Shown in pieces: positions 1 to 64,000 of a stretch of 64,000 nt of DNA (position 1 is the first letter of the stretch; every line of letters begins with the position of its first letter). Location: the NCBI RefSeq assembly GCF_900119695.1, contig NZ_LT632546.1, forward strand, positions 62,001 to 126,000, read 5' to 3'. The notes below the pieces were generated by a model, which saw nothing but the letters and a program-made list of their open reading frames with translations, searched no databases and was not told the origin of the DNA. Both the position numbers and the translations under genes were made by a program. Source of the DNA: Actinomyces urinae. GTDB taxonomy: Bacteria > Actinomycetota > Actinomycetes > Actinomycetales > Actinomycetaceae.

Positions 1-741
1 GATGATTTTTCCCGGCCGGGAACGATGTGGTGGGCTGTGCCGCCGGGCGTGGAGGTGTTCCACACTTGGCAGGAGAAGACAACCGTCTACCATGAGGGAA
101 TGCCCGGCCATCACATGCAGCTTGGCCGCGCAGTGTCTTTGAAAGACACGCTGAACACGTGGCGCCGCCAGTTGTGCTGGTTCTCCGGTCATGGTGAGGG
201 TTGGGCGCTGTATGCCGAGCAGCTCATGGATGAGCTCGGATTCTTAAAGCACCCTGCTGAGCGGCTCGGCATGCTGGATGCGCAAAGACTACGCGCCGCA
301 CGAGTCCTCGTGGATATTGGCGTTCACCTGGGTCTTGAAAGGCCTTCAAACGCTTACCTGTCTTCTATTGGCATTTGCAACGCCGCATACGAGGATGCCT
401 TGAACTCCTCCCCGTACTTAGACCTAGGTAAACCTGACACAGCAAAAGGCGTGTGGGATCGCAACGACCTGTGGGCATTTATGAGCTTGAATGTGGCTAT
501 GGATCCGAAGTTCCTAGAGTTCGAGACCACCCGCTACCTGGGTTGGGCAGGGCAAGCATCTTCTTACAAGGTGGGCCAGCGGGTTTGGCAGGATCTGCGT
601 AGCAAGTGGCTGTCCGCGCCGACTGCACAAGCGGCTCAGAGTAGTTCCAGTGACACGCGTTTGCGCGAGTTCCACGACACTGCGCTTGCACTTGGCGGCC
701 TTCCACTCGCCGTACTTGAGGACGTGATGAGCGGTGAGTGA
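1..741 (+). CDS. DUF885 family protein, 3' part
   Basis: The frame is open from base 1, so only the last 246 codons are inside the window and the start lies upstream. The motif HEGMPGHH (about codons 32-39 of the fragment) matches the HExxPGHH block typical of DUF885 proteins, which are predicted zinc-dependent, peptidase-like enzymes often exported or lipid-anchored. The conserved C-terminal pattern with an aromatic WWAVPPG stretch before it and QASSYKVG after it also fits the family. The substrate is unknown. Its stop overlaps the GTG start of the maf gene by 8 bases, which suggests the two are translated from one message. Family assignment is from recalled motif patterns; metal binding and peptidase activity are inferred. 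Confidence 0.85.
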   Translation, partial: DDFSRPGTMWWAVPPGVEVFHTWQEKTTVYHEGMPGHHMQLGRAVSLKDTLNTWRRQLCWFSGHGEGWALYAEQLMDELGFLKHPAERLGMLDAQRLRAARVLVDIGVHLGLERPSNAYLSSIGICNAAYEDALNSSPYLDLGKPDTAKGVWDRNDLWAFMSLNVAMDPKFLEFETTRYLGWAGQASSYKVGQRVWQDLRSKWLSAPTAQAAQSSSSDTRLREFHDTALALGGLPLAVLEDVMSGE

Positions 742-1504
742 ATCCCCCGCCCTTTCTCGTGGCAATCACGGGGAGGCCAGCACTGTCCTGGTGCTGGCTT
801 CGGCGTCACCCGCGCGGGCCAAAACGCTCCGCGCGGCGGGCATCGAACCACTTATCCGCGTGTCAAATGCGGATGAAGACGCCGTCCTCGCCCAGTTTGA
901 GAACTCGGGGTCCGCTAACCAGGCGGCGCAAAAGGTCATGGCCCTAGCGAAGGTGAAGGCCGGGTCAGTAGCCCAGGCACTTAGCGCAACTGAGATCTTC
1001 GAGTTCGCACGCCAGCAAGGTATGCCCGCCCCCTCCTCGATTATCGTGGTTGGCTGTGATTCAATGCTGGAGGTCAACGGCGCGCTGGTTGGCAAACCTC
1101 ATTCCCCTGAGGTGGCGGCGCGTCGTATTCGCGAGCTTTCACGCAATGACGTGGTGTTGCATACAGGTCACGCAATCACGCTGCTGCGCATAGATTATGA
1201 TTCGGCCGTCTCGCTAGGAAGCTCGAACGGTAGCCCAAATGGATTAACGGTTCTGGAGACTCGCTATGACTCGTGTGCCACCACGGTTCATTTCGGCGAG
1301 CTCGATGAAGATGAGATCCGCGCTTACGTGGCCACGGGAGAACCTTTGGAAGTTGCCGGAGCATTCACTATTGATAGCCTCGGCGGCCCGTTCATTGAGG
1401 GAGTGACTGGGGATCCGCATTCGGTTGTGGGAATCTCGCTGCCTCTTCTTCGCCGGATCACCAAGGATCTTGGCGTCTTTTGGCCTAGCCTGTGGAACAA
1501 GTAG
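734..1504 (+). CDS. maf: Maf family nucleoside triphosphate pyrophosphatase
   Basis: Maf proteins hydrolyse non-canonical or excess nucleoside triphosphates to monophosphates in the cytoplasm and were first linked to septum inhibition. The N-terminal LASASPARAKTLRAAGI block, the central VVGCDSM segment with its catalytic-type aspartate, and the C-terminal AGAFTIDSLGGPFIEG followed by GDPHSVVGISLPLL are the family's conserved regions in the right order. At 256 residues it is longer than the usual 190-210; the extra length lies mainly in two inserted stretches, around residues 70-95 and 150-175. The start is GTG at 734, inside the end of the preceding gene, which implies translational coupling. 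A strong hairpin follows 23 bases after the stop. Confidence 0.92.
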   Translation: MSESPALSRGNHGEASTVLVLASASPARAKTLRAAGIEPLIRVSNADEDAVLAQFENSGSANQAAQKVMALAKVKAGSVAQALSATEIFEFARQQGMPAPSSIIVVGCDSMLEVNGALVGKPHSPEVAARRIRELSRNDVVLHTGHAITLLRIDYDSAVSLGSSNGSPNGLTVLETRYDSCATTVHFGELDEDEIRAYVATGEPLEVAGAFTIDSLGGPFIEGVTGDPHSVVGISLPLLRRITKDLGVFWPSLWNK

Positions 1505-1526
1505 TACGGCTACCGCAATACGCAGA

Positions 1527-1569
1527 CAGGGGGTGGGTTGGACCGAGAATCGGTCCAACCCACCCCCTG
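1527..1569. terminator. Bidirectional terminator hairpin between maf and gltA
   Basis: A perfect 20-bp inverted repeat (left arm 1527-1546, right arm 1550-1569) closes on the 3-base loop GAA. It lies between the convergent ends of maf and gltA. There is no clear T-run on either side, so termination may rely on the very stable GC-rich stem. Confidence 0.75.
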
Positions 1570-1592
1570 CTTAGTAGCTTCGTGCGTGAGCT

Positions 1593-2954
1593 TTAGTTGC
1601 TCTTGCGAAGGCGGTTGCGTAGCGGAATGTATTCGCGCTCGGTTTCGCCAACGTAAACCTGACGCGGCCGGCCAATGCGTCCCTCTGGATCGCGAGCCAT
1701 CTCCCTGTACTGCGCAATCCAGCCTGGTAGGCGACCCATTGCGAACAGTGGGGTGAACATCTTGGTTGGGAAGCCCAAAGCCGAGTAGATGAGGCCCGTG
1801 TAGAAGTCGACGTTCGGGTAGAGCTTGCGCTCAACGAAGTAGTCGTCGTTTAGAGCCATTTCCTCAAGCTCCAACGCGATGTCCAAAAGCTCGTCCTGCT
1901 TGCCCAGGCGCTCCAAGACATCGTGGGCAGCACCCTTGACGATGGCAGCGCGCGGGTCATAGTTCTTGTACACGCGGTGGCCAAAGCCCATGAGGCGGAC
2001 GCTCGAAGACTTGTCCTTCGCCTTCGCTACAAAGTCCTTCACCGTCATATCCGAGCCGCGAATCTCCGCGAGCATGCGCAACACAGCCTCATTAGCCCCA
2101 CCGTGAAGCGGACCGGAGAGCGCGCCAACACCTGCGGCAACGGATGCGTACATGTTCGCCTTCGCGGAGCCAACCATGCGCACGGTAGAGGTGGAGCAGT
2201 TCTGCTCGTGGTCAGCATGCAAAATCAGAAGCATGTCGAGAGCGCGAACGATAGCCGGGTCAATATCGTACGACTGGTACGGCAGGCCGAACGTCATGCG
2301 AATGAAGTCTTCGGTGTAGGAACGTTGAGCGTCCGGATACAGCGGCGGCAGGCCGGCAGCGCGCTTCGCGATGGTCGCGATCATGGTTGGCACCTTTGCC
2401 AGTAGCAGCACGGATGCCTTATCCATCGCCTCATCATCGTCCGGATCCAGCGTGTGCTGGTAGTACGTTGCGAGGCCGGCAACGCCAGCCTGCAGGATGG
2501 CCATGGGGTGGCCGTTGCTGGGGAAAGCACCAAAGAAGGCCTGGAAGTCCTCGTGTAGCAGACGGTGACGCTGCACGCGGCGGATGAACGCTTCGAGGGT
2601 TACCGCATCGGGAAGCTCGCCGTAGATGAGCAGGTATGCGACTTCGAGGAAGCTGGAGCTCTTTGCGAGCTGCTCAATCGGGTATCCCCGGTAGCGAAGG
2701 ATGCCTGCACCGCCATCGATGTAGGTAATCGAGGACGAGGCCGACGCCGTATTGGTGAAGCCGGGGTCGTAGGTGGTTACGCCGGCGGTTGCAAGAATTT
2801 TGTTGATGCCTAGACCGTCCGAGCCAGCGGTGGCCACTACTCGCGGAAGCTCAACTTTGTGCTCATCAACCGTGAGTAGCCCGTTTGCTTTCTTGGTGTC
2901 CTCCACCTTCTCGGCTACTTCTTCCTTTGGGGTCTTGCCCTTTTCAGTTGCCAT
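1593..2954 (-). CDS. gltA: Citrate synthase
   Basis: Condenses oxaloacetate and acetyl-CoA to citrate, the entry step of the citric acid cycle. The 453-residue chain is the size of the hexameric, type II enzymes, plus a charged, probably disordered N-terminal tail of about 30 residues. Active-site blocks are visible: HADHEQN at about 246-252, GPLHGGANE at 281-289, the signature GFGHRVYKNYDPR at 323-335 with its catalytic histidine, and NVDFYTG near 385 carrying the catalytic aspartate. The start ATG has an AGGAAGGCGGAG purine run directly upstream. It lies 74 bases downstream of dapC on the same strand and may be cotranscribed with fdxA-dapC. It ends at the hairpin shared with maf. Confidence 0.97.
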   Translation of the reverse strand: MATEKGKTPKEEVAEKVEDTKKANGLLTVDEHKVELPRVVATAGSDGLGINKILATAGVTTYDPGFTNTASASSSITYIDGGAGILRYRGYPIEQLAKSSSFLEVAYLLIYGELPDAVTLEAFIRRVQRHRLLHEDFQAFFGAFPSNGHPMAILQAGVAGLATYYQHTLDPDDDEAMDKASVLLLAKVPTMIATIAKRAAGLPPLYPDAQRSYTEDFIRMTFGLPYQSYDIDPAIVRALDMLLILHADHEQNCSTSTVRMVGSAKANMYASVAAGVGALSGPLHGGANEAVLRMLAEIRGSDMTVKDFVAKAKDKSSSVRLMGFGHRVYKNYDPRAAIVKGAAHDVLERLGKQDELLDIALELEEMALNDDYFVERKLYPNVDFYTGLIYSALGFPTKMFTPLFAMGRLPGWIAQYREMARDPEGRIGRPRQVYVGETEREYIPLRNRLRKSN

Positions 2955-3028
2955 CTCCGCCTTCCTCCTGAGCTTGCGGAAAACCTTTGGCTTCGCTCCT
3001 TTGACGAAGCCGTCAAAAGCAGATTATC

Positions 3029-4273
3029 TCAACATCGAGATTTTTTCGCGGCGAATAGAGTTTTTACCTGTGACAAACGCTTAGCAGCGGCGTCGATGCG
3101 TTCATCCTTACCCGATAGAGAAACTCTTATGAACTCCTCGTTACCTTCTCCATAGAATTCTCCCGGGGCTACAAGGATTCCGAGCTCGGCAAGTCGTTCC
3201 ACAAGAGCGCGCCCACCCGCCTCGCCCCGCTTGTCACGCAGCCACAGGTATAGGCCGGCACGCGATTGGGGGTCATTTTCGAGGCCGACGCTCGCAAACG
3301 CGGCTTCGAGTTTAGCCCGGCGCCTAGAGTAGATACCCCGTTGGATAGATACGTGTGAAACCTGTTCGCGCATGTCCACTTCTGCGTTATCCGACTCCTG
3401 CTGGAGTCCTTCGCGGGGGTTAGCGAATGCCGACGCGCTATCGAGTAGCGCCACGCTCATTGCGTGCATCACGGGTGACGACACCATCATTCCTGCGTGC
3501 TTGCGTACCGCCACCGCCGCCTCAACCAGTTTCGGGTCACCCATCATGATGCCCCCGCGATAGCCGGCCATGTTGGACTGTTTGGACAGCGAGTACAGCA
3601 CCAGTAGGCCGCTCGCATCGCCCTCGCACACCGCGTCGGACAGCAAAGAGGGAACTCCCCCATCAAGTAGGGATTCATCCCAAACGAGGGCGGCGTAGCA
3701 CTCATCCGACGCCACAACCGCGCCGCGCTTCCTTGCCCACCAGACGATTTTGCGCAGTTGCTCCACGTCGAGCACATGACCGTTAGGGTTTCCCGGCGAG
3801 TTAAGCCAAACCATCTGAGCGTCTGGCCATTGCGCGGGATCCTCATCCACTGCAATGGGCTCGGCGCCAGCCAGGCGCACCCCGATGTCGTAGGTCGGGT
3901 AGGCACACCTCGGGATTAGAACGCGATCTCCTGGCCTCACCCCCAGCATGAGGGGAAGCCACGCAACCATTTCTTTAGAGCCAATCGTTGGGACTGATTC
4001 CGCCCCCTCGTCTAATGCGGAGATTCCGCGCGCACGAGCCCAAACCTTGGTGGCTTCGAGGACCTCCTCCGTTCCAACCACCGTGGGATATCCCGGCGCA
4101 TTTGCTGCCTCTTTCAAGGCATCTTGGATTATTTGCGGCGTCTCATCTACGGGAGTGCCGATGGACAAGTCCACGATTCCGCCCGGATGTGCGCTAGCTA
4201 CCTTCTTCGCGTCGATCAGCGTGTCCCACGGAAACTGCGGCAGATCAACGCCGCGCGGTAATGAGCTTGTCAT
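3029..4273 (-). CDS. dapC: Succinyldiaminopimelate transaminase
   Basis: A PLP-dependent, class I/II fold aminotransferase. In actinobacteria the homologue next to the 7Fe ferredoxin gene makes N-succinyl-LL-2,6-diaminopimelate in the lysine and peptidoglycan precursor pathway. Visible features are NSPGNPNG (about 158-165), ASDECY with the aspartate that contacts the PLP nitrogen (about 180), SLSKQSNMAGYRGG with Lys231 as the Schiff-base lysine, and a C-terminal RVSLSGKDE block with the substrate-carboxylate arginine. The 414-residue length is slightly above the usual 360-400, with a short extra basic tail at the C-terminus. ATG start with a GAGAAGAGGGG purine run just upstream. The fdxA neighbour supports the DapC call over other aminotransferases, though paralogues with different substrates cannot be excluded. 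Confidence 0.9.
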   Translation of the reverse strand: MTSSLPRGVDLPQFPWDTLIDAKKVASAHPGGIVDLSIGTPVDETPQIIQDALKEAANAPGYPTVVGTEEVLEATKVWARARGISALDEGAESVPTIGSKEMVAWLPLMLGVRPGDRVLIPRCAYPTYDIGVRLAGAEPIAVDEDPAQWPDAQMVWLNSPGNPNGHVLDVEQLRKIVWWARKRGAVVASDECYAALVWDESLLDGGVPSLLSDAVCEGDASGLLVLYSLSKQSNMAGYRGGIMMGDPKLVEAAVAVRKHAGMMVSSPVMHAMSVALLDSASAFANPREGLQQESDNAEVDMREQVSHVSIQRGIYSRRRAKLEAAFASVGLENDPQSRAGLYLWLRDKRGEAGGRALVERLAELGILVAPGEFYGEGNEEFIRVSLSGKDERIDAAAKRLSQVKTLFAAKKSRC

Positions 4274-4468
4274 AGCTTGCCCCTCTTCTCCCCCGCTATA
4301 CCTGGTTGCACTCTAGCGACCTTTTGCACCCGCCTCGACATATGCGAAACCCTCTGCGTCTTGCATGCGTCGCAAAGTTCAAGTGGACGAGTTTCAGCCG
4401 AGCTTTCCCCTCGATAAAGATATGCAACAAGGGCCCGACAAACGCCGAGCCCCATTACAAAAATCTGG

Positions 4469-4792
4469 CTAATCCTGATTTTGGGGAGGTAGCTTCGCAA
4501 TGACCTCGTGGTCGTAATCCACAGCGCCCGTGCGGGCAGCGCCACCTGGTGAGCCAAGCTTGTCGAAGAAGTGCACGTTTGCCTCGTAGTATTCGGACCA
4601 TTCTTCAGGAAGGTCATCTTCGTAGAAGATCGCCTCAACCGGACAAACGGGCTCGCAAGCACCGCAGTCTACACACTCATCCGGATGGATATATAGGCTA
4701 CGCGCGCCTTCATAAATGCAATCAACTGGGCATTCATCAACGCATGCGCGGTCTTTAACGTCTACACAAGGTTGCGCGATAACGTAGGTCAA
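4469..4792 (-). CDS. fdxA: 7Fe-8S ferredoxin
   Basis: A small soluble electron carrier with one [3Fe-4S] and one [4Fe-4S] cluster. The first cysteine set, CVDVKDRACVDECPVDC, has the spacing of the 7Fe type, and the second set is CVDCGACEPVCPVEA. The C-terminal extension of about 45 residues (DLPEEWSEYYEANVHFF) is typical of actinobacterial FdxA. The start is TTG, supported by an AAGGAGA site seven bases upstream and by the conserved MTYVIAQPC beginning. It lies 195 bases upstream of dapC on the same strand, an order commonly seen in actinobacteria. The intervening bases show no obvious hairpin. Confidence 0.96.
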   Translation of the reverse strand: MTYVIAQPCVDVKDRACVDECPVDCIYEGARSLYIHPDECVDCGACEPVCPVEAIFYEDDLPEEWSEYYEANVHFFDKLGSPGGAARTGAVDYDHEVIAKLPPQNQD

Positions 4793-4871
4793 AACGGTCT
4801 CCTTAAGTCATTTTGCGTCGAAAATTCGCGGGCTGAAAACCCCGGCTACTTTTCGTGCCTCATATGGGGTT

Positions 4872-4877
4872 TATTAT
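4872..4877 (+). promoter_or_regulatory. Candidate -10 box for a leaderless transcript
   Basis: TATTAT ends only 6 bases before the ATG at 4884, and there is no Shine-Dalgarno site at a usable distance. This geometry suggests transcription starts at or next to the A of the start codon, giving a leaderless message, a common actinobacterial arrangement. The -35 region is weak. Divergent from fdxA. Confidence 0.4.
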
Positions 4878-4883
4878 CTCACC

Positions 4884-5129
4884 ATGAGCAGTTTTTCGAC
4901 ACCCGACCCGAACGAGGCTCCCCCAAGCCTGCCGTGGATGCAGTGGCAGGTGGGCCAGCGCGTTGTTGTCCGCTACCGCAAACCTGATGGGTTGTATGAC
5001 GCCCTCGGCCACCTGACGGAGGTGGCGCCAACCCACGTCACGGTAAACACACGCAAAGGGCTCGTTACCGTTCCAGCTAGCGTCATGGTTACCGGCAAGC
5101 GAGTGCCAGAATCACCGTTCGGCAACTAG
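4884..5129 (+). CDS. Small conserved actinobacterial protein (DUF6725-like)
   Basis: An 81-residue soluble protein. The core reads VGQRVVVRYRKPDGLYDALGHLTEVAPTHVTVNTRKGLVTVP (quoted here in two parts: residues about 24-44 and 45-66), a small beta-barrel-like pattern. It resembles a short N-terminal module found in some actinobacterial GNAT acetyltransferases and stand-alone proteins beside fdxA; this resemblance is from memory and not checked. It has no enzyme motif of its own. The start ATG has no good ribosome site but sits right after a -10-like box, so it may be leaderless. It is divergent from fdxA and convergent with typA. Function unknown. Confidence 0.7.
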   Translation: MSSFSTPDPNEAPPSLPWMQWQVGQRVVVRYRKPDGLYDALGHLTEVAPTHVTVNTRKGLVTVPASVMVTGKRVPESPFGN

Positions 5130-5225
5130 ATGATTTCAGTTCGCCCAGGCAAAAGGCCCGCTCCGGTTTTAGCCAGCATGGCGGCATTAATACCAGTGCG
5201 CGCCCGCGCGGCCTCGGGTATCGAA

Positions 5226-7145
5226 CTACTTTGATTCGCGGCGTGCGCGCGCAGCTATCTTGAAACGATCCTGAGTGGAAAGCACGTTCTTGCGGATGCG
5301 AACAGCGTTGGGTGTAACCTCAACGCACTCGTCCTCAGCCGCGAATTCTAGCGACTCTTCAAGCGTGAGCGTGCGCGGCGTATTCAATCCTTCGTAGGAG
5401 TCTGCCGATGCTGCGCGCATGTTCGTCTGCTTCTTTTCACGCGTGAGGTTCACATCCATGTCCTCATTGCGCGAGTTTTCACCCACAACCTGCCCCTCGT
5501 AAACCTGGCTGCCAGGCTGCACAAGGAACGTGCCGCGCTCTTGCAGATTGATCATCGCGTAAGGCGTTGCCTGTCCGGCGCGATCCGCTACGAGTGAGCC
5601 AGTGTTGCGCGAAATGATGGTGCCCTGCCACGGTTCGTAGCCCGCCGCGTAGGAAGAAGCGATGCCAGTGCCACGCGTTTCGGTAAGGAAGCGCGTGCGG
5701 AAGCCGATCAGGCCGCGAGCGGGGACTAGGAACTCTAGGCGCACCCAGCCCGAACCGTGGTTAGCGATGCTTTCCATGCGGCCCTTGCGAGCGGCCAGAA
5801 GCTGCGTTACCTCGCCCATGTATTCTTCAGGCACGTCAATCGTCATGTGCTCCATAGGTTCGCACTTGACGCCATCGATAACGCGGGTAACAACCTGGGG
5901 CTTGCCAACCGTCAGTTCAAAGCCCTCGCGGCGCATTTGTTCAACAAGGATTGCGAGGGCCAGTTCACCGCGGCCCTGCACCTCCCACGCGTCCGGCCTC
6001 TCGGTGGGTAGGACGCGCAGAGAAACGTTGCCGACCAGCTCACGGTCAAGGCGGTCCTTCACCTGGCGCGCGGTAACCTTAGTGTTCTTCTCGCGGCCAG
6101 CCATCGGCGACGTGTTTGTTCCAATGGTCATAGAGATCGCGGGCTCATCAACCGTAATCAGAGGTAGCGGACGCGGATCTTCTAAATCAACGAGGCTTTC
6201 ACCAATCGTAATATCTGGAATACCCGCAACCGCCACGATGTCGCCGGCTTTCGCGGTTTGGGCTGGCACACGATCCAGGCCTTCGGTGCGGAGCAGCTCG
6301 GTAATCTTCACGGAGGTGAGGGAACCATCGGCATGCGCCCAGCCCACGTTCTGTCCCTTGTGGAGTTCACCGTTGTGAATGCGTAGCAAGGCGATCCTGC
6401 CAAGGAACGGGGATGCGTCAAGGTTCGTGACGTGCGCCTGCAGGGGCGCGTCTTCGTCATAGGAGGGACCGGGAATACGGTGGAGCAGCGTTTCAAACAG
6501 TGGCTCCAGGCCCGACGTGGGAACCTCCCCAACAGCGGGCTGTTCAAGTGAGGACTTACCAAGCTTTGCCGACGCGTACAGGACGGGCACTTCAAGCAGG
6601 CCGTCCACGTCAACCTCGCGCCCCTCATTCTGCAGATCTTCCGCGATGGATAGGAGCAGGTCCATGGTCTCTTCCACGACCTCCTCAATACGCTGATCCG
6701 GGCGATCAACCTTGTTCACCACCACAACAACCGGTAGCTGCGACTCCAGCGCCTTGCGGAGCACAAAACGCGTTTGCGGTAGCGGGCCCTCAGCCGCATC
6801 CACCAGGAGGAGCACGCCATCAACCATGGAGAGAGCGCGCTCGACCTCGCCTCCAAAATCTGCGTGTCCAGGCGTATCAATCACGTTAATCGTGATGCCT
6901 TCAGGTAAGCCTAGCTTCTGTGCAGAAGGACCCCGATAGTGAACGGCCGTGTTCTTCGCGAGGATCGTAATGCCCTTTTCCCGCTCTAGATCACCAGAAT
7001 CCATGACGCGCTCACCACGCGACTCCACGGTGTCGTGGTCAGAGAAGGCTCCGGACTGCCATAGCATTGCATCCACGAGAGTCGTCTTACCGTGATCCAC
7101 GTGGGCAACGATCGCGACGTTACGAATATCTTCGCGAATAGTCAT
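5226..7145 (-). CDS. typA: Ribosome-binding translational GTPase TypA/BipA
   Basis: An EF-G-like GTPase acting on the 50S subunit during ribosome assembly and stress translation. The GTPase motifs appear in order: AHVDHGKTT (G1, about 13-21), REKGITI (G2), DTPGHADF (G3, about 90), NKVDRP (G4, about 144) and SAKLG (G5). A beta-barrel domain, the EF-G domain V-like part and the BipA-specific C-terminal domain ([16 protein letters not shown], then [12 protein letters not shown]) follow. The 639-residue length is normal to slightly long; an insert of about 15 residues follows the G5 motif. The ATG has an AGGAGG site at ideal spacing. It is monocistronic by context, facing the small gene ending at 5129. 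Confidence 0.97.
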
Positions 7146-7301
7146 TTTGCCTCCTGGCCTCTTCTTCTAAGCGTGCGCGCCAGCGTGGTTTCGCTAAAAC
7201 ATGCGCCCTACTACCTTATGCCCCGGAGCTTTCGATCACGCACTTAGGTTTCTGCGAAATGCGCCACTACCCGATAATGCGTTGCCATCTAAAATGGAGG
7301 C

Positions 7302-7880
7302 ATGCATCCAACGATTAAGATCGCCTCTGCTCCTGCACGCTACGGAACATATTTTTTTGCCGTGCTGGCGCTGGCCGTTTCAATTGTGACTATTACGCGT
7401 GATGGCGTATCCGTAGCTGTTGCAGCCCTGCCGTATGTTTGGCTGGTATTTTGGGCGATTTTCATGCTGTGGTGGATGCCGCGCCTTACTATCGCGCCAG
7501 ACAAAATAACGGTGCGTAACATGATTTTCTCGTGGACCGTGCCGTGGGAGCGCTACACGGGCGCGCGCCTGAACCTGGGTCTCATCCTCGAGACGCGTGA
7601 CATCGATATTCGCGCAGCCGCCGCTCGTCCTCGTACCGGCGTTCGAAACATGAAAGCGCAGTACGGCCCCCTGCAACTTCCGCACATTGACGAGGAGGTG
7701 CCGAGCCACCTTCTTGACTTGGATTCATCTCAAACAGCCGAGTTGCTGCGCACCTACTATGAACGCCACCTCGAGGCGGGGATGACGAATGCCACTACGA
7801 AGGTAGAGCGCAAGCTCAACACCGCCCCCCTGCTGGCTGCACTCGTGTTGCTTCTGGCCACATTCATTCCGCGCCTCTGA
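7302..7880 (+). CDS. Membrane-anchored bacterial PH-domain protein
   Basis: A 192-residue protein with two hydrophobic segments near the N-terminus (about residues 12-28 and 38-54), a small soluble domain, and a third hydrophobic stretch at the extreme C-terminus (about 174-190). The soluble part after the second segment (PDKITVRNMIFSWTVPWERY) resembles the bacterial PH domain of the actinobacterial low-molecular-weight antigen 6 type. No catalytic motif is seen. The start is odd: GGAGG ends one base before the ATG at 7302, too close for normal initiation, and no better in-frame start exists. A GATAAT box at 7272-7277 could be the -10. Divergent from typA; ends at a hairpin shared with the binding protein gene. 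Function unknown. Confidence 0.72.
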   Translation: MHPTIKIASAPARYGTYFFAVLALAVSIVTITRDGVSVAVAALPYVWLVFWAIFMLWWMPRLTIAPDKITVRNMIFSWTVPWERYTGARLNLGLILETRDIDIRAAAARPRTGVRNMKAQYGPLQLPHIDEEVPSHLLDLDSSQTAELLRTYYERHLEAGMTNATTKVERKLNTAPLLAALVLLLATFIPRL

Positions 7881-7917
7881 CTCAGTTCGCGCCCCCGCTA
7901 GGCTTGCCGTTACATGA

Positions 7918-7950
7918 AGGATCGCCCCGCACATTGTGCGGGGCGATCCT
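7918..7950. terminator. Bidirectional terminator hairpin
   Basis: A perfect 15-bp stem (7918-7932 with 7936-7950) around the loop ATT, midway between the convergent PH-domain gene and the peptide-binding lipoprotein gene. No long T-run. Confidence 0.78.
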
Positions 7951-7989
7951 GCCACGTTAGCTATTCAGCTAGGCTCGTTTCACCAAGTG

Positions 7990-9669
7990 TTACTCCGAGA
8001 CGTAGCCGATGTCCTCAACCTTGCCGGAAGAGAAGCCGAAGGCGCCGTAGTTGGCGAGGGTCTTCGGAACTGCAACGTACTCGACGCGGCGGTACAGCGG
8101 AACAGTCATGACACGGTCCCAGATGGCAGCGTCAACTTCGTTCGTGTACTCAACGCGCTTGTTGTGGTCCATCTCGACGTCGATCTTCTTGATCAGCTCG
8201 CTGATCTCATCGTCGCATAGGCCCGAGAAGTTCGAGTCGGAATCGCAACCGTAGATCTGGCCTACGTTAGCCATCGGGTACGGGGTACCCTGCCATGCGA
8301 ACGAGGTGATACCGAAGGTGCCATCAAGCAGGAATCCGGGGAAGTCATCCGGCGACTTGTTAACCATATTGACCTTTACGCCAATGTTGGCCATGTCAGA
8401 CTGAAGGAGCTTACCTTCGTTTTCAGAGGTTGGGATGCCCTGGAGTAGCTGGTACTCGATTTCGAGGGTCTGGCCGTCCTTGGTACGGAATTCTGCGCCG
8501 TCATCAAGCTTCCAGCCGAGCTCGTCAAGCTGCTTGCCTGCAGCCTCGGGATCGAACTTGAAGTCTTCGGAGTTGTCGGCGTAACCTTCCTGGCCAGGCA
8601 TGAAGAAGTGGTTACCCATCATGAGCTCTGCCGGCTCAACGGGCAGACCAGCAAGGTCAGATGCTGCGATAGCTTCACGGTTCAGGCCCTTAACGATTGC
8701 CTGGCGAATGCCCTTGTCCTGCAAGAGGCCAGAGTTCGTGTTGAACGTGAAGTGACGCCACTGCTTGCCACCTGCTTCACGGATTTCCGCATCTGCACGG
8801 CCGGCAACAGTCTGGTACTGGTCGGCGTTGATAAGACCGGATACGACGTCGATCTCCTTATTAGCGAAGGAACGGGTCGAGGTCGACGGGTCGAGCTCGC
8901 GGAAGCTTACCTTGTCGAGCTTCGGAGCATCGCCCCACCAGGTGTCGGACGGAACGAGGGTGACGACGCGCTGCGAACGGTCTACCTCACCGAACTTGAA
9001 CGGACCTGCGGTGAAGTCGTTGTTCGGGTTATCCTTACGCGCGTTGTCGAAGTCTTCAGGTGTAGAAATGGCAGCCTTCGGCTCAACGCCGGACCAGGTT
9101 GCAGACCAGTCAGCGTAGGTCGTGTTGTACGTGATTACGACCTGGAACTCGTCCTTGCCCTTCTCGACCTTTGCAACCTCGCGGAAACCGTCGGTGGTAG
9201 CTACCTGGTAGTCAGGGTTGGAGCCGTTAGCGGCCTTCCAGGTTGCCTCGTAGTCTTCCCACGTGATCGGCTCGCCGTTGCCCCAGTGTGCATCCGGGTT
9301 CAGAGTAAGGGTTACTACCTGCGGAGGTCCGTCCACTACCTCGTAATCGAGAACGTAGTTCTTGTTCGGCTCGAAGGTGGAGTCCTCTGCGTAAATCCAG
9401 TTGCTAGGCATTACCCAGCCGGCAATCTCGTTGTTGTCCACCTGGTTTCCGGCAGCATGCAGGATGTTCCACTGCTCAGGGAACTGGCCGATTGCGAAAC
9501 GTAGTTCGCCGCCTTCTTGCACCTTGTCGCGGGCTTGTGCGTTGATATCGGAGAGCGCCGGCAGATTTGCGTCGCCGCCGGATCCCGATTCTCCGCCACC
9601 TGCACACCCTGCGAGTACGAGGGTTGCGGCGGCAGCTACTGCAGCGAATGAACGTAGTGAACGCTTCAC
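7990..9669 (-). CDS. ABC transporter substrate-binding lipoprotein, peptide type (SBP_bac_5)
   Basis: The extracellular solute receptor of the adjacent Dpp/Opp-like importer. The N-terminus has two basic residues, a hydrophobic run and the lipobox LAGC, with the lipidated Cys at residue 22, followed by a Gly/Ser-rich linker. The 559-residue length, the WxPSNWIY region, the ITWEDYEATWKAANG block and the late VPLYRRVEYVAVPK segment are typical of family 5 binding proteins. The ligand is probably an oligopeptide but cannot be fixed from sequence. On the minus strand it lies 385 bases downstream of the fused ATPase gene, behind that gene's terminator, so it is probably expressed separately and at a higher level than the membrane components. 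Confidence 0.92.
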   Translation of the reverse strand: MKRSLRSFAAVAAAATLVLAGCAGGGESGSGGDANLPALSDINAQARDKVQEGGELRFAIGQFPEQWNILHAAGNQVDNNEIAGWVMPSNWIYAEDSTFEPNKNYVLDYEVVDGPPQVVTLTLNPDAHWGNGEPITWEDYEATWKAANGSNPDYQVATTDGFREVAKVEKGKDEFQVVITYNTTYADWSATWSGVEPKAAISTPEDFDNARKDNPNNDFTAGPFKFGEVDRSQRVVTLVPSDTWWGDAPKLDKVSFRELDPSTSTRSFANKEIDVVSGLINADQYQTVAGRADAEIREAGGKQWRHFTFNTNSGLLQDKGIRQAIVKGLNREAIAASDLAGLPVEPAELMMGNHFFMPGQEGYADNSEDFKFDPEAAGKQLDELGWKLDDGAEFRTKDGQTLEIEYQLLQGIPTSENEGKLLQSDMANIGVKVNMVNKSPDDFPGFLLDGTFGITSFAWQGTPYPMANVGQIYGCDSDSNFSGLCDDEISELIKKIDVEMDHNKRVEYTNEVDAAIWDRVMTVPLYRRVEYVAVPKTLANYGAFGFSSGKVEDIGYVSE

Positions 9670-9903
9670 TGTTGTACCTCCATAATGTTGACATCTCTTG
9701 CCGGGCGTACCCGGCCACGATGGATAGGCTACTTTAGCGCACCGGCTTCTTGATAGTTGAGAGCCGCCTTTCGGTCCCTCCTTGTTCTAATCGCAACAAA
9801 AGTCCCAAATAATGAGAAAACGAGCATTCGCCAAGATTTTCGTATATGTCTGCGGCGCGTGATCTCGCTTGTCGATGTCTGCTCACCTTTCTAACTTCCG
9901 CCC

Positions 9904-9922
9904 TTGACCGCAATGCGGTCAA
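9904..9922. promoter_or_regulatory. Perfect 19-bp palindrome upstream of the peptide-binding protein
   Basis: TTGACCGCAATGCGGTCAA has 9-bp arms around a central A. It lies 235 bases upstream of the binding-protein start, inside the 385-base gap (9670-10054), and contains a TTGACC -35-like hexamer on both strands. It is a candidate operator. The rest of the gap up to the gene start shows no other open frame that I would call. Confidence 0.5.
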
Positions 9923-9959
9923 CAACCTTTCGCCATTTTGATCCTAGATATCGGTTTAC

Positions 9960-10002
9960 AAAAACCGGCGGCCTGCATCCATTTTTGGTTGCAAACCGCC
10001 GG
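9960..10002 (-). terminator. Rho-independent terminator after the fused ATPase gene
   Basis: Read on the minus strand, a 13-bp stem (arms 10002-9990 and 9977-9965, two G-T pairs inside) is followed directly by TTTTT (9964-9960). It separates the permease-permease-ATPase operon from the binding-protein gene. Confidence 0.75.
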
Positions 10003-10054
10003 CTTTGAAGTTGGTCAGTGGTGAAGCGTGCGCACAAGGCGTTACTCCACCCGG

Positions 10055-12190
10055 CTAGAACATGTGGGCCTCTTCGGGGTAGTGGCAGGCGTTCATCGAG
10101 TCGACGTCGCCGTCACCCTTGAGCTCAGGATGTTCGTTGACACACCGTTGCTGTTCTGCTTCGCCTAGAGTGAGGAACTTCGGGCAACGCGTCCTGAAGC
10201 GGCAACCCGAAGGCGGGTTTGCGGGCGACGGAAGGTCGCCTTCAAGCAGGATGCGTTCACGGGAACGTTCCTTGCGTGGATCCGGAATTGGGATAGCCGA
10301 AAGCAGAGCTTGCGTGTACGGATGACGCGGCCTGTCGAATACCTCTTTAACCGCACCGATTTCAACAATCTTGCCCAGGTACATGACGGCCACTCGGTCC
10401 GCGATGTGGCGTACAACGGAGAGGTCGTGGGCAACAAATAGGTATGAGAGGCCGAGCTTGGCACGCAACTCCTCAAGCAGGTTAATGACACCAGCTTGAA
10501 TCGACACGTCGAGAGCCGAAACCGGCTCGTCAAGCACGAGTAAGCGCGGACGCAACGCGAGCGCACGTGCGATACCAATCCTTTGACGCTGACCACCGGA
10601 GAAGTGACGCGGGTAGCGGTTAAGGTGCGCAGGCTCAAGGCCAACGAGTGTCATGAGTTCCTCAACCCGCTCGTCGATCTTGTCCTTTGGATAGTTGTTG
10701 TACTTCAACGGCTCCGCGATGATGTCGGAAATCGGCATGCGCGGGTCAAGCGAAGCCATCGGGTCTTGGAATACAACCTGTAGGTCTTCACGCACCTTGC
10801 GGCGCTCGCGGCCAGACATGGTGGAAGCATCCTTACCGAACACAACGATGGTGCCACCCTGCGGCTTTTGCAGGTTCAGTACTTCCAGAAGAGTTGTGGT
10901 TTTACCGGAGCCGGATTCGCCTACGAGGGCCAGAGTTTCGCCCTCGCGAATGTCCAACGAAATCTCATCAACGGCGTGAACCGTACCCACCTGTCGCTTG
11001 AATACTGCGCCCTTCATTAGCGGGAAGTATTTCTTGAGGTCGGTCACACGCATGACTTCGTCACGCTTCATGCGGTCTTCATCGGCAATCGGAGAGCTGA
11101 ATGCTTCCGGTATCGGGTAAATGCCCGCGTGATCCCAGTTGTTTTCAACGATGTCTTCAGCACGCACACAAGCAACGGTGTGATCGACGCCGTCGTTCGG
11201 ATTGTTATTGGGTGAGACGCGAAGTTCCGGCTCGCCGTTAAGGCACGCGTCCGTGGAGATCGGGCAACGAGGCGCAAACGGGCAGCCCGTGGGTTCTTGC
11301 AGCATCGAAGGAGGGTTACCTTCAACAGATGCGAGGGGCTCAGAAGAGTCCTGATCTGGACGCGGCAGAGAACCGAGAAGCCCAACCGTGTACGGCATCG
11401 TCGAGTGATAGTAAATGTCATCAACCGAGCCGTATTCAACGCAACGTCCCGCATACATAACGGCAACGCGATCAGCCATACCCGCAACGACACCGAGGTC
11501 GTGGGTAATCATGAGGACAGCTGCGTTAGTTTCGCGTTGTGCCTTCTTTAGCAGGTCAAGAATCTGCGCCTGAATGGTTACGTCCAGTGCGGTGGTTGGC
11601 TCGTCCGCGATGATTAGATCCGGATCGTTGGCGATTGCAATTGCGATCATCACGCGCTGGCGCATACCACCGGAGAATTCGTGCGGGAATGCCTTGAATC
11701 GAACCTCGGGGTTTGGAATGCCAACGAGTTCGAGTAGCTCAATCGCTCGCTCTCGCGCCGCGGTCTTGCTCATCTTCTGGTGAATGGTCAAGGCTTCCAC
11801 GATCTGATCGCCAATCGTGTAAACGGGCGTTAGTGCAGATAGCGGATCTTGAAACACCATCGCGACTTTTTTGCCGCGGATCTTTGACATCCACGCGTCA
11901 GATTTGCCGAGGATCTCGGTCCCGTGTAGCTTCACGGAGCCTTCAACCTTGGCAGATTCGTCAAGCAGGCCCATGACAGCCAGCGAGGTAACGGATTTAC
12001 CGGAGCCGGATTCACCAACAATGCCCAGCACCTCGCCGGGGTGAACTTTCAGGTTGACGCCGCGAACAGCGCGCACAACGCCGTCTTCGGAGGGGAAACT
12101 GACGTTTAGATCCTGGATGTCAAGAACCGGAACGCCTTCTTGGCGCTGCGGTACCGGCGTGTTGTCTAGCTTGCGGTTTTTGCTGCTCAT
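10055..12190 (-). CDS. Fused double ATPase of a peptide ABC importer (DppD-DppF type)
   Basis: A 711-residue cytoplasmic protein with two complete ABC domains. The first has Walker A GESGSGKS at about 59-66, signature FSGGMRQR and Walker B LIIADEPTTALD. The second has GESGSGKTT at about 415, FSGGQRQR and LLVLDEPVSALD. Both halves end with the oligopeptide-transporter C-terminal domain; each has the Cys-bearing block (CPFAPRCP and CRFRTRCP) of OppD/OppF proteins. The start is set at 12190 because this ATG overlaps the upstream permease stop as ATGA and has GGAGG seven bases upstream. A longer frame reaching 12304 exists but would run inside the permease gene. It powers uptake through the two permeases upstream. 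Confidence 0.95.
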   Translation of the reverse strand: MSSKNRKLDNTPVPQRQEGVPVLDIQDLNVSFPSEDGVVRAVRGVNLKVHPGEVLGIVGESGSGKSVTSLAVMGLLDESAKVEGSVKLHGTEILGKSDAWMSKIRGKKVAMVFQDPLSALTPVYTIGDQIVEALTIHQKMSKTAARERAIELLELVGIPNPEVRFKAFPHEFSGGMRQRVMIAIAIANDPDLIIADEPTTALDVTIQAQILDLLKKAQRETNAAVLMITHDLGVVAGMADRVAVMYAGRCVEYGSVDDIYYHSTMPYTVGLLGSLPRPDQDSSEPLASVEGNPPSMLQEPTGCPFAPRCPISTDACLNGEPELRVSPNNNPNDGVDHTVACVRAEDIVENNWDHAGIYPIPEAFSSPIADEDRMKRDEVMRVTDLKKYFPLMKGAVFKRQVGTVHAVDEISLDIREGETLALVGESGSGKTTTLLEVLNLQKPQGGTIVVFGKDASTMSGRERRKVREDLQVVFQDPMASLDPRMPISDIIAEPLKYNNYPKDKIDERVEELMTLVGLEPAHLNRYPRHFSGGQRQRIGIARALALRPRLLVLDEPVSALDVSIQAGVINLLEELRAKLGLSYLFVAHDLSVVRHIADRVAVMYLGKIVEIGAVKEVFDRPRHPYTQALLSAIPIPDPRKERSRERILLEGDLPSPANPPSGCRFRTRCPKFLTLGEAEQQRCVNEHPELKGDGDVDSMNACHYPEEAHMF

Positions 12191-13194
12191 GCTTGACCTC
12201 CAGACTTTGAGGACGGGTCGATTGCGTCGCGTAGTCCGTCGCCGATGAAGTTTACGAAAATGAGGGTCAGGGTCAGGATGGCAGCCGGAGCCATAAAGAT
12301 CCACGGCGAGGTAGTTGCCATGCCCTGCCCTTCCGCAATGAGAACGCCGAGCGAGGTCTCCGGCGGTTGCACGCCGAAGCCAAAGTATGAAAGCACCGTT
12401 TCTGACATGACCGCTGCAACGAAACCGAGCGCCGCATCGATGATCAGGTAGGACGCCACGTTCGGAATAATGTGCTTGGTAATGATGACGCGTGCCGGTA
12501 CCGACATGTAGCGCGCCGCCGTTACGTACTCAAGGTTCTTAACCGAAAGCGTCATCGAGCGAACAACACGAGCGGTCAGCATCCAGCCGAATCCTGCCAG
12601 CAGAAGGATAAACAGGAACGTCGAGGAGTTCTGCCCACCGGTCTTCTGCGAGATAACAGCGATGATGAGGAAGGACGGGATTACGAGTAAAAGGTCGATA
12701 ACCCACAGCGCAGCTTTTTCAAAGAAACCACCGAAATAGGCTGCGGAAGCGCCAACGATTGCAGCAACAGTTACCTGGATTGCTGATACCGAAACGCCAA
12801 TGATTAGTGACTTGCGCAGCCCCTCCAAAGTTAGTGCGAGGACATCGCGCCCACCCTGGGTGGTGCCAAACCAGTGTTCAGCGTTTGGAGGTTTCAGGAA
12901 GGAGCTAGTGACCTGCTGGTAGTCCCACGGAACCACCATGGGGCCAAAGATCGCGATGAGAACAACCAGCGCGAAGCCGATAACACCGATCTTGGAGGTG
13001 GTTGAGCGCATGAAGCGCCGACGAATTAGGGTCGCGCGAGAGAGACGCTTGGATTTGCCTTTTTCGTTCTTGCCGTCCGCCCCGTTGGGCGCGGTCTCTT
13101 TTGTGAGGTCCGAACCTGCGGTCAGGGCGGTTTCGCCGCGCGCAGTTTCAGCGTTGCGGACGTCGCGCTCTTGCGGTTGAGATTGGTTCGACAT
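12187..13194 (-). CDS. Peptide ABC transporter permease (DppC/OppC type)
   Basis: One of the two membrane subunits of the importer. The chain has a long hydrophilic, charged N-terminus (about 60 residues), a first membrane span near 70-90, and the OppC-like core with the EAA loop ARYMSVPARVIITKHIIPN (about 228-246) that docks on the ATPase. The mid-region WFGTTQGGRDVLALTLEG is the typical periplasmic block of DppC proteins. The 335-residue length is a little long because of the N-terminal tail. It starts 2 bases after the DppB-type gene and overlaps the ATPase gene by 4 bases, so the three are one translationally coupled operon. Confidence 0.94.
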   Translation of the reverse strand: MSNQSQPQERDVRNAETARGETALTAGSDLTKETAPNGADGKNEKGKSKRLSRATLIRRRFMRSTTSKIGVIGFALVVLIAIFGPMVVPWDYQQVTSSFLKPPNAEHWFGTTQGGRDVLALTLEGLRKSLIIGVSVSAIQVTVAAIVGASAAYFGGFFEKAALWVIDLLLVIPSFLIIAVISQKTGGQNSSTFLFILLLAGFGWMLTARVVRSMTLSVKNLEYVTAARYMSVPARVIITKHIIPNVASYLIIDAALGFVAAVMSETVLSYFGFGVQPPETSLGVLIAEGQGMATTSPWIFMAPAAILTLTLIFVNFIGDGLRDAIDPSSKSGGQA

Positions 13195-13196
13195 GT

Positions 13197-14180
13197 TTAG
13201 CTCACCCTTACACGCGGGTCGACAACGACGATGAGGAGGTCAGACAAAAGCGCACCGGCTAGCGTACAGACGCCTGAGAAGGCAACTACTGCAGTGGTGC
13301 CGTTGATGTCTTGACCGCGAATGGATGAGACGCCGAAGATGCCCATGCCGTGCCAGCCGAACACCTGCTCGGTAACGGTTGCGCCGAGGAACAGGGTGGC
13401 TACTGCAAAAGCGAAGAACGTTGCCATCGGGACTAGCGAAGTACGCAGTGCGTGGCGGGTGACAGCCTTCGACTTGATGAGACCCTTGGCGCGCGCGGTC
13501 CGCACGTAGTCAGCTCCGAGCGTGTCAAGCATCAAGTTGCGCTGGTAACGCGAGTAGGAGGCAATGCCGGTTAGTGACATGGAAATCGTAGGCAACAGTA
13601 GGTGTTGCATCCTGTCCACAAGGGCCGCGCCGAAGTAGTTACCTACTGTTCCGGTCTCGCCTGTGAACTCAAAAAACTGCGTACCGGTTGCGACGTTGAA
13701 CTGGGTCGCTCCGATCTGCAAGAGGTTAGCAAGAACAATAACCGGCGTAGAGATGATGATGAGGGCGAGGATCGAAACGATGCGGTCGGTCTTGGAGTAC
13801 TGCTTAGTTGCAGTCCACGCACCCACAGCCACGCCACCGACCATGCCGATGATCGAGCCGATGATAATAAGCCTGACAGAAACCCAGATACGAATGCCGA
13901 TGATGGAGTTCACGGAGGCGCCCGTTGGCGTCATGCCCCAGTCCCAGTCGGTGAACACGCGGCCAAGCCATATAGTGTACCTATCCCACACGGGCACAGT
14001 GTCTGAGATGTTGTATGCAATGAACATTCGCTCAAGCGCGTCCCAGTCACGCGTGGGGTCCGTGAGGTCGTAAGCGGCCTTCGGGTCTAGCGTGTTGGAG
14101 GCGATAATGTACGCCAGTGACACGGCAATGAACAGCAGGAGAGCATAGTTGGCAAGCCTGCGTGCCAGGTAGTAGAACAT
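13197..14180 (-). CDS. Peptide ABC transporter permease (DppB/OppB type)
   Basis: The first gene of the importer operon. The 327-residue protein begins MFYYLARRLANYALLLF, the usual first span of OppB/DppB permeases, and carries the EAA loop YVRTARAKGLIKSKAVTRHA (about 224-243) followed by LRTSLVPM, which contacts the ATPase. About six spans are visible. Its stop is 2 bases before the DppC-type start. A TTGACA-like hexamer lies about 90 bases upstream on the minus strand (within 14255-14275), but the matching -10 is poor, so the promoter is not fixed. Confidence 0.94.
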   Translation of the reverse strand: MFYYLARRLANYALLLFIAVSLAYIIASNTLDPKAAYDLTDPTRDWDALERMFIAYNISDTVPVWDRYTIWLGRVFTDWDWGMTPTGASVNSIIGIRIWVSVRLIIIGSIIGMVGGVAVGAWTATKQYSKTDRIVSILALIIISTPVIVLANLLQIGATQFNVATGTQFFEFTGETGTVGNYFGAALVDRMQHLLLPTISMSLTGIASYSRYQRNLMLDTLGADYVRTARAKGLIKSKAVTRHALRTSLVPMATFFAFAVATLFLGATVTEQVFGWHGMGIFGVSSIRGQDINGTTAVVAFSGVCTLAGALLSDLLIVVVDPRVRVS

Positions 14181-14542
14181 AGGCTCTGACTTTCTTCAGG
14201 TCATGTTTGTCGCATAAGGTGTTTGGTATTCCTCTTAGCTCGCAAAATTTCCTGATGGTTTCAGAATTATTGTCAAAACTGTGTATTGACTTTAGTGAAT
14301 TTCGTGGCAAATGAGAAACCAGAAAGGCATTTTATCGAGGTTTATCGACCTTCCGGCCGGTTTTTAAGGCCTACCTCCTAGTATTCTGCGCAGACGTTTT
14401 TGCAACCACTACGGTTCATAATTATCCCGTCTGGGTGCCGAATTTTAAGACAGTTATCTCATTTAGTTCCCCATTGTGTGGAATCTGCGTAATGCTCGGA
14501 ACACTTCGGATGTGGCGTTCTTGACATTTATTTCCGCGCCGT

Positions 14543-14641
14543 TCACTTCCCTTTGACGTTTAGCACTTGACGCAGTTCGTGGACGATTTCAACAAGGTCT
14601 GCGGCGTCCGAAAGCACGCGAGGCACGACCTCTTTAAACAT
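14543..14641 (-). CDS. Possible 32-residue peptide gene
   Basis: An ATG at 14641 has AAGGA six bases upstream on the minus strand and opens 32 codons before TGA. The peptide begins MFKEVVPRVLSDAADLVEI and ends VHELRQVLNVKGK. It is strongly helix-prone, with alternating charged and hydrophobic faces. No homologue is recognised. It could be a real small amphipathic peptide, the decayed 3' end of a larger gene (a second in-frame ATG lies 15 bases upstream), or chance. Its codon use looks protein-like. I rate it as a candidate only. Confidence 0.28.
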   Translation of the reverse strand: MFKEVVPRVLSDAADLVEIVHELRQVLNVKGK

Positions 14642-14726
14642 CTCTATTCCTTGCATTTTTGAACATGGTTTGGTTGGGCCGCCACTCGGAATACGCCGTC
14701 CTAAACCTCTCGTCAGACGTTATGAA

Positions 14727-14743
14727 TAACATTCGCAATGTTA
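14727..14743. promoter_or_regulatory. Inverted repeat, candidate operator of the FGGY kinase operon
   Basis: TAACATT-CGC-AATGTTA has perfect 7-bp arms around a 3-base spacer, 134 bases upstream of the kinase ATG. The size and symmetry suit a dimeric repressor such as a DeoR, GntR or LacI family sugar regulator. No regulator gene lies nearby. Confidence 0.5.
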
Positions 14744-14876
14744 ATCTAGTGATGAACAGATTAATCGACATCATGTGAAGCAGTTCAAGGAAATATCTAC
14801 CACTTATAAGCGTTTAGCTACTGATTAAATCACTGCGGTCGAGACATACGACGGCGTAGAGATTGGACATAAGCAG

Positions 14877-16382
14877 ATGAACAACCCATTAGTAATCGCT
14901 ATTGATTCTTCAACTACCGCCACGAAGGCGGTTGTGATCGACACGTCGGGAAACGTTATATCGATGGGACGAGCGGAAATTGAGCTCCTTTCCCCGCAGA
15001 TGAATCACTACGAGCATGACCCGCGCGAGTGGTGGGGTTCCACGCATCAGGCAATCACGGAGGCGGTCAGTAGCCTGAGCGAGAGCGACAGGGCGCGTAT
15101 TGCCGCTATTGGGATTACGCACCAGCGCGAATCGTTTGCGCTTATCGACGAGGATGGCAACCCGATCCGCCCGGCAATCTTGTGGCTCGATTCGCGAGCG
15201 GGTGAACAGATCAAGGAGTTCGGATCTGACCACATCCACGAGTTGTCCGGCAAGCCGGCTGATACTACACCCGCACTGTATAAGCTGGCTTGGCTTAAGA
15301 AGCACGAACCAGAAGCTCTAAGTCAGGCCTTCAAACTGGTTGATGTGCACGCATACTTGTCCCACGCGCTTACCGGAAAGTGGGTTTCTGCAGAAGGCTC
15401 GATTGACACTCTTAACCTGTTTGATATTGCGGCGCGAACATTCTCTGAAGAGCTACTTGAGATCGCGGGGCTACGCCCAGATCAGATGGTGGAGTTCACC
15501 AGGGCGGGTGATGTTATTGGCACGCTGCTACCGAGCCTCGCTAACGAATGGAGATTGAGTCCGGAGGTTGTACTGGTTGCGGGCGTTGGTGATGGTCAGG
15601 CCGCTGGTCTTGGCACGGCCGCGATTGACCCGGATGTAGCTTACGTGAATATCGGCACCTCGGTTGTGTCGGGAACGCATTCGAACGAGTATCAGTTCGA
15701 TCGCGCTTACCGCACACTGATCGGCGGTATTCCGGGCACTTACGTACTGGAGATCGTTCAGAACTCTGGTTCGGTGCTTTACAACTGGTTTAGGAAGAAT
15801 CTTGGCGATCCTGCTCTAGAGGGAGGCTTGGACCCAGCTTTGGAGGCAGAGGCGAGCCGTATTGCCCCTGGTTCTGACGCCTTGTTGACGCTACCGCATT
15901 GGAATGCAGGCCAATCACCAGATTGGGATCCGTTTGCGACTGGAGCAATGGTGGGATTCACCACGGGGCATACGCGTGCCCACGTTTTCAGATCTATTGT
16001 TGAGGGCACTGCGATGCTACTGGCAGAGAATCTGAATCGCGTGCAGGAAGTGACGGGCCGAAAGCTGGTTGAACTTCGTGCCACAGGAGGGTCGGCCAGG
16101 TCCCCCTTTATTAGGCAGATTTTTGCAGACGCTACGGGCCTTCCAATCGTAATGTCTGAGGTTGATGAGCTGTCCGCACACGGAGCTGCCATGATTGCAA
16201 TGGCTGGCGTTGGCGCATATCCCGATGTTGAATCGGCTGCGCGAGCGATGGCTCATTTGGGTGAGAGGACGGAACCGAATCCGCAGGCTCACGAAAAATA
16301 TGTTACTTGGATGCGGCTACATAGCCGTATTTACCCACTCCTTGCGGAGCTTATGACCGATATGAAGAATGTTGAAGACTAG
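14877..16382 (+). CDS. FGGY family carbohydrate kinase
   Basis: Phosphorylates a sugar or polyol with ATP in the cytoplasm. The 501-residue chain has the two actin-like halves of the family: an N-terminal AIDSSTTATKAVVID phosphate loop, THQRESF and LDSRAG substrate-side blocks, the second phosphate region NIGTSVVSG (about 257-265), and the adenosine-binding TGGSARSP (about 400) with a late DELSAHGAAM. It most resembles the xylulokinase/gluconokinase branch, but the substrate cannot be fixed. It is followed 8 bases later by a glycerol-3-phosphate-dehydrogenase-like gene. That partner suggests the product is a polyol phosphate that is then oxidised, rather than xylulose 5-phosphate. ATG start with only a weak ribosome site. 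Confidence 0.9.
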   Translation: MNNPLVIAIDSSTTATKAVVIDTSGNVISMGRAEIELLSPQMNHYEHDPREWWGSTHQAITEAVSSLSESDRARIAAIGITHQRESFALIDEDGNPIRPAILWLDSRAGEQIKEFGSDHIHELSGKPADTTPALYKLAWLKKHEPEALSQAFKLVDVHAYLSHALTGKWVSAEGSIDTLNLFDIAARTFSEELLEIAGLRPDQMVEFTRAGDVIGTLLPSLANEWRLSPEVVLVAGVGDGQAAGLGTAAIDPDVAYVNIGTSVVSGTHSNEYQFDRAYRTLIGGIPGTYVLEIVQNSGSVLYNWFRKNLGDPALEGGLDPALEAEASRIAPGSDALLTLPHWNAGQSPDWDPFATGAMVGFTTGHTRAHVFRSIVEGTAMLLAENLNRVQEVTGRKLVELRATGGSARSPFIRQIFADATGLPIVMSEVDELSAHGAAMIAMAGVGAYPDVESAARAMAHLGERTEPNPQAHEKYVTWMRLHSRIYPLLAELMTDMKNVED

Positions 16383-16390
16383 GAGAAGTG

Positions 16391-17452
16391 ATGGCAAAAA
16401 TAGTCGTATTTGGTTCGGGAATTATGGGGACGGCACTTGCGTTCCCTTCGGCAGAGAACGGCAACGAGGTGCACCTGGTTGGCACCTTCTTGGACCGCGA
16501 GATTATTGAATCGATCCAGACCACGGGTGTGCACCCCAACCTTGATTTGAAGGTCCCCGAGTCGGTTCAGGCCCACCAGCTTGAAGAGGCTACGGAGGTC
16601 ATCAAGGACGCGGACGTCGTGATGGGTGGTGTGAACTCGTTTGGCGTTGAGTGGGCGGGCGAGCAGTTGGCCGCCATGATGCAGCCCGGTCAGCACTTCC
16701 TGTGCGTAACTAAGGGTATGCGCGCGGATGAGGATGGCAACCTGAAGCTACTGCCCGATGTTTATCGCTCCTATTTCGATCCTAAGCTCGCCGACTCGAT
16801 CACGTGGAACGCCGTTGTTGGCCCCTCCATTGCAGGTGAGGTTGCGGTTCACCACGACACCGCGGTTGTGTTCACCGGCGAAGACAAGGAAGCTTTGGAG
16901 TACTTGGCTGGCCTTTACCGCACGGACTACTACCACGTATGGACGTCCACTGACTTCGTTGGCCACGAGACTGGCGCCGCGACGAAGAACATTTACGCTT
17001 TTGCTGCTGGCTTCGCAGACGGCCTGCTTCGCAGCCAGGGCAAGGAAAATGACCGTTACGTCATGTACAACATGGGGGCTGCTCTCTTTGCTCAGGGCCA
17101 GAAGGAGCTGCGCTCGTTCGTTAAGTTCATGGGCGGCAAGCCGGAAACGGCTGACGGTCTAGGCGGCGTTGGCGACATGTTCGTGACCTCCATGGGTGGC
17201 CGCAACGTGAAGGCGGGCGGCTACGTTGGTGAGGGCATCCCGTTCTCTCGCGTGCGCGACGAGCTGATGAAGGGTGTCACGCTCGAGGGCGTTGCCGCGA
17301 TCAACGTTGTTGGCGCGGCTTTGCGCAAGCTGACCGAGCGCGGCGTGGTTCGCGAGGAGGAATACCCGCTGTGCCGCTTCCTCTACTCCGTGGTTGCCGA
17401 GGACGCTCCCCTAGATATTCCGTGGGATAAGTTCTTCGCAGACCTCGTCTAG
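16391..17452 (+). CDS. NAD(P)-dependent glycerol-3-phosphate dehydrogenase-like protein
   Basis: A 353-residue two-domain dehydrogenase of the GpsA fold. The N-terminal dinucleotide fold has VFGSGIMGTALAF (about 5-17). VGPSIAGEVA is the equivalent of the family's SGPSFAxE block, and the catalytic-lysine region is ETGAATKNIYAFAAG (about 193-207), followed by GLGGVGDMFVT. Start set at the ATG with AGGAG five bases upstream; a GTG one codon earlier is less well placed. Several positions differ from housekeeping GpsA, and the gene sits in an operon with an FGGY kinase. It may therefore oxidise the phosphorylated product of that kinase (glycerol phosphate or a longer polyol phosphate) instead of making phospholipid precursor. 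That role is inference. Confidence 0.87.
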   Translation: MAKIVVFGSGIMGTALAFPSAENGNEVHLVGTFLDREIIESIQTTGVHPNLDLKVPESVQAHQLEEATEVIKDADVVMGGVNSFGVEWAGEQLAAMMQPGQHFLCVTKGMRADEDGNLKLLPDVYRSYFDPKLADSITWNAVVGPSIAGEVAVHHDTAVVFTGEDKEALEYLAGLYRTDYYHVWTSTDFVGHETGAATKNIYAFAAGFADGLLRSQGKENDRYVMYNMGAALFAQGQKELRSFVKFMGGKPETADGLGGVGDMFVTSMGGRNVKAGGYVGEGIPFSRVRDELMKGVTLEGVAAINVVGAALRKLTERGVVREEEYPLCRFLYSVVAEDAPLDIPWDKFFADLV

Positions 17453-17521
17453 CCCGCTAGCGCCCATGCCCGAGATTAACGTGATGTGTGTTCGAGGCCG
17501 AGGCTAGGCAAGCTCATACAG

Positions 17522-17553
17522 TTGTTGCCGGCACCTTTTGGTGCCGGCAACAA
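17522..17553. terminator. Terminator hairpin between the dehydrogenase and flavin reductase genes
   Basis: A perfect 14-bp stem (17522-17535 with 17540-17553) around the loop TTTT, between two convergent genes. Short T/A-rich flanks on both sides suggest it works in both directions. Confidence 0.78.
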
Positions 17554-17616
17554 ACTTTACCTGGACTGTTTGCTCGCTTCGTCCTCGGACACGAAATGGA
17601 TGGGCCGTATCAGGTT

Positions 17617-18180
17617 TTAGCGTAGCGAGGCGAGTGCGCGTTCCATCTTGGCCAGCTCATCCAGAGCGGGCGCCACAGATCCGGCGATAATCTCATTTGG
17701 CGCAAACTTGCCGTCCACAATATGTGCGCCAATCATCGGGATCATAACCTGCTCGGTGATTGGTACCATTTTCAGCGCCGAAAGCACTGGCTTCAACTGC
17801 TGCACAGCACGGAGGCCAGCGGAGATACCGCCGTATGAAACAAAGCTGACCGGCTTGTACGCCCACTCTTTAAATAGATAGTCAATCGCGTTCTTAAGCG
17901 GCGCCGGGTAGCCGTGATCATACTCGGGCACAACAAAAACGAATGCATCCGAGCGTTCCACAATATTTGCCCAACGCTTAGTGTGTTCGTGCTGGTAGGC
18001 CTGCATTATGGGATGATTCGGCTCGTCCATAAGCGGCAGGTTCAGCTCCGCCAGGTCGGTAACCTCAACCTCAAATGCGCCGTGTTTACGCGCCTCCTCC
18101 GCAAACCATTCGGCCACGATTGGGCTCACTCGACTGGGGCGAACACTTGAAACAACAACCTGCAATACCGGCTTAGACAT
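17617..18180 (-). CDS. NADPH-dependent FMN reductase family protein
   Basis: A 187-residue flavodoxin-fold oxidoreductase. The phosphate-binding start VVVSSVRPSRVSPIVAEW (about 8-25), the VPEYDHGYPAPLKNAIDYL block (about 78-96) and VSYGGISAGLRAVQQL (about 106-121) are the three conserved regions of the family. Such proteins use NAD(P)H to reduce FMN, quinones or azo compounds in the cytoplasm. The start was moved from an earlier in-frame codon at 18216 to the ATG at 18180 because AGAGGAAC lies just upstream of it and the family begins there. It stands alone, facing the dehydrogenase operon across a hairpin. The physiological substrate is not predictable. Confidence 0.9.
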   Translation of the reverse strand: MSKPVLQVVVSSVRPSRVSPIVAEWFAEEARKHGAFEVEVTDLAELNLPLMDEPNHPIMQAYQHEHTKRWANIVERSDAFVFVVPEYDHGYPAPLKNAIDYLFKEWAYKPVSFVSYGGISAGLRAVQQLKPVLSALKMVPITEQVMIPMIGAHIVDGKFAPNEIIAGSVAPALDELAKMERALASLR

Positions 18181-18389
18181 TCCTGTTCCTCTCAAAACGA
18201 ATGCGGTTCTGTTCAAATTTAAACTAACTCGCTCGAAGTGGCATCACGAGTCCAGGCGACAGTAGCACTCCCAACACAACCATGCTCATTTCACATCTCA
18301 CGACCGGGGTGTGAAAGTTAATGCACGTTCCAGCTTTCTCGACCCAAATATCTCTCTTTAAGGCATAGCTTTTCGGTAGAGTCTTGGCT

Positions 18390-19600
18390 ATGACGAGTTC
18401 CGGATCACAAATCGAATTCCTCTCTGATGGCGAAGGCCTCATTATCTTCAGTCAGGATGAGGATTTAGAAGAGTTCGATAACCGTGATGGGTTTTCCGTT
18501 TCAAAGGTTTCTCCCCAAGTCCTATTTCGCGCTCAGAATGTTTTCTCCACATTCAGCGAATTTCAAGTGCGCTCAAGCCGCTACGTGAAACTCAGCCCGG
18601 AGTCAGCGAAGCTTATGAGGCAACGCGTCACCAAAGGGCCCGTGAGAGGAGCGTTTCGGCGCGGTGATTTCAATCTTGCCGGAAACCCGGGTCAGTTTTT
18701 CGACAAATTGAGATACGAAGTACTGGCACCTTGGCCCCGGCATTCGTGACTGCGGGAGCTAGCCTAATCGCGCAAGCAACTATCGAAGCAAAGCTCGACA
18801 CGCTTCTGCGACAGAGCAAAGTGGAGTCTTTGGGAGAACTCGAAGGCATCTCGAATGCTCTCAAAGAAGTTGAAGATTACTACCGAACAAATAACAGTGT
18901 TTCAGTAACCAAATGGTTAACGATCAGCCACCTAGGCGCCTCCCTCCACACCATGGAAACTACCGCGCTTGAGCAGATATCGAGTTTGGTGGAACAACTG
19001 GCGGCAGGCCAAGGTAACTCGAAGAAAACAGCCGAATCTTTCCAGAGCCTAGATGAGAACCTTTCATTCTGGCTCGGTAATCTTGGCTGGAGTATTTGGC
19101 TACATGACCGGTTTTATGTCTTGGAGATCGCACACGCACAAGAATTCGAACCCGACCACTTCGACGGCTACCACGCTTCAATCCAAAGAACCCGTCAGGA
19201 AAGAATCGAATCTGTAGCCTGTCGGTTACTGAGAATGAACGATTCTATTCGTGCCACTGCGAACTTGGGGAACAGTGTTTGGGCCACGCATTACCAACGA
19301 ACTAGAAAGATAATCGAAGCAGCTAACAGGGCAGAAAGCTCAATTCAGCGTTTTGCCCTTCACGTTAATCTCAGCTTTGAAGAAAAAAGCGAACTTCAAA
19401 TACGGGGGTGGAAAGAGTCTGTATCGGGTTTTGTAGGCGACTCTGTACAAGCAGTCAACCAAAGCCGCCAGAGAGGTGTGGAGCAGATACAAAAGACTGG
19501 TGAACGGTTGCGCACGTACCGCGAGGATAGGACTCTGGCGAAGGCGGACAAGATTAGGGCTCGGCGAAATGCGAATAATAACCCGCCAGATTCCCCTTGA
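18390..19600 (+). pseudogene. Frameshifted gene of unknown function (two open frames)
   Basis: Two overlapping frames look like one protein of about 400 residues. The first (ATG 18390, stop 18749) ends with VLAPWPRHS. The second is open through 18731-19600 and, from the overlap on, reads PAFVTAGASLIAQATIEAKL, a hydrophobic stretch that joins naturally to LRYEVLAP of the first. A one-base loss near the GGCCCC run at 18733-18738, or a -1 slip there, would fuse them. The N-terminal part holds GAFRRGDFNLAGNPGQFF. The C-terminal part is largely helical, with a predicted coiled-coil tail rich in Arg, Glu and Gln. The fused plan recalls a family of uncharacterised actinobacterial proteins, but I cannot name it. 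It could be a pseudogene, a sequencing error or programmed frameshifting. Confidence 0.6.
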
Positions 19601-19646
19601 TTTGCACCGTTGCCGGTGCTTACTGTCTACTGGCCGCTTTTCTTGG

Positions 19647-20225
19647 TTACACGAGTTTTCGGGCGCGTACCAGTTCGTCATAGGGGTGCTTTGAGTTTGC
19701 GCCTCGTTCAATGACTTCGTATTTCTCGACCGTCCACTTTGGCGACAGATTTTCGAGGACTTCGCGCGCGCTCATAACCTTCGAAAAGTCCGGGCCGTGT
19801 CCGCGTGGCTTATCCGGGTCAGGCATGTGGTGCACAAACAGGAGGGTTCCGCCTGGTTTCACGAGCGCACAAACATGATCGAAGAAGTCGGAGCTCTTCT
19901 GAATCACGGGGTAGAAGGCACTGACTAGGTCATATTCCCCACTAACTTCGCGAGCGTCAGCGACAATCCAGCGCACATTCACTGAGGCCTTGTGAGCCGC
20001 AGTCTCGGCTCGGTCTATAGCAATCTGTGAAATGTCTACGGCACTCACCTGCCAGCCTTGCTGGGCCAGCCAGATCGCGTCTGCCCCCTCGCCCGCCCCA
20101 ACATCGAGGACGGTACCTGGCTTCATGTCTTCAATTTCTCTGCGTAGGAGAGCGTTGACTTTACCGCTCCACAGGCGCTCTTCCGAGGCGTAACGTGCAT
20201 TCCATTCCTGCGCTTCAGTACTCAC
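19647..20225 (-). CDS. Class I SAM-dependent methyltransferase
   Basis: A 192-residue Rossmann-fold methyltransferase. Motif I is LDVGAGEGADAIWLAQQGW (about 40-58), followed by VSAVDIS with the acidic residue that binds the SAM ribose and WIVADAREV for the adenine side. The post-motif LLFVHHMPDP suggests a small-molecule methylase of the TehB/UbiE-like group. It starts with GTG and has no strong ribosome site. Convergent with the frameshifted gene. Substrate unknown. Confidence 0.85.
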   Translation of the reverse strand: MSTEAQEWNARYASEERLWSGKVNALLRREIEDMKPGTVLDVGAGEGADAIWLAQQGWQVSAVDISQIAIDRAETAAHKASVNVRWIVADAREVSGEYDLVSAFYPVIQKSSDFFDHVCALVKPGGTLLFVHHMPDPDKPRGHGPDFSKVMSAREVLENLSPKWTVEKYEVIERGANSKHPYDELVRARKLV

Positions 20226-20471
20226 GCGAATAAGGTTATCGAAATCCGCACCCTATAGCGCTAGCCAGCACCCTAAATAAAATTCAACGCGAAATAACGT
20301 TAGATATAGATGCTGATGAAAATGCCGTAATAACCCAAGTTATCAAGGGATGCGAAAACAAAACTCCACTTATATTCACCGACACCGAAGGCAAGGTGCA
20401 ATTATTCCAGTCGAAAGTGTCGGATACGTGCAGTGCAATTCAGGGAACACTAGACGCGTCGGATTTGGATT
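20226..20471. other. 246-base gap holding a start-less open frame
   Basis: On the plus strand a frame is open from 20234 to a TAG near 20520 without any ATG, GTG or TTG near its beginning. The reading includes DIDADENAVITQVIKG and looks protein-like rather than random, so it may be the decayed end of a lost gene at the left edge of the AT-rich island. No terminator was found after the ATPase gene that ends at 20472. Confidence 0.3.
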
Positions 20472-21158
20472 CTATTTCAGCACGCCTTTGGTTATCGTGT
20501 ATATCTGATCGGCAAAGCTAGATGTGTCCGAATCGTGTGTAACCACTATCACCGCGGCACCGTCATCAGTAGCTGATCGCAACAAATTCATTACCAATCC
20601 GGTAGACTCCTCATCTAGATCTCCCGTGGGCTCGTCTGCTATGACCACCTCAGGTATGTTTATCAATGTGCGCGCAATTATTACACGGCGCGTCTCACCC
20701 CCAGATAGTTCCCGCGGGTAAACCTCGCTTAGGCCCTCAATTTGCAAAGCTTTCATTAGTGATTCAGCCCGCGCATTGACGTCGTAAGGTTTTTCTATAC
20801 CCCGTTCTTTAGCGATCAACGCCGGTAACAAAATATTTTCACGAACGTTAAGACTAGCGATAAGAGTTTCCTGTTGCGTAGCATATCCAATTCTGCTGCC
20901 ACGCAAAGTCGAAAGCTCAGAATCATCCAAGTCGCCTAAAAGCTGGCCGCATATGCGAACCTGCCCTCTAGTTGGTTGCAACAATCCAGCAAGCATATTA
21001 AGCAAGGTGCTCTTCCCGTTGCCGGATCTGCCCTGAATCATTACCATCTGCCCGCTACTAACCTGTAAATTTGCCTCTTCCACAGCGTTAAAATAGCTTC
21101 CACGCCGGTAAAACTCGCGGGTTAATCCACTGGCTTGCACAACGACAGAATTCGCCAT
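20472..21158 (-). CDS. ABC transporter ATP-binding protein (MacB/LolD type), second iron operon
   Basis: A 228-residue ATPase with Walker A GRSGNGKST (about 43-51), Q-loop at GYATQQE, signature LSGGETRR, Walker B VVIADEPTGDLD and the H-loop VVTHDSD. The ADEPTG and short chain place it in the family that drives FtsX-like permeases, which usually extrude or pull substrates from the membrane's outer face rather than import solutes. It is the last gene of the operon DUF4418-permease-ATPase, lying 11 bases after the permease stop, and should be iron-repressed through the box upstream of DUF4418. Confidence 0.93.
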   Translation of the reverse strand: MANSVVVQASGLTREFYRRGSYFNAVEEANLQVSSGQMVMIQGRSGNGKSTLLNMLAGLLQPTRGQVRICGQLLGDLDDSELSTLRGSRIGYATQQETLIASLNVRENILLPALIAKERGIEKPYDVNARAESLMKALQIEGLSEVYPRELSGGETRRVIIARTLINIPEVVIADEPTGDLDEESTGLVMNLLRSATDDGAAVIVVTHDSDTSSFADQIYTITKGVLK

Positions 21159-21169
21159 TTTCCCTCCCT

Positions 21170-22390
21170 TTACCTTGCCGCACGCAAAGTCAAATAAGTC
21201 TCATTTTTCAAGGTTTTACCAGCAGCTATTATCGCTGCGAGTATAGAAATGAGGAGGGCTCCGATTACACAGCAAGCAACTATTACAGACGCTGTTGCAA
21301 AACTTATATCAACATAGGGAAGCTCCAACTTGGCACGTATAAGATTGGCAAAGGGATACATTATTACCTCCCCTAATACGCCACCAATCAATCCACCACC
21401 CAAGCCGATGAAAAAGCACTCTTTCCCTAGCATAAACATGAGGTTCTTACGAGTCGCTCCCATTATTCGTAATGATGCCAATTCCTTTTTACGTTCACCT
21501 ACGGATGTGGCCACAACTGCTACCAAAACTATCAGGCCAACCAACCAAAACATTGCAACTATCAACCAAATGTAACCGATTATAGTTATTGCATTAGCCT
21601 TTACCTGCGATGCCATTCCCGCAGAGGAAACTACACCCACATGTTGCATTTTATTGGCCAAAGCATCCCCTACGGCTTCTGCCGGATAGTTCGGATCAAC
21701 TTTTACCAAGATAGACGAAATTGCTCTACCGTTTGGAGGGTTGTGAATATACTCCACTTGCGAAGAATATTTAAACATTTTCTCCACTGTGTTTTGATTT
21801 ACGAACACAACGGTGTCATACGAAGTTCCTGTGCGCGCTAACTTAGCAGCAACATGCCAAAACTCATTAAAAAGACGCACCTGCCCATTTGGGTCAGCAA
21901 ACACGTCAGCGCCTACTATAACTTCGTCATCTTTAAGCTCACCAGCATACTCAGTGGCTATCCACGGTTGCACTACAAAGTCGGTTTTTGGGTTGAATCC
22001 AATGATCTGTACATCCACCGCGCAACAGCCAGCATCAAGTGAGGTCAAGTAGGTTTCAGGGGTTGCAGCTTTAACTCCCTCTACCTTACGTACCTCTTCC
22101 AATATAGAGTCATCGTTAAAATAAAATTTTTCTTTGGATTTACCAAGTAGAAAGCTTTCGGCTGCCTGCTGGTGTTCGTTTGGAAACACAATCAGATCAG
22201 CCCCCATGCGTTCCTCCATAGCAGAAAACCCTCGGCTAAGAGCTAATGACATGAAGGTACCGGAGAAAAAAATAACACTTAAAACAATTACTGTGATTGA
22301 AAGACCTAACGTGCGTCCCGAGTAATATTTAAGATTTTCCTGTGGAAGCTTTCGTAGCCCGACACCTACCGACGAACTTTTTCCTGCCAT
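21170..22390 (-). CDS. FtsX/MacB-like ABC permease, second iron operon
   Basis: A 406-residue permease with one N-terminal span (about 30-50), a large extracytoplasmic domain (about 55-265) and three C-terminal spans (about 270-295, 325-350, 370-395), the FtsX/MacB layout. The loop before the second span pair, GERKKELASLRIMGATRKNL, is the coupling block of the family. The outer domain holds a Cys-Cys pair (LDAGCCAVDVQ, about 132-142) also seen in related iron-cluster permeases. AT-rich like its neighbours. It lies between DUF4418 (44 bases upstream) and the ATPase. What it moves is unknown; context points to iron handling. Confidence 0.9.
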   Translation of the reverse strand: MAGKSSSVGVGLRKLPQENLKYYSGRTLGLSITVIVLSVIFFSGTFMSLALSRGFSAMEERMGADLIVFPNEHQQAAESFLLGKSKEKFYFNDDSILEEVRKVEGVKAATPETYLTSLDAGCCAVDVQIIGFNPKTDFVVQPWIATEYAGELKDDEVIVGADVFADPNGQVRLFNEFWHVAAKLARTGTSYDTVVFVNQNTVEKMFKYSSQVEYIHNPPNGRAISSILVKVDPNYPAEAVGDALANKMQHVGVVSSAGMASQVKANAITIIGYIWLIVAMFWLVGLIVLVAVVATSVGERKKELASLRIMGATRKNLMFMLGKECFFIGLGGGLIGGVLGEVIMYPFANLIRAKLELPYVDISFATASVIVACCVIGALLISILAAIIAAGKTLKNETYLTLRAAR

Positions 22391-22434
22391 GGAACAACCC
22401 TTCTTGAGTGCCTATTTACAGTGTTTACGCACTT

Positions 22435-22842
22435 TTATTTCGCGATCTTTTCACTACGGCAGTCAAACCATATAGCCACAAGCGCACACAGCAACGCCAA
22501 AACGCTCACTATTACGAGAGTTGGCAACATTACCTGCCTGCAATGCATGGTTGGCATATCACATACGCCTATGAGCAACGTAACCACTAATATTTCCAAT
22601 ACCGCAGTGGCTGCTACTGAGATATTTAGGCCAATGCGTGTTGGAGCCTTTACTAAGAAGTTAATAAGACCCAGTACGGCTATCATGGCGCCAATACCGA
22701 GCGAGGCTTTAGCGCTCCAGTGACAAGCCATCATCGGATGGTCACCATGAATTGGACAAGGCTGAGCGATTGTCATAGGCGCTATCGCTATCATCGTTCC
22801 AAAAAGAACTGCTGGGATTCCAGCGATATATTTGTTTTTCAT
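22435..22842 (-). CDS. DUF4418 family membrane protein
   Basis: A 135-residue protein with four hydrophobic spans (about 8-25, 48-68, 73-95 and 104-126). The conserved outer segments PCPIHGDHPMMACHWSAKA (about 28-46) and GVCDMPTMHCRQVM (about 92-105) carry Cys, His and Met residues suited to binding a soft metal or forming disulfides; the CHW motif is characteristic of DUF4418. The first gene of a three-gene operon with a MacB-like permease and ATPase, directly behind an iron box. The function of the family is not established; a metal-sensing or metal-passing role is inferred from residues and regulation. Confidence 0.85.
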   Translation of the reverse strand: MKNKYIAGIPAVLFGTMIAIAPMTIAQPCPIHGDHPMMACHWSAKASLGIGAMIAVLGLINFLVKAPTRIGLNISVAATAVLEILVVTLLIGVCDMPTMHCRQVMLPTLVIVSVLALLCALVAIWFDCRSEKIAK

Positions 22843-22921
22843 GTGTCTCTTACTTCTACTTCAGTGTCGATTAGAAACGCATTGTGCGAGTCTAAGGCTT
22901 CACCCGTCGCGAGCCAAGGCT

Positions 22922-22950
22922 ATAATAACCTGTTAGGTAAGCCTTACCAA
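22922..22950 (-). promoter_or_regulatory. Iron-regulated promoter with DtxR/IdeR box upstream of DUF4418
   Basis: On the minus strand a -35 TTGGTA (22950-22945) and a -10 TATTAT (22927-22922) are exactly 17 bases apart. The spacer and -35 overlap the palindrome TTAGGTAAGCCTTACCAA (22933-22950, plus strand), which closely matches the DtxR/IdeR consensus TTAGGTTAGCCTAACCTAA. Binding of the iron-loaded repressor would block RNA polymerase. The DUF4418 start lies 80 bases downstream of the -10. Confidence 0.85.
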
Positions 22951-23256
22951 TGTCTTTACGGTGTTTGGTGCGAATCTAAATGCTCATAAAAATAGCTTTC
23001 CCCTGCAAATAAACACATCACACACCAGCTCGCCCCCAGCAAGCTACGCTTTTCACTTCACACACGATACTGTAAAGACCACTTAACCATTTGAGGATTA
23101 AAATCCCATGCTGGTTAATTACCTCGCGCTTTGCTCACCAGCACTGCTCGTATTGTAGGATGATTTTAGGGATGCCTGGTCGTCAAGTTTATGCAAAAGG
23201 GTTTTCACGATCGGCTTGCGGGTGCTTTTTATCTGACGCACCCTGGAGTGTCCTAG

Positions 23257-23430
23257 GTTTTTAGGTCCAGGTGACTTGAGTGTGGTCCATTGATACCCCG
23301 CCACTAGGTGGGGAGAATGGAGCAATGGTGAAAAAGTTCAGTAAACACGCGCCCGAACAAATTGTTCGCAAGCTCGACAAAGCGCGAGAGTTGAGGGAAT
23401 CAGGATCGACGACAGCTCAGACTTCAATCT
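23257..23430 (+). mobile_element. Left-end remnant of an IS3-family element
   Basis: The open frame from ATG 23325 begins MVKKFSKHAPEQIVRKLDKA, the typical N-terminus of IS3-family OrfA transposases, with the start of their helix-turn-helix region. After about 33 codons the match stops and the frame drifts to a TAA at 23517. The leader before it (from about 23257, including CCCCGCCACTAGGTGGGG at 23297-23314, a short inverted repeat) looks like the element's left end. No OrfB, right end or target duplication is visible. It sits between the two iron operons. The remaining bases between this remnant and the DUF4418 promoter (22951-23256) show nothing else callable. Confidence 0.7.
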
Positions 23431-23526
23431 TCTTGTGCGGTGCAAATTCGGAATATGCCAGCCTATCTAATACCGCTGTATTTAACAGTGTTTTAAATCA
23501 GCATTACACCCAAAACTAAAAGCTTT

Positions 23527-24546
23527 TTATTGAGTCCTAACTCGCTGTGCTTCCAGCCACTGCTGCACTCCCGGATGAGCAGTAATCTGCAAATTAGGAC
23601 TAGCTAGCACCCGACCATCTGCCGTGAAAAAAACCGTGTCTATGTGCTGTTGAGTCGCATCCAAATCCATAGCTCTTTCCAAACCCAACACTAAGAACGC
23701 GGTTGCCCAAGCCTCACACTCCATACCATCAGCCGCACAAACTAAAACGGCAACAAGGTCCGTAAATGCCGGTTTTCCAGTACTTGGATCTAAAACATGG
23801 CTAACGCGCTTACCCGAACCTATTCGCGTAGCTGTATCAGCACTAACAGAAAGCGCCGGATGAGTAAGCAACAAGTGCCCAAACTCTTCTAATCCCTCCC
23901 AAGGGCTTTGCAGGCCAACGCATACTGGGTCACCCGCAATCGAAATAGAGGAGGAACCAAATGACACCACCACGTTTTTCCCCCCCTTAGAAACTACCAA
24001 ATCACGCACCTGATCTGCCGCATACCCCTTGGCGATACCTCCAAAATCAATTATGGAATCACTAAGCTCAAATTCTCTATTCGCCCTTTCAGCCACCAAT
24101 TTTTTCCAAACATGCATTTGACGGCCCAAAAACGGGTAAAATGCGCCTTGAGTCAAATTCGCGAATTTTACGGATGCTTCCATGACTCGTGCCAGATCGG
24201 AAGAAAACCGATTTGCTTGCAATATATCTTCCAATCGGAAAAGTAATTCAGCTCCAGCATCATGATTTTCCAAACCAACTTCCGCGCTCTCTGCCAAGCT
24301 GTAAACGTTGGAAGAATGAAAGAGGGAGCTTCTGAATTTTTTCAAAATATCTTCCGAACCAGCATTTAAAATACGGCTAAGTGCGACCACCTGCGAAGTT
24401 TGCTTAAATATGCTAAGCCTATTTTCTAGTTCCCTAACTCGTTGACGAATAAGACGCTGAATTTCTTCAACATTCCCCGCCGGTTCCCAAGTGGCGCACA
24501 CCAACGTACCCATAGCGGGAAAGCTACATGAACCATGCCCGATCAC
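23527..24546 (-). CDS. apbE: ApbE family FAD:protein FMN transferase
   Basis: ApbE enzymes split FAD and attach FMN covalently to a Thr or Ser of target proteins. Visible are PAMGTLV near the N-terminus (about 10-16), the FAD/Mg block DFGGIAKGYAADQ (about 163-175), VVSFGSSSIS, and SHVLDPSTGKPA (about 245-256) followed by AADGMECEAWATAFLVLG. The 339-residue length is normal. Unlike many ApbE proteins it shows no signal peptide or lipobox, so it may act inside the cell. The start is GTG with no clear ribosome site, 15 bases after the FMN-binding lipoprotein gene, so the two form a modifier-substrate pair. It is the last gene of the FTR1 operon and ends near the IS remnant. Confidence 0.92.
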   Translation of the reverse strand: MIGHGSCSFPAMGTLVCATWEPAGNVEEIQRLIRQRVRELENRLSIFKQTSQVVALSRILNAGSEDILKKFRSSLFHSSNVYSLAESAEVGLENHDAGAELLFRLEDILQANRFSSDLARVMEASVKFANLTQGAFYPFLGRQMHVWKKLVAERANREFELSDSIIDFGGIAKGYAADQVRDLVVSKGGKNVVVSFGSSSISIAGDPVCVGLQSPWEGLEEFGHLLLTHPALSVSADTATRIGSGKRVSHVLDPSTGKPAFTDLVAVLVCAADGMECEAWATAFLVLGLERAMDLDATQQHIDTVFFTADGRVLASPNLQITAHPGVQQWLEAQRVRTQ

Positions 24547-24561
24547 TCAGATTACCGGGTC

Positions 24562-25005
24562 TTACTTTTCGGCGCCAGCGTTAAGCACGGCGTCTTCAAC
24601 CGCCTGCATGAATAATCTGTGTGAAAGAGATCCACCAGCGATGCGCTCAACCTGATTTTGATCCGACGTCTCCTGGAACTTTTGCACATAGCTATTTTCG
24701 TGCTTTATCGCGTCTTGCGCTCTTTGATAAAAAATCGGATCATGTGCTTTGCCATCGGTTCCCAAACCATAATCTTCATCATGGGGCGTACCATCAGCAT
24801 CCTTTACTAAAAAGTTTGCCTTAGTGACTTTTCCTCCACTAATTGTGAAATTCACTGTGCCGTAAGAACCATCAGCTTCTTTTTGTGAAACTCCTTCATA
24901 TTCCCCATCTGGCAAAGTGTTTGCAGCCGGCACATCGGCCGAGCATCCGCCAAGTACTGCAACTCCCACAATCGCTGCTATAGCTAACAATCGGGAACTT
25001 CCCAT
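24562..25005 (-). CDS. FMN-binding domain lipoprotein
   Basis: A 147-residue lipoprotein: signal with lipobox LGGC (Cys at about residue 21), then a single FMN-binding domain beginning LPDGEYEGVSQKEADGSYG and ending VERIAGGSLSHRLFMQAV. The last segment corresponds to the flavinylation site that reads SGAT in most relatives; here the acceptor would be the Ser of AGGS, an unusual but chemically allowed variant. ATG start at 25005 with GGAGGG four bases upstream; a TTG four codons earlier is rejected. The adjacent apbE supports covalent FMN. Outside the membrane it could pass electrons to ferric iron or to the DUF2318 protein; that role is inference. Confidence 0.88.
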   Translation of the reverse strand: MGSSRLLAIAAIVGVAVLGGCSADVPAANTLPDGEYEGVSQKEADGSYGTVNFTISGGKVTKANFLVKDADGTPHDEDYGLGTDGKAHDPIFYQRAQDAIKHENSYVQKFQETSDQNQVERIAGGSLSHRLFMQAVEDAVLNAGAEK

Positions 25006-25065
25006 AAGGCCCTCCAAGTTTTCTAACTTTTAAATATTTGGCATTTTGTGATTATTCGGTTCCTG

Positions 25066-25779
25066 TTAATAAGTTTCACTGAAACGTAATTCTTTTATAG
25101 GAGAATCGGCCAGATCGGTAACCTCTTGGGCAATTCGCCCGTGCTCTAAAATTATTTGTCGCTGCCCTTGTGCAGCCACTTCGGCATCATGCGTTACCAC
25201 TACCAAAGTTGTTCCCTCTTCATGCAGGCGATGAAAGAAATCTATAACTATTTTTTCATTAGTCTCATCTAAATTTCCGGTGGGTTCATCAGCGAGTATC
25301 ACGGCCGGACGATTTATCAAAGCTCTGGCCACACAAACACGCTGTTGCTCCCCTCCAGAAAGTTCATGAGGTAGATGCGTAGCTCTGTCTTTCATCCCCA
25401 CCTGTTCCAGTGCTTCAAGCGCTTCCTGCTCATCAGGAACCGAATGATAGTACTGCGCCAACATCACGTTTTCCACAGCGGTTAGGTGTTTAACAAGATG
25501 GAACTGTTGGAACACTAGGCCGATTTTATGACGGCGCACATCTGCCAGCTCCACCTCGCCCATTTTATCTAGGCGGTCGCCTTCTAAAAGAACCTCACCC
25601 GAAGTGGGGGAATCCAAACAACCCAAAATATTCATCAGGGTCGATTTCCCCGAACCAGATGGGCCCACTATGGAAAGCCATTGACCACGCGGAATTTCCA
25701 AGCTCACGTTGTCGAGTGCCGCAAGATCGCCGTAGTGCCGACTAGCCGAGCGTACTGAATATATAGAATCTGCGGGCAT
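25066..25779 (-). CDS. ABC transporter ATP-binding protein (LolD type), FTR1 operon
   Basis: A 237-residue ATPase with Walker A GPSGSGKST (about 40-48), Q-loop LVFQQFH, signature LSGGEQQR, Walker B VILADEPTGNLDE and H-loop VVTHDAE. The start is set at 25779 because this ATG overlaps the stop of the upstream permease by one base (TAATG); the longer frame to 25950 would lie inside that permease gene. It energises the two FtsX-like permeases encoded just upstream. In P19/FTR1 clusters of Campylobacter and other bacteria the same trio of one ATPase and two permeases is found. Confidence 0.94.
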   Translation of the reverse strand: MPADSIYSVRSASRHYGDLAALDNVSLEIPRGQWLSIVGPSGSGKSTLMNILGCLDSPTSGEVLLEGDRLDKMGEVELADVRRHKIGLVFQQFHLVKHLTAVENVMLAQYYHSVPDEQEALEALEQVGMKDRATHLPHELSGGEQQRVCVARALINRPAVILADEPTGNLDETNEKIVIDFFHRLHEEGTTLVVVTHDAEVAAQGQRQIILEHGRIAQEVTDLADSPIKELRFSETY

Positions 25780-26909
25780 TATTCTCCCCCTAGAACTTGT
25801 GAAGGATCTATTTTGGTGATTCTGCGTGCTGGTATCAAACAGCCCAGCATCGCTATGACTATTGAAAATATGAGTGTTATTGGCACGACCCACCAATTTA
25901 TATTCAGGTTTATGGCAAACACACGGCGTGATATTTCCGCTGCGATCCACACCCCTGTAGCTGCACCTAACGTCCCCCCGAATACTCCCAGCATAAGCGA
26001 TTCTCCTACGAATTCGCGCATAACATCACCGGGCAGTGCACCAAGAGCCTTCTTCAATCCGATTTCCTTGGAGCGTTCCGAAATTATCGAATTAAGAGTT
26101 GTGGAAACCGCTATCAAGGTGAGCAGCGATATTATTGCCGAAACTATCCAAATTAAGGTACGCAAAGTGGTGGCGATTCCGGTTTCCGCCTCTGAAATAC
26201 GGCGCACTACTTGAGCGTCAGCATTTTTTACTTTAGTGTTTATTTGTTTGGCGTATTGCGCAATTACTTTAGAGTCTGCATCTATTGAGTACTCGATGAT
26301 GTCATAACCACGATCTCCTAAAAATTCACTTAGTGTTTTAGTGCTCATTACTATCTGCTCGTCTTCCGGCCCTCCGGTGTGAATAATTCCAGAAACCTTC
26401 ATCTGTTTAGAGACCGCATTTTCAGACGTGGGTTGCATCAGACCAACCTCATCCCCAATTGAGAAACGATAACGCGTAGCCACATCTGCGCCCACCAAGA
26501 ATTCATCATCATTAGCAGGCATTTTCCCATCTAAGTTCCAATATGGGCGGACACCTTGCACAGCGTCCAAATCCGTTGCCATTACCTGCAATGGCTGCTG
26601 ATTGTATAGTAGGTTTCCATACTGGTATCCGGCGCGTTTAAGTACGCTGTTGCCAACTATGGAATCAGTTTCCTGCAATGTGCCATCCGTAAGGTTTTCT
26701 GAAGAATCAGGCAATATAACCATATTGGCACCAAACGCACGCAACTCCTTACTCATTTGGGCCGGAACAGTGAAGGCCACCAAACCCAATGCGGCCAAAG
26801 TTGTACCCCCCACCGCTATTGACAGGGAGGCAATGAAAACACGGGTAATCCGATTTAAAAACGCCTTCCAGATCATGCGCAAATACATCGCAGTATGCTT
26901 ATTCTTCAC
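25779..26909 (-). CDS. FtsX-like ABC permease, FTR1 operon (second)
   Basis: A 376-residue permease: one span near 15-40, an extracytoplasmic domain (about 45-235) and three C-terminal spans (about 250-275, 300-325, 340-362). ERSKEIGLKKALGALPGDVM is the coupling helix block. The outer domain includes TGGPEDEQIVMSTKTLSEFLG, similar to the partner permease. GTG start with GGGAGG five bases upstream, 2 bases after the other permease's stop; its own stop overlaps the ATPase start. With the sister permease it should form a heterodimer. Known relatives in P19 systems are needed for iron uptake, but their cargo is unknown. Confidence 0.91.
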   Translation of the reverse strand: MKNKHTAMYLRMIWKAFLNRITRVFIASLSIAVGGTTLAALGLVAFTVPAQMSKELRAFGANMVILPDSSENLTDGTLQETDSIVGNSVLKRAGYQYGNLLYNQQPLQVMATDLDAVQGVRPYWNLDGKMPANDDEFLVGADVATRYRFSIGDEVGLMQPTSENAVSKQMKVSGIIHTGGPEDEQIVMSTKTLSEFLGDRGYDIIEYSIDADSKVIAQYAKQINTKVKNADAQVVRRISEAETGIATTLRTLIWIVSAIISLLTLIAVSTTLNSIISERSKEIGLKKALGALPGDVMREFVGESLMLGVFGGTLGAATGVWIAAEISRRVFAINLNINWWVVPITLIFSIVIAMLGCLIPARRITKIDPSQVLGGE

Positions 26910-26911
26910 GG

Positions 26912-28186
26912 TTACCTCCCGTGCAACACTTGGGCCGGCTGCACACGTACCAGTGAACGGATGGCAGGCAAAGATCCCAAAAGTACGGTTACAAACACAA
27001 TTAACGCCATTAGAGGGGCCACAATTGGCCGCATAGCTATAGCGGATCCAAAAACAATGTGTCCGATTAGTTGAGCCAATCCGAAACCTAAAGCAAATCC
27101 AACAACTCCGCCAAACAACCCAACGATAAGAACCTCTGCCAACATGAGTCGAATAATTTCTCGGTTTCGTGCACCTATAGCCTTCATTAAACCAATTTCA
27201 CGTGAACGCTCCATAACCGAAGCGAACACCAAATTCGCAATCCCTAAAGACGATCCAATCACTGCAAATAGGGCAACAAAAGCCATGATAAGCTCAGTTT
27301 TATTAAGGATCTCCCCCTCAGTATCTGCAACTTGACGTACGGGCTTAGCCACTGCGTTGGTCATAACTTCCTCTATCTGATAGGCAATAGAGGAAACATA
27401 GGCCGTGCAATACCATGTTTCCCACTCGTCCAAAGTGAGCAATGTAGGATCTTCAGCAGCTTTACGAGACAGATCATTATCCGGCGTAGTAATTGCGCGT
27501 ACCTCTACCCGATCAACCTCATTATCCCGCCCGGTAAGCTGTTGAACCAGATCAAGATCTGCATATATTTGCGAATCTTCTGCATCTCCGCCCGTAAAAA
27601 TTCCGGAAATAACCACATCGACAACATCACCGTTTTTATCACGAATTTGTAAAGTATCGTCAACTTTCCAATCATTCTTTGTGGCAATACGGGAACCCAC
27701 TATTACCTCTTTAGGCGTCTTTCCCCAAGTTCCCTCCCATTTCCACCATTCCCGCATGCCGTCCATACCCGTCATAACCTTTTCTCCGGTTGGAATGGCG
27801 AGTTCTTTATCAAACCAGGTACCCCGCACCTGCTCTTCTTTACCGTCTACTTCAAGCTTTGTTTCCAAATAGGGAGTGAAGTTTTCAATATTGTACGTCC
27901 AAAATATGGTTTTCATATTCGGTAATTCATCTTCCCGCAGCGCGCCGCCGCCCTGCTCGGAAGAGTCAATATTGTACAAATCCGCGGCCATTGCCCTACC
28001 TTGGGGAAGAACCTGCAAATTAGAACCATAAGAGCTGAGTTCTTCTTGCACTTTATCTCCAACATCAAACATCACCGCCAGCATCGATGTTGTAAGGGAA
28101 GCACCCAACATTACTGTCACAGCTATCATCAGGCGTTTAACTGCCTGCCTACGCAACGCGCGGGCTATCATAATCCAGAAAAACAT
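26912..28186 (-). CDS. FtsX-like ABC permease, FTR1 operon (first)
   Basis: A 424-residue permease of the same layout: N-terminal span (about 15-40), large outer domain (about 45-280), and three C-terminal spans (about 285-315, 340-365, 380-405). It has the coupling block MERSREIGLMKAIGARNREI and the outer TGGDAEDSQIYADLDLVQQL. Starts one base after the DUF2318 stop and ends 2 bases before the next permease, so all are tightly coupled. Noticeably AT-richer than the surrounding chromosome. Confidence 0.91.
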   Translation of the reverse strand: MFFWIMIARALRRQAVKRLMIAVTVMLGASLTTSMLAVMFDVGDKVQEELSSYGSNLQVLPQGRAMAADLYNIDSSEQGGGALREDELPNMKTIFWTYNIENFTPYLETKLEVDGKEEQVRGTWFDKELAIPTGEKVMTGMDGMREWWKWEGTWGKTPKEVIVGSRIATKNDWKVDDTLQIRDKNGDVVDVVISGIFTGGDAEDSQIYADLDLVQQLTGRDNEVDRVEVRAITTPDNDLSRKAAEDPTLLTLDEWETWYCTAYVSSIAYQIEEVMTNAVAKPVRQVADTEGEILNKTELIMAFVALFAVIGSSLGIANLVFASVMERSREIGLMKAIGARNREIIRLMLAEVLIVGLFGGVVGFALGFGLAQLIGHIVFGSAIAMRPIVAPLMALIVFVTVLLGSLPAIRSLVRVQPAQVLHGR

Positions 28187-28187
28187 A

Positions 28188-29450
28188 TCAGCTAAACACC
28201 TTCTCGTGGCTTTCTAACTCTTCAGCGAAAAACTTTAAGCGAGTATCTTCCACCTCATATTTGATTGGGATCGGGTTGCAACCGCCGGGGAATCCAATGG
28301 TTTGCACGTTCATCATCACGTCACACTTAGAACAAATTATTTTTCCCTTATCTTCGTAATATCCCGAATCTCCGCAAATTTCACAGGCATCTAAACCTAC
28401 GCCAAAAGCGACCTCATTTTTACGCACCACCAAAAATCTAACTTCCACTCCGTTTGCTGTTTTGTACCCAAAACGATGTAGGTGACCATCAGAAACCAGC
28501 AGACGATCCACGTATACAAAATCGCCTTCCAAGGTCGTGGCTTCCAAATCTGTTAGTTCAGGAACATACTCTGAGCGTCTCTTTCCATCCGTCAACGACC
28601 AGGCAAACGCAATTGCAAGGACCGAAGATAAACCAAAAAATTGACGGCGGCTTATGGTGTCTGCTTTTTGTAAACGGCGCTCTGCAGGATTATGTGGAGG
28701 TTTTTTAACCTGCGTCCACAGCGCTATAAAACCAGGGAAAGCAATTAGAAACACTAGTATCAGCTGAGTCATCGCCTCATTGCGTTGAATCCACAAAACT
28801 ATGTCAAATAGGCCGGGGAAAGACGGCACTATCCGCCTCGTAGCGAACTGTTGATACAGCAAAATCATGCGGGGCAGTATCATCGCCATGAAAACTACCG
28901 AAGTGACTAGGGTGCGCACCCACCAAGGAACTTTTTTCGCACATTGGACATATCCCCAACAGGCAACCACCGCCAAAATTGTTCCTAAAGAAAACCCGGC
29001 CAAACGTAAAAGGGAGGCGGTTTCAAAAACTGATCCACCCGTGTGCACAATCGAATCGGTGGAATAAAAATATGGAACCGCATAGTAAAGAGCAGAGGTA
29101 CATATAGCCAATATCGCGGTTACGGTCAGCCCCCGGTGGCGCATTCCCTGGTTTATATCATGCAAATCCCTATCGCCAAACAACCAAAGCATTACCAAAA
29201 ACGCGAACATGGTAATAAACAGCGCGATTCCCGCCCAGGCGGTAAAAACAGGAATATCAACGTGCGGGGTGTTCAACCGCAACCATGTGAAAACACCCGC
29301 GCCCAAAAGGCCAATAGCGGTTGAAGCAAAAGTTAGTTTGGCAACCGTTTGTCGCTCCATAGGTGCATGAGCTCGGCTGGCTACCAAAATACTCACCGCT
29401 AGACACAAAGGAAGCGCCGTTTGAATTGAAACAATGAACAATTCCAACAT
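28188..29450 (-). CDS. DUF2318 domain membrane protein, putative Fe-S or metal-binding
   Basis: A 420-residue membrane protein with about eight N-terminal spans (residues 5-260) and one more near 270-288. A C-terminal extracytoplasmic DUF2318 domain carries the Cys pairs CEICGD and CSKCDVMMN (about 358-382), which can hold a metal or Fe-S centre, and FPGGCNPIP with another Cys. In Campylobacter-type P19 clusters the counterpart stands next to P19. The membrane part suggests it could pass electrons from the cytoplasmic side to the outer Cys centre or to P19-bound iron. It lies 122 bases downstream of P19 across a hairpin and one base upstream of the first permease. The redox role is inferred. 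Confidence 0.88.
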   Translation of the reverse strand: MLELFIVSIQTALPLCLAVSILVASRAHAPMERQTVAKLTFASTAIGLLGAGVFTWLRLNTPHVDIPVFTAWAGIALFITMFAFLVMLWLFGDRDLHDINQGMRHRGLTVTAILAICTSALYYAVPYFYSTDSIVHTGGSVFETASLLRLAGFSLGTILAVVACWGYVQCAKKVPWWVRTLVTSVVFMAMILPRMILLYQQFATRRIVPSFPGLFDIVLWIQRNEAMTQLILVFLIAFPGFIALWTQVKKPPHNPAERRLQKADTISRRQFFGLSSVLAIAFAWSLTDGKRRSEYVPELTDLEATTLEGDFVYVDRLLVSDGHLHRFGYKTANGVEVRFLVVRKNEVAFGVGLDACEICGDSGYYEDKGKIICSKCDVMMNVQTIGFPGGCNPIPIKYEVEDTRLKFFAEELESHEKVFS

Positions 29451-29525
29451 GTAAATCCCTGCAAAAAGTTAAAAATAGCTACTAGATTATTTAGTTAAAA
29501 TAACCGATCATGAAACTGTACATAA

Positions 29526-29563
29526 GTGTGAGAGCTCGGCGGCAATGCCCCGAGCTCTCACAC
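29526..29563 (-). terminator. Stable intercistronic hairpin between P19 and DUF2318 genes
   Basis: GTGTGAGAGCTCGG (29526-29539) pairs perfectly with 29550-29563, and the inner GGC/GCC can extend the stem past a bulged C. It begins 10 bases after the P19 stop. There is no T-run after it on the minus strand, so partial termination or protection of the upstream FTR1-P19 message from decay is likelier than a full stop. Confidence 0.6.
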
Positions 29564-29572
29564 GCGGTTAGC

Positions 29573-30226
29573 TTAAAGCAGCTGGCCGTCCCACTTCCAG
29601 TTTTCGAAAGTGAACTTCAGTGGCTCGGTCCAGAAACGCCCGTCAACAGCGGAGGTATCTTTTCCAGTGTGCAGCATGAACTTGTCAGCAGGTGAAGGAA
29701 TCTCAACTTCAACACGGTACTCGCCCGGTTCCAGCTTGATGTTATTTCCGTAGTGCGGGCCGTCAGAAGCCACCATGGGCATCATCGTCCCTAAATCCTT
29801 GACCAAGCCACCCGTGGCCTGATCATAAATTTTCACGTTTATCTCCAAGTAAGGCATGAACTGATCGGCTTCATAACCGATTTCAGCAGCCTTCTCATTG
29901 GTAGCAACGTCAACTTCGAAGTGCATGTCAGATTCGGAAGCCGGCGGTACTAGCACCGAGCCTTGCTCCATGTCGATTGCCTGGAAGTAAACCAAATCAA
30001 CAGTTAACGGACCACTGGTCTGCGGGCCTGAATCGCCAACCGGAATTTCGTTAATTCCTACTGCCTGCCCTTTTTCAGCAGAGCTCGTCTTTTCGTCGGC
30101 GGTAGTCTGCACAGAAGTACCCTTTTCATCCTTGGGCTTGTCACCAGAATCATTCGAGCAACCAGCAAGACTCAAGGTAAGCGCGAATGCCGCTCCAAGA
30201 GCAACCATTGCTTTCTTGATCTTCAT
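29573..30226 (-). CDS. P19/Tpd family iron-transport lipoprotein
   Basis: A 217-residue surface lipoprotein. The signal peptide ends in the lipobox LAGC (Cys at about 23), followed by a charged linker rich in Lys, Asp and Ser. The P19 domain (about 68-217) has the metal-site residues of the family: DMHFEVD (His, Glu), MMPMVASDGPHYGNN (Met, His) and FMLHTGKD (His), then DGRFWTEPLKF. Family members bind copper and ferric or ferrous iron and are needed for FTR1-dependent iron uptake in Campylobacter, uropathogenic E. coli and bifidobacteria. Here it is the second gene of the operon, 72 bases after FTR1. Confident as to family; the exact metal oxidation state handled is unknown. Confidence 0.95.
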   Translation of the reverse strand: MKIKKAMVALGAAFALTLSLAGCSNDSGDKPKDEKGTSVQTTADEKTSSAEKGQAVGINEIPVGDSGPQTSGPLTVDLVYFQAIDMEQGSVLVPPASESDMHFEVDVATNEKAAEIGYEADQFMPYLEINVKIYDQATGGLVKDLGTMMPMVASDGPHYGNNIKLEPGEYRVEVEIPSPADKFMLHTGKDTSAVDGRFWTEPLKFTFENWKWDGQLL

Positions 30227-30298
30227 TTATTTTTCCTTTCGTGTTTCGGGATTTCCCGGCCAAAATTGGAGATGTTAGAACTGATGTAACGTTACTGA

Positions 30299-31930
30299 CT
30301 AAACAGAAGTTGTATCTTTCACCGATCTTTGTTCGTTATTTGCTGCGCTAGCACAGCTCTCCCGTTTTGTGTTTTTGCTGATGCGATATTGCACAACAGC
30401 CAAAATTATGAGAATTACAACCACAATTGCCTGTGCCACCAAAGTCTGAACCGTTGGGTAAAGACCAAGCACAGCTATTTCCGGTACGCCCGGAACATCA
30501 GTTGTATGCAGCCAAGTTGCATCCTGGAACTCTTTAGCAGCGCCACCCGCAATGGTAACTGCCAACATGCCCAACAGAACCGAAGTCCACCGGAAGAACT
30601 TCCTGATTGGTAGACGAACTCCAAATACCCACACCAGTAGGAATAGGATTATCAAAATGACTAGTGCAACTCCCACCCCAAGCCAAATGAATGCGTAATC
30701 CGAACCGGAACGCGCCGCGGTGAGTATAGGAGAGAAGAACAATATGGTTTCCGCGCCCTCACGCAATACCGCCAGGAACGCAACCAAGGCTAGTCCGAAT
30801 ACGCCACCCGACTGAGTCTTAGATCCGGCAACAGATTGCATGTACTCATTCCATTTGGCCCCATGAGACTTGGAGAAGATCCAGTTGGAAACGTATATGA
30901 GCATCAGCACCGCAGCAATACCGGTAAAGCCCTCGATCAACTCTTGTGCCAACCCTGAAACGTTTGATGTGAGGCGAGCCAGCACTATAGCGATCATTAC
31001 CGACAAAACGATGGCTGCGACCACGCCGACTATGATTCCAGCTACCTGATCCTTACGCTTTGCCTTCATAGCATAGGTAATAACAGCAGCCACAACCAGG
31101 AGGGCTTCAGCACCCTCACGCAGCAGAATTAGGAACGAGGCAAAGAATCCCTTCCACCCAAGTCCCTCATTGGAACCAGCCAGCTTGTCCAGCTCAGTGG
31201 CGTCCTCATTCACCATTGACTTTAAGTTTTCAGCTATCTTGACAACTTCATCGTGTGCCAATCCGCCACGAATTCCCTGACGCAGATCTCGGAATCCGTT
31301 TTCAACTTCAGAAACTCGCCCCTGCCCTATGTAGGAGATTGTTGCCTTCTCTAGCCCCTCGGCTTCATAGTGTTGTAAGTAGGCAGCGGTAGCGTGCTTG
31401 TAGCCCTTATCCACATCACCCGCGCCGTACTCTTTAACAGAGGTGTCAATATTTTCCACGATTGCTTGGGCTACCCTAGTCCACTGATCTGAAATAGTCT
31501 TAGTGGTGGCAAGTTCGGCAACGTCTTTATTTAGATGGTCAATGGCAGTTTTTACCGCTTGTTCGACCTCGTCTTGAGGTGCCCCCTCATTGGAAAGCGT
31601 GCGCACGTTTAGCAAAACTGCAACAAAGTCTTCTTGCCTATCCCGCCCGAGCCTGTGGCGAATTTGATCTTCAAGGCCGGAAACCTGGTAAATATCATAG
31701 TAAGCTTTTCTGATGGAGTGTTGAACTGCCTTAGAATCTCCCGAAGCATACTCGGCAGGAATACCCTCCAGGTACTCTTCCATTTTTGTTACTACCGGCT
31801 GCCAATCCTCTTCTTCTTGTGCATTCGCCGTAAGAGACGAAGAAAGAGCGAAGAACACTCCCACAAAGAGGAAAATCGCTAAAATCTTCGATATTCGCGC
31901 GCCCGATGCACTGCTAGGCGAAAACGCCAT
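30299..31930 (-). CDS. FTR1 family iron permease with N-terminal extracytoplasmic domain
   Basis: A 543-residue protein: signal peptide (about 12-38), a helical outer domain of about 220 residues, then seven spans. Two REGxE iron-passage motifs are present, REGAEALL (about 271-278) and REGAETIL (about 390-397), the hallmark of FTR1/EfeU permeases. The helical front domain with repeated IRHRLGRDR and YLQHYEAEG blocks is common in the P19-linked bacterial form. The start is taken at the second of two adjacent ATGs because GGAGGG is six bases from it and three from the first. It heads an eight-gene operon behind an iron box, so it should be induced when iron is scarce. Confidence 0.95.
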   Translation of the reverse strand: MAFSPSSASGARISKILAIFLFVGVFFALSSSLTANAQEEEDWQPVVTKMEEYLEGIPAEYASGDSKAVQHSIRKAYYDIYQVSGLEDQIRHRLGRDRQEDFVAVLLNVRTLSNEGAPQDEVEQAVKTAIDHLNKDVAELATTKTISDQWTRVAQAIVENIDTSVKEYGAGDVDKGYKHATAAYLQHYEAEGLEKATISYIGQGRVSEVENGFRDLRQGIRGGLAHDEVVKIAENLKSMVNEDATELDKLAGSNEGLGWKGFFASFLILLREGAEALLVVAAVITYAMKAKRKDQVAGIIVGVVAAIVLSVMIAIVLARLTSNVSGLAQELIEGFTGIAAVLMLIYVSNWIFSKSHGAKWNEYMQSVAGSKTQSGGVFGLALVAFLAVLREGAETILFFSPILTAARSGSDYAFIWLGVGVALVILIILFLLVWVFGVRLPIRKFFRWTSVLLGMLAVTIAGGAAKEFQDATWLHTTDVPGVPEIAVLGLYPTVQTLVAQAIVVVILIILAVVQYRISKNTKRESCASAANNEQRSVKDTTSV

Positions 31931-31945
31931 CATTCGCCCTCCAGC

Positions 31946-31964
31946 TTTTGTTAGCCTAACCTAA
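31946..31964. promoter_or_regulatory. DtxR/IdeR iron box upstream of the FTR1 operon
   Basis: The 19 bases match the consensus TTAGGTTAGCCTAACCTAA at 17 positions; only the third and fourth bases differ. The box lies between the probable promoter and the FTR1 start, 16 bases upstream of the start codon, so iron-loaded repressor would block transcription or early elongation. Confidence 0.9.
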
Positions 31965-31975
31965 TGACCAGTATG

Positions 31976-32005
31976 AGCATACGCGCTACCACTTTAATTG
32001 CGCAA
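31976..32005 (-). promoter_or_regulatory. Candidate promoter of the FTR1 operon
   Basis: On the minus strand TTGCGC (32005-32000) and TATGCT (31981-31976) are separated by 18 bases. The predicted transcription start falls at or just before the iron box at 31946-31964, a typical repressor position. Confidence 0.5.
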
Positions 32006-32049
32006 GGCCGGCATGTTGAAAATAGGATCTTTGAGAACAAGTTCTCAAG

Positions 32050-32866
32050 GGATACTCCAAATGAACCGCGAGTTCAAGAAGCAGTTCGGCATCTCCATCC
32101 CCCTCATCCCCTTGAAAGAAACAGGTTAGATCCACGCTGGTAACGCCACGCGCCTAGACTGGGACGAGGCCTGCCCGAACAACGGCGAAGACGAGATCTA
32201 CCTGATCGGCAACCCACCATATGTGGGATCGAGCATGCAGACCACAGAGCAGAAGGCGGATTACCCGGTGGTTTTCGGTAGCTCCAAGTACCCGAAGAAG
32301 CTCGACTACATTTCTCTCTGGTTTATCAAGGGCGCCGCTACATCTCCGGCACCCGTGCCGAGCTGGCCTTTGTTTCTACCAACTCCATTACCCAGGGCGA
32401 ACACGTCGGTCTTCTGTCCCCCCCTGCTTCACGAACAAGACGTAGAGATCGGGTACGCCTATACCTCATTTAAATGGGGGAATAATGCCAAGTTCAACGC
32501 CGGCGTCACGGTTGTGGTTGTAAGCCTGCGTCCCATCTCCAATGCGCCCATATATTTCCATGAGGATATTCGCACAAACGTATCCCAAATAAATGGATAC
32601 TTATTAGATGCACCGTGTGTATACGTTGGGCCTCGACCGCGCCCGTTGAGCTCAGAGCTACCAAAATAATAAAAGGCTCTCAGACTACGTATGGGGGGGG
32701 GAAAAAATCACCTACTCACGGTGCCGGAGAAAGAGCACCTTAACGGCATTTCATCGCTAGCCTCGTCTTGGATCCGTAATTATGTGGGATCGACGAGTTT
32801 ATTAACGGTTCACAACGATACTGTCTTCGCGTTCCGGATGCAGACCTTGAGCGAGCGCAGGACGCA
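32050..32866 (+). pseudogene. Degraded MmeI-type (type IIL) restriction-methyltransferase gene
   Basis: Pieces of one protein appear in order but in changing frames. QMNREFKKQFGISIPLIPLK is followed by an in-frame TAG at 32127, then GNATRLDWDEACP, the N6-adenine methylase motif GNPPYVGSSMQ (about 32208-32240) and KLDYISLWFIKGA. In the next frame, bases about 32335-32420 give ELAFVSTNSITQGEHVGLL; back in the first frame comes IGYAYTSFKWGNNAKFN and INGYLLDAPCVYV, ending at 32669. Another shift gives KIIKGSQTTYGG, then SSWIRNYVGS, and finally EFINGSQRYCLRVPDADLE. This order matches the methylase and target-recognition part of MmeI-like enzymes. Both ends are missing. There are at least one stop and four frame changes, so it is dead. 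Confidence 0.82.
32693..32707 (+). repeat. G9-A6 homopolymer tract inside the dead methyltransferase gene
   Basis: Nine G followed by six A within the pseudogene. Long G tracts are slippage-prone, and in some restriction-modification genes they switch expression on and off. It lies in the region between KGSQTTYGG and the C-terminal part, close to one of the frame changes. Confidence 0.55.
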
Positions 32867-32895
32867 AAAGGCGGCTTCGGAAACCCGAAGCCGCC
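32866..32895 (-). terminator. Rho-independent terminator of ychF
   Basis: On the minus strand an 11-bp GC-rich stem (32895-32885 with 32880-32870, loop GTTT) is followed by TTTT (32869-32866). It begins 25 bases after the ychF stop. Confidence 0.88.
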
Positions 32896-32919
32896 CTAGG
32901 CGAAAAACCGGATTGAGTC

Positions 32920-34005
32920 CTAAACGTTGAACTTGAACTCCACCACGTCGCCGTCTTGCATCACGTAGTCTTTGCCTTCCAGGCGTAGCAGGCCTTCAGC
33001 GCGGGCCTCCGCGATCGAGCCGGCCTTCACTAGGTCCGCGAACGAGACGACCTCGGCCTTAATAAAGCCACGCTCAAAGTCCGTGTGAATCACGCCAGCA
33101 GCCTGGGGCGCCGTCCAGCCTTTGCGGATCGTCCACGCGCGAGCTTCCTTCGGGCCAGCCGTCAAATAGGTTTGCAAACCAAGCGTGTCAAAACCAACTC
33201 GCGCAAGCTTATCCAAGCCGGATTCTTCCTGGCCAACCTCGCCAAGCATCTCGCGAGCCTCGTCCTCGTCAAGCTCCACCAGCTCCGACTCAAACTGGGC
33301 GTCCAAGAACACGGCCTCCGCTGGAGCAACAAGTTCGCGCAGCTCCGCCATTTTCGCCTCGTCCTCAAGGCCCTCGCTGTCCATGTTAAATACATAGATA
33401 AAAGGCTTCGCAGTCATCAGCTGGAACGACTTAACGATGGCCGGGTCAAGGCCAGCAGCCTTCATACCTGCGGAGATGAGTGTGCCTCGCTCCAGCATTT
33501 CGAGACACGCCTGCGCGGTAGACAAGTACTCCGGCTCAATGCGCTTGCCCCGCACTTCTTTTTCAAGCTTCGGTAGCTGACGTTCAAGGGTTTGCATGTC
33601 GGCAAGCATGAGCTCAGTTGAGACCGTCTCGATATCGTCCTTGGGCGACACTTTACCGTCGACGTGGACAACATCAGGATCGGCAAACGCGCGCGTTACC
33701 TGACAGATCGCGTCGGCCTCACGAATATTAGCGAGGAACTGGTTGCCCAAGCCCTCACCTTCGGAAGCACCCCGCACAATCCCCGCAATATCAACGAAAG
33801 ACACAGTCGCATTAATGATCTTTTCGGACCCGAAAATGCCGGCAAGCTCTTTCAACCGTTCATCCGGGAGTGGAACCACACCAATATTCGGCTCAATCGT
33901 TGCGAATGGGTAGTTCGCTGCTAGAACGGTTGCGCGAGTGAGCGCGTTGAACAACGTCGACTTCCCAACGTTTGGAAGTCCTGCAATACCAATAGTCAAA
34001 GCCAC
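32920..34005 (-). CDS. ychF: Ribosome-binding ATPase YchF (Obg-like)
   Basis: A P-loop NTPase of the Obg/TRAFAC class that prefers ATP and binds ribosomes; it takes part in translation control and oxidative stress response. Motifs: G1 GLPNVGKST (about 8-16), G3 DIAGIVRGAS (about 72-81), and the altered G4 NMDSE (about 208-212), whose NxxE form explains the ATP preference. Then come a coiled-coil insert (about 130-170) and a C-terminal TGS domain (GPKEARAWTIRKGWTAPQAA onward). 361 residues, the normal size. It has its own terminator and starts divergently from rmuC, 88 bases away. Confidence 0.97.
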   Translation of the reverse strand: MALTIGIAGLPNVGKSTLFNALTRATVLAANYPFATIEPNIGVVPLPDERLKELAGIFGSEKIINATVSFVDIAGIVRGASEGEGLGNQFLANIREADAICQVTRAFADPDVVHVDGKVSPKDDIETVSTELMLADMQTLERQLPKLEKEVRGKRIEPEYLSTAQACLEMLERGTLISAGMKAAGLDPAIVKSFQLMTAKPFIYVFNMDSEGLEDEAKMAELRELVAPAEAVFLDAQFESELVELDEDEAREMLGEVGQEESGLDKLARVGFDTLGLQTYLTAGPKEARAWTIRKGWTAPQAAGVIHTDFERGFIKAEVVSFADLVKAGSIAEARAEGLLRLEGKDYVMQDGDVVEFKFNV

Positions 34006-34093
34006 GCCTATAGTTTAGGCCACGGGCGTTGATTAAAAAATTGCGAGGCAGGGCGTCCAAAATTTTGTCCGCCCCATCCGGTCTAATAGAACC

Positions 34094-35134
34094 ATGACAA
34101 CAATTGGCTGGATCATTTCTTTAATACTGCTGGTAGTCGGACTCGTTAGCGGATACTTTGCGGGCCGGTACGCCCAGCCGCGCCCGAGCACCCCCGAGAA
34201 CGAGGGCGTAGCGCGTGACGCTTTGGCTTACCAGATTTCTAAAGAGCTAGCGCCGCTAAATCAGGCACTACATGCCATTGATGCGCGAGTTGGGCAAATG
34301 GATGCGGCGCAAAAGCATCAACTCGACTGGGTCATCTCCGAACTTGGTCTCAGCCAGAAAACCGGGCGCGAGGTTCTTGCCGCCACACAAAAGCTCGATA
34401 CAGCGCTAAGGTCCTCTCCCACTCGCGGATCTTGGGGTGAGCTCTCCTTGCGCCGCGTGCTTGAAATGTCGGGCCTGACTAACCGCATTGACTTCCTCGA
34501 ACAAATGCAGGTTGGCCCGGCGCGGCCAGACGTCGTTGTAAATCTACCGGGCGAGGGTGCTCTCGTAATCGACGCGAAAGTTCCCCTGGACGCCTACCTG
34601 AAAGCCATTGACGAGGAGGATTCGAGCGCTTTAAGAGCACATGCAAGCGCGGTGCGCTCCCACGTGAACCAGCTGGCAAACCGGCGCTACAGCGAGGTCA
34701 TTGCTGGCTCTTTGGACCTAGTGGTCCTATACATGCCCTCTGAAGCGCTCATCTCTGCATCACTCGAAGCTGACCCTGCCCTTTTTGACGACGCCCTTCA
34801 AAAAGGCATCATTGTCGCTGGCCCCTCCGCCCTCCACACGCTACTGCGAGTGGTTGGATACTCGTGGGCAAAAGATTCCCTAGAGCAGGATGCGCGCGAC
34901 ATCCTTGAGCTTGGACGCACCCTCACCGAACGCATAAATGTGCTTGGCGAACACCTCGGGAAACTAGGCAGCTCCCTCCAATCCGCGGTTGAGAACTACA
35001 ATCGCACCATCGGATCGTTCGAGAGCCGATTGGGAGTAACAGCAATCAACATCGCCAGCCTAGAGCGCTCCATCAAGCCTGCTCCTCGCCCCATAGACAA
35101 GGCCGCGAGAAGCCTGTCCTCATCCCAAGAATAA
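34094..35134 (+). CDS. rmuC: DNA recombination protein RmuC
   Basis: A membrane-anchored nuclease-fold protein that limits inversion between short inverted repeats. An N-terminal span (about 5-24) is followed by a helical region (about 45-100) and the RmuC domain with SWGELSLRRVLEMSGL (about 116-131), DVVVNLPGEGALVIDAKVPL (about 145-165, PD-(D/E)xK-like) and LVVLYMPSEALI (about 210). At 346 residues it is shorter than the enterobacterial protein, which has a longer coiled coil, but normal for actinobacteria. The gene stands alone between ychF (divergent) and ispH (convergent, 15 bases away). Confidence 0.94.
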   Translation: MTTIGWIISLILLVVGLVSGYFAGRYAQPRPSTPENEGVARDALAYQISKELAPLNQALHAIDARVGQMDAAQKHQLDWVISELGLSQKTGREVLAATQKLDTALRSSPTRGSWGELSLRRVLEMSGLTNRIDFLEQMQVGPARPDVVVNLPGEGALVIDAKVPLDAYLKAIDEEDSSALRAHASAVRSHVNQLANRRYSEVIAGSLDLVVLYMPSEALISASLEADPALFDDALQKGIIVAGPSALHTLLRVVGYSWAKDSLEQDARDILELGRTLTERINVLGEHLGKLGSSLQSAVENYNRTIGSFESRLGVTAINIASLERSIKPAPRPIDKAARSLSSSQE

Positions 35135-35149
35135 CGGCGGGTAGCCGCG

Positions 35150-36166
35150 TCAGCAGGTGTGGTCCGGGCCCGGCGTGCGCCTACCCGTTGCGTCCTCCGC
35201 GTCAGCACCCTCGCGTTTTAGCGCCTGACGCAAGTTGCGTGGAAGCGCGAACGTGATCGTCTCGGTGCGCGTACGCACTTCCTCAACCTCACCAAACCCA
35301 AGTGACTGTAGCCGCTCAATCACTTCGCGCACCAAAATGTCCGGCACCGAAGCACCCGATGTAATACCAACCGTTTCAACGCCTTCCAGCCACGCCAGAT
35401 CCAGTTCGGCGGCCTCATCGATCCGGTAGGCCGACTTCGCTCCCGCATCCAGTGCCACCTCAACCAAACGCACCGAATTCGAAGAATTTGCCGAGCCCAC
35501 CACAATCATCAAATCAGCCTGTGGCGCGATAGTCTTTACAACCTCTTGCCGGTTCTGCGTTGCATAACAAATGTCATCCGACGGCGGGTCCATCAAAACC
35601 GGGAAGCGCTCGCGCAGCCTGCGCACCGTCTCCATCGTCTCATCGACCGAAAGCGTGGTTTGAGACAGCCACACCACCTTGTTCGGGTCACGCACCGTCA
35701 CGTTATCCACTTCATCCGGCGTGCCCACAATCTGAATGTGATCCGGAGCCTCACCGTAAGTGCCCTCAACTTCCTCGTGCCCCTCGTGGCCAACAAGAAT
35801 GATGTCGTAATCCTGCTTCGCGAAGCGTACAGCCTCCTTATGCACCTTCGTAACCAGCGGACACGTTGCATCAATCGTGGAAAGCCCGCGCTGCGCTGCC
35901 TCTTCATGCACCTGCGGGGACACGCCGTGCGCGGAAAACACCACGCGCGCCCCCTCGGGCACCTCATGTGTTTCTTCCACAAAAATCGCGCCGCGACGAG
36001 ACAGGGTCTCTACCACGTAGCGGTTATGCACAATTTCTTTACGCACGTAGATCGGCGGACCGTATAAGTCCAAAGCCTTCTCCACCGCATCTACCGCACG
36101 GTCCACGCCCGCGCAGTATCCGCGCGGGGAGGCCAACAAAATTCTTTTACCGAATACGTCACTCAC
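35150..36166 (-). CDS. ispH: 4-hydroxy-3-methylbut-2-enyl diphosphate reductase
   Basis: The last enzyme of the MEP isoprenoid pathway; a [4Fe-4S] protein making IPP and DMAPP from HMBPP. The three cluster cysteines lie in [11 protein letters not shown] (about 15-25), [11 protein letters not shown] (about 100-110) and [11 protein letters not shown] (about 200-210). Substrate histidines are in SAHGVS and [11 protein letters not shown], and [15 protein letters not shown] is the diphosphate region. The start is placed at GTG 36166, giving 338 residues and the family N-terminus; the frame runs open further upstream but without homology. The ribosome site there is weak. C-terminal 25 residues are poorly conserved. 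Divergent from xseA. Confidence 0.94.
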
Positions 36167-36296
36167 GCCTCTAAGATAGCCGCAAACTGGCGAACTTGCC
36201 GCCCGTAACAAACTGAAACAATTTATGTCCCACGTGTTTCGTAAACTAGAAGGTAGCAACACAACTTAGCGCTAGTGGGCGCTCACAGGGGGAAGC

Positions 36297-37625
36297 ATGG
36301 AAGTTAGGACCACGCCGGGCCGCGGCGCGGACAAACCAGCGCTTGCAAAAGTAGCGCGCGAAACCACTCGGGAAAACCCGTGGCCTCTCGCCCTGCTCTC
36401 TAAGAACATGAAGCAGTACATTGACCGCATGTCCGCCCTGTGGGTTGAAGGCCAAATCGTTCAACTCAACGAGCGCCCCTCCACCCGCATGTCGTTCCTG
36501 ACCATCAGAGACGTAGATGAGGACGTCTCAATGGATGTAACGGTTTTTGGCGGAGTCCTTCAAAAAACGGGCGGAGCTGTCCAAGCGGGTACACGCGTAG
36601 TTGCATACGTAAAACCCACGTTCTGGGAACGCTCTGGGCGGCTCAACCTGCAAGCTAGCGAAATTCACCCGGTTGGAGTTGGCGACCTACTGGCACAGAT
36701 CGAGCAACTGCGCCAGAAACTGCAAACCGAGGGCCTGTTCAACGCCGAACACAAGAAGCTTCTACCTTTTCTTCCTCGCACCATCGGCCTCATTTGCGGG
36801 CGAAACGCGAAAGCTAAAGACGACGTGCTTGTGAACGCTATGGCGCGTTGGCCCGGCGCACGCTTCGAAATCCGCGAAGTACTCGTACAAGGCCCCAACT
36901 GTCCTCCCGAAGTTAGTGCAGCCATCGCAGAGCTCGATGCGATTGAAACCGTGGACGTCATCATCGTTGCGCGCGGAGGTGGATCTGTTGAAGACCTGCT
37001 TCCCTTTTCCGATGAGCGCATCATCCGAGCCGCATTCAAAGCTAACAAGCCCGTAGTTTCGGCAATCGGGCACGAGGGTGACGCTCCTCTGTTGGACCTC
37101 GTTGCAGACGTGCGCGCCTCCACTCCAACCGACGCCGCGCGTAAAGTCGTGCCCGATCTGAAAGAAGAACACGCAAATCTCGCGCACGCGTTGGAAAGCA
37201 TTCGCTCACGGGCGCAGATGCAGATCAAGCGCGAGAGCGAGTACCTCAACCTGTTAAAAGACAGGCCCGTGTTGAAAGAGCCAACCGGCTCTCTACAGAT
37301 CTACAAGACTGGGCTAACTCAGGCGGTTACGAACATGCGCCACTTTGTGAGTGCGCGCATCGACCGCGAGCGCGCTGGCCTTGTTGAGGCAGCCGCGACC
37401 TTGCGAGCGCTCTCACCGCAGGCCACTTTGGAGCGTGGTTACTCGATTGTTAAAGCTCCCGGCGTTGGCCTTGTTAAAGACTCTGCGAGTGTGAAGAAGG
37501 GTGACATTTTGGAAATTATGCTTGCCCGTGGCTCCATGATCGCAACCGTGTTTGGAACCCAGCCCGCGCATGGGGTGGATGAAGCGGACCAGTCTGCAAA
37601 ATCAGATTCCCCCACAACGAACTAG
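36297..37625 (+). CDS. xseA: Exodeoxyribonuclease VII large subunit
   Basis: The catalytic subunit of the single-strand-specific exonuclease VII. An N-terminal extension of about 25 residues precedes the OB-fold (about 30-120), and the catalytic domain follows with GRNAKAKDDVL (about 163), RGGGSVEDLLPFSDE (about 226-240) and SAIGHEGDAPLLDLVADVRAS (quoted from about 257). A coiled-coil arm and the C-terminal LERGYSIV hairpin end it. 442 residues is normal. ATG with GGGGGAAGC upstream. It heads the operon with xseB, 26 bases apart. It acts in DNA repair. Confidence 0.96.
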   Translation: MEVRTTPGRGADKPALAKVARETTRENPWPLALLSKNMKQYIDRMSALWVEGQIVQLNERPSTRMSFLTIRDVDEDVSMDVTVFGGVLQKTGGAVQAGTRVVAYVKPTFWERSGRLNLQASEIHPVGVGDLLAQIEQLRQKLQTEGLFNAEHKKLLPFLPRTIGLICGRNAKAKDDVLVNAMARWPGARFEIREVLVQGPNCPPEVSAAIAELDAIETVDVIIVARGGGSVEDLLPFSDERIIRAAFKANKPVVSAIGHEGDAPLLDLVADVRASTPTDAARKVVPDLKEEHANLAHALESIRSRAQMQIKRESEYLNLLKDRPVLKEPTGSLQIYKTGLTQAVTNMRHFVSARIDRERAGLVEAAATLRALSPQATLERGYSIVKAPGVGLVKDSASVKKGDILEIMLARGSMIATVFGTQPAHGVDEADQSAKSDSPTTN

Positions 37626-37651
37626 ATACTTCACAAAAGAGGAGAGAGAAA

Positions 37652-37891
37652 ATGGATAAGGAAAAGTTGATTGACCCCGGTCAGCTTTCATACGAACAGG
37701 CCCGCGATGAGCTGGTACAGATTGTGAAGATGCTTGAAAGCGGGAAAACTCCGCTGGAGGAGACGCTTACTCTTTGGGAGCGCGGTGAAGCTCTTGCCGC
37801 ACGCTGTCATGCTGTTTTGAGCGCTGCAGAACAGCGCATTGAACAAGCCCGCGCCGACTCGTCCCCCGCTCATGAAACTACGGCAGAATAG
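37652..37891 (+). CDS. xseB: Exodeoxyribonuclease VII small subunit
   Basis: A 79-residue helical hairpin protein that wraps the coiled-coil arm of XseA, several copies per large subunit. The conserved SYEQARDELVQIVKMLE and LEETLTLWERGEALAARC segments are clear. AGGAGAGAG lies just before the ATG. Cotranscribed with xseA. Confidence 0.95.
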   Translation: MDKEKLIDPGQLSYEQARDELVQIVKMLESGKTPLEETLTLWERGEALAARCHAVLSAAEQRIEQARADSSPAHETTAE

Positions 37892-38052
37892 CGAAGGCTC
37901 ACCACGGTAAGAGCTCAAAACCTCCGGATACCGGGCAGTACCCAACGGTTCCCTCATCTGCGATCGGCATACGTTCAGAGATCGAAAGGGCCAAACCGCG
38001 CCCAGGGTGAACATATAAACTGAGATCAAAATCTCGAGAGTATGGAAGTCCA

Positions 38053-38967
38053 ATGATTAATCCAAACGCACTGATAATCGGCGAAGCCCTGGTGGACATT
38101 GTTGTTCCCCAGCGCGGTGAGTCAAAAGAAATTCCTGGCGGGTCTCCCGCAAACGTTGCTCTTACACTCGGCCGGCTTGACCGCAATGCTCGCCTACTCA
38201 CGTGGCTGGGCTCAGATGCGCGCGGCCAGCTCGTGCGCAAGCACCTGGAAGAGTCCAACGTGGTCGTATCAGAAGAGTCGATGCGTGCCGAAAAGACCTC
38301 TACCGCTCTAGCCAGGCTCGACGAAACAGGCGCCGCAACCTACACGTTCGACATCGAGTGGAAGCTACCCGAGTGCGAGATCGGTGACGATACCGTGGTT
38401 GTACACTCCGGCTCTATTGCCGCAACCCTGGAACCGGGCGGTAGCGATGTCGTGCGGCTTTTGGAAGGAGCGCGCGAAGTAGCCACCGTAACCTACGATC
38501 CCAACGCACGGCCTACCATCATGGGAGATCCCGCTAAGGCATACGAACGCATCAAGGAATGCGTCCGCCTGGCTGACGTAGTAAAAATGTCCGACGAAGA
38601 CGCTGAGTGGCTAACTGGAAACTCCGACATAGACCAGGTGGCCCGCGAATGGTTAGAGCTGGGGCCCGCCCTGGTAGTTGTAACCAGAGGTGGCGAGGGC
38701 GTAAGCGCATACTTCGGCGACGAAGCTGTACACCTTCCCGCAGCCGATGTGAAGGTAGTGGACACGGTTGGAGCAGGAGACTCGTTCATGGGCGGACTCA
38801 TCGATGCGCTCTGGAGCGAAAACCTGCTGGGAGCAAACAATCGTTACGCACTTGCTCACATTGATCGCGAATGCGTTATTCGCATGCTTGGCCGAGCAGG
38901 GTCGATATCTGCGATCACGGTGTCACGTGCCGGCGCAAACCCGCCGTGGAAGAAAGAACTCATCTAA
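38053..38967 (+). CDS. PfkB family sugar kinase (fructokinase-like)
   Basis: A 304-residue ribokinase-fold enzyme. Signature 1 is GGSPANVALTLGRL (about 29-42) and signature 2 is DTVGAGDSFMGGLIDAL (about 236-252), with the catalytic aspartate in GAGDS. KMSDEDAEWL and VVVTRGGEGV are further conserved blocks. The closest fit is fructokinase, but adenosine or other sugar kinases share the pattern. Upstream of it, 37892-38052 contains no gene; the ribosome site is weak. It ends at a hairpin shared with pflA. Confidence 0.88.
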   Translation: MINPNALIIGEALVDIVVPQRGESKEIPGGSPANVALTLGRLDRNARLLTWLGSDARGQLVRKHLEESNVVVSEESMRAEKTSTALARLDETGAATYTFDIEWKLPECEIGDDTVVVHSGSIAATLEPGGSDVVRLLEGAREVATVTYDPNARPTIMGDPAKAYERIKECVRLADVVKMSDEDAEWLTGNSDIDQVAREWLELGPALVVVTRGGEGVSAYFGDEAVHLPAADVKVVDTVGAGDSFMGGLIDALWSENLLGANNRYALAHIDRECVIRMLGRAGSISAITVSRAGANPPWKKELI

Positions 38968-38992
38968 TCCACCAAGTAGATAGGGCAACACA

Positions 38993-39022
38993 AAACGGCG
39001 GTTCAGATTTGAACCGCCGTTT
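38993..39022. terminator. Bidirectional terminator between the sugar kinase and pflA genes
   Basis: AAACGGCGGTTCA (38993-39005) pairs perfectly with 39010-39022 around a 4-base loop. The A/T ends give short T-runs in both directions. Confidence 0.85.
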
Positions 39023-39076
39023 CCATATGGGTGTATCTGCTCAAATGCAACGAGCTTAAGACCGTTACTGACTGAA

Positions 39077-39991
39077 CTAGTGGGTTTCGATCTCGCGGGA
39101 GCGGAACACTTCTCGCGCAGCTTCGGTTTCTTCTGGCGTTGGAGGCTCTACGTCTTCCAACTCGTATTCCATGCCAAGCGCGTCCCACTTGTCTCGCGCC
39201 ATCTGGTGGAACGGTAGTACCTCAACACGTTCAACATTGGGCCAGCCTGCCACGATGTCCGCCACGGCCTCGATGTTCTCTTTTTTGTCCGTAAGCCCGG
39301 GAACTAGCACAAAACGGACCCACACCCTTTTGCCAAGCTCCGCGAGCCTATTGCCAAACGCGATAGTGGGCTCTAGTTGCGCCTTGGTGGTTTTGAAGTA
39401 TGTCTCTTGATCGCCGGCCTTAACATCCAAAAGCACTAGATCAATATCTGCAAGCATGTCATCCGTGCAGTTCACACCAAGGTTGCCCGACGTGTCAATC
39501 GTGGTGTGGATCCCCTCCTCCTTGCACGCGCGAAGCAGGTTAGCAAGGAATGCGGGTTGCATGAGCGGCTCGCCACCGGAAAAGGTTACGCCCCCGCCAG
39601 TCACCTTGAAGATCGTCTTGTACCGACGCAAACGATCCATGAGGTCATCAAGCAGAACTGGCGTTCCCTTACGCATGTACAGCGTGTCCGGGTTGTGGCA
39701 GTACACGCAACGCAAAGGACAGCCCGAGAAAAACACAGTTGCCCGTGTTCCGGGCCCGTCCATTGCGGTCACAAGCTCCCACGAATGTACTGAGCCCAGC
39801 TTGCCTTCACGAACGGCCTGGAAATGTTCAGTTCGTTCCATGTGCGGGGCGACAGCGATACCGTTTAATCCCGCACCTTGCGCTCGGGGAACTTCATATT
39901 CCAAAGGATCGGGGCGGTACTCCCCCGTTGAACCTTCCGAGTAACCGGAAGATCCAGCAAGCGAAGCCCGCCCCGAAGTTACGTCACTCAA
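39077..39991 (-). CDS. pflA: Pyruvate formate-lyase activating enzyme
   Basis: A radical-SAM enzyme that makes the glycyl radical on pyruvate formate-lyase under anaerobic conditions. The cluster motif CPLRCVYC (Cys 91, 95 and 98 from the start used here) is followed by TGGGVTFSGGEPLMQPAF and the late EVLPFHQMARDKW. The 304 residues exceed the usual 240-260 because of an N-terminal stretch of about 50 residues with no known motif. The start is uncertain: TTG at 39991 has no good ribosome site; an in-frame ATG at 39841 would give a normal-size enzyme but also lacks one. It follows 5 bases after the glycyl-radical subunit gene, so the three pfl genes form one operon. Confidence 0.94.
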   Translation of the reverse strand: MSDVTSGRASLAGSSGYSEGSTGEYRPDPLEYEVPRAQGAGLNGIAVAPHMERTEHFQAVREGKLGSVHSWELVTAMDGPGTRATVFFSGCPLRCVYCHNPDTLYMRKGTPVLLDDLMDRLRRYKTIFKVTGGGVTFSGGEPLMQPAFLANLLRACKEEGIHTTIDTSGNLGVNCTDDMLADIDLVLLDVKAGDQETYFKTTKAQLEPTIAFGNRLAELGKRVWVRFVLVPGLTDKKENIEAVADIVAGWPNVERVEVLPFHQMARDKWDALGMEYELEDVEPPTPEETEAAREVFRSREIETH

Positions 39992-39996
39992 TCTGC

Positions 39997-40248
39997 TTAC
40001 ATACCCGCGTGGAAGGTACGAGAGAGCACGTCGAGCTGCTGCTCGCGCGTAAGACGCACAAAGTTGACCGCGTAGCCTGACACGCGCACGGTGAGCTGCG
40101 GGTACTTCTCTGGGTTCTCCATTGCATCTTCAAGGGTCTCACGGTTCAACACGTTAATGTTGGCGTGGTACAGGCCCTCAACGCCGCCGGTCGCTTCCCG
40201 GTTTGCCTTCATCGATGCGAGGCGTTCATCAAAGCTCTTTACAGTCAT
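39997..40248 (-). CDS. Separate glycyl-radical subunit of pyruvate formate-lyase (GrcA/YfiD-like)
   Basis: An 83-residue protein equal to the C-terminal glycyl-radical domain of Pfl[22 protein letters not shown] (split here; about 30-50) is followed by [13 protein letters not shown] with the radical Gly at residue 58, and [17 protein letters not shown] ends it. A new 25-residue N-terminal part ([19 protein letters not shown]) precedes the domain. ATG 40248 lies 4 bases after the PflB stop and has AAGGA eight bases upstream, so it is made as its own chain. The neighbouring PflB lacks this domain. Together they should rebuild one enzyme. Stand-alone YfiD of E. coli can repair PFL cleaved at its glycine; here it seems to be obligatory. 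Confidence 0.9.
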
Positions 40249-40252
40249 TTTG

Positions 40253-42361
40253 TTAGTCCTTCTTGATAAAGCCGGCATCCATGATACCGACGAGGTTCTC
40301 AATCTGTTCTTCCAGGTTTCGTCCCAAAGACGAAGGAATGATCGTGTTGGTAAGCGAAATTCCGTCCAACGCGTCGGAGTAGTCGAGCTTGCCAACGGAA
40401 AGCATGGAAGCAAGCATTCCGTGTGTGTCTGCACCATTTTCTGGGTTTGCACCCGGCGCGAACGGTGTGCCGGCCTGGTGACCCGACGGGAACGAGCCCG
40501 TGGCCTTACCGTAAACCACGTTCGAGGTAATCGTCAGCACCGACTGGGTCGGGATTGCATTGCGGTACATCGGGATGGCCTTGATCTTCTCCATCACGGT
40601 GTGAACAATCGTTGCCGCAATGTCATCAGCACGGTCATCGTCATTGCCGTAACGCGGAAACTCGCCCTCGGTTACGTAATCAACTACGAGGCCAGTTTCA
40701 TCACGCACGGGCGTGACCTTCGCGTACTTGATTGCCGACAGCGAGTCCGCAACGATCGACAGGCCCGCGATACCGCAACCCATCGTGCGGGTGATCTGCG
40801 AGTCGTGTAGCGCCATTTCCATAGACTCGTAGGCGTAACGGTCGTGACAGTAGTGGATGATGTTCAACGCCTCAACGTAGGTGCCGACCACCCAATCGAG
40901 CATTTGCTCGTACTTTTTCCATACCTCATCAAAATCCAGCGGACCATCGCCCTCAACCGGAGTATGGTCAGGCACAACCAGCTTGCCGGACACCTCGTCG
41001 CGGCCTCCGTTAATGGCGTACAGGAGGGCCTTAGCAGAGTTGACGCGAGCGCCAAAGAACTGCATCTGCTTGCCGACCTTCATCGGGGATACACAGCATG
41101 CGATAGCTGCGTCATCTCCCCAGCGGTCGCGGATCTGGTGATCCGACTCGTACTGGATCGAGGATGTCTCGATCGAGACCTTCGCACAGAACTTCTTGTA
41201 CCCCTCGGGAAGCTCGGGGGACCAGAAGATCGTGATGTTCGGCTCGGGAGCCGGGCCGAGGTTCACCAGGGTCTGGAGCAAGCGGAACGAGGTCTTCGTT
41301 ACGAGCGTGCGTCCGTCCTCGCCAAAACCACCGTCGGACCAGGTTGCCCAGTACGGGTCACCAGAGAAGATCTGATCGTAAGCTTCGGTACGCAGGAAGC
41401 GGACAATGCGAAGTTTGATAACAAGCGCGTCAATGATCTCTTGCGCTTCTTCCTCAGTGAGGATGCCGCGAGCGAAATCGCGCTCAAAGTAAACGTCGAA
41501 GAAGCCGGACAGGCGACCGAACGACATTGCGGCACCATCCTGCGACTTAACCGATCCGAGGTAGCCGAAGTAGGTCCACTGCACGGCTTCTTTAGCCGTT
41601 GAGGCCGGACGCGAAATGTCGAATCCGTACTTCGAAGCCATGCTCTTCAGCTTGTTCAAAGCTTTGATCTGCTCGGAAATCTCTTCGCGATCACGCGCCC
41701 AGTCTTCCGAGAAAGGCTGGTCCGCACAGCGGTCTTTGTCAGCCTGCTTCTGGGCGATCAGGTAATCAACGCCGTAAAGCGCTACGCGACGGTAATCACC
41801 GATGATGCGGCCGCGACCGTATGCATCGGGCAACCCCGTGATGATATGCGAGGAGCGAGCCGCGCGGATGCGTGGAGTGTAGATGTCGAATACCGCATCG
41901 TTATGCGTCTTCCGGTACTTAGTGAAGATCTTCTTGACTTCTTCATTCGGCTCTTTACCGGCTTCCCTGATGGCGGTTTCAACCATGCGCCACCCACCGG
42001 CAGGCATCATCGCACGCTTCAGCGGAACATCGGTCTGGAGGCCAACCACTACATCGTCATCCTCGCTGATGTAACCAGCGCCGAAAGCGTCAACGTCCGC
42101 AGGAGTTTCAAGATCAACATCGTAAACGCGGCGCTTGCGCTCTTCCGAGAGGTACTTCTCCTCAAGCGTCTGCCATAGACGCAAAGTTTTTTCCGTTGGG
42201 CCGGCTAGGAAGTCCGCTTCACCCAGGTAGGGGGTGTAGTTGCGTTGAATGAAGTCTCGGACATCGATTTCCCAGTCCCAGTTTCCGGTGTTGAAACCTT
42301 CCCACTCAGCAAAATCGACTTTTTCACGGCCAGCGTGCTCGTCGACGGAGACAAATGACAT
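40253..42361 (-). CDS. pflB: Pyruvate formate-lyase catalytic body, lacking its glycyl-radical domain
   Basis: Converts pyruvate and CoA to formate and acetyl-CoA in anaerobic fermentation. The 702 residues contain the active-site pair [10 protein letters not shown] (Cys 422-423), the [17 protein letters not shown] block (about 185-201) and [19 protein letters not shown] near the C-terminus, and stop after [14 protein letters not shown]. Normal PflB (about 750-790 residues) continues for another 60 residues with the radical glycine; that part is encoded by the next gene. ATG with GGAGTG five bases upstream. The operon order is pflB, radical subunit, pflA. Upstream of the start (42362-42524) there is room for an oxygen-regulated promoter, but I found no convincing operator. 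Confidence 0.95.
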
Positions 42362-42524
42362 TAAACACTCCGATTTCGATTATTTGACTTTCTCTTCACC
42401 AACAACGATACCTAACGTGATCACTGATTGGTCGGACATATATGTAAACTTGCTCACTTAACCACCCAAGCTCGTATTTTCTGCACAAACGCAACAAAAA
42501 ATACAGGTAGCCAGCAAAGTGATT

Positions 42525-43289
42525 TTACTTACCCAGACGGCGTTCGCGCTGCCCGAAGTCGCGGAGTGCGCGCAAGAAATCAACTCGCCTAAAGTCAGGC
42601 CAGTATGCCTCGGTGAAATAGAACTCCGAGTGCACTGACTGCCAGAGCAGGAATCCCGAGAGCCGTTGCTCCCCAGACGTTCTGATCACGAGGTCCGGGT
42701 CTGGAACACCGGCGGTATATAGGTGGTCAGTAATGTCATCCACGGTTAGGACATCCGCCACCTCGTCAATACTCAAACCCTTTTGCGAGTATGCGCGAAG
42801 CAACGCGCGAACAGCGTCGGTAATCTCGTGCCTGCCGCCATAACCGACGGCAATATTCACATCTAAAGACCCCGGTTCTCGGCCTTTTGCACAGGTTAGG
42901 CAGTCTTCAAGTTCGTCTCGAATATCATCGGGCAAGAGCGAGAGGTCGCCAACATATTTCAGGTTCCATCGCCCATCATCTGCCAGACGCCTAGCGGCCT
43001 CCGCAATGATTTTGAGGAGCGGGCGAAGTTCGGCTTCATCTCTATCTAAGTTATCGGTTGAAAGCATCCAGAGCGTAACGATCTTGATACCAAGCTCATC
43101 GGCCCACTCCAAGAACTCGGTGATCTTGTCAGCACCTTTGCGATGCCCGTAGGCGGTTGCATTGCCACCTTCCCGCGCCCATCTGCGATTCCCGTCGAGG
43201 ATGACGCCCACATGCTTTGGCAAGCGCTCGGGAGTGAGTTCGGATACCAGCCGTTTTTCGTACAGGCTGTATAACAAACGGTTTTCCAT
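42525..43289 (-). CDS. uppS: Isoprenyl diphosphate synthase, cis type (UppS family)
   Basis: Builds cis-polyprenyl diphosphate, the precursor of the lipid carrier for cell-wall synthesis, by adding IPP units. The catalytic start HVGVILDGNRRWAREGG (about 26-42) has the Asp of the DGNRRWA motif. LWMLSTDNLDRDEAEL (about 73-88) and the C-terminal RTSGEQRLSGFLLWQS with EFYFTEAYWPDF hold the remaining conserved residues. 254 residues. Actinobacteria often have two such enzymes (a short-chain Z-FPP synthase and a decaprenyl synthase); which this is cannot be told by eye. Confidence 0.93.
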   Translation of the reverse strand: MENRLLYSLYEKRLVSELTPERLPKHVGVILDGNRRWAREGGNATAYGHRKGADKITEFLEWADELGIKIVTLWMLSTDNLDRDEAELRPLLKIIAEAARRLADDGRWNLKYVGDLSLLPDDIRDELEDCLTCAKGREPGSLDVNIAVGYGGRHEITDAVRALLRAYSQKGLSIDEVADVLTVDDITDHLYTAGVPDPDLVIRTSGEQRLSGFLLWQSVHSEFYFTEAYWPDFRRVDFLRALRDFGQRERRLGK

Positions 43290-43434
43290 CCCTCACTCCT
43301 TCAAAAAATGATTTTACGCTTGCCTTACCTCGATAGTAGATGAGGTTTGATCGGGATTGAAGATAATGCCTCCTTGACCACTAACTTACTCTCGCGTAAC
43401 CTTAAGTTACTACACCGTAAGTTATGGAGCAGAA

Positions 43435-44145
43435 ATGCAGCCTCACCCCCTTAGTGACACCGTCTTATCGGATCCAGATGTGAACTCGTCGCGGTCACTC
43501 ACACCCCCCTCCATTAAGCCGCTGATGCGCGGTTGGATACACCTTGTCACGGCACCACTGGCGTTCGCCGCCGCCCTCGTCTTGCTAATCCTCGCCCCCA
43601 CCGCGGGCACGAGGTGGGCATCGGTGGCATACCTCGTGTCTAGCCTGCTCCTATTTGGAATGTCCGCGCTGTATCACCGCGGAAACTGGGGCCCCAAAGC
43701 CAATGCTCTTCTGCGCCGGTTTGACCATTCGAATATCTTTCTGCTCATCGCCGGAACCTACACGCCAATCTGTGTGGCATTGCTAAGCCCGGCACAAGCA
43801 ACCAAGGTGCTGCTAATAGTTTGGATCGGAGCCGCACTAGGCATTGGCACATCAGTATTTTGGCCAAGCGCTCCGCGATGGTTCACAACCCCGATCTACG
43901 TACTGCTCGGCTGGGTGGCGCTTTGGTACCTGCCAGACCTATGGCAAGCGGGTGGTCCGGCGGTTGTTTGGCTACTGGTTGCCGGTGGCATCTGCTACAC
44001 AATCGGCGCCCTCGTGTATGGATTCAAATGGCCCGGGCCAAGCGCACGCGTTTTTGGCTTTCACGAGATATTTCACTCGTTCACGGTTGCAGGATGGGCA
44101 ACTCATTGCGTTGCCGCGTTTATCGCGGTGCTGTCAGCTACCTAA
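43435..44145 (+). CDS. Hemolysin III / PAQR family membrane protein
   Basis: A 236-residue seven-span protein. The family residues are visible: SALYHRGNWGPKANALLRRF (about 81-100) with the Ser and His of the first metal site, DHSNIFLLIAGTYTP (about 101-115) with the conserved Asp, and GFHEIFHSFTVAG (about 207-219) with the two His. Members may be zinc-dependent hydrolases; bacterial homologues affect membrane fluidity (TrhA). ATG with GGAG five bases upstream. The 145-base gap before it has two copies of TAAGTTA 15 bases apart, possibly promoter elements. Followed by greA on the same strand. Confidence 0.9.
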   Translation: MQPHPLSDTVLSDPDVNSSRSLTPPSIKPLMRGWIHLVTAPLAFAAALVLLILAPTAGTRWASVAYLVSSLLLFGMSALYHRGNWGPKANALLRRFDHSNIFLLIAGTYTPICVALLSPAQATKVLLIVWIGAALGIGTSVFWPSAPRWFTTPIYVLLGWVALWYLPDLWQAGGPAVVWLLVAGGICYTIGALVYGFKWPGPSARVFGFHEIFHSFTVAGWATHCVAAFIAVLSAT

Positions 44146-44242
44146 ACACAGGTTTACTTGCTAGAGTGATCACGTCTCGCGCCTGCGACTTGGAACTTCA
44201 ACTTCCGGGTCGCGGCGTCGTTCGTTTTGTAGGGAGGGCCCA

Positions 44243-44722
44243 ATGGCCGAAAAGACTTGGTTGACGCAGGAAGCATACGACCGGCTCAAGGAAGAGCTCA
44301 CGCACCGTTCCACGGAGTTGCGCGCTGAGATTGCGCGAAAGATTGACGAGGCACGGCAGGAAGGCGACCTTAAGGAGAACGGCGGCTACCACGCTGCTCG
44401 CGACGAGCAGTCGATGAACGAGACGCGCATCCAGCAGCTTGAGAATCTTCTTAAAGAGGCCGAGGTTGGAGAGACGCCGGCTGATGACGGCGTCGTTGAG
44501 CTCGGCATGATGGTGACCGCGGAAATCCTGGGCGAGCGCACGGAGTTTCTACTCGGCTCGCGTATGACGGGCACGGGACTAGGGATCGAGGTTTACTCCC
44601 CTGATGCTCCTCTTGGCGAAGCCATCATGGGTGCTAAGAAGGGCGACACCGTCTCTTACTACGCGCCCAACGGAAAGGAAATCGCGGTGAAGATCATCGA
44701 CGCCGTTCCGTACAAGGGCTAA
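44243..44722 (+). CDS. greA: Transcription elongation factor GreA
   Basis: Rescues backtracked RNA polymerase by stimulating transcript cleavage. A 159-residue protein with an N-terminal coiled coil (about 1-78), whose acidic tip GDLKENGGYHAARDEQ (about 40-55) holds the Asp and Glu that reach the polymerase active site, and a C-terminal FKBP-like domain (about 85-157). Strong ribosome site AGGGAGGG. Ends just before a terminator with T-run. Confidence 0.97.
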   Translation: MAEKTWLTQEAYDRLKEELTHRSTELRAEIARKIDEARQEGDLKENGGYHAARDEQSMNETRIQQLENLLKEAEVGETPADDGVVELGMMVTAEILGERTEFLLGSRMTGTGLGIEVYSPDAPLGEAIMGAKKGDTVSYYAPNGKEIAVKIIDAVPYKG

Positions 44723-44742
44723 TGCGCACATAACGCACACAT

Positions 44743-44790
44743 AAATATGGGCGTTTCTAGAAAATATTCCTAGAACCGCCAATATTTTTA
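44743..44790 (+). terminator. Rho-independent terminator of greA
   Basis: An 18-base left arm (44743-44760) pairs with 44770-44787 with two mismatches, followed by TTTTT (44785-44789) merging with the stem end. It is AT-rich at the base, so it may also work for the convergent AI-2E family gene. Confidence 0.75.
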
Positions 44791-44883
44791 TCTGCTAGTC
44801 CGCTCTAGATCGCATTTTGACCTGGCGATACTAGGTAAGACGGCGCTCACCTACCTGATAGCACCTCTCTAAAGATAGGAGGA

Positions 44884-46314
44884 CTACTCGGCGGATTCCT
44901 CACCATTTTTGGCCGGGGAGTCTTGTAGCACTGCCTTCACAGAATCTGATACTTGCTCGCTAACCTTCGAGTTATCCGCCTCTTCCTCGTCGGCCGTTTC
45001 TGCCGGCTCGGCTTCCGGATCGATGCGACGCATATTGGGATCGTAGGAGGTCAAAAGCTGTTCTTCTAAACTTCCGGGAGGCCCGCCCGCACGGTCATTG
45101 TCTGTGGCAAGATTCGGGAACTTGTCGTAACCATACAGGTACAGAATCGAAGTGTTGAGGAAGGCCAAAACCGGGACGGCAAATAGCGCGCCCGCAATGC
45201 CAAACAGGAACGAACCCGCCGCCACCGCGAGTAGCACCGCAACCGGGTGAAGCGAAACCGCGTTCGACATGAGCCACGGTTGCAACACGTTTCCCTCCAG
45301 CTGCTGAACCACCAAGATGACCACCAGCATGAACACGGCGGTCATGAGACCCTGATCAACCAAGGCGACCAACACGGCAATGGTGCCGGTGAGGAATGCA
45401 CCCACGATCGGAATGAACGAGCCTAGGAAGACCAGAACAGCCAGCGGGATAGCCAGGGGAACACCCAGGAAGAAAGCGCCCAAACCAATACCCGTAGCAT
45501 CAATAGCGGCCACGAGAATCTGCGCCTTCGCGTACGCACCGAGCGTGGTCCAGCCACGAACCGCAGCTTCGTGAAGCGGCACGCGCGCAGGCTCTGGCAT
45601 GCAACGCAAGAACCAGATCCAAATCTTGCGTCCATCCTTCAACAGGAAGAACAGGACGAACAGCGCGATCAGGGCACCGGTGAACACATTACCGACCGTG
45701 GCCGTGATGGATAATGCCCCCGAAGCAAGACGTTGAGAGTTGTCTTGAACCGCATTTATGATCTCGTCATTAAGCGAATTTAAGTACTTATCAACCGCTT
45801 CACTCTCAATGGGAAGCGGCCCCGTCCTAAGCCATTCAGTTAGCCTTGAAAAGCCGTCTGTTGCGCGCGAAACCAGATCGCCAAACTGCGCAATAATTTG
45901 CGAGGAAGACAAAGAGATCAGGCCCGCCACAACCCCAATACCAATCAATAGACTGAGCGTGGCACTAGCAGCCTTTGGCATACCGAGCTTGCGGTGAAGC
46001 AGTCTATTAATCGGATCAAGCAAGACGGCGAGCAATAGTGCCAATGCCACCGGAATCGCAATGACCGTCACGTACGACAATCCATATGCGACAAGTCCCA
46101 GAGCAAAAACAACGATTACCATCCGCCAAGACCATGCGGCCGCAACCTGTAGCGGCCAGCTCACATGATCTTGCACTCGCCTATCCGAATGCGGAGCAGG
46201 CTCAATCCTCTCCACTCGTACAGGTTCGGGTTGGATCGACTCGCGAGCCCTCAACAGGGGTTCAGAAAAACGATCAAAAGGATCGCTCACTCGCGTGGCA
46301 CGACGCTTGGCCAT
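44884..46314 (-). CDS. AI-2E family transporter (putative permease)
   Basis: A 476-residue membrane protein with a cytoplasmic N-terminus of about 60 residues, paired spans at about 62-100 and 115-137, a hydrophilic section, then spans from about 205 to 380. A long acidic C-terminal tail (about 385-476, rich in Glu, Asp and Ser) is probably disordered. The repeated PLAIPLAVLVFLGSFIPIVG and VVQQLEGNVLQPWLMS blocks mark the family, which includes TqsA and Na+/H+ antiporters; the substrate is unknown. GGAGGTC site before ATG. Convergent with greA. Confidence 0.9.
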   Translation of the reverse strand: MAKRRATRVSDPFDRFSEPLLRARESIQPEPVRVERIEPAPHSDRRVQDHVSWPLQVAAAWSWRMVIVVFALGLVAYGLSYVTVIAIPVALALLLAVLLDPINRLLHRKLGMPKAASATLSLLIGIGVVAGLISLSSSQIIAQFGDLVSRATDGFSRLTEWLRTGPLPIESEAVDKYLNSLNDEIINAVQDNSQRLASGALSITATVGNVFTGALIALFVLFFLLKDGRKIWIWFLRCMPEPARVPLHEAAVRGWTTLGAYAKAQILVAAIDATGIGLGAFFLGVPLAIPLAVLVFLGSFIPIVGAFLTGTIAVLVALVDQGLMTAVFMLVVILVVQQLEGNVLQPWLMSNAVSLHPVAVLLAVAAGSFLFGIAGALFAVPVLAFLNTSILYLYGYDKFPNLATDNDRAGGPPGSLEEQLLTSYDPNMRRIDPEAEPAETADEEEADNSKVSEQVSDSVKAVLQDSPAKNGEESAE

Positions 46315-46435
46315 GTGACCTCCAAAGTCTTTATTTTGCCGTCAAGGAAGTATACCGCTTCCGCTGTTTTCAAGCACAAGCGGTCGCGGCATTTACCGCA
46401 GACATGTAAGTTGTGACCAGAAGAAAGGTATTCAC

Positions 46436-47065
46436 ATGGCTACCCATAGCGGAACTATCGTGGGCAGGACCACACCTGTTGCCTCCCACCTCGGAAATCA
46501 TCCCGTTTTAAACACTCCCATAGAGGGCCCCTGGGATGAACCACATGAAGTGCTCTATGTAGGCATGGGATGCTTTTGGGGCGCGGAGCGCATCATGTGG
46601 CGCCTGCCTGGAGTAATTGCAACAGCTGCTGGCTACATGGGTGGCACCACAGAAAACCCCACGTATGACGAAGTGTGCACGGGACAGACTGGACACGCCG
46701 AGATCGTCCGTGTGGTTTACGACCCGCGCAAGATCAGCACCGAACAGATCCTGAAGGTGTTTTGGGAGAACCACGACCCAACTACACTCAATCGGCAGGG
46801 CAATGATCGTGGCACGCAGTACCGCTCCGCGATTTACTACACGAATGAGAGCCAACGCGAGGCTGCTCTAGCAACCCGCGACGCGTTCCAAAACGTTCTA
46901 GGCGAGCACGGCAAAGGGCAGATCACCACGGAGATTGTTAGTGAGGGCGAGGCCGGCACGTTCTACCTTGCCGAACGCTACCACCAGGCCTACCTGCACC
47001 ACATTCCAAACGGGTACTGCAACCACGGACCAAACGGAATGAGTTGCCCCATCGGCATCGTTTAA
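46436..47065 (+). CDS. msrA: Peptide-methionine (S)-S-oxide reductase
   Basis: Repairs methionine S-sulfoxide in oxidised proteins. The catalytic motif GCFWGAER has Cys at about residue 46, followed by GYMGGTTENPTYDEVCTGQTGHAE. The resolving-cysteine C-terminus GYCNHGPNGMSCP is also present, as in the E. coli-type enzyme, so thioredoxin can recycle it. 209 residues with an N-terminal extension of about 35 residues. AAGAAAGG upstream of the ATG. Single gene, divergent from the AI-2E family gene. Confidence 0.97.
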   Translation: MATHSGTIVGRTTPVASHLGNHPVLNTPIEGPWDEPHEVLYVGMGCFWGAERIMWRLPGVIATAAGYMGGTTENPTYDEVCTGQTGHAEIVRVVYDPRKISTEQILKVFWENHDPTTLNRQGNDRGTQYRSAIYYTNESQREAALATRDAFQNVLGEHGKGQITTEIVSEGEAGTFYLAERYHQAYLHHIPNGYCNHGPNGMSCPIGIV

Positions 47066-47099
47066 GACGCGTCGCGTAACCAGCCACGCGGGCAAAACA

Positions 47100-47141
47100 A
47101 AGCGGCGGCCCTCGCCCAAAATGGACTGAAGGCCGCCGCTT
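47100..47141. terminator. Hairpin between msrA and the FKBP gene
   Basis: AAGCGGCGGCC (47100-47110) pairs perfectly with 47131-47141 across a 20-base loop, between two convergent genes. The loop is long, so efficiency is uncertain. Confidence 0.65.
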
Positions 47142-47156
47142 CACCTATTGGTTTAA

Positions 47157-47558
47157 CTAGCTGACTCGAACGACGTCAGTCACGAACACGAGCGTGTCTC
47201 CACCGCCAATGCCGGCTTGCGGAACACCCGCATCGCCGTAACCAAGTTCAGACGGAATCGACAGCACAACACGCGAGCCTTCACGAATACCGATCAGGCC
47301 CTCATCCCAACCGCGAATGACCATGCCGATACCAACGGTGAAAGACAGCGGCTCGCCGCGATCATAGGAGTTGTCGAACATGTTGCCGTTCCAAACCTGA
47401 CCGAGGTAGTGCGCATCGATCTGGTTACCAGGTGTGATGGGAGCCCCCGCCCCCTCGCGAATCACTTCAATATGCAGACCCGCGGGAGGCTCCTCGGTAA
47501 GGAACGCAATAGTGGGCTTGCGCAAGAAGTTATCGGATACTTTCAAAAATTCACTCAT
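47157..47558 (-). CDS. FKBP-type peptidyl-prolyl isomerase
   Basis: A 133-residue single-domain cytoplasmic FKBP. GNQIDAHYLGQVWNGNMFD (about 42-60), DRGEPLSFTVG, GMVIRGWDEGLIGI and IPSELGYGDAGVP are the ligand-pocket segments, with Trp in the floor of the site. No signal peptide. It catalyses proline cis-trans isomerisation in folding proteins. It lies 13 bases downstream of the Bax-inhibitor-like gene and is probably cotranscribed. Confidence 0.95.
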   Translation of the reverse strand: MSEFLKVSDNFLRKPTIAFLTEEPPAGLHIEVIREGAGAPITPGNQIDAHYLGQVWNGNMFDNSYDRGEPLSFTVGIGMVIRGWDEGLIGIREGSRVVLSIPSELGYGDAGVPQAGIGGGDTLVFVTDVVRVS

Positions 47559-47571
47559 GGCGTCAGTCTAC

Positions 47572-48507
47572 TTAATCTCCTGCAGCAGAGCGCAATATTG
47601 CCAGCAGACGCAGCACCTCAACATAAATCCACACGGCCGTCACGGTGATTCCAAAAGCCACACGCCAGGCGAAAACGGCGGGTACGCCGGCCTCGACGCC
47701 ACGCTTTGCCACATCAAAATCTCCAATAAGGCTGTATGTGCCAATCACGATCGCGAGACCGCCTACAATCACCCCGAGGGGGATTCCTAGCACCGTGATG
47801 GATCCCAGGCCAAACGGCGTGGTTATAGCCCCCGTCCAGACCAAAACCATGTTCACCAGGTTGTATCCCAGCACCGAGAGAAGGCCAATCAACACAAAAC
47901 GGTTTGTGCGCGAGGTGTAACGCACCTTGCCGGACGCGAACAGCGCGAGAGCCACCCCGATCACCACGAACGTTGCAATAACTGCCTGCAAAACGATACC
48001 CGGATACAGGAACTCAAACAGTAGCGAAAACGCGCCCAGCATGAGGCCCTCTGCAACCGCGTAAGCCGCAATCAGACCGGGGCGAATCGTCTTCGAGAAG
48101 ATGTTCACCATTGCCAGGATGAGGCTGGCGATCATGCCGCCAAACACGAGCGGGACGGCAAGGGAAGGCGACATGCGAATCCCGAACCAAGCCACAACCG
48201 CGCCTAGAAGCACGAGGGCAAACATCGAGCCCGTCTTCACAATCACGTCGTCATAGGTCATGCGCCCGGTATTAACCGCGTCCGCGGCCGGAGCCCTGTA
48301 GGCGTCCTCAAACTGATCCATGGGCGCGGTACCCGGAGCGGTTTCCTGCGGGCGATGCGCTGTAGCGTGCGGATCAAATCGGCTCGACCCCGCATCTTGC
48401 ATACCAGGGCGGCCCGGCTCGTAGCCCGGCATCGTTGGATATCCAGCGGGAGTTTTAGAAATCTCCCTATCGAGCTCTACCATCACGGGATTACCGCTCA
48501 TATGCAT
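47572..48507 (-). CDS. Bax inhibitor-1 / YccA-like membrane protein
   Basis: A 311-residue protein with a soluble, proline- and histidine-rich N-terminus (about 1-75) and seven spans (about 88-306). The YDDVIVKTG start of the membrane part and the closely spaced spans match the actinobacterial DUF4870-like/Bax inhibitor-1 group (YccA type). Role unknown; some relatives are proton-sensitive calcium leaks. Two ATGs, at 48507 and 48501, follow an AGGAG site; spacing 3 or 9 bases, so the second is possible. Confidence 0.85.
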   Translation of the reverse strand: MHMSGNPVMVELDREISKTPAGYPTMPGYEPGRPGMQDAGSSRFDPHATAHRPQETAPGTAPMDQFEDAYRAPAADAVNTGRMTYDDVIVKTGSMFALVLLGAVVAWFGIRMSPSLAVPLVFGGMIASLILAMVNIFSKTIRPGLIAAYAVAEGLMLGAFSLLFEFLYPGIVLQAVIATFVVIGVALALFASGKVRYTSRTNRFVLIGLLSVLGYNLVNMVLVWTGAITTPFGLGSITVLGIPLGVIVGGLAIVIGTYSLIGDFDVAKRGVEAGVPAVFAWRVAFGITVTAVWIYVEVLRLLAILRSAAGD

Positions 48508-48588
48508 CCGCTCCTAAATATAGCTGTCTCGTGAATTGCTATGAATATAACGAACTTTGCACGTGGCCGAAACATTTAACTGCCAACT

Positions 48589-48665
48589 TGGTACCCCCAG
48601 CCGGGCTCGAACCGGCACTCGGTCGATTTTAAGTCGACTGCCTCTACCAATTGGGCTATGGGGGC
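48589..48665 (-). tRNA. tRNA with anticodon UAA (nominal Leu), short variable loop
   Basis: Read on the minus strand the 77-base gene folds into a full cloverleaf: acceptor GCCCCCA with TGGGGGT (G1-U72 wobble), 3-bp D stem with the loop CAATTGGTAGA, a 5-bp anticodon stem GTCGA/TCGAC around CTTAAAA, variable loop CGAGT, T arm GCCGG-TTCGAGC-CCGGC, discriminator A, and an encoded CCA end. Anticodon UAA (plus-strand 48629-48631) reads UUA leucine codons. However, bacterial leucine tRNAs normally have a long variable arm, and this one has only five bases. The structure is convincing as a tRNA; its amino acid is uncertain. Confidence 0.9.
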
Positions 48666-48882
48666 TCGCGCCCATTCTACGGGCAAAATGCCTGGTTACA
48701 CCAAACGCGCCTGCCGGCCCCATTTCCAATAAACAACACGAAGCAGGTACAAACTGTTACAAATCGCACGGTTTCGCCCACATTTTAATCTTGTCCACTC
48801 ATGGGGCGGGCAGATTTATTAGAGTCGAGGATAAGGTGTGTCTCGCGCGAGGCACCTATTAGCTGAAAGAAAGGTGAGCCGT

Positions 48883-50277
48883 ATGTGGTCTGACGGCCGT
48901 AGAAGGCCCGGCGTCAACCCTGACCCCAGCATTAAACGCAGGTCAACACACAACCTGCCGGGAAACGTGGGAATGCAACGCCCCTTCGCACTCTCTTCGT
49001 CGCAGATTAGGCGAATCGAACGAGAACGCAACGCCGCTAGACCGCACGCGTCAAAGAGCGTCAAGGACCTGCCCAAGTCATTCGTTCGCTTCGTATCGGA
49101 TGAAACGAAGGCGGGCATGCTCCTGGTGGTTGCGGCATTGCTGGCACTTGCTTGGGCAAACTCACCGATCGGCTTCATTTATGAAACCATGGCTAACTTC
49201 ACCTTTGGGCCGCAGGCTTGGCACCTACATTTGCCGCTCTCCGCCTGGGCTGCAGATGGCGTTTTGACCATCTTCTTTTTCGTAGTTGGTCTTGAGCTGA
49301 AAACCGAGTTCGTAACCGGTGCGCTTCGAGACATTCGCGAAGCAGCTCTTCCCATGCTTGCCGCGGTTTTTGGCATGGTAGGCCCTGCTGTGGTGTACCT
49401 GCTGGTACAGATTTTTACAGGTTCCGAGGCGTTCTCGGGCTGGGCAATCCCCGCAGCAACCGATATTGCGTTCGCAGTGGCCCTCCTCGGAGTGTTTGGC
49501 AAAGGCATGCCCCCTGCGGCACGCACCTTCCTACTCACCCTGGCCGTGGTTGATGACCTCCTCGCAATCATCATCATTGCCGTGGTTTACTCCACTGATC
49601 TGAACTTCATTGCCCTCGGCATTTCGCTGGCACTCATTGCCCTATTCGGCTTCTTGGGCCAACGCCGCTACATGCACTGGTGGCTCCTGATACCGGTAGC
49701 AACAGTAGCGTGGGGCTTCATGCACGCATCCGGTGTGCACGCCACGATCGCGGGCGTAGCGATGGGCCTGCTGGTGCCCGCAGTCCGTAGGCGCGGCGAG
49801 CCGCAGTGGTCCCACCACCTGGCAGAAAAGATCAACCCGATTTCAGCCGGCCTTGTAGTCCCCTTCTTCGCGTTCTTTGCCGCTGGCGTGAACGTTTCGG
49901 AATCCGGCGGCATTGTAGAGACGCTTGCCGACCCGGTAGCAATTGGCGTCTCCCTCGGCCTGCCAATCGGTAAGCTGCTGGGAATCGCGGGTTCCGTTTG
50001 GCTACTAACCAAGTTCACGCGTCTGCGCCTGGGTGCCGGCGTGGATATGCCCGACATTGCAGCCATTGCAATGCTTGCCGGCATTGGCTTCACCGTGGCG
50101 CTACTGATCGCGGGGCTCGCATTCCCTGCCGATTCGGTTCACATTCCGCACGCCAAGATGGGCGTCATGATGGGTACTGCGATTGCGGCCATCGCGGGTG
50201 GTTACGCGGTGCACTACCGTGCTCACCTGCACGCGCGTGGCGCGGCCGCGAACCGCTTGCGCGCGCTCTCCTCGTAA
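48883..50277 (+). CDS. nhaA: Na+/H+ antiporter NhaA
   Basis: Exports sodium in exchange for protons. The 464-residue chain has a hydrophilic, Arg-rich N-terminus of about 65 residues, then about twelve spans. Key residues are seen in WAIPAATDIAFAVALLG (about 185-201) and LAVVDDLLAIIII (about 217-229), whose paired aspartates bind Na+/H+, with the late GIGFTVALLIAGLAF. Start set at ATG 48883, where AAGGTGA lies five bases upstream; the frame also opens 15 codons earlier at GTG. It lies about 220 bases from the divergent tRNA and meets ppx tail to tail with 17 bases between. Confidence 0.94.
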   Translation: MWSDGRRRPGVNPDPSIKRRSTHNLPGNVGMQRPFALSSSQIRRIERERNAARPHASKSVKDLPKSFVRFVSDETKAGMLLVVAALLALAWANSPIGFIYETMANFTFGPQAWHLHLPLSAWAADGVLTIFFFVVGLELKTEFVTGALRDIREAALPMLAAVFGMVGPAVVYLLVQIFTGSEAFSGWAIPAATDIAFAVALLGVFGKGMPPAARTFLLTLAVVDDLLAIIIIAVVYSTDLNFIALGISLALIALFGFLGQRRYMHWWLLIPVATVAWGFMHASGVHATIAGVAMGLLVPAVRRRGEPQWSHHLAEKINPISAGLVVPFFAFFAAGVNVSESGGIVETLADPVAIGVSLGLPIGKLLGIAGSVWLLTKFTRLRLGAGVDMPDIAAIAMLAGIGFTVALLIAGLAFPADSVHIPHAKMGVMMGTAIAAIAGGYAVHYRAHLHARGAAANRLRALSS

Positions 50278-50294
50278 TCTGCTTAGAGGATCAA

Positions 50295-51260
50295 CTAGAT
50301 GATGGACAGCGCTATTCCATCGAGGATGTCGTGCTCCGAAACCCAGTTGCCGCGTAGCTTCGGATTATCCGATGCTGCGCGGCAAACTATTTGCCTCCAA
50401 ATGAGCGCGCCGCCACTAATGACGTCTTCACGACCAGCCGGCATGTAGGGTAGCCTGGCAAGCTCATCCACGCTCGCATTGATCATGTAGTCGCAGGAAT
50501 CCACCATCTGCTCAAGACTAAAGCGCGACGCATGCACGGCCTCTGGATCCCATTTTTCAAGCCCCAGGGCGTGGCAGGTAATGGTCGTAACCGTACCAGC
50601 AACGCCAACTAGCGAGTTCACCTGAGTGAACGGCACGGCCGCTGCGGCCTCGTCAATCAAGCTGTCAATCCACGCTACGGCCCCGCTAGTATCCGGGTTA
50701 GGGGCTACGATTTCGGGGAACTTCTCAGTGACGCGGACCGATCCCATGTTCATAGAGATCGCGCCTAGCACGCCAGCCTTAGCAGCGCCCGCCACGAACT
50801 CGGTGGAACCTCCCCCGATATCAATCACCATCACGGGATTTTCAGCTTCGTGCAAGCTCGAGACCGCGCCGGTAAATGAAAGTGCGGCCTCCTCGTTGCC
50901 CTCCACAACTTCTGGTTCAATCCCCACTGCGTCTTTAATGGCTGCGCGGAAGTCGTCGCGGTTTTGCGCATCGCGACTCGCAGACGTGGCCACAAATCGC
51001 AGTTTATTCACGCCGGCTTCGCGGCAGATCTGGGCATATTCCTTCGCCTGGTTAGCCGTGCGCGTAATCGCCGCCTCAGAGAGGCAGCCGGTGCGATCCA
51101 CGCCCTCGCCAAGTCGCACGATTTCCATTGTGCGTAGGTCGTCAACAAACGAGCCAGCCTCCATGTGTCCAATCAGAAGCCTGATGGAGTTTGTACCGCA
51201 ATCAATGGCTGCCACCTTGCCACCCTCGCGCCCCAGAAGCCACGGGAAGTCTTCACTCAC
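50295..51260 (-). CDS. ppx: Ppx/GppA exopolyphosphatase family protein
   Basis: An actin-fold phosphatase acting on polyphosphate or pppGpp. Phosphate-1 loop VAAIDCGTNSIRLLIG (about 16-31), VIDIGGGSTEFVAG (about 142-155) for phosphate-2, GVAGTVTTI (about 214-222) and NEEAAL with the catalytic Glu (about 121) are present. At 321 residues it is the short, two-domain form common in actinobacteria; it lacks the C-terminal HD domains. The GTG start overlaps the DUF501 stop by 4 bases, so it is translationally coupled. It is the last gene of the eno-side operon. Confidence 0.93.
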   Translation of the reverse strand: MSEDFPWLLGREGGKVAAIDCGTNSIRLLIGHMEAGSFVDDLRTMEIVRLGEGVDRTGCLSEAAITRTANQAKEYAQICREAGVNKLRFVATSASRDAQNRDDFRAAIKDAVGIEPEVVEGNEEAALSFTGAVSSLHEAENPVMVIDIGGGSTEFVAGAAKAGVLGAISMNMGSVRVTEKFPEIVAPNPDTSGAVAWIDSLIDEAAAAVPFTQVNSLVGVAGTVTTITCHALGLEKWDPEAVHASRFSLEQMVDSCDYMINASVDELARLPYMPAGREDVISGGALIWRQIVCRAASDNPKLRGNWVSEHDILDGIALSII

Positions 51261-51793
51261 GCGTCTGCTCCTTCAAAATCCGCGGGAGTTTGGCCAGGTA
51301 GGCAGGAACACTTCTTCTGGTCCCACAGCCCCATCTCCTCTAACTTGGCAAGTGTCCAATCTCCAATCGGATTTACGCCCGGACCAGCGGCAAGCGCGTG
51401 GCCAAGCAGGGCATGCAGACACTTCACGCGCTGCGGCATTCCTCCAGCCGAAAAACCACTGATCTCATCGACTTTCTCCACAGCATCGCGCGCCGCAATG
51501 TAGGCGAGGTGAGCCGTGGCGTATTCGCTACGCAGCTGCTCATCTTCGCCAAGACGCTCATTCAAATGCTCCATCCACTGATTAGACTCGAGGACGGAAC
51601 ACCCCTTCACAGCCGCAGGGTGAGTCAGGTAAAACATGGTCGGAAAGGGGCTACCATTTTCCAAACGAGGAGCAGTTGCTACCACCAGGGGAGCGCCGCA
51701 AACACACCTTGCTGCAATCCCTAAAACACCACGCGGCTCGCGCCCCAACTGAAGCTCAAGAATCTTCAGATCAACATCTTGCGTCTTGTCCAA
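51257..51793 (-). CDS. DUF501 family protein
   Basis: A 178-residue protein found in actinobacteria between ftsB/divIC and ppx. The N-terminal LGREPRGVLGIAARCVCGAP (about 16-35) and PRLENGSPFPTMFYLTHPAAV (split at about 42-62) are the conserved segments, and RVKCLHALLGHALAAGPG with NPIGD near 145-165 completes it. CVCG plus later CSC residues could bind a metal. TTG start with AGGAG six bases upstream. Function unknown. Coupled to both neighbours. Confidence 0.9.
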   Translation of the reverse strand: MDKTQDVDLKILELQLGREPRGVLGIAARCVCGAPLVVATAPRLENGSPFPTMFYLTHPAAVKGCSVLESNQWMEHLNERLGEDEQLRSEYATAHLAYIAARDAVEKVDEISGFSAGGMPQRVKCLHALLGHALAAGPGVNPIGDWTLAKLEEMGLWDQKKCSCLPGQTPADFEGADA

Positions 51794-51796
51794 CGC

Positions 51797-52429
51797 CTAC
51801 TCCTCGTTTTTCTTTACGCGCACCGACGGGTCAAGGCGAACCGGCTGGTTCATATCATCGGCGGCATCCGCAGTATCAGCCACCACCAGGTACCAAGGTC
51901 GAGGCGGACCCTGATCCTCAACGGGCTTGGTATCTGCCATCCCATCCGCAATGCCGGGCGCGTCAAGCACCTGATACTGCGTCTCCCCCGGCTGGACATA
52001 CTGTAGCCGTGCCCGCGCCTGTGAGGCCACGTACGACTTATCGCCCCATCGGTCCAGCTGATCTTGCAACTCGGCGTTAGTCTGTTTCGCCTGCTCTATT
52101 TGGATTAGAACCGAACGGTATTCACGCTGCTGCGACCACCACTGATGTAACGGCTGGGTCACTCCCAAAAGAGCGACCACTAAAGCCAAGGTCAAGGCGA
52201 ACGCCTTCAGCGACACCTTTCGCTCCGCAGCGGGAGCTTCTGCCACCATGGTGACGCTGTTCTTTCTTGCCCGCGAGCGTGGCCTGCTGCTTGCCGTAGC
52301 CGAGTGCGGCCGCGCCCCCTTTCGCGTGATACCGGTGGGCTTGGATTGCGTGGTAGCTTTCTTCGCGCCGCTCCTCATGCCTTTAGGCATGATTGGACGA
52401 CGAACTCCGCTGACCCTACGCTCACTCAT
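51797..52429 (-). CDS. FtsB/DivIC-like septum formation initiator
   Basis: A 210-residue cell-division protein. A basic, Ser/Thr-rich cytoplasmic part (about 1-72) is followed by one membrane span (about 74-94), an extracytoplasmic coiled coil (about 100-130, QIEQAKQTNAELQDQLDRWG), the conserved SYVASQARARLQYVQPGETQY block (split; about 132-152), and a variable tail. This matches FtsB/DivIC of the FtsQLB divisome complex. It lies between eno and DUF501 in the usual actinobacterial order, but a terminator separates it from eno. Confidence 0.92.
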   Translation of the reverse strand: MSERRVSGVRRPIMPKGMRSGAKKATTQSKPTGITRKGARPHSATASSRPRSRARKNSVTMVAEAPAAERKVSLKAFALTLALVVALLGVTQPLHQWWSQQREYRSVLIQIEQAKQTNAELQDQLDRWGDKSYVASQARARLQYVQPGETQYQVLDAPGIADGMADTKPVEDQGPPRPWYLVVADTADAADDMNQPVRLDPSVRVKKNEE

Positions 52430-52484
52430 GTCTCTAGTTTTACAAAACTTAAGCGAAGTTGCCTAAACCGCGCCGGCGGCGGGT

Positions 52485-52519
52485 AAAACAAAAGGGACGG
52501 GGCCCGAAGGCCCCGTCCC
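52485..52519 (-). terminator. Rho-independent terminator of eno
   Basis: On the minus strand a perfect 11-bp GC stem (52519-52509 with 52504-52494, loop TTCG) is followed by CTTTTGTTTT-like T-rich sequence (52493-52485). A textbook terminator 43 bases after the eno stop. Confidence 0.92.
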
Positions 52520-52561
52520 GATGCTCTATCAGCTAGTGGTTAGACCACTCGCTGCAAAGAG

Positions 52562-53854
<1,293 letters not shown>

Positions 53855-53915
53855 CTATAGATCCGGTAATGTCGCGGACTATTTTTAACGAGTTATCGTT
53901 CCCTCATTAGGGTTT

Positions 53916-53930
53916 TGCAGACGGTCTGCA
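53916..53930. promoter_or_regulatory. 15-bp palindrome upstream of eno
   Basis: TGCAGAC-G-GTCTGCA has perfect 7-bp arms around a central G, 74 bases upstream of the eno start and 72 bases after the lipoprotein gene's stop. It could be an operator of the eno promoter; it is short for a terminator. Confidence 0.4.
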
Positions 53931-54001
53931 TCCCTTCAGGTCTAGGTTGAAGATCAGCGGGGTGTAAGTCCTTCGAGGGCCCTACTGATGCTTCTTAAAA
54001 C

Positions 54002-54526
54002 TTACTGTTGTGGCGGAAGCACAACGCCCTGCAAGTTCGGTGCGTACACAGCGTTGTTTTCGTCTAGCTCTCCGTACCTCGGGTTGAGCTCAACGTCCTT
54101 GTTCTTCTGTGCCTCAGTCACTTCCTGCGCCAACGCCTGCTGATCCAGATCGCCCTGCAGAAGCACCAAAAGCTGGTTGATGCGCACAACGCCAACGGCA
54201 GCCTCATTAACTGGCTCGCCCGGAGACTGCACCGAGGCCAACGCATTACGGGCGTCTTCATCCGAGAACTCAACACCGTGCTGGTCTGCAACCTCACGAA
54301 CGGCCGCCCCCTGTGCCAACACATAAACCACACCTGCAGTTGGGAACTGCTGTCCGCTGATTTGCGAAAGCTGCTGGGCAGCCTCGCTCACTTCGTCTTC
54401 CGTATAGGTGGTTCCGTCGATCTTCAGCGCCACACCGGGCTGGGCAGAACAGGCTGCGAGAGCAACCGTTGCCATCACTGTGCTGGCGCCAACTACAATG
54501 CGTTTCCATGTTGACTTAAGTGTCAC
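54002..54526 (-). CDS. SurA N-terminal-like lipoprotein
   Basis: A 174-residue exported lipoprotein: MTLKSTWKRIVVGASTVMA signal, lipobox LAAC, then a helical domain resembling the N-terminal chaperone part of SurA/PrsA (IDGTTYTEDEVSEAAQQLSQ at about 40-60) without the parvulin isomerase domain. Start set at GTG 54526, which has AAGGA nine bases upstream; a TTG eight codons earlier lacks a site. Genes like this stand between mfd and eno in actinobacteria. It probably helps folding of exported proteins; that is inference. Confidence 0.82.
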   Translation of the reverse strand: MTLKSTWKRIVVGASTVMATVALAACSAQPGVALKIDGTTYTEDEVSEAAQQLSQISGQQFPTAGVVYVLAQGAAVREVADQHGVEFSDEDARNALASVQSPGEPVNEAAVGVVRINQLLVLLQGDLDQQALAQEVTEAQKNKDVELNPRYGELDENNAVYAPNLQGVVLPPQQ

Positions 54527-54606
54527 GGTTACGCGTCCTTTCGTTTTCAACCATCTGGTACAGATTCTACGCTGTTTCCCTTAACATTTTCTTGCCCCTA
54601 CCTGGG

Positions 54607-57600
54607 TTAACCTTTAGATTCGGGCGAGTACTCAACAATTGTCTGCAAAAAGTTTTGTGTCCAATCAAGTAGTTCCTGGTCCACAATGGCTGGGCCCCCA
54701 AGTTTTTTGGACTTAGGAGCGGGAACCAGAATCTGGCGAACGGCTCCCTTAATTATTGAACCCGGGTACAGCCGCTTCAAACGTAATGCTTGAGAATCGC
54801 GCAATTCCACTGGAGAAAATCGAATGTAACGCCCCTGCGCCACAATTTCTTTAATCCCGAGGTCACGCGCATACTCGCGCAATCCAGAGATAGCGAACAA
54901 CAGCAGGACCTGCTCGGGGATCTTGCCGTAGCGGTCCACGAGCTCTTCGCGCAGGTCATGCGCCTCTTCGGGTGAACGCAACGCCGCAATCTTGGCGTAC
55001 ATTTCGAGGCGAAGTTGCTCGCCCTCAATGTAGTCCGGCGGGATGTGCGCGTCCACGGGGATTTCGATGCGCATCTCTTCACGCTTGGGAGGCTGCCCGT
55101 CGCGATAGGTTGCCACGGCGTCAGCAACCATGCGCACGTAAAGGTCGAAGCCCACGCCCGCAATGTGCCCAGACTGTTCGCCACCCAGCAGGTTGCCGGC
55201 GCCGCGAATCTCCAAGTCCTTTTGCGCCACCGCGATGCCCGCGCCCAGATCGGTGTTAGCCGCAATCGTTGAAAGTCGCTCGTGTGCGGTCTCGGTCAGT
55301 ACCTTGTCGGCCGGATATAGGAAGTATGCGTACCCCCTATCGCGTCCGCGTCCAACGCGACCTCGTAGCTGGTGAAGCTGCGACAGTCCCATTGCGTCCG
55401 CGCGATCCACAATGAGTGTGTTGGCGTTAGAAATATCCAAGCCGGTTTCAATAATCGTGGTGCAGACGAGGACGTCGAACTCGCGATTCCAAAAGTCCAC
55501 GATCACCTGCTCCAACTGAGCTTCAGCGAGCTTTCCATGCGCAATACGAACCCGCGCCTCGGGCACGAGCTGTTGAATATGATCGGCGATCTTGCCGATA
55601 TCTTCCACGCGGTTATGCACGTAGAACACCTGACCATCACGCAGAAGCTCGCGTTTGATTGCGGCACTAACCTGTTGGTCCGAATATGCCCCCACAAACG
55701 TTAGGATTGGGTGGCGCTCCTCTGGAGGGGTGGTCAAAAGTGACATTTCGCGAATACCCGTGATTGCCATTTCGAGCGTACGAGGAATAGGCGTGGCTGA
55801 CATTGACAAGACATCCACGTCCGTGCGCATCTGCTTTAGGGTTTCCTTGTGCTCAACGCCAAAACGCTGCTCCTCATCAATGACGACGAGGCCGAGGTCC
55901 TTGAAGCGGACCGAACCTGTAAGCAGGGAATGGGTCCCAATCACAACGTCGATCTGGCCGGTGCGAAGACCCGCGCGAATGCGCTCCCCCTCGGCCGCGC
56001 TAGTGAAACGAGATAGGGCCGCAACATCTACGGGGAAGCCCGCGTAACGCTGCTGGAATGTCTCCAGATGCTGCTGAACTAAGAGGGTGGTGGGCACGAG
56101 GATAGCCACTTGCTTGCCGTCTTGCACTGCCTTGAATGCGGCTCTAACCGCAATTTCAGTCTTGCCGTAGCCCACATCTCCGCCAAGCAGACGGTCCATA
56201 GGGATCGGCTTTTCCATGTCTGCTTTGACCTCGTCGATCACGGTCAGTTGATCCGGCGTCTCCACGTATGGGAAGGCGTCCTCAAGTTCACGCTGCCACG
56301 GCGTATCGGGTGAGAACGCGTAGCCCTTCGCGGACTTGCGTGCGGCGTAAAGGCGAACCAGCTCTCCCGCGATTTCCTTAACGGCCTTGCGTGCTCTGGC
56401 CTTAGTTTTCGCCCATTCAGCCCCGCCCATCTTGGATAGCTTTGGCTGATCCGAACCCGAATACTTAGAAACCTGATCCAGCTGATCGGTTGGAACGTAG
56501 AGGCGGTCCCCAGGCTGGCCGCGCCGGGTGGGCGCGTACTCGATTAGCAAATAGTCGCGCGTCACGGCCTCTTCGCCGCGTCCAATAGTGCGCGAAACCA
56601 TCTCAACGAACTTGCCAATACCGTGCTGCTCGTGGACGATGAGGTCACCCTTGTGCAGCGTTAGCGGATCAATACCTTTACGCCTACGCGCCGGCATTTT
56701 CCGCATTTCCGCGGTCGACGAGCCCGCCTTGCCCGTCATATCCGTCTCGGTAACAACCGCAACCTTCAGTTCCTCAGCTACAAACCCTGGCCCGGATCCA
56801 GCAGCCAGCACTTCGATTACGCCCGGCTCTAGCCCTTCGGTTACCGCCTCGACTATCTTTGCAGGTACAAACGCTTCGTTTAGCACCGCCGCAATCCGCT
56901 TGGCGGGGCCCGGCCCATCCGTGGTTACAACCAGTTTCCAGTTGTCTTTTTGAAGCTTCCCAAGGTCAGAGGCGGCCTGGTCAATCTTGCCGCGATATGG
57001 CTTCACGTCACGAGCGCCCACCTGCATGAGGCTCGGGGTCACAACAATCGGAGCGTGCGCGGATGGTGCGTCGGTAAGCGCGTCAGCCAATTCCATTGGG
57101 GCGAGAGCGGAAATCTCTGCCCATCCAAAGCCTCGTTTACGAGCGATCGAGCGCATTTGCGTCAACGTTTTGAACGATGCGTTACCGGCCTGAAGTGGAA
57201 TCTCACCACCTGCCGCGGCGCCCGTCCATGCGGCCTCCAAGAACTCTTGCGTGGTGGCAACGAGGTCTTCGGTGCGCGATTCAACGCGTTGCGGCTCGAC
57301 GATAACCACCTGCGAATCGGCCCCAACGAGATCCAGCACGGTTTCCATCCCGCCTACGAGGACGGGGCTGAGCGACTCCATGCCCTCCACGTTGATGCCT
57401 TCGCTGATAAGCTCCAACATCTGGCCAGCGCCCGGCAGTTTTGCGACGGCCTCGCGCGCTCGCTTGCGCACATCGTCGGTCAGTAGCAGTTCGCGGGCAG
57501 CTGGCGCCCACAGCCCTTCTTTAGCTGCGCCAACCGCGCGCTGATCGGCAACTGAGAAGTAGCGGACGTCGTCAACCTCATCGCCAAACATTTCGATACG

Positions 57601-58200
57601 CGTCGGGTACGGATCAATGGGTGCAAATACATCTAGGATTCCGCCGCGAACCGCCATTTCGCCGCGCTTTTGCACCACTTCCGTGCGTTCGTAACCCAGA
57701 TTCATGAGGCGGGTAGTCAGGCTCTCAAAATCAACAGCGTCGCCCACTGTTAGACGCACGGGCTCCAGGTCTCCAAGACCGGAGATAACCGGCTGTAAGA
57801 ATGCGCGTAGCGGCACAAGCAGAACTCTAATGGCACCGGTTCGTGATCCAACCTCGCCCTCGGGGTGTGCCAAGCGCCGCATTACCGCAACTCGTCTGGC
57901 CATCGTGTCCCGCTGCGGGCTGAGTCTCTCGTGCGGCAGCGTTTCCCAGCTGGGCAACACCTCCACGCCATCGATATATCCGCGCAGGTGGGTGGCCAGT
58001 TCTTCCGCATCCCGGCCGGTTGCAGTTACAACAACCAGCGGCCTTCCGTCCTCTTGCAGCGCCGTTTTTGCGAGCAGAGGGGCCCGCATACCAGCTGAGG
58101 CAATGACCGTGGGGTTGCCCCCTTCGTTCAGGGCGAGGGCGGCAGCGGCAAGCGCTTCGTCACCATCAAGAGCGCTGAGTAGACCGCGCAGTTTTTTCAA
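54607..58200 (-). CDS. mfd: Transcription-repair coupling factor
   Basis: Removes RNA polymerase stalled at DNA lesions and recruits UvrA. The 1197-residue layout is complete: UvrB-like N-terminal domains (PLVVVTATGRDAEELATHL; LPSWETLPHERLSPQRD), RNA-polymerase-interaction domain with GDLIVHEQHGIGKF (about 520-533), helicase motif I GDVGYGKTEIAVRA (about 685), DEEQRFGV (Walker B), motif VLSMSATPIPRT, the TRG region and the UvrA-masking C-terminal domain from about 1020. TTG start with AAGGAG five bases upstream. Follows pth by 33 bases. Confidence 0.97.
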   Translation of the reverse strand: MKKLRGLLSALDGDEALAAAALALNEGGNPTVIASAGMRAPLLAKTALQEDGRPLVVVTATGRDAEELATHLRGYIDGVEVLPSWETLPHERLSPQRDTMARRVAVMRRLAHPEGEVGSRTGAIRVLLVPLRAFLQPVISGLGDLEPVRLTVGDAVDFESLTTRLMNLGYERTEVVQKRGEMAVRGGILDVFAPIDPYPTRIEMFGDEVDDVRYFSVADQRAVGAAKEGLWAPAARELLLTDDVRKRAREAVAKLPGAGQMLELISEGINVEGMESLSPVLVGGMETVLDLVGADSQVVIVEPQRVESRTEDLVATTQEFLEAAWTGAAAGGEIPLQAGNASFKTLTQMRSIARKRGFGWAEISALAPMELADALTDAPSAHAPIVVTPSLMQVGARDVKPYRGKIDQAASDLGKLQKDNWKLVVTTDGPGPAKRIAAVLNEAFVPAKIVEAVTEGLEPGVIEVLAAGSGPGFVAEELKVAVVTETDMTGKAGSSTAEMRKMPARRRKGIDPLTLHKGDLIVHEQHGIGKFVEMVSRTIGRGEEAVTRDYLLIEYAPTRRGQPGDRLYVPTDQLDQVSKYSGSDQPKLSKMGGAEWAKTKARARKAVKEIAGELVRLYAARKSAKGYAFSPDTPWQRELEDAFPYVETPDQLTVIDEVKADMEKPIPMDRLLGGDVGYGKTEIAVRAAFKAVQDGKQVAILVPTTLLVQQHLETFQQRYAGFPVDVAALSRFTSAAEGERIRAGLRTGQIDVVIGTHSLLTGSVRFKDLGLVVIDEEQRFGVEHKETLKQMRTDVDVLSMSATPIPRTLEMAITGIREMSLLTTPPEERHPILTFVGAYSDQQVSAAIKRELLRDGQVFYVHNRVEDIGKIADHIQQLVPEARVRIAHGKLAEAQLEQVIVDFWNREFDVLVCTTIIETGLDISNANTLIVDRADAMGLSQLHQLRGRVGRGRDRGYAYFLYPADKVLTETAHERLSTIAANTDLGAGIAVAQKDLEIRGAGNLLGGEQSGHIAGVGFDLYVRMVADAVATYRDGQPPKREEMRIEIPVDAHIPPDYIEGEQLRLEMYAKIAALRSPEEAHDLREELVDRYGKIPEQVLLLFAISGLREYARDLGIKEIVAQGRYIRFSPVELRDSQALRLKRLYPGSIIKGAVRQILVPAPKSKKLGGPAIVDQELLDWTQNFLQTIVEYSPESKG

Positions 58201-58233
58201 AACAGCTCCTTGTGTGCAACCGGACTATCCGGA

Positions 58234-58836
58234 CTAGGCCGTGTGCAGTTTTTGTTGCGCTTGTTCAAAACCGAGGGTAACCACGTCTTCGATCGCATCC
58301 GCAGCCAAGCGAACAGTTACAGCCCATTCATCCAGGTCTTTTCTTGGGAAATCCGAAAGCACGAACGCAGCCGCATCCATTCGCCCAGGCGGGCGGCCCA
58401 CACCAAAGCGCAACCGGTTGTAATCCTTCGTGCCAATCAGCTGCGAGATTGAGCGCAACCCGTTGTGTCCGCCCTCGCCGCCACCTCGTTTAAGACGAAG
58501 AACGTGCGGTTCAATGTCGAGCTCGTCGTGCACAACCAGCAGATGGTCCGGCTTTACCCCATAAAACTGCATGAGTTTCGATACCGCGTTGCCCGACAAA
58601 TTCATGTACGAGTCGGGGTATGCAAGAATCGCGGCCGGCCCTGGCCTGCCTCCCGGAAGCATCCCAATACGCGCATTTGCCACATACGCGCCAGCGCGGT
58701 GCTTACTGAACGTCACACCGGCATTGTCAGCTACCGCATGGAGCACAATGCGACCCGCGTTGTGCAGATTGTTTTCGTATTTTGGGCCCGGATTACCCAA
58801 GCCAACAATGAGCCACTGCTTTGCTGTTTCTTGCAC
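58234..58836 (-). CDS. pth: Peptidyl-tRNA hydrolase
   Basis: Frees tRNA from prematurely released peptidyl-tRNA. The 200-residue protein has LIVGLGNPGPKYENNLHNAG (about 9-28) with the catalytic His, FMNLSGN-type region YMNLSGNAV (about 76-84), the Asp in VVHDELDIE (about 99-107) and GGGEGGHNGLRSI. GTG start. The gene lies directly upstream of mfd, an order common in Gram-positive bacteria. Confidence 0.96.
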   Translation of the reverse strand: MQETAKQWLIVGLGNPGPKYENNLHNAGRIVLHAVADNAGVTFSKHRAGAYVANARIGMLPGGRPGPAAILAYPDSYMNLSGNAVSKLMQFYGVKPDHLLVVHDELDIEPHVLRLKRGGGEGGHNGLRSISQLIGTKDYNRLRFGVGRPPGRMDAAAFVLSDFPRKDLDEWAVTVRLAADAIEDVVTLGFEQAQQKLHTA

Positions 58837-58920
58837 GCCCCCACTCTACCAACTCACGCGATGCGAGAAATTTACGAGGGGGGGCAGAGCCAAACGAACA
58901 CACCAATGGTCCGCGTTCCC

Positions 58921-60144
58921 CTAGTTAGCTGGCGCCGAGGGCCTTGCATGCAGGAAGTGTGGCTGATTAAAGCCTTCCTTCGCGAACCGCTCGGTAATGG
59001 CATCCATGACCGCGCCCGCCTGGTGCTTTCGAACCAGCGCAATCGCCGATCCGCCAAAGCCACCGCCCGTCATGCGAGCCCCAACAGCCCCGTTCTCCAG
59101 CGCCGTTTCTACCGCGATGTCCAGTTCAGGAACCGTGACCTCGTAGTCATCCCGAAGTGATTCGTGCGATGCCGTCATGAGCGAACCGATCTGATCCAAC
59201 CGCTCATCCATCAACGCCCCGTCCTCTAGGAGCTCAACGAAGTCCAGCGTGCGTGCCGTTTCAGTGATCACGTGGCGAGCGCGCTTTCGTTCCTCTTCAC
59301 TGAGGGCAGACAGATCCGCGTCGCGGGGCAGGCTCGCCAGGTGTTCCACGTCGAGCTTCTGAGCCGCAGCCTCGCACGTGGCGCGCCGGTTCGCATACTG
59401 GCCATCTGCCAGGCGGTGCGGCGCCCGCGTATCAATGACCAGCATCTCCAGACCAACGGATTCGAGGTCAAATGGAATGTGCCTGATGGAGGCATCTTTT
59501 GAATCAAGCAAAATCACTGCGCCGGCGCGGCACCGCATCGACGCAGCCTGATCCATTCCACCGGTTGGGGCGCCAGCAATCTCGTTTTCAGCGCTAATGC
59601 AGGCCTCAACAAGTTCTTTACGCCCCTTCTTAGTGGTCATCATTGAAACCCAGTTTTCGGTCTGCGCCATAAGCGCATCCCAGGCAACGGCAACCGCACA
59701 CTCAAGCGCCGCAGAAGATGAAAGGCCAGCACCAAACGGCACGCAAGAATCGATTGCGAGATCGAGGCCGGGCATCTTGCCCCTCCCTTGTTGCTCAAGG
59801 GCCCAGGCAACTCCCACCACGTAGGCCGGCCAGCCCTCAACAGGGTTCTTCGAATTGTGCGTATCGACCTCGTCGAGGTTAACCTCTCGCACGCCCTCCT
59901 CCTGTGCGGACACGAGGCGAACAATCCGGTCATCACGCTGACTTACCGCCGCATAGGTGCGGTGAGGAAGGGCCATAGGGAGTGCGAAACCACCGTTGTA
60001 ATCGGTGTGCTCACCAATCACGTTCACACGCCCAGGTGCCGAGTGGAGGGCCTCCGGACTGTAACCGTAGGCGCGTTCGAACAGCTCCGTGACTTTGCGC
60101 GTGCCCTCTTCAAGAGTCCATGACTCCATCACGATGTTGCTCAT
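58921..60144 (-). CDS. galK: Galactokinase
   Basis: Phosphorylates galactose at C1 (Leloir pathway). The GHMP fold motifs are APGRVNVIGEHTDYNGGF (about 37-54), PFGAGLSSSAALE (about 135-147, ATP loop) and MTGGGFGGSAIAL (about 358-370). A substrate Asp is in GGMDQAAS. 407 residues, normal. ATG overlaps the galT stop as ATGA, so the two are translationally coupled in the order galT-galK. No galE or galactose transporter is in view. Confidence 0.97.
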   Translation of the reverse strand: MSNIVMESWTLEEGTRKVTELFERAYGYSPEALHSAPGRVNVIGEHTDYNGGFALPMALPHRTYAAVSQRDDRIVRLVSAQEEGVREVNLDEVDTHNSKNPVEGWPAYVVGVAWALEQQGRGKMPGLDLAIDSCVPFGAGLSSSAALECAVAVAWDALMAQTENWVSMMTTKKGRKELVEACISAENEIAGAPTGGMDQAASMRCRAGAVILLDSKDASIRHIPFDLESVGLEMLVIDTRAPHRLADGQYANRRATCEAAAQKLDVEHLASLPRDADLSALSEEERKRARHVITETARTLDFVELLEDGALMDERLDQIGSLMTASHESLRDDYEVTVPELDIAVETALENGAVGARMTGGGFGGSAIALVRKHQAGAVMDAITERFAKEGFNQPHFLHARPSAPAN

Positions 60145-61337
60145 TTTTCGTAGACCTCCCGTAGACGATCTGCGATTTTCTCCGGCGTAGTGTCAGAAAT
60201 CCACGCACCCATGCCTGATTCGGAACCGCCCAAATACTTCAGTTTGCCGGGCGCACGCTGGATCGAATGCAGCTGCATGTGCAAGCGCATAAGTTCGCGT
60301 TCCTCGCCCACGGGAGCCTGGTGCCAAGACATCACGTACGGAATCTCCAGGTAGGTCTTTTGGCCGTCTTCCTCGACCTCAAAGAACTTGTTCCCCGCCT
60401 TCAACATGCGAATGTAAAGGTGGGCGAGCTCCTCACGCTCCTCATCGGTCAGCTCATACAGCGCCTTCACGTCACGCTTGGGCATCAGCTGCATTTCAAC
60501 CGGCCAACGCGACGCAGCAGGCACATAAAGCACCCAATGCTCAGTTTCGTCGACGATCCTGCGACCGCTACGCAATTCCGCGGCGAGGACGTCGCTCAGC
60601 AGATCTTTGCCCGTGTTCTCACGGTACTGCTTGGCCTGACGGATCATAGTTGCCGTGCGAGGCGTGATGTATGGGTAGGCGTAGATTTGCCCGTGCGGGT
60701 GATGCAGGGTAACACCGATCGCTTCACCATGGTTCTCAAAGCAGAACACCTGCTTAATGCCATCCATCTTTTCGAGCTCCTGCGTACGGTCTGCCCAAGC
60801 TTCGATGACTGTGCGCATGCGGGTTGGCCCCATATCCACGAGATTGCGATTTAGATCGGGACCAAAACAGATAACCTCACATCGACCAGCGGCCGGCGCC
60901 ACCTTCCAAATGCTCTCTCCATCCAGATCACCAACCTCCATGGTTTCGCCCGGAATCTGCATGAGCGAGGGGAAACGATTTTCAAACACTACGACGTCGT
61001 AGTCGGTATCGGGGATCTCACCATCCTGATAGGCGGCACCCGGACGTGCCGGGGCGAGCGGATTCGCATCTGCTGGGGGCAGGAACGTGCGGTTCATGCG
61101 GTGAGTTGCGATAACCACCCATTCACCTGTTAGCGGATCCAAACGCATGGTTGGCCCGGTTACCGGTTTCTCGCCTCCCTCCTCATCCTTGACTGGGGCG
61201 AACCTATCTTGCAGAGGCCTTGGATCATCCAAACGGCGAGTCTTCTCGCCGCTGACGTAAGGTTCCGAATCATCGAAGTAGAAAAAGTCGCGACCATCAG
61301 CCAGCTTCGTAGCAGTTTTACGAACGCGAGCAGTCAT
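60141..61337 (-). CDS. galT: Galactose-1-phosphate uridylyltransferase
   Basis: Exchanges UMP between UDP-glucose and galactose 1-phosphate. The catalytic HHPHGQIYAYP (about 227-237) has the nucleophilic His of the His-Pro-His triad; zinc-site and substrate parts include GEWVVIATHRMNR (about 68-80), FENRFPSLM and ENHGEAIGVTLH, with SWHQAPVGE near the C-terminus. 398 residues from ATG 61337, which has GGGAG five bases upstream. The frame continues open to 61490 but without homology, so the longer start is rejected. Confidence 0.96.
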   Translation of the reverse strand: MTARVRKTATKLADGRDFFYFDDSEPYVSGEKTRRLDDPRPLQDRFAPVKDEEGGEKPVTGPTMRLDPLTGEWVVIATHRMNRTFLPPADANPLAPARPGAAYQDGEIPDTDYDVVVFENRFPSLMQIPGETMEVGDLDGESIWKVAPAAGRCEVICFGPDLNRNLVDMGPTRMRTVIEAWADRTQELEKMDGIKQVFCFENHGEAIGVTLHHPHGQIYAYPYITPRTATMIRQAKQYRENTGKDLLSDVLAAELRSGRRIVDETEHWVLYVPAASRWPVEMQLMPKRDVKALYELTDEEREELAHLYIRMLKAGNKFFEVEEDGQKTYLEIPYVMSWHQAPVGEERELMRLHMQLHSIQRAPGKLKYLGGSESGMGAWISDTTPEKIADRLREVYEK

Positions 61338-61581
61338 CAGCACTCCCAACAGTGTTTTCGTTTTTATCAACCTCCTAAAGCCTACCCCTCGAGAAGCTTT
61401 TCTGACACTGTTCCTTGAGCTATCTTTGCCCTTCCGTTTACCTACCAATGCCTTTGCATCGGCGTACTGACACACAAATCGGCTGTTCAACTACCTCTTT
61501 GCCATGCAAAAATGAATACCTCCCGCCGCTTGTGATAGTAATAATTCGTTAACAGGCGATTATGCGTGGCAAGGAATAAGC

Positions 61582-62124
61582 ATGTACCTTCCCCCCTGCG
61601 GGCCCGACGAGGAACTCATCGGCATACTCGTAGCAGTTCCCGAGCCGCTTGCAGGCAACATTGATGCGCTTCGCAGACGGCTCAACCTAGATACCGCAAG
61701 CAGTACCGCACCGCACATCACACTTGTGCCACCCACTCCCGTGAAGCAGGCCGACCGCGAGCGCATTATGCACCAACTCGGAGAAGTTGCCGCGAAACAT
61801 GCGCCTTTTCGGATTTGTCTACGCGGAGCGGGTTCGTTCCGCCCGGTGTCGCCCGTGTCTTTCATTAATGTCGCTGCTGGCGGCGAGGCTCTAGCCGCCC
61901 TCGAGGACGAGATTCACAAGGCCATCGCTCTTCCAACCCCGCGTTTCCCCTTCCACCCGCACGTGACGCTCGCTCACATTGACCATGAGGAGACGTTAGA
62001 TGAAGCTGAGAAGCTTGCTGCGGATTTCGAGGCGGAGTGGGTTGCAAGCGGTTTCAGATTGGACCGTGTGGGTGCTGACGGCGTGTACCATTCCCAGGCG
62101 CTATTTAGTTTTACGGCAGGCTAA
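61582..62124 (+). CDS. 2H phosphoesterase / 2'-5' RNA ligase family protein
   Basis: A 180-residue protein with the two diagnostic HxT motifs, PHITLVPP (about 44-51) and PHVTLAHI (about 128-135), which form the 2H phosphodiesterase site. Family members open or form 2'-5' or cyclic phosphate bonds in RNA or nucleotides; the substrate here is unknown. Divergent from galT across a 244-base gap that contains both promoters but no obvious operator. Confidence 0.88.
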   Translation: MYLPPCGPDEELIGILVAVPEPLAGNIDALRRRLNLDTASSTAPHITLVPPTPVKQADRERIMHQLGEVAAKHAPFRICLRGAGSFRPVSPVSFINVAAGGEALAALEDEIHKAIALPTPRFPFHPHVTLAHIDHEETLDEAEKLAADFEAEWVASGFRLDRVGADGVYHSQALFSFTAG

Positions 62125-62263
62125 ATTACCGGGTTGCCCGCCCGCCTCGTGAGCAATTGAGCACATAACCGTGACTGTAAGTGGGTTTGGGAAAGCCGCG
62201 GGGCAGATTTTCGGGTAGTTTCGAGCTGTAGACGATTCCGCGCTGGATAGGATAGGCGAAGAT

Positions 62264-63520
62264 ATGGCGAAATCCGTGCTTGATCAGCCAGTAGAAGTTT
62301 TGGCACCAAGAGCTCCCGATGCTCCAAACCTGTACGGCCCCACTTTGCAAGAAGTGAAAGAGGCAGGCGGGATAGTGGCCAAGGTAATGGGGCTCATGGA
62401 TTGGTACAACCATTCGCGCGTTGGCCGGGGCATGCGCCGCTACACGTTAAAGCGTGGCAATCTATTGGCCGGCGGCGTCTCTTACACTTCGTTGTTTTCC
62501 ATTGCCGCGGCACTAACCGTTGGGTGGACCGTGTTCATGTACTTCCTGGGCGGCAACGATGAGCTTCGTGAGGCAGTATTGCACGCCCTCGAATCGGCAA
62601 TGCCTGGCCTTATCGACACCGGCGATGGCACCGGCATGATCAACCCGGATTCGCTCATTCAAACAAACGTTTGGTCTGTCACCGGCATCGTGGGTCTAGT
62701 AGTGCTTGTGTTTTCAGCATCGAAAACCATGGACGCACTGAAAATGTCTCTGTGGTCGATGTTCGGAATCGTGCGCCTGCCAAATGGTGCGGTAGCGATC
62801 AAGATCCGCGACTTGTTTGGATTCGCGCTCCTTGGCATTGGCGTGCTTGCCACTGCCGCTCTCGGAATCATGATGAACACGGTCGGCTCGTGGTTTATTG
62901 ACCTGTTGAATATCGAGGGGGTAGCCGGGCGCATCCTTTTGAACGTGGCTACTCTGCTAGCCGCTTTCGTCGTGGACACTCTTTTGGTGATTGCTCTGGT
63001 GCGCGTTACTGCAGGCGTTCGCGTGCCCAGTCGCGATCTGTGGATCGGCGCGGCTGTTGCGGGTGTTGGTTCGGCAGTTTTGCGTTATCTGGGCACTAGC
63101 GCGGTTGGTTCCGTAGCCGACAACCCCCTGCTTGCTGCCTCGGCAGCCTTGGCCACCCTCATGCTGTGGATTAACCTCATCGTGCGACTGCTTCTGATGG
63201 TTGCCGCGTGGATGGCCAACCCGTTCTACGCGGAGTTCCCGCAGGATCCAAAGTATGTGCACGGTGACAGCACACCTAACTACGTCACCATGACAGAGCC
63301 AGATACTCTTGATTGGCCGCATAATCCTCTCACGGGTGACATTGCCTTTGACCCGCGTGAGAATCCGGAATCTTACGAAACCGTCCTGGGGGACGAGGTT
63401 TGGCATTCGCCGCGCGCCAAGTGGTTGCGCGTTCGTATTGAGAGCGCTGAGACCAAAGCGCAAAAGTATCGCGACGAGCTTTTGGCTATGGGCCAGCGCC
63501 AGCAGGTGGGCGACAAGTAA
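62264..63520 (+). CDS. YihY/BrkB family membrane protein
   Basis: A 418-residue envelope protein with six spans between about 65 and 330 (the first is LLAGGVSYTSLFSIAAALTV), matching YihY/UPF0761. The C-terminal cytoplasmic part (about 330-418) is charged. The family was long called ribonuclease BN by mistake; the true function is unknown, with possible lipid-transport or envelope roles. Followed 70 bases later by the exonuclease III gene on the same strand. Confidence 0.88.
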   Translation: MAKSVLDQPVEVLAPRAPDAPNLYGPTLQEVKEAGGIVAKVMGLMDWYNHSRVGRGMRRYTLKRGNLLAGGVSYTSLFSIAAALTVGWTVFMYFLGGNDELREAVLHALESAMPGLIDTGDGTGMINPDSLIQTNVWSVTGIVGLVVLVFSASKTMDALKMSLWSMFGIVRLPNGAVAIKIRDLFGFALLGIGVLATAALGIMMNTVGSWFIDLLNIEGVAGRILLNVATLLAAFVVDTLLVIALVRVTAGVRVPSRDLWIGAAVAGVGSAVLRYLGTSAVGSVADNPLLAASAALATLMLWINLIVRLLLMVAAWMANPFYAEFPQDPKYVHGDSTPNYVTMTEPDTLDWPHNPLTGDIAFDPRENPESYETVLGDEVWHSPRAKWLRVRIESAETKAQKYRDELLAMGQRQQVGDK

Positions 63521-63590
63521 GGCCAGCTACCGCGCGTGCTAAACAGGACTTCGAAAAAGCCGTACGCGCTGAGATTTTGAAAGTAGGATA

Positions 63591-64000
63591 ATGACCCTCT
63601 CGCTAGCTTCGATCAACGTTAATGGGATTCGCGCCGCAGTTAAACGCGGTATGAAAGACTCCCTGGCGGATACTAAGCCCGATGTGATCGCGTTGCAGGA
63701 GGTGCGCGCGGCAAGCACGATCACCACCGACCTACTGGAAGAGTGGGAGCTACTAAACTTCGAATGTGAGATTAAGGGGCGCGCCGGTGTAACCATCGGG
63801 GTTCGCCGTGACTCCCACGTGAAGCTCCTTCCCGAAACCGTCCGTTTTGGCGCCCACCCGCAGCAAAGTGAGGCGGTGGCTGTAGATACGGGGCGTTGGC
63901 TCGAAGTAGACGTGCAGGACGGAGATCAGACTGTACGTATTGTCTCTGCCTACTTGCATTCGGGTGAAGTGGGTACGGAAAAGATGGATCAAAAGTACGC
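63591..64000 (+). CDS. xthA: Exodeoxyribonuclease III, 5' part
   Basis: The gene runs off the window end; 136 complete codons are seen. The start MTLSLASINVNGIRAAVKRG and PDVIALQEVRA (about 28-38, with the metal-binding Glu) are the first conserved blocks of the exonuclease-endonuclease-phosphatase family; AGVTIGVRRD and VSAYLHSGEV (the latter replacing the usual YxPNG) follow. It repairs abasic sites and 3' blocks. The ATG follows GAAAGTAGGATA, a weak ribosome site. Confidence 0.88.
   Translation, partial: MTLSLASINVNGIRAAVKRGMKDSLADTKPDVIALQEVRAASTITTDLLEEWELLNFECEIKGRAGVTIGVRRDSHVKLLPETVRFGAHPQQSEAVAVDTGRWLEVDVQDGDQTVRIVSAYLHSGEVGTEKMDQKY

Follow-up and report, generated by a model that had tools for sequence, protein, structure and literature searches.

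A class I tRNA-Leu(UAA), normal for its lineage, as the probable standard UUA reader of Actinomyces urinae

What does a tRNA with the anticodon UAA do in a bacterium when its variable loop is as short as that of a class I tRNA? The question is raised by a gene in the window, by which we mean the whole stretch of 64,000 nucleotides of Actinomyces urinae DNA that we analyzed. An earlier note on this stretch had started from the view that leucine tRNAs in bacteria belong to class II, with a long variable arm, and had offered three options: a specialized leucine tRNA, a tRNA charged with another amino acid, or a non-translational tRNA. Our analysis instead suggests, with a probability of about 92%, that the gene encodes a normal elongator tRNA-Leu on a class I body, which would read UUA, and by wobble also UUG, as leucine. 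The gene and its parts are as follows.

48589-48665, minus strand: class I tRNA-Leu(UAA) gene of 77 nt, CCA included in the gene (ARAGORN, Rfam tRNA model, sequence)
48617-48621, minus strand: variable loop of 5 nt, CGAGU, positions 44-48, the last base being U48 (Rfam match, alignment, sequence)
48629-48631, minus strand: anticodon UAA, with A37 and A38 on its 3' side (ARAGORN, alignment)
48640-48656, minus strand: D-arm with a leucine-type core (A14, A15, G18, G19, A20a), three base pairs and a C13-A22 mismatch (alignment)
48592, minus strand: discriminator base A73 (alignment)
48589-48591, minus strand: CCA end, encoded (sequence)

The description of this gene as a UAA tRNA with a short class I variable loop and an encoded CCA end was borne out. 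ARAGORN reports tRNA-Leu(taa) at 48589-48665 on the minus strand as the sole tRNA of the 64-kb window, the earlier note having named no strand, and the Rfam tRNA model scores 60.7 bits over 48592-48665 (E 1.1e-10; cut-off 29). With 5 nt, the variable loop lies within the 4-5 nt of class I tRNAs and below the variable arm of at least 10 nt that defines class II, and the anticodon complements a leucine codon. The stems are fully paired except for C13-A22 in the D-arm, a position that is likewise unpaired in class II leucine tRNAs, and the acceptor stem is closed by G1-U72. Since the gene recurs within the genus, at 100% identity in one genome and at 89-99% in nine others, it is not a product of chance. 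A consensus scan directly upstream of the tRNA on the minus strand returned no promoter; by eye, we spotted TAGAAT at 48674-48679, with a weak -35 element at 19 nt.

We then asked whether the body of this tRNA is that of a leucine tRNA. The leucine determinants given for E. coli in the portion of a review of tRNA identity available to us are A73, A14, A15-U48, G18G19, and A20a, and the same portion describes U8-A14 as crucial to the Aquifex LeuRS (PMC9976931). All of these, U8-A14 included, are present in the UAA tRNA, the rules being those of E. coli and Aquifex rather than of an actinobacterial LeuRS. Within the genome, the combination of A14, A15, U48, A73, and A22 with a 13-22 mismatch occurs in 5/5 leucine tRNAs and in 0/41 others, a count that covers the 46 of 48 unique tRNAs that were parsed (a tRNA-Phe and one tRNA-Arg are left out). 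Outside this genome, among the parseable tRNAs of all loci up to L260 (the scope of our similarity comparisons as well), the same set is found in 150/151 class I YAA tRNAs, in 23/25 class II YAA tRNAs, and, among about 120 non-leucine tRNAs, in 2 (one Gln and one Glu, at other loci); for many of the compared sequences, A14, A15, G18, G19, and A20a were partly dictated by the patterns used to collect them. U48 and A73, neither of which is forced by the search patterns, are present in 115/115 unique class I sequences. Class I and class II YAA leucine tRNAs differ in having A9, C12, C13, and G23 versus G9, G12, G13, and C23, and the variable region is 5 nt here versus 12-17 nt in the compared class II set. 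The genome has one LeuRS gene above the cut-off, of bacterial type (868 bits, joined, versus 548.4). This single enzyme would charge the class I UAA tRNA through A73, A14, A15-U48, G18G19, and A20a, and, since no element read by LeuRS would then need the long arm, the arm could be lost and the two classes could be interchangeable for each anticodon.

A side observation concerns the sole tRNA-Phe of the genome (L054; G000:C3:1003350-1003423, outside the window), which has A at position 54 of the T-loop, where T is normally invariant. Across 41 genomes of the family, A54 is present in 34 of 35 matched tRNA-Phe genes and T54 in one (G023), with 6 genomes giving no match.

That leucine tRNAs of bacteria belong to class II, as the earlier note had presumed, is not true of this phylum. 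Across 197 genomes of the class, the UAA tRNA is class I in 105, class II in 29, and of both classes in 0, so that 134 genomes have a recognized UAA tRNA; for CAA, the corresponding numbers are 25, 37, and 0, and in 44 of the 197 genomes no UUR tRNA was caught by either the class I or the class II pattern. These pattern lists were sorted by eye, and 9 rows and 15 rows were dropped as chance matches that are not tRNA-like. Because both forms are never present for one anticodon and mixed sets exist, the class I and class II forms replace each other anticodon by anticodon; we do not take Fisher tests on this exclusivity as proof, as they ignore relatedness. According to the earlier note, many ordinary actinobacteria carrying the same tRNA with proven leucine charging would make it normal for the phylum. 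The sharing is observed (105/134 genomes with a recognized UAA tRNA); as to the charging, no published measurement for a class I tRNA-Leu was found in the literature searched.

Class I tRNA-Leu(UAA) is normal for the lineage. In the family of A. urinae, 69 of 81 genomes were listed, and of these, 29 have class I tRNAs for both UAA and CAA, 35 combine class I UAA with class II CAA, 4 (one genus) combine class II UAA with class I CAA, one is partly visible, and none has class II tRNAs for both anticodons; this list was also sorted by eye, about a dozen rows that are not tRNA-like and an odd 38-base row from G576 being set aside. By DNA similarity, the gene has a match in 77/99 relatives, the weakest of which may be other tRNAs. 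Among the matches listed, the class I form is found in Mycobacterium, Nocardia, Rhodococcus, Gordonia, Corynebacterium, and Bifidobacterium, and also in Microbacterium, Micromonospora, Amycolatopsis, and Streptosporangium.

We also observed a reversed arrangement. Four genomes of genus g4 in the same family (G013, G047, G555, and G572) have class II UAA and class I CAA tRNAs, and one of them, G013, is the only family genome (of 61) without a DNA match to the gene. The class II UAA tRNA of this genus resembles, by eye, the class II CAA tRNA of its relatives, which suggests that one isoacceptor took over the anticodon of another. Three Streptomyces-like genomes (G247, G387, and G491; family f21, genus g66) likewise have a class II tRNA for UAA and a class I tRNA for CAA.

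The short form is not confined to this phylum. A record scan gave at least 118 stretches with the pattern, of which 80 were listed, and we read loci L077-L186, those 80 included; by record title, 8/80 listed records belong to other phyla and one more is unassigned. Several of these are tRNA arrays, and two of the arrays, in L122 (Elusimicrobia) and L167 (Cylindrospermum), have the short form in each of their five leucine tRNAs. In L127, the class I UAA gene comes after tRNA-Gly and tRNA-Cys, and in L151 it comes after tRNA-Cys; both loci, like L123 and L182, are metagenome bins that could be misassigned. Class I YAA tRNAs are present in 79/80 viral fragments, which were selected by that pattern and represent 80 of 120 stretches, and short CUN tRNA-Leu forms are also present among these fragments. 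Citrobacter phage Moogle (L253) has short tRNA-Leu genes for UAG, CAA, and UAA, and a short UAA tRNA is also present in Mycobacterium phage Kykar and Rhizobium phage RHph_I1_18.

Long arms persist elsewhere in some of these sets. Tyr tRNAs in both arrays and the Ser tRNA in L167 keep the long arm while the five leucine tRNAs are without it, and in Moogle, an enterobacterial phage, the three short-armed leucine tRNAs stand beside a long-armed tRNA-Ser.

Where the short form came from can be approached through similarity. Outside the variable loop and the anticodon, the mean identity of class I YAA tRNAs is 0.65 to class II YAA tRNA-Leu, 0.59 to tRNA-Lys, and 0.59 to class I CUN tRNA-Leu, and for the acceptor and T-arm it is 0.71 to class II YAA tRNA-Leu versus 0.59 to tRNA-Lys, the reference sets being unequal in size. 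Our preferred reading is arm loss from a class II tRNA-Leu, in which positions 9, 12, 13, and 23 would also have changed; less firmly, the resulting form may have spread partly through phages and tRNA arrays. A tree of YAA tRNAs (61 columns) did not recover a single class I clade and gives no firm origin; its largest class I clade holds 38/60 class I YAA rows and one other row, with a local support of 0.96.

We consider it unlikely that a class I leucine tRNA arose instead from another class I tRNA, such as tRNA-Lys, through an anticodon change and a one-base D-arm insertion with no arm loss. The tRNA-Lys(CUU) of this genome does have A14, A15, U48, A73, and the linear D-arm string AATTGGCAGAGC, and tRNA-Lys is the closest non-leucine isotype. 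However, the highest mean identity, overall and in the acceptor and T-arm, is to class II YAA tRNA-Leu, and class I UAA genes sit in a Gly-Cys-Leu cluster (L127) and a Cys-Leu cluster (L151). Such a cluster is also the place of the class II leuZ in E. coli. A broader proposal is that the compact class I tRNA-Leu is a mobile, interchangeable form, spread by phages and tRNA arrays and displacing the class II form in cellular genomes one anticodon at a time, perhaps because nucleases or toxins that cleave the long arm find no target in it; we regard this as speculative and rather doubtful.

What the tRNA does in A. urinae depends on which other tRNAs could read UUA. The genome (G000; 1,946,898 bases, 3 contigs, 99.75% complete) has 49 tRNAs (Rfam model; anticodons via ARAGORN). 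Of its leucine tRNAs, CAG, GAG, and UAG are class II (84-89 nt), whereas UAA and CAA are class I. The earlier note had proposed looking for a normal class II tRNA-Leu(UAA) elsewhere in the genome. None was found: a pattern that captures both classes, allowing 14 to 40 nt from anticodon to T-loop, matches only the class I UAA and CAA genes. Therefore, in a genome without a class II reader of UUA or UUG, these two class I tRNAs must read every UUR codon.

The codons in question are in regular use. In the 40 open reading frames of the window that reach 200 aa or more (GC 54.7%), UUA accounts for 73/16155 codons and UUG for 289/16155, and mfd is among the frames with UUA. A link to a rare, regulatory UUA codon, as the earlier note had suggested, is thus unsupported. 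UUA is not rare and confined to auxiliary genes, as for bldA, and since it is used 73 times in 40 frames, a Streptomyces-type switch is inapplicable. It is therefore highly improbable that the tRNA is a specialized or regulatory leucine tRNA like Streptomyces bldA, or that it is used outside translation. The UAA anticodon in an actinobacterial host would fit such a role, but only one other tRNA of the genome reads UUR codons, and in the Streptomyces-like genomes sampled (family f21, genus g66) the UAA tRNAs are class II. A non-translational role would further expect the codon to be covered by another tRNA, and there is no other UAA or class II UUR tRNA; such a role is contradicted because UUA is in use and the UAA tRNA alone reads it.

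To read the meaning of the codons, we aligned the Mfd encoded in the window with 27 homologues from genomes picked for having class II UUR tRNAs, counting only residues not encoded by UUR codons. The share of leucine is 72% of 60 aligned residues at the 3 UUA codons, 51% of 360 at the 18 UUG codons, and 51% of 2152 at the 101 CUN codons. Columns 707, 896, and 996 have leucine in 22/22, 23/23, and 24/24 residues, respectively. Five UUG columns are dominated by other residues, namely Ile (346, 822, and 921), Ala (1074), and Phe/Tyr (82), which we take for ordinary substitutions. Within this one protein, which has 21 UUR codons and just 3 UUA, the alignment indicates that UUR codons mean leucine in A. 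urinae. That UUA and UUG are recoded, with the UAA tRNA carrying a different amino acid, is the least probable reading of all: the class I body and an anticodon that has A35 and A36 in common with tRNA-Phe, whose synthetase reads the anticodon, speak for it, but UUR falls at leucine positions of Mfd just as CUN does, the complete leucine identity set is absent from the 41 other parsed tRNAs of the genome, and class I is never found beside class II of the same anticodon in the 197 genomes.

Altogether, one part of the three options is retained. The gene probably encodes a leucine tRNA, but not a specialized one, as it and the class I CAA tRNA are the only UUR readers; charging with another amino acid is opposed by the Mfd codon test and the full leucine identity set, and the non-translational option by its being the sole UUA reader. 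We infer the mechanism from the identity elements, the exclusivity of the two forms, and the codon meaning. In the class of Actinomycetota that was sampled, class I leucine tRNAs are the usual readers of UUA. They amount to a natural experiment on which elements of tRNA-Leu a LeuRS needs, and they bear on tRNA annotation by isotype models, on orthogonal tRNA engineering, and on how the split between class I and class II tRNAs evolved. A 2020 review of non-canonical tRNAs, in the portion available to us, places tRNA-Leu in class II (PMC7609411). We found no description of a bacterial or phage class I tRNA-Leu in the openly accessible papers searched, and specialists may know of one.

Several known systems can be compared with this tRNA. 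The canonical class II tRNA-Leu(UAA) and tRNA-Leu(CAA) are represented by leuZ and leuX of E. coli and bldA of Streptomyces. They share with the class I form the anticodons, A14, A15-U48, G18G19, A20a, A22 with the 13-22 mismatch, and A73, and the two forms are mutually exclusive in each genome; they differ in the 5-nt variable region (versus 12-17 nt) and in A9, C12, C13, and G23 (versus G9, G12, G13, and C23). Animal mitochondrial tRNA-Leu(UUR) also lacks a long arm and, as stated in the available part of the identity review cited above, takes its identity from A73 and A14 (PMC9976931). It likewise reads UUR as leucine; however, it is organellar and has a weak anticodon branch, whereas the A. 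urinae tRNA is bacterial and forms a regular cloverleaf. A mutated tRNA-Met with a leucine anticodon also has no long arm, but, unlike the UAA tRNA, it is recent, of very low abundance, possibly a silenced pseudogene, and without a leucine body. The class I tRNA-Leu of phages and tRNA arrays (Citrobacter phage Moogle and Cylindrospermum) has an equally short variable loop and, in many cases, also the UAGCCCAA..GGcAGAGGC D-arm; these short forms also cover the CUN anticodons (UAG, CAG, and GAG), whereas the CUN tRNAs of A. urinae are class II.
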